From: Maylandia zebra
Taxonomy: Eukaryota; Chordata; Actinopteri; Cichliformes; Cichlidae
DNA: 64,000 nucleotides
Reading direction: 5' to 3'
Assembly: GCF_041146795.1 (NCBI RefSeq)
Contig: NC_135187.1
Location: 20,377,056-20,441,055, forward strand
How positions within the stretch are numbered: the first letter of the stretch is position 1; every line of letters starts with the position of its first letter. The notes under the pieces were generated by a model. The model searched no databases, was not told the origin of the DNA, and was given only the letters and a program-made list of their open reading frames with translations. A program made the translations under genes and the position numbers. Below are positions 1 to 64,000 of the stretch, in pieces.

Positions 1-235
1 TGACCTCATGGATGAGTATTCAATGTGCTCTTGGAGTAATTTAGCAGGCCGGCTAATCCCAGGAAGATTCACCACCATTCCAAGTTTTTTCCATTGGTGA
101 ATAATGGCTCTCACTCTGGTTCACTGGAGTTCCAAAGGCTTTATAACCCTTTTCATAGATGTCAATGATTGAGTTTGTTTAGATCAAGTTTGATGTGTTG
201 CTTTTTGAGATCTTTTGTCATGCTTTGTCAGACAG
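1..235 (-). mobile_element. Tc1/mariner transposase 5' fragment (degenerate)
   Basis: Read on the minus strand, this piece encodes the start of a Tc1-type transposase in broken frames. Recognisable blocks are IIDIYEKGYKAFGTPVNQ and then, after a frame change, VVNLPGISRPAKL. In intact Tc1 elements the same order (helix-turn-helix, linker, NLPR.GRPAKL) forms the paired-like DNA-binding domain that recognises the terminal inverted repeats. No catalytic DDE part is visible because the element runs off the left window edge. Frameshifts show it is dead. Family assignment rests on motif recall, not on a search. Confidence 0.7.
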
Positions 236-2200
236 GTTCTATCAGATTTGGCAGTAATCAAGACTGCGTGCTTTCCAGTGAAATCGGTTTCTTGCATTCC
301 AAGAAATGTGATTAATCATCATTTCATCATTCATCGTTTAACAGGGGGACAGTACTTTTTAACACAGGGCCAGTTAGGTTTGGATTGCTTTTTTCATTTT
401 AAAATTGTGACAAATATGCAAAAAACTAAATCAAAATCAGGAAGAGGACAAATACTTGTTTACTGTTTTACTTTAAAGGCTATGTCGTAAATGTTCTTCA
501 TTTGAAGAGGATGCAGTTTTTTATTGTTGACCTGATATTAAATGTTTGCTGTGTCAGGAATCTGCACAATTCTTGCGTTCCGTCATAGTTTACAGCAAAA
601 ACCTAAATGTCGAAATAAAAACACCACCTTCACGGTTCCATGTGGGCTTTCTTCAGTTAAAACTCAAAACATTTCTGGCAATCTCAACTGCTTGCACATC
701 CTTTTACAGTCACGCTTCACCTGTTCCCAAAAAAAGCTGTTTGGAAGCATCGCGTTTGAGAGGGTCACGCAGCACCCGTCCTGCCTGGGCTCATGACTTG
801 CATAATCTGCACGACTTGGTGTCCTTACAGTAGGACATGGTGGTGGAGACTGAAATACTGTCCTGCTTGACCTTCAGTTTCAATCACTAGTACAAGGATT
901 GTGTACCCTTGAGCATTTGTACTGCACGGTTTGTGTCAAAACAATGTAGAGTAGGACACTCATAATCCCTGATTCTTTGCTTTTTATGTTCTATTGTACA
1001 TGTCTGAACTAAAATCCACTCTGCAGCCCACAGCCTGTTTGAAGCTGCAGGGTCAGGGTGAATAATGGCAAAGGGTGGATCTCTTTCCTTACCGCACTGA
1101 AAAGTATGCAAGCTGCTTGCATTATGTTTCGGTGATTTGTGACCGAAACACTGTTTTTCTCAAGTTCCCTCCATTAAAAGGTAGAAAGCTTGACATCTGA
1201 CACATGGACACCTGCTGCAATGTAATGCATTTTCAGAGTGCAGATGCAAGGGGCTGCACCTGCCCTTTTGGCCCATTCCAGAACTCTTGCCTGACGTGGA
1301 CGCTAATTCACAAGTCCAAACTGACCTAAGCATGCGCTCGGCTAAAGGAGAGCTTCTCAGTCCCAGACCTCAGTGACCTGATTGCTGGCTACTGACATGA
1401 CTGCACAGGGCACATGCTTTCACGTTATGGTCTTTTTCCCTCTCTTAAAAAAAAACAAAAAAACGAAAACATTTCAAAGCATACTACTCTAGCAACCTCC
1501 AGTGTTAACCATGCTAATCACATTGCCGGCTAGGTTATGGTTCAGCAAGGTGCAGGTCATGTGTGCTGAAAATAGAAAAGCAAACAGATTTCATGCGCTG
1601 CATATTTGCCCAACTCAACCAACTCTGCAACCTCTGGGAACAAATGAAAGACCTGATATCTTGCATGATTAATTGTATCTAGATTTTTCCCCACTTACAG
1701 ACATTAAATTTTTCACAACCTAACAAAGCATTGTCTATGCATTCTGTTAGAATATCTTCTGTAGTGTAATAAAGACTGTTGTAATGGTCAGCAAAACTGC
1801 ATTAAACACCACAAAATGGACAAATATATAGGTATAAAAAAAAAAAAAAACCCCCACTTAATTGTGTTGATTTTAATACAAGGTAGTGCGTTTGGGAGTT
1901 CAAAGTAAAACTCTACTGCCCCCTTGTGGTCAGTCTGTAGTGACTTCAGACATGTATAAAACGTAGTGGCCGCAATCACAAAAAACCGTGATAAGCCACA
2001 ATATTTTTTTTTTTTTAACTCCAGGAAACATCAGTATTTTCCCTAAACCATCAATTATCTACAACTAAAAAGTCTACAGCCAAAAATAAAGACATATTAC
2101 AAACACTCGACATTAAACTACATGCCCACTTTGATATAAAGCCATATTTCTGTTTTTTCCAATAAAACTAGCATATCCCCTTCAAAACATGAAAGTGTAT
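236..2200. other. Intergenic, no gene recognised
   Basis: Only short unsupported ORFs are present on both strands. I see homopolymer A/T runs (for example near 1447, 1838 and 2005) but no coding signal, RNA gene or convincing repeat. The right end passes into the 3' flank of the minus-strand forkhead gene. Confidence 0.4.
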
Positions 2201-2206
2201 TTTAAT
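2201..2206 (-). terminator. Possible poly(A) signal (ATTAAA) of forkhead gene A
   Basis: TTTAAT on the plus strand is the common variant ATTAAA on the minus strand. It lies about 20 bases downstream of the stop codon at 2227. A signal this close would give a very short 3' UTR, so a more distal site is also possible. Confidence 0.3.
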
Positions 2207-2226
2207 AGGAAGATTTTTTTTAACTA

Positions 2227-3452
2227 TCAAAAACGGGGAACACCGGGGGTAAGTGCTGGAAGGGCGTAAGTGAGGCCACTGCTCTGCGGGCTGGTAAACA
2301 AAGGGACAGCTCCCGGGTGAACCTGGAGCGAGGGAACAGAATACACAGGTATCCGTTTGACGGGTGTAGTAGTTCCATCAGCAGTGGCCCAGTGGTGTGT
2401 GCTGCCCCCTCCTGTGCAGACAGGAGAACATCCAGCTGAAGCTTGTAGGATGAGATGCTGATCTGTGTCCCAGCCGAAGCACCTTTTTGTCCCAGTTAGT
2501 CGCTGTGTAGGCTGAGTAAAGTGCTCCACCCGGACTGGCAGACTGAGTGTGGGAGTGTAGGCTTGAGCAGAGGTGAAGTCTCTCTTCAGGATTGAGTCAA
2601 TAGAGAAAGGGCCATTAAACTTCACCTCAGGTTTGATCTGAGCAGTACTGCGTGGTGCGGGCTCTAGAGAGTGGAGAGGCCTAGGCGGACAGCTCAGGTT
2701 CTTGGTCTCCAGTCTGGAGACCAGAACAGGGAAGAGATGGAGAATTTCCAAGAAGTGTTCATGCACCATCTCTGTTGTTATCTCCCTGCAGTCCAGCATC
2801 CAGTACACAAGCTCACGATTCATTGTGCCCGGAACTAGAATCTGAAAAGCAAACAGTACACGAGTTATATTTACAGCCCTTTGTGTGTTTGATTTAAATA
2901 AATTTTGGAAAAGATGCTTACCTTGATGAAACATTTGTAACCTGTTAAATACCAACTGATGTTGTTGTAAGCATTCCTTTCATCCTTATCAATCACTGAA
3001 ATCTTGTTTTTCATCTATAAGAACATCAAGTGGAAGGCTTTAAAATGGAAACTTGTGTTTCATATTGGGTGTTTGCATTTATCATAACAGCAGCAACAAT
3101 AAACACCACACTTATTTCTTACCTGAGTAAAAGTCAGCATCTTATGTGGAGAATACTGGAGAAGGATGGCAAGCTTAGCCAGGTAAGTGGTATTTTTGCT
3201 ACAGAACGCACTCAGAGGGTTAGATAGATCAGTCAGAGATTTGTCATCTCCAGACTTCTCATCTTTGTCCTGCATCTTCTTTGGAGAGTCAAGTCGAGTC
3301 CCTTTCAGTGTCGTCATAAACTTTACCAGTTTGCACCTGAAGCGGTCAGCTCTGGAACAAAAAGGGGATTTCAGGGTGGACAACTTCAGGCAAATGAGCA
3401 TGTTTTTATAAGATGATAAACCAGGTCCACAAGTGCTGGAGTCTGGCTCCAT
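2227..3452 (-). CDS. FoxH1/FAST-like divergent forkhead protein, gene A
   Basis: A three-exon gene on the minus strand: coding exons 3452-3123, 3014-2922 and 2841-2227, all with GT-AG borders and continuous phase, giving up to 345 aa. Exon 1 ends with forkhead helix 1 (YLAKLAILLQYSPHKMLTFTQ region). Exon 2 carries the recognition-helix region ending in YLTGYKCFIK. Exon 3 opens with wing residues (NRELVYWMLD) and continues into a long proline-rich tail. The tail holds KFNGPFSIDSIL and VKRIPVYSVPS, both shared with gene B at 7.2 kb. The canonical forkhead core RHNLS is replaced by SWYLT, so normal DNA contact is doubtful. ATG codons at 3317 and 3275 are alternative starts. The 3275 start gives an N-terminus about as long as that of gene B. 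FoxH1/FAST membership (Nodal/activin-Smad cofactors) is my best guess from overall architecture; another forkhead class is possible. Confidence 0.72.
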
Positions 3453-3454
3453 GC

Positions 3455-3497
3455 TGAATGTTTCAATGAAGTTTATTAAACTTCATTGAAACATTCA
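3455..3497. repeat. Perfect 21-bp-arm palindrome
   Basis: Arms at 3455-3475 and 3477-3497 are exact reverse complements around a single T. The left arm begins TGAATGTTTCAATGAAG. It lies two bases upstream of the most distal ATG of forkhead gene A, so it falls in its 5' UTR or core promoter. Confidence 0.85.
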
Positions 3498-4850
3498 TAA
3501 ACATTTAATATTAAACTTTTCATTTACAGAACTGTTAAAACTTCAGACCTCAACCAAATCAGCAAAATTAGACTAAAAGGAAAACACAATTTTTTGCCAT
3601 TAGTGTAACACTGAAATTGTGCAAATAACTCAAATTCTTCTTGATAAGAAAAAACTAACTTGAAGTAATTTGTCTTGTTTTGAGGAATGTTTAATTTTGC
3701 TATGACTTAAGTGTCCAGTAACATGAACTTAAAACCTGGCAAAAATGTGTTGAGTAAATTAAATTGTGAACAGAAACTGCATTGAAATGCTCTGGTTAGA
3801 TTGTAACACTCTTTTTGTCTTCGCCACGTTGCGTCGCCTCAGAAGTAGCCAACCTTTTAATTAAATACAAACCTAGCAGCACAGAACTCACTTTGAAAGT
3901 TGTTTCAACGTAGAGGAACAGCCTTCCAGCAGCTGAAGGTTAATTTCAGAAAATCTTCCCCTCACCTATAGTCGTTTCCCCTTACACTTAGTTTAGTTTC
4001 TAAAGTTGATTTGAGACACACCACATGCACGCTGGTGGTTCAATTACACAGAATACATAATCGAGTAAAGTTGTCAAACCAATAAGCAATCTATTCACAT
4101 GCTAACAGTACAATTTACTGCACCTCTCATTTAAAGTCAAACCAGCAGCCTTTTGCTCCACAGTCGTTATTTAAATCAACGACCCCTTTTCAGATTCCTC
4201 CACCCATAACCTGCACTGAAAGCAGGATTACAGCTTTACTCTGGTGGATGGTTGTAAGGCTGCAACCCTGACCCATGTGTTTTCACTTGTCTCTGATTAA
4301 AGGTGTGCTATTCAGCTGCTCTGGGGTCTGGTCCAAGGAACAGACTCACCAAGGGATCTGTAAAACCCTGCTGACCCTCAAGATTTCCACATGTATTTTA
4401 GAAAAGATAAAAAAGATAATTTGGAGAAAACAAGCTTACACATCATACAGCATCATACACAGACCAATTCTGATACAGTTATTCAGAGAGGGACTGAAGC
4501 ATTGGGGGAAACAATAAGAGGCAATAAAATATGTCCTTCTGTTGTGAAAGAGCAATAAAAAAGGGTTTCTACTAATACAAAGTGCAAATTCTCAGCTGAC
4601 TAATTCATGACATTTCTTAGAGTTATTCCTTTATTAATAACAAAGAAGGTTTTTAAGACAGACTCATCTTCACTGGTATAACCTGAGGTCATTGTTTCAG
4701 GTATTTCATAGTCATACATCCTTGTCCACACAACCCAGCCAAGGTGCTGATTGTGGTTAATTTGAATAAATATACACTGAATTTAGATCTGAATTTAGGT
4801 GAAAATGTTTATCCAGGAGCTACTTTTACCATATTCAATTAAATGTAGCT
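3498..4850. other. Intergenic region between divergent forkhead genes, left part
   Basis: AT-rich sequence with no supported ORF, RNA gene or clear repeat. It is part of the 3.7-kb spacer between the two divergently transcribed forkhead genes and may hold their promoters, but I cannot place any. Confidence 0.35.
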
Positions 4851-5099
4851 TTATTTATTATAGCAATAACAGAAAGAAGCTAAAAAGGACAAAACTCTGG
4901 GGAACTTTGTGACTACCACATTTCTTTTAACACCCACAGTGTGTCCTAATCGCTGCACCAAATCTTTGTGATTGGTGGAATCAAGTGCTGCACTGAGGTC
5001 TAACAGGACGAGCACAAAGTTGAGTCCACTGTTAAAGCCCATAGGAATATAATTTGTAACCTTTATTAGTGCTGTTTCTGGGGTGTTGATTAATTTCAA
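4851..5099 (-). mobile_element. Non-LTR retrotransposon RT fragment (CR1/Rex1-like)
   Basis: The minus-strand reading frame contains SGLNFVLVLLDLSAALDS followed by TNHKDLVQRLGHTVGVK. This matches the reverse-transcriptase block A motif of CR1/Rex/Jockey-type LINEs, usually L(D)LSAAFDTVDH.ILL.RL. The catalytic aspartate neighbourhood is altered (AALDST for AAFDTV). Only about 80 codons remain, with no YADD block, so this is a dead fragment. Confidence 0.65.
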
Positions 5100-5197
5100 C
5101 TAACATATATTCATCCAGCTATTACAAGGTCTCTGAAAGGCCAAGTAAATCACTGTGTTGATCAATTATTAAATCATATTAACACAAACTTAGACTG

Positions 5198-6069
5198 TGT
5201 CACGGTCCTGGGTCATTTGACCCAGTGTATTACGTTTTCTTATATTTTGATATTCATTGTTTATGTATAAGTCTCATTTAGTAATCTAAGCTCATTTCTA
5301 TTTTGCCTTCCTTGCCCTGTTATACTTTATTATCTATTAGATTCTCCTTGTGTCTTCACCCCTTGTGTTTGTCTTCCGTGCCCTTCATGTGTTTCAGTAA
5401 TGTCGTTGTCTCCCATCTTCTCCTCTTGTTTACATGTTTTCCCTCGTGCTCCTTTCCGCCCGTCATGTGTGTTTTTCCGCAGCTATGTTCTGTTTTGGTT
5501 ACTGTATGTCTGTCTCATCTCCAGTACCGTTGTTTCCTCTGTGTGTTTATAGTGCATGTTTTAGTCTGCCATGTGTTTCATGTCTGCGTGTTCCATGTTG
5601 TCTGCCTCTCATTATGTTTCCTGTTTTATTGTGAAGAATCTGGTGTTTCCATGTTCAGTTTCTAGTTTCACTTCCACTGTGGCATCATTATGTTCAAGCT
5701 AATCAGCTTTTTCCACCGTGTCTTTCCACTTCCCCTGATCACCTAAATGTGTGTATTTAGTCCTTGTCTGTTTGTCCTGCTATTCTGCCATGCTCTCCAG
5801 GGTTTTCATGTATTCATGCTAAGTCGTCACATTTCAGGTTTTTCCTGTCAGGATTTCCATGTTCATGGTTTTTTATGTTTAGCCTTAACCTAAACTGGGT
5901 GAACTAAGTGTTTAGTTTTGCCTTTGCAACTTGTTTCATGCAGCTAAAACCAGCCTTTAATAAATGGCTTGCTTTCAGTTAATTTTAAGTTTGTTTCTAC
6001 ACTTTGTTTTGTCTGTATTTGCGTCCTCTATTCTCCACTCCACACAGTCTGCATCTACTGACTGTAACA
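5198..6069. mobile_element. Candidate dispersed element with short imperfect terminal repeats
   Basis: The segment starts TGTCACGGTC and ends GACTGTAACA, which are inverted ends with two mismatches in ten. Inside is a strongly T/C-biased plus strand resembling non-coding tails of fish repeats. The open frames in this stretch are compositional artefacts. No flanking duplication is obvious, so both the element limits and its class are uncertain. Confidence 0.3.
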
Positions 6070-7147
6070 TAATTTTTAATACTCCACCTTTAATTTATTT
6101 AGGTGTAGTTCGGGGTATTATGAGTCTTTCTTTGTGAATTTTGAATGTTTAATTTGTTTTAACTTTTGTTTCTATGGTGTAGTCTCTATGGTGATGAGGT
6201 TTGGGGACAATGACAGGAGGAGAGAGAAATATTATATTAGATAATATTCTAAATGTCAAAGATAATAAATTGAATGGATTGCACAGCAGTGCACCATTTA
6301 GCACTGTTGCCACATGTTGGGAAGGTTCCAGGTTAAAACCTTAAGGCAGTCTGTGTTGTGTTGACATGTATAATAGGTTATTTGTTAATTCAAGATTTGT
6401 GAAAAATAGTGTGAAATGTTGTCTGTCTCCTTGTCTCGGCTCTGTAAAGGTATGGAAACTGCCCTGGAAGAAGCACCCCTCTCACACAGTGACAATAGGG
6501 ATAAGCAGATGACTGTTATAATTATTAGTATTAAGAAAAGTTATTTAATAGCGTTAACATAATCTTTGTCATCTAACATGAATTCATGTAGAAATAAAAA
6601 CTGTTAGTGCTGAAGAAATCTTTTGAGTGCACTGACCTAAATGTGTCAGAGGCCCAGACTTTCTTCCCACCCGAGTCGTAAACCGCTGGAATGTAACTTT
6701 ATACTCTTTCTAGTCACATTCAAATTAGACACACTGTTTGTGATAGTGAGCCATTTTAACTAATGAATAGCAGTGACAGCGATATCACCTCACCCACACA
6801 GCCTCGGTCTTCCAGTGATTTTTATATTTGTTAACGAGGAGGGTTGTTTAAGCCTCTAAAGATGTAGCCTTCAGCAAACTTTGATTCAAACATCCATCAT
6901 AGACGGTCTCTACTTGATGTCTTGAACAAGAAGGCCTCAAATCAGTAAGAAAATTAAGAAATCTCCTAAAGCATGAACATGGACAACCTGATGGCCTTAT
7001 TCACATTTAGGATTACCGCAGTGGCTGCTCCTCCAACATTAACGACTCATCTTCACATGAAAAGGCGATCGTCAGGAACACCCTAATGAATTGTTCCAGC
7101 AAGACATATAGCCTGGGCTGACCACTTCAGGGACACATCATCACCAA
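6070..7147. other. Intergenic, upstream of forkhead gene B
   Basis: No ORF, RNA gene or repeat was recognised. The last few hundred bases are the likely promoter and 5' UTR of the plus-strand forkhead gene starting at 7202. I see no clear TATA box or CpG island. Confidence 0.35.
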
Positions 7148-7201
7148 GTGAGGACTGCGACAACACTCTCCTGTGCAGAGCTTTACTCTCCAGCAAACGA
7201 G

Positions 7202-8616
7202 ATGGAGAACCAGACAGGGAACTTGGGCAGTCCGTTGTCTCTCTCGGATCCGGCCAGCAGTGCTCAGAAGGCTCTGCTCAGCAACACCACCACCTACCTG
7301 GCTAAGATTGCCATTGTTCTTCATGATGCTCCAGACAAGATGCTCACCTTTACTCAGGTAACAAAGATTCAGAATTACAAAGCTATTTGCACTCTGCACC
7401 CTTTTTTTCTTCGCTATCATGTTGATTGCTGCTGTACACGGCCTGTGTGTGCTGATGTAAGCAGGAAACAGAAGGGTGGTTGCTTGCAACCAGCAGTAGG
7501 AAATGCTATAAAAAAGAGAGTGCAATGGCAAGAAACTAGACCAGAAATTTGTTTGCTTCAAAATGAAAGTAGAACTGGAAATAGGCAAAGAGTAGCAATA
7601 AAGCTGCATGTAAATAAAACAGACGAGAGGTCGTGGATTGGCTTTTTTTCCCTCCCAATCAGTCAGACAGGAAAGGTCATTTTTTTTCTAAATACCTCAT
7701 GAGGAGAATCTAAAAACATAAGATAGTGGGGATTTGAAATTGCTATGCTCAACAGTAATGTCTTTCACATGTCAAGCACTAACCTGCATTGTGATGTATG
7801 TGCAGCTGATGGACAAGCTGACCCTGTTCTTCTCTGAGGATCAAAAATCTATTGAGAACAACGTCAGAGTTTGTTTATCAACAAACAAATGTTTTGTCAA
7901 GGTAAGATTTTACATATTTAATAAATGATGTTGTAAGAACTACTTCGAGAAGCAAGTTTCTGTTCAGTTGACTGAGATATTTTTTTCAGGTTCCAATTGT
8001 GCCATATTCACTCAATAGTAAGAGAAACTACTGGAAGTTGGACTTGACTCAGATCACAGCGAAGATGATGCGCCGGCACTTTAGAGGCATCCTGCAGCTC
8101 TTCCCCGATCTGGCCTGCAAGATGCAAAAGGAGAATCTGAGCAAACAATCGCAGCATTGCGCAACTCCCAGCTCCCATGAACTTGAAGCTCGCAGATCTG
8201 CTCGTATCCAGCGTGAGGTGAAGTTCAGAGGTCCTTTCTCCATTGATTCCCTCCTAAAAACTGATGAACACTCTGCTCAGAACCCCGGAGCTTCTCCTCT
8301 CTCTGGTGTTCCTCTCAGAGTGGAACAGCCGCCTTATTATACACCGTCCAAACAAGCTGGAACAAAGAGAAGCTTCAGCTGCGACTCTCGGGAGTCTCTC
8401 GCCCTAAAAACTGCAGCTGTAACTTCCCCCATCTACTTAGCTGATGGCAGAGGTTATTTTGGATGTGGAGCTGTTCACCCCATCAAGACGATGCCTACTT
8501 ACCCTGAGCCCACAGCCTTCCCCAGACCCAGTGCCTCTTATTACGCCACCCCACATGGCAGTTATGCAACATCTGTACCAGCATTCATGCATGATGCTCG
8601 AGGTTTTTGGTTGTAA
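7202..8616 (+). CDS. FoxH1/FAST-like divergent forkhead protein, gene B
   Basis: A three-exon gene with coding exons 7202-7357, 7806-7901 and 7990-8616 (GT-AG, phase 0 throughout), 292 aa. Residues 32-112 form a shortened forkhead domain: helix 1 YLAKIAIVLHDAPDKMLTF, then LMDKLTLFFSEDQKSIENN, the recognition segment VRVCLSTNKCFVK, and the wing KRNYWKLDLTQIT. The invariant histidine of the forkhead RHNLS core is missing (VRVCLS). The tail holds KFRGPFSIDSLLK, VPLRVEQPPY, GTKRSF and IKTMPTYPEPTAFPR; equivalents occur in gene A and in the remnant at 10.3 kb. The ATG at 7202 was chosen because it gives a short N-terminus like that of gene A; an upstream non-ATG extension to 7148 is not credible. 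The gene points away from gene A. It is probably a FoxH1/FAST-related transcription factor; class and function are inferred. Confidence 0.78.
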
Positions 8617-10200
8617 TCCTTCTCCCCACCCTCTGTTTCTCCCTCCCTACATCTCTCCTCTTCTGTGCTCAGTCATTTGTAGATGCCTCTGGATTTGCGG
8701 TTACCAGCAAACCACTCACCTGGAATATTTAAGAAACAGTTTCTCCCCTTGATTTTCACTAGGTTGTTCTGCCCTCTCTAGCGGTCACGTTTGAAGCTAG
8801 GACAGGGACAGAAAACAGGCAACTTCTCGTCTCCAGGAAGCTCCTGGTGTGTTGTCTGCTCAGTAGGATTTACCCAGTACCCACTTCGACTTAATTCGAC
8901 TTTGATTCAGAAACCTTGGATTTCTTCCCTGCCAGCCCCGTCATCCGTGAGCCTTGTAGCTCTGAAGGTAACCCCTTTGCCAAATTTCCATGTTGTAAAA
9001 AATCCTTTGAACTGCTCCAGTCTGTGTTTAGATCTTTCTGCCCTTATGAAATCATTACATTCTCAAGATTGTGCCCTGAACTCTGCCTCTCTTGATGTAT
9101 GTGTACCTGATGCAGAGGATTGTGGGTACAATTCTCAGGAAAAGGCAGGATAAGCTAGCTGGACATTGTGGTAGCGGGCATATTTTACTGTATTGTAAAT
9201 ACTATGTTGTGTTACTATATTTTTTTGTTCTTCACTGTACAAGTTACAAAGTATAATTATTAGGGGAATTGTAAACCATTGTTTTGAACATGGCATGTGT
9301 AGTGTACGGGAATGCCCAGCTCCCTAGAATGTCCTATGGAGAATAGTGATTGAGAATAGTGGGCGTATTAAAGGGAAGGTGCTTGGGTAACAAAAGGCCA
9401 TCCACCAGGTGTAGCAGGCTTTTGTCTTGCTCAGCGTACGGGTTGATTCAACACAGTCCTCTAAGCTATGTGCAGTAAATGTCTCTTCTAAGGCTACATG
9501 AGTCACTATAGGTGATTAACTGATAACTTGGGGGCTGTATGATTTTCTTGAAGGTATGTCATAAACTTTAAGGAAAAAAAACAAGACAAACTAGTGTCAG
9601 TAACGTACCATTGTGTTTGTATTTATACAGATCAATGTTAAAGCACTCGGGAGTCTTGACCTGTAGCTGCCTGAACTATGGGGAGTTTGTTAATTATTGA
9701 ACATGTTTGATGCATTAATGCAATTCAAATTCAATTTTTTTTTTCATGTTTGTTGTGTTAATGCTGTGCATGATTCTAACTGTTGTTTCTTTTGAAATTC
9801 CAGTCAAGTGTCGAATATTTTCCACTGGAATTTTTTTTTAACTGTTTCTTTTTCCTTTTTTTCTGTGTTATTTTAGTGATTGTGCCAGTGATATTTTAAC
9901 CCTGGTCATGCTGTCCCTTGTAGGTTACCTGGGAGCTTCTCTGGGAGTAGTACTGAAGTAAATGAAGTAGCTGAATTGTGTGCAGTAGAGTGGGATCACA
10001 GAATTAGAGTGTAGTAACTGAATAGTGCTCCACACTGTGCTGCAACCTCTGTCTGTCTCCTTGTTTCTTAACTGAACTTTTTAGTCGAACCAACCTGTTT
10101 TTTTTTGTTGGGGGTTTTTGTTTTTTGTTTTTTAAAAAAAAAAATTCATTGATATTTTTTTGCATAGTTAATAAAGCTGCTTGTAACAGCAACTGTAGAT
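8617..10200 (+). other. Probable 3' UTR and flank of forkhead gene B
   Basis: No coding feature follows the stop at 8616. The stretch is T-rich and contains an AATAAA at 10170-10175, the first good plus-strand poly(A) signal I noticed downstream. If that signal is used, the 3' UTR is about 1.6 kb. Open frames here (for example 8791-9153) show no recognisable protein. Confidence 0.35.
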
Positions 10201-10279
10201 TTCCAAATGCAGTGTTTGTCTTAATTTCAAAAAAGAAGTCACCTCTTGGCAGGGCCACACATGCATCATTCTTCTGCCA

Positions 10280-10627
10280 ACCATTGCAGCACCACTAAGC
10301 TCTCTGGACTCCCAGAGCTATCTGTTCAGTTCAGTGGTCCTTTTCTCCAACGACTCTGCTCAGGACACCAGAGCTTGTCTTCGCTCCAGTGTTCCCCTCA
10401 GAGTGGAGCAGCAGCCTTATGCATCCTACACACAGGTCCCAACAAAGGGAAGTCTCCTGGCCCTTCCTCCTGCAGACTATAAGTGGAAAACCTTAGTCTA
10501 CACAGCAGGGGTTCAGCTAATCCAGAGTCTCAAGAGGATACCTGTGTACCCTGAGCCCAGTGTCTTCCCCAGAGCCCGCGCCCCTTATTTCACCAATCCA
10601 CACAGCAGCTATACAACTCTGTACTAA
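10280..10627 (+). pseudogene. Third FoxH1/FAST-like copy, last-exon remnant
   Basis: This plus-strand stretch aligns with the tail of forkhead gene B. VQFSGPF matches VKFRGPF, but about 28 bases corresponding to the SIDSLLK segment are deleted and the frame shifts. The other frame then reads SVPLRVEQQPYASYT and later SLKRIPVYPEPSVFPRARAP, ending YFTNPHSSYTTLY and a stop. No forkhead-domain exons are visible upstream in the 1.6 kb to gene B. It is a truncated, frameshifted duplicate. An expressed terminal exon spliced from elsewhere is a less likely alternative. Confidence 0.75.
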
Positions 10628-13600
10628 CAATTACCCAGGATGCTTTAGTCTCTTTAGTGTTTATGTCTGCAATTCCCTCACTCTTTATCATTATTACATA
10701 CTTCAGCTTCTCTATACAGCATGCACAATTCACATACTTCCTCCTAAAGTTATCCCTTTGACCTTGACTCTCTGCATCACGGATACCTGGAAGGTGTGCT
10801 TATGACTACACTTTAAAATGCAGGAAAAAAATACACAATATCTTAGGCTTCTCAGCATATAAATCCTTTTATTTTGCTGACAGAGTGACAACATGCACCC
10901 CACCCCCAAATTTTATTTTTTTGAAAACAGACATCACAAGGATTTAGACTGATTACAAGACTCAAGAGAGGAGACACAGCAGGTACCAGGCATTAGTCCA
11001 ATGATGACAGACTGGCTGATTAGCGGCTCAGAGTTGGTCCATCAAAGTGGGCTGAGTGCAGGCGTGAACAGTATGGAGGGCCACAAGTGCCAAAAGAATA
11101 TAAATAAATACATCATTAAATACTAAATGTGCCATTAATAAATTAAAATTGAAAATAACTAATTAAATATAGAAATGATTAAATATGAATTAATTTCATT
11201 TTTACAATATTTGAGAACTTATTTCCAATTCTATTCATCAATAACATATCTAAATATTTATTTAATTATTATTATTTTTTAATTCTTTTTGGTACTCAAT
11301 AATTAAAAAAGGACCTTCTGTGTGTGTTTGAAGTTGGATAACGCTGGTAAACTCACACTTTTTAAGCCCAAAACTAACTAACAAAATGAAATAACCATAC
11401 TATTTTTTAATAAAGAAGAAATATTTATTGATCCAAAGACAGGTTTTATCTATCTTGGTATCACCAGTACTGGTTTTATTTTGTTGTATTTATCCGCGAC
11501 ACCTTAAAGGCCGGTCCCTGAAAGTATTGTCGGACATAAACCGGTTTGTGGTGCAAAAACACTCTAGTCTGAATGACTGAATTGACTTTGGACTCCTGAA
11601 GGCCACAAGGATGATTGTCAAATTGTGGAGAAAAATTGAGGTATCTTTTAGGAATAGATGAAAGTGTTAACTTGTTGTATTACACTGGATGAAACTGACT
11701 TATATAATCAGAGAGCTACTTATTACTTTTAGCAAATTTTCAGAGGTAACTGCTGTGTGTGGGTTGGAGAAATGCAGAGGGCAATGGAGGGGGAAGGGTC
11801 CGGGCACAGGCGTCCCCTTGGTGGGCTCCACAGCTTCACAGCAATGGGTTCCTTGTGTCCTTCCATCTGCTGAGGGAATAAGGTTCACTTATTCCCTCAG
11901 CAAACTTTCCCGGCTGAAGTTTGAAGGAGCAGAGGCTCCTCAGAGTCCCAGATGAAGCGCCACGCTGCCCCGACTTGTCTGTGTGTGGGCCTCGAACAGA
12001 GCTTGCTTTGAAGTAACAATGCTGTGATCTTTGCTGTGATCTGACTAGGAGTGACTGGAGTCAAGTTTCCCACAGCTCTCTCCAGTGATTTTTGGGAGCA
12101 CTATACCTGGGGGGCGGGGGGGAGATCCAGTATACTTCAGCTAATACAACCAGGTCTTGGTTTTGTTGTTGTTTTTTAAGCAGTTTAAATAAGAGTTAAT
12201 ATAGTATAAAAAAATAGATAAACAGATAGAGACTCTAAGACGCATTATCAGAGATTAGCAGCTTCATCTTGTCTACTACAAAATACCAGACTGAAAATGA
12301 AAGCCTTGAAATAGTTCTTAAAGATAACTGAGATAATTAAAAGTTTCTTTTAACTCCCACCAGAGTTAAAGTTTGCATCGAGCCTGCAGCATTTTGGAAG
12401 GCTTCCAGGTGGGGGGGGTGCTCTCTCTGAGCAGACTTAGCTGATACACCAGAGCTCCAAACTTCCTTATCTGCATCATGTTTCTTGAAGAGTGTAATTC
12501 CACAGAGTACTGCAATTACAACCTTGCTCAGTGTGCTGATGTGGACCTTACGCAGTAAACTGTGCGTATGTCCTTTGGAACAACAGGGGGATATTAAAGC
12601 TTGGAGACAGCTCAACATTCCCATGTTTTTTTTTTTGTCAATTTAAGTTACTTGTAAATAGAAATGATGTGATTGGAGTTCCACCTCCATTAATTATAAA
12701 AGAACAAGTCTCTGTTCTGTTCATATTTTATATTTACTTAATATGCACGTTGGAAAAAGCCAGTGTGGTGGTTTAAAAAAATGCATCAACATTTAACATA
12801 AAACAAGTGACAAAGCCATTATGAGCCACTTGACTAGATCTATTATTGTCACAGGGTTAACAACTCTGCAATAAACCCCATGGCTGATTTTTTGGGTTGT
12901 TACTGCCACATAGTACCTGAGCAAACACGCTATGTTACATTTTCTCTCTCCCTGTCACACAAACATGCAGACACACACAGTGTGTAAGTGCAAAAAATAA
13001 CATTGTATAGGAATAATTAATATCAATATCATCACTCCAGCTTTCAAGCAGCACCATAGACAGCAGGGGTCGGTGAAATGGACAAAGTTGCTTAGGTAAT
13101 GACCTCAAAACAGATTTAGCCTCTCAAAAGTAACAAAGACAAGTGTAATGTTTGTAACCATATAGGACAAAAGAAAGACGCCCATTAACAGGTCCTCACA
13201 GACTGCCTGGACGTGGTCGCCGTATAACAAGCTCACTCATCAATCGTTTTCAGTGGGCCAGGGTCTACATATATCACACGCATATTACAGTACGAGTGCG
13301 TATTTTCAACATATAAATTTAACGATGTTTCAATCCTTTAGAAAAGCAAAGACAAAAGCCGTCAGAGCTTCACATTTCTGGCCTTTGCTCTGCAAAGTCA
13401 CTGGCAGCACTGCTTAGATCCACAGTCCAGGCAGTATACTCATCTTGCTGATAAAGTGTTTTGTAGTTGATGTCAACAGGTTCCCACAAATCACAGCAGG
13501 GTCAGGAAGTACAAGTGAGCTATCTTGGTGTTCATGATTTAAAAAGATGCCCACTGTCATTTTTTAATCAGTGGAATGTAACATAATAGAGAACATTTTT

Positions 13601-14800
13601 GCAGCTGAAATGTAATTCATAAGGAAAACATGCACTACATAAATAAAGTTAAGCGTTCACAAGAGAGAACTATGAATTAAACATATAGTGGAACTTTATA
13701 ATCTGTCCAGTTTTAGGTGATGCAGTCAGTATATACACATGCTTTGTCTAGGGGCACATTTGATATGTAGATTGGGTTCTTCCTGTTTTTGGGCGTTGGA
13801 GCTTTAGCACAGCTGCCACTTCAGAAGTTAAGCCTTTGATTATGTAGATGACCCCACCCAAGGATTCAGACGTTCTCACTATCAGTACATTTCCATTAAC
13901 ATGGAATACACATTACAATACAATTTCAATTCAACGTTTGGCTACTTCAGGGTTCGTAAAGACAGACTTAAAAAACACTGACTTTAGTCAGAGTATAAAA
14001 AGCACAGTGCATTATTCTTTAACAACTATGTTCAAACCACTAAAGCAGACCATTAAGTCGCTCCTTTGTTAGTTTTCTTCAGTGTCAAAAGCTCACAGAA
14101 AGCATCACCCTTCCTATTGAGAAGTGAACTTCAAACATCTTTCCTCCATAATCCACCTTAAACTGCTCACTGAGCAGGGCTTTGTCATGTCTTACTCTGT
14201 GACCAGTTTATATTGATACTTTGGTTTTCTTTGCTTTTCAACTCATCAGTGCTCTTACAAAATTGTTGGCTGCATGTGAAAAGAGTTTCTATTGTGATAA
14301 CTGTCCTACCTTTGCCGTTTAATATATGCGAGGGCTGCTTTTACAGGCTGACAACATGAGCTCATCAATTGTGTTATATACCAACTAACAAGTGAAACGC
14401 ACAAGAGGGGGGAGAGAGAAAAAAAACAAAAAAAGAACTTCATTTCAGCTCTTTTAATGAAAAAGGGACCATCTTTAACCAACAATATTAGCAACCACTA
14501 ATACTACAGTAGGGTAATAGCCTCAATTCTCATGAATGTGCATTCAAAAGGGATTTTTGATAATCTATAGTACTGCTTATAACAGTGCACCTTTAAATTC
14601 AATGTGGGCCAGACGTTAGCACATCTGCATCTAAAAAAAAATTTAAAAATTTAAAAAAAAAAAAACCACATTTGCAAATAAGTGCTGATTACTGTGATTA
14701 TCCAACGGACATCATTTGACGATGGTAGTCTTAACAATTGACAAAAAACATGCTCTAAACTTTAAGTAAAGAAACTGAACAGACACCAGTTGAAATAAAA
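10628..14800. other. Intergenic, no gene recognised
   Basis: About 4.2 kb of AT-rich sequence between the forkhead remnant and the 3' end of beta-catenin. Open frames (for example minus 12337-12624, 95 codons) have no motif I recognise and no splice-supported extension. A block around 11100-11300 is very rich in AAT/TAA words. Confidence 0.4.
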
Positions 14801-14806
14801 TGTAAT

Positions 14807-14812
14807 TTTATT
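14807..14812 (-). terminator. Probable poly(A) signal of beta-catenin gene
   Basis: TTTATT on the plus strand reads AATAAA on the minus strand, about 1.06 kb downstream of the beta-catenin stop codon. A 3' UTR of about 1 kb is typical for beta-catenin mRNAs. The stretch between is AT-rich and non-coding. Confidence 0.5.
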
Positions 14813-15410
14813 GTTCAGCCGTGTCACAACCTCGTCTCCAAAATAAGCACAGCAGGACTACAACTGTTCATCAACCTAGCTACCTTTGATAGCACATAAA
14901 ACCAGGTTTTATAAGACCACCAACGATAGCGTTAAACTTTTCTATCAGACAACCAATGATAGCATACAAAATAGTTGTTAACCTACCAGTGATACTGTAT
15001 ATAAAACACTTGTCTCTAAATTTATCCCCAACCCACCCTCAATTTCACCCGCATCCCTCTTTAGAACATTTGTGACACAGACATATTTTATGCTTAAACA
15101 AGCACATAAAGAATGCATAATTCTCCATTTTCGAGCTTATAAAAAAAACTACACAATGTTACACTTTAAGTCAGAGTACAATTCAACTGATTATTAGTGT
15201 TCTACACATTCGACCATAAACCAAAGGAACATTGTATAATATCACTATAACTTAACACTACATGTAATATACGTTTAAAAAAAAAAAAAATTACAAATGA
15301 TTAGCATTGAAAAGGAAATGAACATGGCTAGTGAAGGCAAGCTGGGTCAGTACCATAACAGAATGAGTAATACAAAAAAGAAATAAAAAATGTATAAGAA
15401 AAATAGAAAC

Positions 15411-15442
<32 letters not shown>

Positions 15443-15868
15443 CTGATAATACAGGCAAGGCTAAAACAATTGTGTTTCAAACTTTAAAATCCATCTCTGT
15501 TGCACTCATCCATAATGGTAACCTGCTCCAAGACCTCCAATGAGTGATTCCACATCTGATCCTTTAACCCTTCTCCACCCCCCCACACACACACACACAC
15601 TTTCAACTTGCTTAAACATTCCTGTGGCAACCATCTTAGTTTTCTTGTGTCAGGCACTTTCTAATACCCCTTACTCCTCTCTTTACCTTTAACACACAGG
15701 CCAATCATAATGCTGCTTCAGAAAATACAGGCCAATCACAATGCAGGTTCTATCAGAATACAACTGCAAAAAAAAGAAGCATAGGACAAAGATGATATAT
15801 TAATATCGTCCTGGTGATATAAGAAGAAGCTTTACTGCTAACTGATAATCAAGTCCAACTTACCAATT

Positions 15869-24767
<8,899 letters not shown>

Positions 24768-25787
24768 TGTTCTTGCCTGCCCTCAGCCCGCACAGCAGAT
24801 ATACCTGTAAAAAAAATGTTTCGCACACTCAGGAAAAACTACCAACTCAAACTCAACTTCATTTCTGGCAAAACCAAACCGTCAAGCTCTGGGTTTCTCC
24901 AGCGACCACTCAATATTAAAGTCACAGTCTACTGCTCTACCTGTATAAGTGATCGAGATGCTTGTTTGGTTTGCTATCTTAGCTTTGAGGGGAAATGCCG
25001 AGCCTCCACCTCCAAACGAGTGAGTAAAGCGGTGGGTATTTCCAGGCCAGCACGAACACAATTCACCATTCAGCGGCAAAGAACATCAAAGGCATATTTC
25101 TCCCCCTCCCCCTACCACGGCCAAGTTCCGACCTCGCAGCTTGGGTTTCCAATGAGAGAAACTACCCCCCCCCCCCCGCCCCGCAATCACTTCAATGACT
25201 CCTCCTCTCATGGTGGGTCCAACTACAAGCGTAACAAGCTGGCTAATCACAACTAATCGAGAAAAAAAAAAAACCCTAAATGGATGGTCTCACCAATCAC
25301 CAAATATATTTTATTTGTACACAATTCAAGGACTAGCGTGTATTAGCCACCCCTATTAGCTAACAGGTTGGCTAGCTTACCTTGAAAGCTCGTTATGCTA
25401 GCCTAACGTGCGCAGCTAACCTATCCGCTAGTTAGCTAACATAAACAAACACTGTTTAGGAATTTGACCACTGTCTAAAAATGCGCATGAGCCGTCCTGA
25501 GAAGCAACCAATATTGATAGCCGTTATTTTTCACAAACAAATCCATTAGTACAATCCCGACTTTCAAGCACGCTCCCATTTTTAAATTTCTGATTTGATA
25601 AGCACAGCTAGCCAGGACGTATGAAAAGTAGTTCCAAGCGCCACCGTACAAAACCTGCTGTGCTGCCAGCCAAATCAGAAAACCCCACCGGAGCCCCCTC
25701 CCTAGCCAAAGACGATTTTCTTTGCTAAACCATAACCTGACGCACTGTACGATATTGTATAAAAGTGGTAATAAGCGTAGCATATTT

Positions 25788-25990
25788 ACCAGAATCGAGC
25801 GGCACCTCCGTGGTTCTTGTCAGGAGAAAAGAAATCCCCTTTCTCTTAGCTGAAAATAGGAGAAGGGCTGCTAGGTGAACCACCCGTAGAAGTCCGAACC
25901 ACACCCGCTGCTGCGCCGCCGAAGATGTTGCTTCCGCCAGTGCAATCAAACATCAAGATGGCGAACGGAGAAATACAGTATTCTTCCGCA
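25788..25990 (-). promoter_or_regulatory. Probable beta-catenin promoter / 5' non-coding exon
   Basis: A CpG-containing stretch lies about 1 kb upstream of the start-codon exon. On the minus strand a consensus donor (CTG|GTAAAT) ends a putative non-coding exon at 25790. The ATG exon has a matching acceptor about 40 bases upstream of its ATG. This fits the known beta-catenin layout with a non-coding first exon. The transcription start itself cannot be placed. Confidence 0.5.
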
Positions 25991-25999
25991 CTTGGAAAA

Positions 26000-27222
26000 C
26001 TAGGGCCTCGGATTTAAACAAAGTTGTAGCATCAAAAATCACAGTTTTACCGTAATAGCCAGGTAGTGGTGTCTTTTTGTTTTAAGAACAAGGGCTGTGT
26101 TGGCTCTTAGGTCTTATAGCAAGGTAATGAGAGTTTTTCATGTGGGAAGCGGCGGTGGGGTAGTGGAGGGGAAGGCGAGGTGCCTTCATTAGACAGGAAT
26201 GAGATTCAGCGGGTGCTAATATGACAGAGCGCTTTGATTAACATGCAGCAAATGAAAAAGGCACAAACATTTCCGCTAATAGGACTCTACGTTCATTTAC
26301 TTAATGAGTGAATTAAGTCGCAGTTTTGGCAAGCATGGTCCGAGCACTTTCTACACCTGTATACAGTTAAAGAGGGATTTTGCAAATGCTTGACTGCAGT
26401 AGTTAATGGAAGAAGAGGAGGGTGGATAGGAGAGGGGATGGAGGGACAGAGTCAGCTACACGCTATATAAAATTCCTATAATAATTACATAATTAAATCG
26501 ACCACATTGTACTTTCCAGGAGGCATTAAGTGATCTTGAACTGATACATGAGGTTTACAAGTCTTAGGATCATTTAATATTTTGATTATTTTGAAATTAT
26601 CGGAACATTGCTAATATGTGCATTTTATTCTGGGCAGCTGTATATGTATTTGGTATGCACAGGCAGTGTATCAGTCTAATAGTCAAACATTCACTTATGC
26701 TTTTAATACATTCCTGCCTGTGCTTAAGCTTCTTAGGATTGCATACACACAAGCATCAAAAGAATTACAGTTAATCGACTGCAGAGCTCAATTTCCCCCA
26801 TTTAAGAGTCATAAAATGAGAGAGGCTGTTGATATGAAATGAACACATGCAAAGCACAGAGCAATGCGGACTATTTGTGCATGATCATGTGCGCCATGCA
26901 TGCCTCAAGCCAGAAAAGGTCAAAGTCCAAAGTGCTATTGAGAAGCATATACCTACTGTTGTTACTACTGTTACTATAGTGACTGACAGGTACGATACTA
27001 CAATGAAAAGTTTTATATTCCTGTAATTTATTTGATGATGAAAATGATGTTAGTTTGTAGTATGGCAATAAAAACATGAATTTGCATGTAGGTGTAATGA
27101 TTCTCAGTGATGCAGCCAGACCAAATGAATACATGAGACTGCATTTCCATCATTTTGAGCTTTATTGTCTCAGCATGTGGAGCTAAAATCAAGAAACCAG
27201 CTCAGGCATGCATCAAAGTAAC

Positions 27223-27260
<38 letters not shown>

Positions 27261-27990
27261 ACACTGCAAGTTATCATCTGCAGATTAGAATGTGAACCAG
27301 GCGTCTCCTGTAGCATTGTGTGAAATCCACACCCTTTGCATGAATTTATCTGACATAATGTGATGTTCATATTCCTTCCAGTCTCTTATGTAAGCAGGTT
27401 TAAGAGTTTATTAAAGACATGAAACCTAGCATTTCATGTTAATCATGGGGGGAATGTAAGAATGGGAAGGACATGCAAGCTCTACAACAAGTCAGTGGAT
27501 TTAAGCCCAAGACCCGGTTGCTATGTGGTAACAGTGCTGACCAATGCACCGATTCTAATAATGTGATGTGTTAAACCAACACTTTTGTGTAAGGGTTTAT
27601 TCATTTGCTGTTCCTCAGAGTCTTTATAAATACTATATATTGTATAGTGTATATTCATGGTGGTCAAGGTAAAAAGTAAACCACTAGAAACACAATAAGA
27701 GCTTTTAATATGATTGTTGCTTCATGATCCCAATGGTATTTAATATTGTACTCTTTTGTTTGAGTCTTAGGACAAGCACTGCACTCAAAACAGTGTCTGA
27801 AAACACTTATGTTTCATCCACTTGCAAGTCATGTGCACCAAAGGCCACAACTGATATTTTTCATTCTTCAAAACAAAGGATAATCCAAGGTCACTTGCAG
27901 GTCACTGAAGCGGGTGGGCTCAACCTTCAGGTACCTAACTTAAGAGACTGCAGATTTTGTCTGTCAAAAAACAAAACGGAAGCCAGGTGG
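26000..27990. other. Intergenic between beta-catenin and dync1li1
   Basis: No gene recognised. It contains a (TAA)n microsatellite at about 27221-27259. The right end abuts the 3' end of dync1li1, which is transcribed in the same direction as beta-catenin. Confidence 0.4.
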
Positions 27991-28012
27991 ATGAATCCGA
28001 ATAAATACAACT

Positions 28013-28018
28013 TTTATT
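28013..28018 (-). terminator. Probable poly(A) signal of dync1li1
   Basis: TTTATT on the plus strand reads AATAAA on the minus strand, about 1.16 kb downstream of the dync1li1 stop codon. The implied 3' UTR contains a 16-base G run (C16 on the plus strand at 28115-28130), a (TG)n run and a pyrimidine-rich stretch. Confidence 0.5.
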
Positions 28019-28496
28019 TAACTGATTGACAGATCTGATTATACAAACGTCAACACAGAGATCTGAAATAACGGGACCGATCAGCGAGACAATGACTGTA
28101 CATTCTTGTTGTGACCCCCCCCCCCCCCCCAAAAGCCATTCCCCTTGCCAGCAGTAACTATGGAACTTAATTGCTAGTGTTTCTGAACAACTAAAGCTCA
28201 GCTACACACCTACCCTCTGAAACCTTCCCTTTTTTCAGTGCACAGTCTGGTCTGTACCTCGAGGGGCAGTTTGGCCAATCGTCGGGTACCATGACAGAAG
28301 AGCTTGAGTGTCAGGTCTGTTGTTTGGTTTGTGTAGTAATGCAGGCTCTGTTGCTGCAATTAGAGTTTGCACTGTTTTAAGAGTTTCTAGTGTAAGAGCA
28401 TAGTAATGTTTTTGTTTTGTTTTGTCATTTGGTTGAAATGCAAACAGCCAAAAAAATCTCTCGACGAAACATTTCTATTTGCCTCACTCTCATTCT

Positions 28497-28497
<1 letters not shown>

Positions 28498-28537
<40 letters not shown>
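28498..28537. repeat. (CA)n microsatellite in dync1li1 3' UTR
   Basis: An uninterrupted CA dinucleotide tract of about 20 units. It lies between the dync1li1 stop codon and its probable poly(A) signal, so it would be transcribed as (UG)n. Confidence 0.9.
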
Positions 28538-28539
<2 letters not shown>

Positions 28540-29179
28540 CTAATATGTTTTTCCCCTTCATCATAAAAAACTTCTTGCAGTTTTTATGTCAGGCATTTTT
28601 CTTTTTCCTTCTTCTACACGTCTTCCTCTGGCCAAGTGTGACTTACCAGACATACATTAAACCCATGAACACACACACAGACACACATTCATCCCTATGT
28701 TATTACCTAAGTGCAGTTTCATCATCATGCGCCCTCAGCGTTTCCTACAGTAAAAACACCACCTGTACCATCACAATCAGTGGATGGATAAAACACCATT
28801 GTTGTCGTTCTTGCAATCCAACCAACTCTCATCCCAGCCTTTACACCCCCATTGCCCCCCTCCCACTAACCATATACTTCTCATGTAACAGACCCTCTTG
28901 TATTTAAAAGAGACAAATACTTGTCCTTGGTGTAACAGCTGGGAAGAAAACAGGGAGTGAGCGGGAACAAAGTGTGGGTAAAGGGCGAGTTCGTCTCCTT
29001 TAGGAGAAAGTGAAGGAGAATGGGGAAGGGGGGGGGGAGGGGGGGGGACTGGTATGTCCACCCGTTCCCTTTTCCCTGCATCTTTATGACGAGGTGGAGA
29101 GTGAGAGTGGAGGGAAGAAGGGAGGCGGGCGGTGAGTGAAGTGCAGGGGATGGAGGGAAGGAGAGCAGGGTGCTGGTCT

Positions 29180-32100
29180 TCATGTGTCCTGCCCATCGGT
29201 GGCAGGGGTGTCGTTGGCATTGGACAAGTCAGAGTCAGTCTCTCGGCTGGCTATGCGGTCCAGCTCTGCCTGGACGTCGCTGAGGCCCAGCTTTGAACCT
29301 ACAAATGTTAGCAGGGACGTACAAATCGGTGCTATGTCACAGAGTACACGATCAAATAAACAAGCCGCTTAGCCAATGCAGCAAATAGCAGTGCGTTTTC
29401 ACAGCACTGAGTGGTTAACAATGCACAATGCAATAGAGAGAGAAAGAGGGAGAGAGAGAGAGTAAAAAAAAAAAAGCTAAGTGCACATGGTTAAAATAAG
29501 AGCTGGGTAAGAAGCTGATCATTCATCATGGACAGTTATGAAAAGTAACATGATTTTAGTACTGTTAATGGATACTTTTCATCTATAATACAAGCAGACG
29601 ACTGCACTGGTTTCAGTGGTCTCATTCTGTCTCAACTCATTTGCATGAGGAACCGCAGCGCTTCTGCTGCTCCTCAGGATAATGACAATAGGCTTATAAA
29701 TTCAACAGAGGGAGCCAAGCCAACGATGCAAAGTGGTAAAATATGTTTTTCAAAGTCTTTATTAGTGCCATTCCTATCTACATATAGAAAGAGATCATTT
29801 ACTTCTGTCCAGGTTTACACATTTGTGCAATAACTGTGTGATCATATCAATCCTATTTTAAAAGGCATCAAAGTACTGTATTCAACTGCCGTTGGCTCTT
29901 CTTGCACTTGTTATCTAAATTACACAGCAAAAGGCAATATATTAGAATATAAAGATTTTTATATAAATATACAATTTTTATATTAATATAAAGCTTTCAT
30001 TTGAATATGAAAGTTTCCACAGTGTGTGCATGACGGCTGAAAACACCTGCATGTATGCTGGCTATACAAAGTAAGCTGTTTACAGCTATCGTGTTTTTAA
30101 GCGTATTTCCTTCATATAACCCAGCCTTACTCAGAATCATGTGCACTGACTTTGGCAGATGTTAGTGAAATGCAATGCAACATGCAAACAAATCATTCAA
30201 ATTATTTAAAGTGAGAGAGTAACAAGAAGACAGGGGTATTAGGGAAAAGGGAAAATAAATGGGATGCGACTGTCATTAAAATCCATTCATCCTTGTCTTC
30301 CTGGTTTACTGCTGGTAATCTTCACATTTTGTAGATGTGCTCCTAGCCACAAAAATCAGCACATTTATTCTATTACATATTCGATCATTGAGACTAATCT
30401 CTGAAGGCAAAATTTAGGCATATGGCGGAGAAGTAATTAAATAGCCATGGGATCATCTCCTGGACCCCTACTTTAGTTCTCAGCTTGGGGAAACTTATAT
30501 ATAGACATAACCTCCCTATTGAAAGGATAGATCATGAGTAAATAAATTAACATAAACAGAAAGCCCGCAGCCCAGTCTCTGTCTTTATACGAGAAGTAAA
30601 TAGTGATACAGGAGGACTGATCCCAGCAATACTCCTGCTTTGGATGCTGGAGAAGGCGTGTCAAAAGAATAAATGGGTGCTCTCGGTGTCATACACAAGC
30701 AATAATGATGAGAAATATCTTGCTCACACACACCTTAACGTGGCCAGCATCCTCTGACTAGTGCATACACACACAAACACACACACACATTATGAATGGC
30801 GTTAACAGTGAGACTGCACACAAGATGGTGAGGGTTAGTTAAGAAGGACAAGACGTTCACACGGAGCTACAAACAGACAGAGACGACGGTGATGGGTGTA
30901 GGTTTGTGCAACTTGTAGATGCACACAGGCCCTTTAATGACTGTCTTTATTAAGGGTTGTGTTTACGTCTGGAGTGTGAGGATGAGAGTCAAGAGGAAGG
31001 ATGGCAAACAGGTGACAAAAACAAACAGAAGCTCAGGTGATGAGTACTGAATAAATATGCGATGTCTTCAAAGACAGCTGAATAACAGGTCACTTCTATT
31101 CAGGGGTACAAAAGCAGAGCGCTTCCAACGCCTCAGCGCGTTCTCACCTGACTTCCGTACAGTTCCCGGTGTATTGTTGCCACCACCTGGTGTGCCGGGC
31201 CCTGCCGTCCCCGCTTTCTTTGTCAGTAGACTGTTGAAGAAATTGGCTAGCACACCCTCACTAGTCTGACCTGCAGCATAATGAGACTCGAGTTAAAAAA
31301 CATGCGCACAGACGTACAAACAGAAGCGCACTTAGAGAGAAACCGACACGCGCGTCTGTGCGCAAGGACGAAATGCCTGACATACCGGACTGTGGCATAG
31401 CATTTGCTACGTTGGCCGCTGCAGAGCGATTACTCGTCCTCGGAGAGCCCGTGGGTGCCCTGCTTGTGGTGTCCTATATTAGGGAGAAAAGAAAAAAAAA
31501 AAACCAAGTTTCATACATAAGGACACTGGAGGGAGCTTTCTGTTATCATGTGAGCCAAAACTTGGGAGGAAAAAATAAATAAATAAAATGGACCGCTCAC
31601 CACTGGTCGTCCTGCTGTCACAGCGGGCTGTTTGGCGAGCAGCGACTGTAAATTAGAGCACAACATGCACACGCACTCGAATTAGCCCTTCATTAACATA
31701 TTAAAACCCTCAAGTGTGAGTTAATTTGAGCACCTGCAAGCAGTAAAACCCAAATAGCATCGACACCGGTGAAATGTTTTCTGACCTGCAGCTTTACCAG
31801 AAACACTTGGTCGTCTTCTGCCTGAATCTCCTTTTCGTGTACAATCTAATGAAAGTAAAGAGAAAAAAAAACAAAACACAACACATAAATGTATCAATGT
31901 TTTTTTGCTTCTTTGTAGCTCAAAAGCAACTGGATTTGACCAAAAATGATTGTGACCCTCTGCAGGGACATTAAAGGTTAGTGCAACCGCTATGAACTGT
32001 AAAAATGATGGCTTGTGGTAGCATATGATATTATAATAGTAATCTAAGTGTGACTTGGTGGGATTAACTGGCATAAGAGGATGTTTCAGCATGTACCTTT

Positions 32101-35100
32101 CTGACTGGTGGCTTAACTATTACATCCTCGAAGCTGTCCTCTGCTTTTATTGTCTGGAAGTTCTCATGAAGTATGGCGATCTTTTTCTCGTTGTCCCAAC
32201 CTGATGGACTGGTGGAGGGGGGAGACTTGGTTACAAACCAGATACAGGTGGTGCCCACAGCACTTTAAATATGCACATGTGCGCAAAACCCTGCTTACAT
32301 AAAGACTGCATCTCTTTCCACCACTTGCGCAGGGCAGTGGAATGGAAAGCCATAGAGTCTGTGGACCAGGTATTTATACAGGATGTCCAGGTTCTTCATT
32401 TCCTTCACTGATGTGTAAAGCAGAGAGGCGCCGTCTGACACAGCTGTCAAGGATGTTTTCAACACTCCAATATCTAGAGCCAGAAACAATGATAAACACT
32501 AACAAAAACAAAATTCTTTTAATAACAGTGACACAACTGAAAAACCCAATTCTGGCTTATAATTGCTACAGGGGCACAAAAGAACTGAGGCAGCGTGCAA
32601 TTATTTTAGTCTTTGTGCTCGTTTTTAAACACAATAAACATGAAAAATGAAATCCTGCTTTCACTCACTATTGACTGAGTGAAATTATGCAGAGAAACAA
32701 ACAACTTGAAGCAATACTGGGTGAACTCTGACAATGACTGAACTCTGTCTGCAAAAATAAATGAAAACAACAGTTCAACTTTTAACAGCTTACACTGCCA
32801 GGGAAATCCTATGGACAAAACACCTCATAGAAGGCAACAGACAAAATGTAAAGCTCCACAGCCATGTAAAGACACTGCATATGCACCACATTTTTATTAT
32901 GTTCTCTACAACAGTACGACTTTTGCGTTACAGGTTGCGCTAGCCATCAGTTTGTTAAGGAAGGATACACTGCAGACAGAAACGTCTGATGTGGAACTGG
33001 ATGAAATCCAGGTGTTCGTCTCTGTAGTCGTGCTCTTTTTCCAGTGTGCTGATAGCATCGCACTGAGGAACGGATAAACAGACGCCAGAGTTGAATGCTT
33101 GTACAGAGATGCAAAAAATAAGCACTGTGTTGCTATGACATGAAACCTTTCCTGCTAAAAAAAACCAAAACAAACAATAGACCCAAAACTCCATCTTAAA
33201 ATTACACATGCTACAAGTTTTGCAGCGTGTGGAGGAAAAACAGTGTTATGTGTACCTTTGTGCAGACCACCACTACTGGTATTCCCAGGTTGTGTGTAAG
33301 TGTGTTGTCTCCTAAGGGCAGCAGCACGCTCTCTTCTTCTTCACTCCTCCTCTGCGGTGCTCCATCCTCCCCGGTACCCGGCTCTGTGTACTCCTGGAAC
33401 TGCTTTACCACTGCGTGCAAATGCAAGCAAACACCGTTATGGTGCACAGACAGATAAGCAATTATTGGGACCTTGAAGAGGTCAGTTTTTAAAAACCTCC
33501 TGTTAGAATTCTTCTAATGAACCTCTTTAGACAAACCCATTTAAGTCTTTTACAAAGATGCCACTTCTCTGAGTAACATTTAATATTTCTAAGATCAATT
33601 TTTGTGAAGAAATTATGATTTATCTACTTCTAAGTCTGACTGCTGTCAGTATGACTCACGTCTGTGCTCCAGCTCCCGCAGCTTTTCTGGGGGGACTCGG
33701 AGTTTGTCAATGTGTTCCCTAGCAACGGCGGCCCACTTCTGGAGAGAGTCCAGGGCGTTCCAAGGCCGCGACATGTCAACCGTTATCAGGAGCAACGTGT
33801 TGTCGATAGAGTCCACCGGTACAGCTACTCCCTGTAGACCCTTATGGTAAAGGTCTCCGTCTAACACCCAAGCATTACATCTAGTGTGGTCTAAATACAC
33901 AAACACACACAAAGCAGGTTCAAGTAAACATTCCGATACAGCCTCCTGATATATTCAGCGCTCGAGTTTACTCTGCAGTCACAAAAACAGAAGCACAGTA
34001 AGACTCTGTAATTTGTTTTGTGAACAGCAGGCGTTTGCAGGTTACCATCAATGTCATCGTCGTGAACACTGAAGTAGAGATATTCCAGGCCACGGCCTTT
34101 CATGTACTCTTCAACCCCTTGTAGCTTTGCAACCAAAGTGGTCTTTCCCGAGCCCACCTCACCTAAACACACATAAAGTCAGTACATAACATACAGTAAA
34201 TATAACCAGTCAAACACAATATGCACCCCCCCAATCAGATACAACAACACAAGAACAGAAAATAAATAAATAAATTTGGAAAAAGCATTTTAAGTGGCAT
34301 GAAAACTGAGGTCTACCAATACACTACAGGCCTGTTTCAGGTATACAATTTGATAATTAACCTCCATCTGGTGTTATGAGCTGCACATAATTCAAAGGTA
34401 ATACCTATAATATTAATATATAGGAAGCATTTTCCTATAGGGAAGGTGTGCCACAAAAATTGCTTTCTTTGCCTAACCAGCAAACTTCAAATGTATTATT
34501 AATAAGACAGGCGACAGGGTGGTTAGCACAGTCTCCTCACAGCAAGAAGCTCCTGGATTCTAGGGCCTTTCTGTGTGGAGTTTAGACTCACCGGTGTGTC
34601 TGTGTCTATGTTAGCCCTGTGACAGACTGGCAGGCTGCCCAGGGCATACCTTGCCTCTCGCCCTATGACAGCTGGGATAGGCTCCAGCCCCCCTGCAACC
34701 CTGACTCTAATAGGTGGAAGAAAATGAATGGATAGATGTTACAGAAAAGACAAAACGCATCAGCCTGATTAGAACACATTATATAGATTATGTGTTTTAT
34801 GGTTCTTTTCTGCATGTTTACTACTAGTTTTAGTTTATTCCTCGAATGTGCCCCTCACTTTTGACTATGATCCCAACGATGTCTTATTGAAAGGATCACT
34901 GCATATAAACAGGTATGAATGATATATGATTAAATTTGTGTCCTTTATATCACGATATATACACTTATATTTAATGTGTGTTTTATGCAAATTGTGAAGA
35001 ACTATGAAACTGTGTTTTAAAAAAAATATACTGTAAAAAATTAAATCCTTTTTTTAGCGTTTAAAATGTAATTTAACAATAACAGACATGAAATGGCATT

Positions 35101-35843
35101 AGCTATTACCTTCATCAAATTAGTCTTTTTTTGTCATACATTTTCACTACGTTTTGTCTGGTAAATAAATAAATGCATAAAAACTCAATGGCACAAATAA
35201 GATTCCATTGAAACTACATTTAGAAAACTCTGAACTGAAACAAAAAAAAAACTGTCTATGGTTAATATATATGTATTTTTTGCTTATGTCACAGAGGTTA
35301 TTGTTTTAAAGAGCGATCTAAGGACGATACAATATGCTGTGCATATGTGGAGACATTTAAGCAGTTCCTGCTATCCTCTTAGCTGACACAAAAGCATTGT
35401 TATTGTATGTGATTAGGTCAGAGCTGCATCCATTCCTGCTCGCTGCCATATTAACTTACACCGACAGGGGGACTCAACGCATCATAAAGCAGTGCTGATG
35501 ATGTTGTCACAGGTAGCATTATAGTCAAATGGCCTCTCGCCGTCATTGTACACGGGTATAGCTGTCTGATTAGCTGGAATGGGTGTGCGGGCTGCGGATT
35601 ATCCCGGACGGATGTGCCGACAGTGTGTTTTGTGTCGTGGCACGAGAACGGAGCGAGACAGGGAGGCACCCTGTCCGCTTCACCCACGCGGAGCTCTGTG
35701 GTCCTGCACAATAAAACAACAACAACACAGTCCGCTGGTCTGTCCCGTCCACTCACAATCATCTCTGCCTAGCTGCTGCTAGCATCGCTGACTGCTAGAA
35801 TGACTTGCAGGCTTTCAAAGCGGCTGTATTAGCTTACATATCA

Positions 35844-35904
<61 letters not shown>

Positions 35905-36579
35905 CGTGCGCGCGCGCATATGACCGCGCGCCAGTGCAGGCGCTCACAAAATACACCTGTCTCCATCTCTCCTCAGCTAGCCCACGCATCAACAACAAAG
36001 CCTCATCAGTCCAAAGAGATGCTAGCTTAGCAGGAAAATTAAGTCTAACTGCTCGGATGAGGTGATCACCAGCTCCTTGGCTGTTGGAGCTAACGGTGCC
36101 TACTGGTTAGCCAGGAGAGTGCAGACAAACACAGATACCCACCCATGACCAGGACATTTTTCCCAGACGGTAGCTTTGATCTTGAATGGGTTGACACTTC
36201 GCTCAGGATTGTGGACCTGCACACAGAGCATCCCCGTTACAACACGCCCAAACATGCTTGTTCATTCATTCACAAACAAACGACTGACAGCGAGAAGCTA
36301 AAACAAGCTAGTAGTAATGCTGCTGCTGCTGTGTCACCAGTGCCCAGTCTGGTGCTGATGCTAGCTAGCCTCGTTAGCAGGCTAGCTGTCAAACCATCCT
36401 TATTCCAGCACAGTGGACTCTCCGCGCCCCCAAATTCTGCTCCCAATAAACCAGCTCTAATCAGCCATCGCCCACCATAAGTTCTGCCCATCATCCTCTT
36501 CTGGATTGGAGTTCTCCAGTGTGCTCCTAGGTCCAGTTGAATTGGAGGATAATAGTGCACTCCTCCCTGAAGTCGCCAT
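29180..36579 (-). CDS. dync1li1: Cytoplasmic dynein 1 light intermediate chain 1
   Basis: Dynein-1 subunit that binds the heavy-chain tail through a GTPase-like domain and recruits activating adaptors through its C-terminal region. Thirteen coding exons: 36579-36476, 36216-36143, 34162-34046, 33890-33660, 33410-33256, 33062-32969, 32434-32299, 32208-32097, 31845-31786, 31645-31601, 31473-31386, 31270-31148, 29298-29180. All phases join, giving 485 aa (human DYNC1LI1: 523). The N-terminus [12 protein letters not shown] is followed by [20 protein letters not shown], then the P-loop GEVGSGKTT and [14 protein letters not shown]. Next come [32 protein letters not shown] and [14 protein letters not shown]. 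The tail contains [25 protein letters not shown], and the adaptor-binding helix [16 protein letters not shown]. The last exon is short and acidic ([16 protein letters not shown]). LIC1 is preferred over LIC2 from the overall sequence and the 3p22-like neighbourhood with beta-catenin. Confidence 0.95.
34507..34740. repeat. SINE/LINE-tail type dispersed fish repeat
   Basis: The stretch runs from GGTGGTTAGCACAGTCTCCT through CTGGGATAGGCTCCAGCCCC and ends in AATGAATGGATAGATG. It is a degraded copy of a very common teleost repeat with a GGAT-type 3' tail. It lies in the dync1li1 intron between coding exons 2 and 3. A second, more degraded copy lies at about 61957-62260. Confidence 0.7.
35846..35906. 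repeat. (GT)n microsatellite
   Basis: About 28 GT units followed by GCGTGCGTGCGCGCGCGC, in dync1li1 intron 2. The alternating purine-pyrimidine tract is a Z-DNA-prone sequence. Confidence 0.9.
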
Positions 36580-36700
36580 CTTCGCAGGGCTTGGAAACCG
36601 AACGGAGCGCCCGGATGTAGCAGCAGAGCGCTAACCTAGCCCGGCCCGGGGCGTGGTCCGCCCGCACAAAGCTGCTGTCCCTGCTCCAGACATGAAATGA
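36480..36700 (-). promoter_or_regulatory. dync1li1 CpG-rich promoter region
   Basis: The sequence immediately upstream of the start codon at 36579 is GC- and CpG-rich (CCCGGCCCGGGGCGTGG at about 36640) in an otherwise AT-rich window, as expected for a housekeeping promoter. The exact start site is not visible. Confidence 0.5.
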
Positions 36701-36800
36701 TCTCAGCCACAGGGCAGTGTGACACAACCCCAGGCAAAGTCCACATGCAGTGTTTCTGCATTATTCAAAATAAATCTGTGTAAAACCAACAACACCACAC

Positions 36801-36860
<60 letters not shown>
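36801..36860. repeat. (TAA)n microsatellite
   Basis: About 20 uninterrupted trinucleotide units, upstream of the dync1li1 promoter. The poly-leucine and poly-asparagine frames across it are artefacts. Confidence 0.9.
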
Positions 36861-36861
<1 letters not shown>

Positions 36862-37639
36862 AAGTATGGGCTGTACGGAAATAACTGCGTTTCTTTTTCT
36901 TGTCATTTTGTTCCAAATAAATAATCGTGTTTCCAAAAGAAGCTAAAAAAAACCCCGTCTTTTAGACAAAATATCCTCTTAAATGTGCTGCATCCAGAAT
37001 CAGTGCCTTGATTTGTGAATATTGGGGCATCAGGCCTAAGTCTATAAGGAGATAAAGCGATAATTCCGTGTAGGAATTGGATGGACTTCAAATCGACAGT
37101 TCAGGCCTTTAAAAGCTGTACAGCACAAAAATGAGCTAAACTAAACTAAACTAAGTTAAAACGACTTAGAGCTTATTATTTAAAATTTTCTTTTTAAATT
37201 AAATTTCACACGTTTATTACGGCATTTAATTTAATTTACATATAACACACGAATCGGCTCGAAGAAAAGGTGTGTTATACCACATTATATAAGTGAACTT
37301 CCACCTGAAAACGCTGCAAGGAGTTAAATCTTTATGCATTTGTAATTTCGTAAATAAAATAACATTTAAAAGCTAAAGTAATCGTGAGGATTTCTGCGTG
37401 CAATTCCCAGCAGGGAGAAGCAATAGTGGCCTGAATATAAAATGTGATTATTAGCAGCCAAATAGGGCTCACGCAGATTGAACGTCTCTCTGCTGGGCTC
37501 AGAGTGAATCTTCGACTGCCAAGCTGTATCAGGTGTGTGGTCACCGCCACAACAAAACCAGCGAGGCGCATCAGAGCTGAGAACAGCGCATGCAGTTCAC
37601 GAGTGCTGCAGTTCATCACAGCCACCGCAAGATGGCGCT

Positions 37640-38005
37640 GACACACTGCGGTGGAAAGCCGCAGATCCCCGGGCACGGCGCTCTCTCAGTGGCCCCCGAT
37701 GGAGCCAACGGATTACAAACTCCTGTTAAGTGGCGCACCGTCCACCTCCTCCCCATCTTTCACCTAGAGTAAAGCCAGGCGGACGGAGCGCCTCCTTACC
37801 GAGCTCGAACTGTGGGAACTGGGAATCAGCGTTGACTGTCAGCGAGCTCGAGCTCTGCAGTGTAGGGGGATAGAGAAGGAGGTGGTGTGAGGAGGAGAAC
37901 ATTATAGACAAAGACAGTGAGATGGGTCCGGAGGCTGTGAGGTATTCGTGATTGTCAAGTAAACGGCGGTGAAGTTGTCCTGCTCCGCACGGATCTTTCC
38001 TTCAG
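37640..38005 (+). promoter_or_regulatory. Possible copine 5' exon and promoter
   Basis: A CpG-enriched stretch about 6 kb upstream of the first copine coding exon ends in a strong donor sequence (TTCAG|GTGAGG at 38005/38006). The copine coding exon has an acceptor 20 bases before its ATG, so at least one upstream non-coding exon must exist, and this is the best candidate I can see. No direct evidence joins them. Confidence 0.3.
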
Positions 38006-38009
38006 GTGA

Positions 38010-39163
38010 GGTGAGTTTTCTCTCTCTGCCGGAGCACCCGGGTGGTTAATGTCTCACTCACGGGTGGTGTGTGTTACAAATATCCGCCCCCGAATAATTT
38101 TCTGTATTGTCCTGCAAGTGACATATACGATGCATGTGTTGGTGTTATAGAAAGAGGAGAAAATGAACAGCTTGCGGGACTTTGTGGGTGCATGAATTTG
38201 TTCTGAAGAATGAAACAACCAGGGAGAAACTAATAAACCTACAAATCCTATTAATTTTTTAACAAAATTGTTATTCTGAAAAAGGGAGTTGGGGTATTCT
38301 CTCTTTGAAATAGTGGAAACCACGGTGCAGGCTTCACTTATAAGCCTCTGCTTTAATTGTATTCTCCTGGTGTGCTATATGAGAAGATAACCTCTGTGAG
38401 AGGAAAAGATCCATCTCATTCCCCGGTCCCTCTCAATTTTCCTCTCTCCCCTCTGCTTCATTCTTCCTCACTTGCCTGCCTCACCATAGTTATTTCCCTA
38501 TAATCCTCCCCCCTTCTCACAACCTCCGTCTCCCTCACTCTCCCTAGTCCTCCTTCTCTGCCGGCTCTAATAACACTGCAAGTTTGCAGCACCAGAAATC
38601 TTCACTAGACTATAGCTTTTCCCAGTCCCAGCGAGCTTTTAGTTGAAAATGTCCCCTTCACCTCCAATGGCCGATGGTCTTTAATTGGTTGCATAACATG
38701 CCACATGCCTCTTTAGGTTGTGTTGCTTGTGCAGTGGCTGTTACTCCCTTTGCTTGATAATCGATACGTAACGGAGCAATTACAGCACTTGAGTGTCAGG
38801 GACCTTTATGTGACTGAATCATTGATGCCACATCAGTCACAGTCACTGTACACATGTGCATTTGTGGTGAGCAGCTACATGCACAGAGTCAAGAGTCATC
38901 AAGGCGCAAGCTCTAACGATGTTACTGTACATGCAGAAAAAGAGCTCGGAGTTCAAGGCTGCTATAAGTTAGGTCATTTTTGCTCATGTGCTTTCTGTTA
39001 AATATTTGAAACAAGTTTCAAATTCTTTATTTGAACAAACATGAAAAAATATTACTGTATTCAAAGTGGGCTCCGTAACACATAAACCTTGACAAAAACA
39101 TTTGTATCACTCTGTGTTACCTTAATATCGCTGTAAAAAAAAAAGATGGCAAATCATCCAAGC
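38010..39163. other. Non-coding, left of L1 insertion
   Basis: No gene or clear repeat was found. It is pyrimidine-rich around 38400-38560. If the 38.0-kb donor is used, this is the first copine intron. Confidence 0.35.
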
Positions 39164-41419
39164 CATACTGAAAAATCTTTTTTTTAATTTTTTTTTTTTT
39201 TATAAATTTTATTTTCAGTCACAGCAGCATGTTAACAACAAAACATTGAACATACAGTAGTTTGCTGTTCAGTATTTACAATACCCCAAAAGATAACAGA
39301 AATAGAGAAGGAAAAAACAAACAAACAAACAAACCAAAGAAACCCCCACAAAACAACAACAAACAAACAAACAACAACAAACAAATAGAAAAATAAAATG
39401 CATAAGGGACATTCAGCGTACAGTTAGCTATGATAGCGATATAGAGATATGGTATCTGGTCATGATAAGGTGGTCATTTTAAATGTTTCCATGTACATCA
39501 AGAATGGCTGCCATGCCCTAAGAAATTTGGTGGTTGAACCTGCCAGTGTATATCTCATCTTTTCTAAATGTAAAAACCTCATGAGCTCCGCAAGCCACTG
39601 TTCATGTGTGGGAGGAGCTTCCTGCTTCCATCTTAAAAGTATAAGGCGCCTTGCGATAAGTGAAGCAAAGGCAATAGAATTCGAATAGCATTTTGGCAAA
39701 GTGATGTCTTGAGGTATCACCCCAAAGATAGCCGTTAGAGCAGAAGGATCATATTTAACGTTATACATCTCTGACAGAGTGTTAAATATAGACACCCAAT
39801 AGATATGAAGATTGGGGCATGTCCAAAAGGTATGAAGGAGCGAACCTGTTTCTGCTTTACATCTGTTACACAGAGGGTCAGCTCCTGGATAGAACTTGGC
39901 TAACTTTTCCTTGGAGATATGTAATCGGTGTAGGACCTTAAATTGAAGGAAGAAGAGTGTACCCTCTGGAGAAAAGATTGCCAGAGCTCATCTGTTATAG
40001 TCATCCCAAGGTCTTTCTCCCACTGTGCTTTAAGGATGAAGAGAGAAGGAGATTGAAGATCTAATAGTATAGCATAGATTTCTTTAATCGCCCCTCTCTT
40101 ATGAACGTTTATATTAATAATTTTATCCAAAGAAGTTTCCTCAGGTAGTTCCGGAAATGAAGGAAATCGACTCTTTACAAAGTGACGAATTTGTAAATAG
40201 CGGAAAAAATGTTGCCGAGGAACATTAAACTGCTTCAGGAGCTGCGTGAATGAGGCAAAAATCCCATCTACAAAAAGGTCTTTGATATTTCTAAGGCCAT
40301 TACTTTCCCATATTTTAAAGGCAGAGTCCATCATGGAGGGTGGGAACATATGGTTTGAGCAGATAGGTGCTTTAATTGACATTAAGTGTAACCCCAACCT
40401 TTTCCTACATTGCACCCAGATGCTGAGCGAGTCATACAACAAAGGGTTACGTTTATAGGTGTATAGTTCTAATGGGAGAGCTGAACTCAACAAAGCTGAT
40501 AGGCAAATTTTGCCACAATTGGATGACTCAATTTGGAGCCAAGCTGGAGTCTCTGTAGTAACATTACTCATCCAGTACAGCATATTACGAATATTTGCTG
40601 CCCAATAATAAGACTGAAAGTTTGGCAAGGCTAATCCACCCATTGGCCTAGTCCTCTGCATGAAATCTTTACGAATTCGTGGACTTTTGCCATTCCAAAT
40701 AAATGCAGCGATATGCTTATTCAGTGTTATAAAATACTTATTGGGTAAGTAGCATGGGATACATTGAAATAAGTAAAGGAACTTGGGAAGTATGTTCATT
40801 TTGATAGAATTAATGCGGCCAATTAATGACAGTGGTAAATTGTTCCACCTCTGAAGATCTGTCTCAGTATTTTTAAGCAGCGGGACAAAGTTTCTTTCAT
40901 AAAGATCTTTGTATGAGTGGGTAACCTTAACCCCCAGATAGGTCACATACCCTGATTTAACGTTAAATTGAAAACCTACCACGGAGAAGTGGGAAATAAG
41001 AAGAGAATAACGAATTTGTTCTAACACGTGCCATAGGTGAGGAGTAAAGTAACTGAATCCATGAAATGAAATTAGGGCCAAATCCAAATTTATGCAGAGT
41101 ATAAATCAGATAATCCCACTCCACCCGGTCAAATGCCTTCTCAGCATCGAGTAATAAGGCAATTTCAGGGGTTGTAGTTGACTTGGTGTGTAATATGTTT
41201 AAAAACCTGCGCAGGTTGAAAAAACCATGCCTACCCTTCATGAAACCTGTCTGATCTGGAGAAATTAACAATGGTAGATATTGCTCTAGCCTGAGAGCAA
41301 GTGTTTTTGACAGTATTTTTAAATCTACATTTAAGAGTGATATAGGACGATATGATGAACACTCTAATGGATCCTTATTTGGCTTCAATAGGAGTGAGAT
41401 GGTCATACTGAAAAATCTT
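39164..41419 (-). mobile_element. 5'-truncated L1-type LINE with 16-bp target-site duplication
   Basis: The duplication CATACTGAAAAATCTT occurs at 39164-39179 and 41404-41419. The element between is antisense to the copine gene. Its 3' end is the T-rich stretch at 39180-39215 (poly-A on the minus strand). On the minus strand, upstream codons include YRPISLLNVDLKILSK, LISPDQTGFMKGRHG and LLLDAEKAFDRVEWDYLIY, the L1-clade reverse-transcriptase blocks. After a frame change comes the L1 C-terminal part (LPLSLIGRINSIKMNILPK, AAFIWNGKSPRIRKD). The block that should hold GTRQGCPLSP and the catalytic F/YADD is missing at about 40975, so the copy is dead. Confidence 0.88.
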
Positions 41420-41601
41420 GAGGTGTGATATGAAAATTTGCTGTCACCTCTGGATATGTGCAACGCATGTGACAAGTGAGGCAGATTCTGCACGCCGCCC
41501 TCATACAGTGGATCTTGCTGAAGAAGTCTTCCACATCCACACTTCACTATCAGTGTCATCTGCTGTCAACTGGAACAGAGAGACATCTGCTCTTTCCCCC
41601 T

Positions 41602-41603
<2 letters not shown>

Positions 41604-41655
<52 letters not shown>
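41604..41655. repeat. (CA)n microsatellite
   Basis: An uninterrupted CA tract of about 25 units just downstream of the L1 insertion. Confidence 0.9.
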
Positions 41656-41656
<1 letters not shown>

Positions 41657-43658
41657 TCAGCCGGTTATACATACACAAATGTATGCCAGTGCACGCGGGC
41701 ACGTACAGCTGACTACATGCCACTCACTCACGGGTCTGTTGTAAGTCACACACCTGCCCTTTGGCTCCCTCCTCCGTCCATTTGTCTGTGTACAGCCCAT
41801 TCGCTGCACTCAGCTAAAAATAATCAGCACCACACACATGGAACATGAATTATGGAAGAAACGAAGGAAAGAGAGAGAGACATTCAGGTCAGAGTCAGAC
41901 CCAATTCCAACAGCTTCACTCCCCAAGGACGACACTAGACCACTCCATTAATATGCCGTTTGTATCATCTACCGTATCAGACCTGTGGTTATCCTTTAGT
42001 TTGGACTGGACCGAGGCTGCCCAACGGTTCGCCCTAAAGCTTTATGCACATTACAAGCTGCGAAGCTGGATCCATACAGTTTCATGAGATTAATTATGCA
42101 TGTGATGCAGTGTTTCCAATATAGCAGTCATAAATCTAAAGCTTATTATAAATAAGTGTTAGCTTTACAACCAACATCAGCTGCTGTAACCTTTGAATAA
42201 AGAGCTTATATTGCTGCTTTGTATTTTCAATATGCTTGCTATTCTGTATATATATGTATATATGTATATCAAGAATGATTGAAGATTTTCAGAAACACTT
42301 TTCTTAAAAAAGTTGCCCTCCTACTGTATATCCCTATATATTGCGTGGGCTTATTAAAGATGATATAATGGGAGCTTCATTGCTTCATTGCTAAGCTAAG
42401 ATTGACCTGCCCTGGTTGTAGCTTAAAAGAGTGGTATTGATCCTCTCATCAGACTATTGACAGGAAGGCAATTAGTTCCCAATATGTTGAAGTACTCCTT
42501 TAAAGACTCGAAAATGGTGAAAATGGGTGAAGAAATGCAGGGGAGTAAAGCCCACCATATCCCAGTATGCATACAGTACTGCAGGTTAGGTGTATTTGAA
42601 AGATGAGAGGGTTGTCATTTATTTAGTTATTTATTTACTAAACTACTGAGTACAGCTGTTTATTCTGCTTCTTGTGCCAGAGACAGTGTTGGCATTTCAA
42701 CCAGTATAGTCAAAGCACTTATCCCGATCATCTTTTTCCACATTATCTTATGTAGAAAGTAAGAAAGTGCATATCAAACAGCACACATAAATGCTAGTGT
42801 GGATATATGTGACATGCCAAATCAAGCCTCACTGATTTTGACTTTACAAGCTTTTACTTTAAGAACTTTAAAGGTGTAATTCCTCAAACAGGTTCAACAC
42901 ACTAATTAGGAGTGGCAAATTGAGTCTGCAGAACCCACACAGTCCTGAGAGTAACTTTAAACAAAACACTTATGTGGGTGGTTGATTGATGCGTAGAGTT
43001 ATCCCTTTGAACATGTTAAATTTTATTCAGATCATTGCTGGTGTTGGAATAGAATAACTCACCTTGACTAAATGGAAGGTGGCAGATATATTTGGGCATT
43101 TTTTATTTATTTCTTTTTTTGGTGTAATGATGTGTCACATTCTTGCAGAGTGTAACTATAAGACGTGATTCATTATGAATGGTTCGTTTCACATGACTAT
43201 GGCAAAAAAAGTTTAAAAAAATCTCTGTGTCACAGTAATTAGATACTTGACAATATTCTATTTAGGGATGTGAACATTATACACGCGGCGGAAACCTGAG
43301 GAGAAACCCGGCAATATATTCTGGTTACTCAGCATAGCTCACTGTATTCCTGTGAGCGTGCACACCGGTTTGTTTGCATGCATGTGCTTCCTTGTGTTCC
43401 TCAACATTATGCATACATACATACATACATAACGTTTGCATTAACATTTGTAAATGGACTTCCGTGCAAATGTGTGTTAATGCTACACAATATATGTGCA
43501 TTTGTGTACATTTGTGGACCTTGCCTGTAATTCAGAGGTTTAGAGTCCCTGACCTTGAACAGTTTGAGAGCTGTTTGCTTAGTCAGGGCCACTGCATCTG
43601 CTCATGTCAAGGCAAAACAACAGGGATAATGCTCTGCAGTGCACGTGATTTTTTCCCC
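41656..43658. other. Non-coding upstream of first copine coding exon
   Basis: AT-rich with a TATATATGTATA run near 42245. No gene, RNA or definite mobile element recognised. Confidence 0.35.
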
Positions 43659-43835
<177 letters not shown>

Positions 43836-43836
43836 G

Positions 43837-60975
<17,139 letters not shown>

Positions 60976-61018
60976 TGAGAGGGTTTTGGTCAAAAAGCTC
61001 TGACTGGTTAATTTAGTA

Positions 61019-61411
61019 CACAGGTGTCAAACTCCAGTCCTCGAGGACCGGTGTCCTCAAACCTTTACATGTGTCCCTGCTGCAGCACTCCTGAATAAAA
61101 TTAGTAGGTCATTGGCAACTTGACTCCATGCTGAGGTGGCATGCAGTCAACCCTAGTCAAGTAAATTCAAATACATGTATAAATGTAAGTGTTTGGAAAA
61201 TTGTACTGCTAAAAGGATTTTTATTGCACCATGTTCATTCACTCATGAGCTGATGTAACATGAATGAAATTGCTGAATTGCCACCTCAGCATGCAGTCAA
61301 GTTCTACAGTCTTGCTAATGAACTGCTAATTTTATTCAGGTGTGTTGCAGCAGGGACACGTGTAAAAGTTTGAGGACAACGAACCTCGAGGACTGGAGTT
61401 TGACGCCCCTG
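61019..61411. mobile_element. hAT-like foldback MITE with 8-bp target duplication
   Basis: The ends CACAGGTGTCAAACTCCAGT and (reverse complement of right end) CAGGGGCGTCAAACTCCAGT are inverted repeats, and almost the whole 393 bases fold back on themselves. The element is flanked by ATTTAGTA (61011-61018) and ATTTAGCA (61412-61419), an 8-bp duplication with one mismatch, as hAT elements make. No coding capacity. It lies just downstream of the last visible copine coding exon. Confidence 0.85.
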
Positions 61412-61956
61412 ATTTAGCACATTAAAGCTTTCTCAGCAACATTAAAGCACTGGAAATTTAAGGAGGTTACTGACATGGAGGGAAGATGTTTTGATCACTA
61501 CTAAAAAGGCTATAACTATCACTCAGCTCATCCAGCTGTACTACTCCAACATTCAGTTATCCACAAGTCCCATTCAATTTCATGCCTCGTGTCTAAAAGA
61601 TCTTAATTATGTTTTATGTCTAAAAGATCTAAATGTCTGCTGTTTTACAGCAGACATTTAGAAAAAGAAACAGCAGGGAAGCACTAATGAGATTAATGGT
61701 AGTTTTGTTGTATTTGGGCACAGAGCCTTAATGTGATTAGTAACACCTGTGTATCCCGACTATTTCAAGTCAAAACGGTTGCTTTGACGAGAGCCTATTT
61801 AAAGCACTGATGTTTTTTTTAATTTGTTTTTGTTTTTGTTTTGTACATTGCGAGGTATACGGGTCAGTCAAGTCACATGCAGTATTAAATTAATGACTTG
61901 TAACAGTTTATTCTATAAAAGCTTTTAAGTTTAAACACATTTCAGTGGTGGCACGT

Positions 61957-62260
61957 CGATGTTTAGCGGTTTACCGCTCACCTCACAGCAAGAAGGTCCT
62001 GGCCTGGAATCCTGGGGCCTTTGTGTGGATTGTAGACATGTTCTCCTCACATCAGCATGGGTTTCCTCCCACAGTTCAAAGACATGCTTGGGGTTAGGCT
62101 AATTGGTGATTCTAAACTGGCTGTAGGTTGTTTGTCTCTGACTGTGCTGCAACAGACTGTGCTACCTGTCCAGGAAGTACACCCCTCTCACCCGATGACA
62201 GACTACAGCCCCTAGATTCCATCCAGGGAGTCTAGGGTTCAATACATTTCCAGTGCATTT
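61957..62260. repeat. Second copy of the 34.5-kb type dispersed repeat
   Basis: Contains CTCACAGCAAGAAGGTCCTG, GTTTCCTCCCACAGTTCAAA and GGTTAGGCTAATTGGTGATT, the ordered blocks of the same abundant teleost repeat seen at 34507-34740, here keeping the middle part that the other copy lost. Confidence 0.7.
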
Positions 62261-64000
62261 AAATAATATATAATATAATATATATAATATGCTATCTAAA
62301 ACTCAAAATTAAGTCTTTTAAGAAGATTTAAAAAAACTCTGGCAGAATTTTCTTTTTAGCTGTTGAAATAATCAAATACATAAATATCTTCTACTGAATA
62401 TGCACATATTTGATGTGGCACATTTTTACACTGGATGCCCTTCCTCTCTTCCTAACCCTCCAAGGGATGTGTACCTCCTCTGGGTGTTAGATAAATGTGT
62501 TAACCTCTGCACTACAGTGCCACTCAGCATACGTAATTACCAAAAGTTTGCTGATGAGACAAGTAAAACTGTTTTGACCATCCAGTTTTATTGTTCTCAA
62601 ATCCCAGGGTTCGCACAGTCTGGCATATTTCATCGAACACAGGATCGAACAGAAAGAAATGTCACTTATTTTTATTTTATTAGTTAATACATTTAATTAA
62701 TTTATTGTTATAAATTCTATAAATTTTATTTAAACATATTAAGAGTGTGTATATATATGTGTATATATATATATATACATATATATACTGAAATATGCAT
62801 GTCACGTCACTGACCTACATATGCATGTTTTTAAAGTAGATATAAGTACTGAATTGGTCTCAAGACACATTAATACTAAAAGATTTGGATCATGGCAATA
62901 AAAAAAAACTGTTTGGGATATCACTAATTATCCCCACATGAAGACAAGCTTCAGAACCTCAGCAGCTGTGCCTCCTTCTGAATAAATTATAGTTAATAAA
63001 CATTTCCACTTCATTCCAATGAAAATGAATTCAATTCATAGTTCTGTTATATTGCTGTATTCGATCTGACCAAAACAGACTTGAGACTCAAAAACAAATA
63101 TACGGTAAATGGCAATTAATCTCAAATAGCATGCAGATTGCAACAGTAACTTTCAAATAAAATCAGACGTCTCTCCCACTTTATGTGGTTTAAAAAAGCG
63201 AGGGGATATAAAATTCTCATATTAAATTATATTTTATGTAGTATAATATGCAAAGGCAAGTGCAAACTGAGAAAGTACGACAAGTAACAAAATCGCACAA
63301 TAATAAAATGTAATTTAAGACTAAACAAAACAAAAACACAATCAGAAGAACACAAATGTTGTGTATATATTTGTGAACACCAATTTCAGTGTTAGGTGTT
63401 GGGATTTTATTTGTACTCTGAATTTCTGTCTTGTGTGTGGGGGATATGATTACAGTATTCAGGGGATTGAAAGTGTGACTGTGTGGGCGTAACGTGCTCG
63501 GTTTGCTCGTCAGAATTCATCAACTATTGGCTATCGGCCCTCTCTGTGTGTTTTTATGTGCGTGTTTGTGTGTGTCTCTGTCTTGGCATTAATTTTGCCT
63601 GCCTTTGACCAGATGTGTTTGGCTGGGTTCGTTATGGTGAGCTTGATCTATGACAAGTCAGGAAATTAAACAATTACGCAGTAATAGAAAGGGAGGAAGG
63701 AGTAGGAACATGCCGCATGGACGCGTATGAAGACAGACAGAGACATACTGAGAGGAGAAGGAAGGGTGATGATGGGTGGAGGATGTGAGACAGCCCATGG
63801 GTGGTGGTGCTGGTGTTGGAAGGAGGTCAGCAGGAGACCGGAGCTAAAGACAAAAGGGAGCGAGGGAGTGTGTGACAGAGGTGGAGAGGTGATTTTCTGC
63901 TCTGTCGTTTCTTTTCAGAGGGGATTAGCAGGACGGAGCTGCTGGGTGACAGGCAGAGTGGGGGATAACAGGTAGATAGGAGCAGAGAGGAGAAAGCATG
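62261..64000 (+). other. Copine intron continuing past window end
   Basis: AT-rich with TA-repeat runs near 62750-62790 and a purine-rich end. I looked for the last copine exon (ASPAALAKSVLAEVP-type sequence) and did not find it. Confidence 0.5.

Follow-up and report, generated by a model that had tools for sequence, protein, structure and literature searches.

Two FoxH1-like genes of Maylandia zebra with a replaced recognition core and a constrained putative eh1 motif

Helix 3 of the forkhead domain is nearly invariant because it reads DNA. An asparagine at position i is common to 47 of 49 human FOX proteins (PMC9701222; papers given by PMC number are cited here for part of their text). Two genes, here called A and B, in a 64,000-nucleotide stretch of the Maylandia zebra genome (the window, contig NC_135187.1) raise the question of what becomes of a Fox protein when this helix has been rewritten. 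An earlier note, made from the DNA sequence, had described positions 2227 to 8616 of the window as a divergent pair of forkhead genes with three exons and the same intron phases, and this observation was confirmed. The interval is the exact span of both gene models (Table 1), all introns are of phase 0 with GT-AG borders at four out of four, every exon length is divisible by three, and the two predicted proteins have 292 and 300 residues. Base shuffling left the open frame of exon 3 (208 codons in B, 204 in A) without stops once in 5000 trials for each gene.

The ATG of gene B is preceded by an in-frame stop 31 codons upstream with no further ATG in between, while the start codon of gene A is unsettled, with further in-frame ATGs 28 and 45 codons upstream; Met1 of B is aligned to Met15 of A. 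An inverted repeat of 43 bases (3455-3497) lies directly upstream of A exon 1. Together with the unsettled start codon, this adjacent repeat could point to an artefact of the gene model or the assembly, but the same exon pattern and matching proteins were obtained from two independent loci, and we consider an artefact highly improbable.

Table 1 Features of genes A and B and of the partial relatives C and D (positions in the window).
Feature	Position	Strand	Basis
Gene A exon 1, from the N-terminus to where helix 2 starts	3123..3317	-	frame, GT donor, alignment with B exon 1
Gene A exon 2, H2-H3	2922..3014	-	AG/GT sites, phase 0, FoxH1 match
Gene A exon 3: wing, eh1 and tail, with stop codon	2227..2841	-	AG site, open frame of 204 codons
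Gene A helix-3 core NNISWYLT	2943..2966	-	FoxH1 counterpart DSVRHNLS
Gene A putative eh1 motif FSIDSIL, residues 175-181	2587..2607	-	
Gene B exon 1	7202..7357	+	ATG, GT donor
Gene B exon 2, H2-H3	7806..7901	+	AG/GT sites, phase 0, FoxH1 match
Gene B exon 3: wing, eh1 and tail, with stop codon	7990..8616	+	AG site, open frame of 208 codons
Gene B helix-3 core NNVRVCLS	7857..7880	+	FoxH1 counterpart DSVRHNLS
Gene B putative eh1 motif FSIDSLL, residues 167-173	8236..8256	+	
Relative C, exon-3-like remnant closest to B	10263..10658	+	Smith-Waterman 199; highest of 60 shuffles, 41
Relative D, exon-3 tail remnant	11743..12003	-	Smith-Waterman 89 (B exon 3), 69 (A exon 3)
Relative D, possible exon-1 remnant (weak)	12363..12444	-	Smith-Waterman 46 (B exon 1); highest shuffle, 35

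Forkhead membership was analyzed with the Pfam forkhead profile PF00250 (gathering cut-off 27 bits). Protein B is above the cut-off (38 bits, E=1.9e-9) and protein A is below it (13.1 bits, E=0.11), so that the "unmistakable" forkhead scaffold previously ascribed to both holds for B only. We call A forkhead-derived because it matches B (E=4e-54) and FoxH1 (E=1.9e-5), and forkhead identity is in this sense supported for both proteins. A suspected affinity to FoxH1 was also borne out, since among the forkhead classes with solved structures the FoxH1 chains ranked first for B (48.9 bits vs 34.5 for FoxG1) as well as for A (27.4 bits vs 17.4 for FoxL2). Three FoxH1 sequences have 46 invariant columns, of which B keeps 21 and A keeps 14. 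At such columns the two proteins carry ten identical substitutions, in addition to two shared gap columns, and the H2-H3 loop is shortened in both by 3-4 residues relative to FoxH1. The ten same-residue changes and the common loop shortening suggest that the ancestor of A and B was probably already a divergent FoxH copy. Among viral contigs, 130 stretches matched a pattern from the A/B alignment but none was a relative, nor was any of 25 stretches matched with B among prokaryotic genome contigs, both searches being silent on animals.

It is clear from Table 1 that the recognition core of zebrafish FoxH1 has been replaced in both proteins, as the earlier note had claimed, with the correction that the arginine of the core is still present in B. 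The DNA contacts of FoxH1, including a reading triad Asp-Arg-His in helix 3, were taken from PMC9701222 and mapped onto zebrafish FoxH1, where five positions were covered. The triad Asp143-Arg146-His147 is Asn-Arg-Val in B and Asn-Ser-Trp in A, and the wing-1 residues Lys160/Lys168 are Ile/Lys in B, which is thus half conserved, and Val/Glu in A (Leu for Val in a second alignment). In total B keeps two of the five mapped contacts (Arg146 and Lys168) and A none. The first tryptophan of helix 3 has given way to Ile in B and to Ala in A, and none of the N-terminal loop contacts Lys90, Tyr92 and Arg94, which fall beyond the zebrafish FoxH1 alignment ranges, was evident by eye in either protein. 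The net charge of the forkhead domain is +2 in A and +7 in B, compared with +6 and +7 in FoxH1. With a simple pattern, neither A nor B showed a basic run recognisable as a nuclear-localisation signal. The earlier proposal that DNA binding is altered or lost in the pair is borne out in part; for A a loss is likely, as predicted from its contacts and charge, whereas the retained contacts and the charge of B argue against loss.

The two proteins could be factors of altered specificity, with forkhead domains that bind a new site via the new helix 3 and repress sequence-specifically through eh1. B would suit this explanation, as it is above the Pfam cut-off, keeps the asparagine that Fox proteins usually have at position i (PMC9701222), and retains Arg146 and Lys168 together with a FoxH1-like charge of +7; the wing block also shows marginal constraint (P=0.0485). 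It fits A less well, with its 0/5 mapped contacts and charge of +2, and in B itself the reading His has become Val, while the first helix-3 Trp is gone from both proteins. We regard altered specificity as possible but unlikely.

In agreement with the statement that the two proteins differ greatly, A and B are identical at 110 of 290 aligned positions (BLASTP), and synonymous changes between them are in part saturated (dS of 1.10 with NG86 and 1.60 with YN00). The overall A-B identity is 0.399, and 1000 simulations without constraint reached at most 0.385. When six blocks were tested separately, only the eh1 block (P=0.0015) and, marginally, the wing were above the unconstrained expectation. 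The clearest constraint is seen in the block around the putative Groucho-type eh1 motif, with the same residue in 17 of 24 codons against 11.0 expected and a pN/pS of 0.30 (0.10-0.77). The helix-3 exon shows no detectable constraint (same residue in 9 of 31 codons, 11.1 expected, P=0.92; pN/pS 1.06, bootstrap 0.57-2.71), and no excess was found for helix 1 (P=0.19), the middle (P=0.21) or the tail (P=0.16, pN/pS 0.74). With four of the six blocks not above the unconstrained expectation, purifying selection is weak across most of the protein. When the helix-3 exon was set against eh1 and the remaining domain, a Fisher test gave p=0.015, as a post hoc comparison on rounded counts. The suggested rapid divergence thus agrees with the pN/pS of the helix-3 exon but does not single it out: among the 247 windows compared, 18 others equal or exceed its score, and the C-terminal tail, which is as fast, holds many of these. 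The idea that no other part evolves as fast as this exon was dropped. Positive selection on helix 3 was likewise set aside, being indistinguishable from relaxed or absent constraint.

Such values invite the explanation that A and B are decaying genes: redundant, hardly constrained copies of FoxH in which the frame is still open by chance. The pN/pS of about 1 in the helix-3 exon and 0.74 in the tail, the four of six blocks compatible with zero constraint, and two partial copies that adjoin A and B all agree with it. However, unconstrained divergence over the A-B distance, with dS above 1, produced a mean of 7.0 stops per copy in simulation (minimum 0 in 1000 runs), neither frame and none of the four introns is broken, and the eh1 block is constrained. 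We consider decay rather improbable.

The partial relatives, C at 10263-10658 (+) and D at 12444-11743 (-), lie beyond 2227-8616 and were absent from the earlier note. The window also contains a beta-catenin-like gene. C is identical to B at 286 of 379 aligned bases and has a tail frame that is open for 142 codons from stop to stop. We call it a remnant because no counterpart of exon 1 or 2 was found and eh1 falls within a 24-base gap. Gap phase as proof of a broken C was dropped on the A-B control: 19 of 22 gaps between C and B are not multiples of three, and the same is true for 14 of 16 gaps between A and B, which are both open. For the exon-3 tail of D the shuffle maximum was 41 in the comparisons with both B and A, and tblastn matched D to A at E=0.001 with two stops within the alignment; its exon-1 candidate scored 40 with A exon 1, and the shuffle maximum was also 40.

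The eh1 motif, a point absent from the earlier note, is located C-terminal to the forkhead domain in both A and B, as in FoxH1. For the FM and Smad-interaction motifs (SID) of FoxH1, the core pattern PP-x-K was looked for and seen in neither protein. A PIKT at residue 248 of B was rejected as a Smad motif, the aligned place reading PVKR in A and SLKR in C, and the B tail, used as a query with one wrong letter, matched nothing among solved chains at E up to 10.

We propose, with slightly less than an even chance of being right, that A and B are FoxH-derived, eh1-carrying repressors or modifiers, and they have probably taken on a regulatory job different from that of FoxH1. They would be the complete-frame members of a local birth-and-death cluster derived from FoxH1. 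Their proteins would no longer read the FoxH1 site; A would most likely have lost specific DNA binding and B may bind DNA weakly or with changed specificity. The eh1 motif, known for repression via Groucho/TLE (PMC6664792), would bind these co-repressors, and Smad2/3 would not be recruited, since the canonical Smad-interaction core was not seen. A and B would then act as signal-independent repressors or modify FoxH1/Groucho complexes, and might do so in the ovary or the early embryo, in which foxh1 of fish is itself active; ovary or maternal expression of foxh1 is reported in tilapia (PMC3643912). As a precedent, zebrafish FoxH1 forms without the SID have a dominant effect on miR-430, which is abolished by a DNA-binding mutation while EH1 is dispensable (PMC6664792), and this need for DNA binding counts against a non-binding A working in just that way.

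A bolder and rather doubtful version is that some animal lineage keeps a cluster of FoxH proteins whose forkhead domains have ceased to read sequence and which, as Groucho/TLE adaptors working through eh1, dampen the output of FoxH1 in oocytes or early embryos. On the same doubtful reading they would be the genome's own equivalents of interfering FoxH1 constructs, and relaxed or diversifying selection would leave the recognition helix free to change.

With eh1 and the remaining domain kept and helix 3 rewritten, the pair would be a natural experiment on what a Fox protein does when it no longer reads DNA in the canonical way. The family concerned directs Nodal signalling and also, in fish, oogenesis. 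For annotation it would be a caution that the label "forkhead" or "FoxH1-like" need not imply a FoxH1-like DNA binder. Among the open-access papers listed, none describing a cluster of helix-3-altered FoxH genes was seen. Databases contain fish genes recorded as "forkhead activin signal transducer 3-like", and A and B may be such genes.

Among known systems, vertebrate FoxH1 (FAST-1, schmalspur) is the nearest solved forkhead sequence. A and B share three coding exons with ricefield eel foxh1 (PMC10531137) and an eh1 after the domain with FoxH1 (PMC1939712), but differ from FoxH1 in being without the Asp-Arg-His triad and a clear Smad-interaction core, in the H2-H3 loop that is 3-4 residues shorter, and in length (292 and 300 residues against 510 in the eel, PMC10531137, and 472 in zebrafish, PMC1939712). 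The available parts of the accounts from guppy and rohu concern ordinary FoxH1. Xenopus FoxH3 (XFast-3), a FoxH1 paralogue restricted to some animals, is said in the available part of PMC1939712 to be without eh1 and predicted to be Smad-dependent only, whereas eh1 is present in A and B. Damaged DNA binding or the absence of the SID, as A and B appear to show, is also found in mutants and constructs of zebrafish FoxH1: sur m768 has an altered forkhead domain, and mid pr1 and FHD-GFP are without the SID (PMC6664792). The dominant effect of FHD-GFP required DNA binding and not EH1 (PMC6664792), and unlike all of these mutants and constructs, A and B are copies that stand in the genome.

The earlier note had placed a divergent pair of forkhead genes here, and its coordinates match exactly two divergent genes, A on the minus strand and B on the plus strand. 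All of their exon lengths are divisible by three, GT...AG borders are present at 4 of 4 introns, and exon 3 is stop-free over 204 codons in A and 208 in B, each matched by 1 of 5000 base shuffles (window of 64,000 bases, G+C 40.6%, zero N). The start codon of A is a candidate, with alternative in-frame ATGs lying 28 and 45 codons 5' of it. The predicted proteins of 300 (A) and 292 (B) residues are identical at 110 of 290 aligned positions (E=4e-54). The Pfam forkhead score is 38 bits for B, above the cut-off of 27, and only 13.1 bits for A, under it. We consider it highly improbable that A and B are an artefact.

Features of the window
Feature	Position	Strand	Remarks
Gene A, exons 1-3	3317-3123, 3014-2922, 2841-2227	-	GT-AG introns, open frame
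Gene B, exons 1-3	7202-7357, 7806-7901, 7990-8616	+	GT-AG introns, open frame
Partial copy C	10263-10658	+	like B exon 3; Smith-Waterman 199, maximum 41 in 60 shuffles
Partial copy D	12003-11743	-	like exon 3 of both; Smith-Waterman 89 and 69, shuffle maximum 41 each
D, exon-1-like (weak)	12444-12363	-	46, maximum 35 (B); 40, maximum 40 (A)
Near-perfect palindrome	3455-3497		43 bases directly 5' of A exon 1; 97.7% inverted self-match
Short open frame	4851-5099	-	between A and B; reverse transcriptase fragment-like by eye; zero Pfam matches at E up to 0.1
Armadillo-repeat exons	17999-18364, 19681-20046	-	
Non-LTR retrotransposon remains	39460-41565	-	reverse transcriptase match (72.6 bits) at 40966-41565, adjoined by more long open frames
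ATCT repeat run	43659-43834		176 bases
Copine exon	60631-60975	+	PF07002, 122.5 bits

In the comparison with solved structures, both proteins matched FoxH1 chains best. B reached 48.9 bits (FoxG1, the next class, 34.5; 29 sequences matched) and A reached 27.4 bits (FoxL2, the next class, 17.4; 4 sequences matched); by sequence the two are therefore FoxH1-like. According to PMC9701222, zebrafish FoxH1 reads the major groove through Asp143, Arg146 and His147 and makes wing-1 contacts through Lys160 and Lys168, the Asp replacing Asn being unique to FoxH1. On mapping to this protein, where numbering and letters agree at every named in-range residue, positions 143, 146, 147, 160 and 168 are Asn, Arg, Val, Ile and Lys in B (2 of 5 kept) and Asn, Ser, Trp, Val and Glu in A (0 of 5); wing-2 Gln187 and Asn188, which the alignment reaches only in B, are replaced there by His and Phe. 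With net charge counted as K+R minus D+E over the aligned domain, zebrafish FoxH1 has +6, human FoxH1 and B have +7, and A has +2. Three FoxH1 proteins share 46 invariant columns, of which 21 are retained in B and 14 in A; at 10 such columns A and B carry an identical new residue and at 2 a common gap, so their common ancestor had probably diverged from canonical FoxH1 before the two separated, with Asn-Asn for the Asp-Ser that opens the reading stretch among its changes. The Arg-His-Asn part probably diverged separately in A and B thereafter.

Constraint was assessed over 278 codons aligned between A and B, in which 344 of the 834 bases differ. Residue identity is 0.399. In 1000 simulations without constraint it averaged 0.330 and never exceeded 0.385, and 7.0 stops were acquired on average (minimum 0).

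Constraint between A and B by block
Block	Identical	Expected	P	pN/pS (bootstrap)
Helix 1	17/23	15.3	0.19	0.32 (0.11-1.06)
Helix-3 exon	9/31	11.1	0.92	1.06 (0.57-2.71)
Wing	18/40	14.0	0.0485	0.50 (0.32-0.76)
Middle	10/27	8.1	0.21	0.56 (0.31-1.01)
eh1 block	17/24	11.0	0.0015	0.30 (0.10-0.77)
Tail	32/105	28.1	0.16	0.74 (0.58-0.97)

The clearest constraint is in the block of the Groucho-type eh1 motif, and in the recognition exon it is absent or nearly so. The helix-3 exon differs from the remainder of the domain pooled with eh1 (Fisher p=0.015, a comparison picked after the data were seen) and ranks 19 among 247 windows of a sliding scan; the block and pN/pS comparison gives no support for positive selection on it. 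We find it unlikely that A and B are genes on their way to loss.

The eh1 motifs read FSIDSIL in A (residues 175-181) and FSIDSLL in B (167-173). PP-x-K, the core of the Smad-interaction motif, occurs in neither protein, and the B tail gave zero matches to solved chains at E up to 10; a Smad-interaction domain may be lacking. PMC1939712 lists eh1 for FoxH1 from zebrafish and other species, and PMC6664792 attributes Groucho/TLE-dependent repression to the FoxH1 EH1. In the favoured reading, both proteins would retain a FoxH-like folded core and use eh1 to recruit Groucho/TLE, with specific DNA reading lost in A and weakened or shifted in B. Altered-specificity factors are a tentative and somewhat doubtful alternative, with a stronger case for B. 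Zebrafish FoxH1 without the Smad-interaction domain interferes dominantly with miR-430 repression, as described in PMC6664792, and this requires the DNA-binding domain, not EH1, so the precedent favours B over A. Strong foxh1 expression in tilapia ovary (PMC3643912) and a foxh1 mutation cited as arresting oogenesis in fish (PMC9403048) are on record, and ovary or oogenesis as the site of action of A and B is a guess.

With A and B as tblastn queries against the entire window (E up to 1), zero further complete copies and two partial ones, C and D, came up. C is identical to B exon 3 at 286 of 379 aligned bases, its eh1 position falls inside a 24-base gap, and its tail frame, 10199-10627 (+), is open for 142 codons and keeps a KRIPVYPEPSVFP stretch resembling the A and B tails; nothing in 9001-11000 matched exon 1 or 2 of A/B above shuffles. 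D has two stops within the tblastn alignment. The proposed pair is thus right as to two complete genes and too narrow as to the locus, since C and D adjoin, and we read all four as a birth-and-death cluster. For the Armadillo exon at 17999-18364 the score with beta-catenin (about 102 bits) exceeds that with plakoglobin (86.5 bits), which points to an adjoining beta-catenin gene as synteny anchor.

No description of such a FoxH cluster was found in the literature searched. Fish genes annotated 'forkhead activin signal transducer 3-like' exist, and the family may therefore already sit in databases, unstudied. The Asp-Arg-His triad that defines FoxH1 is absent from A and B, and from FoxH3 both differ by having eh1.
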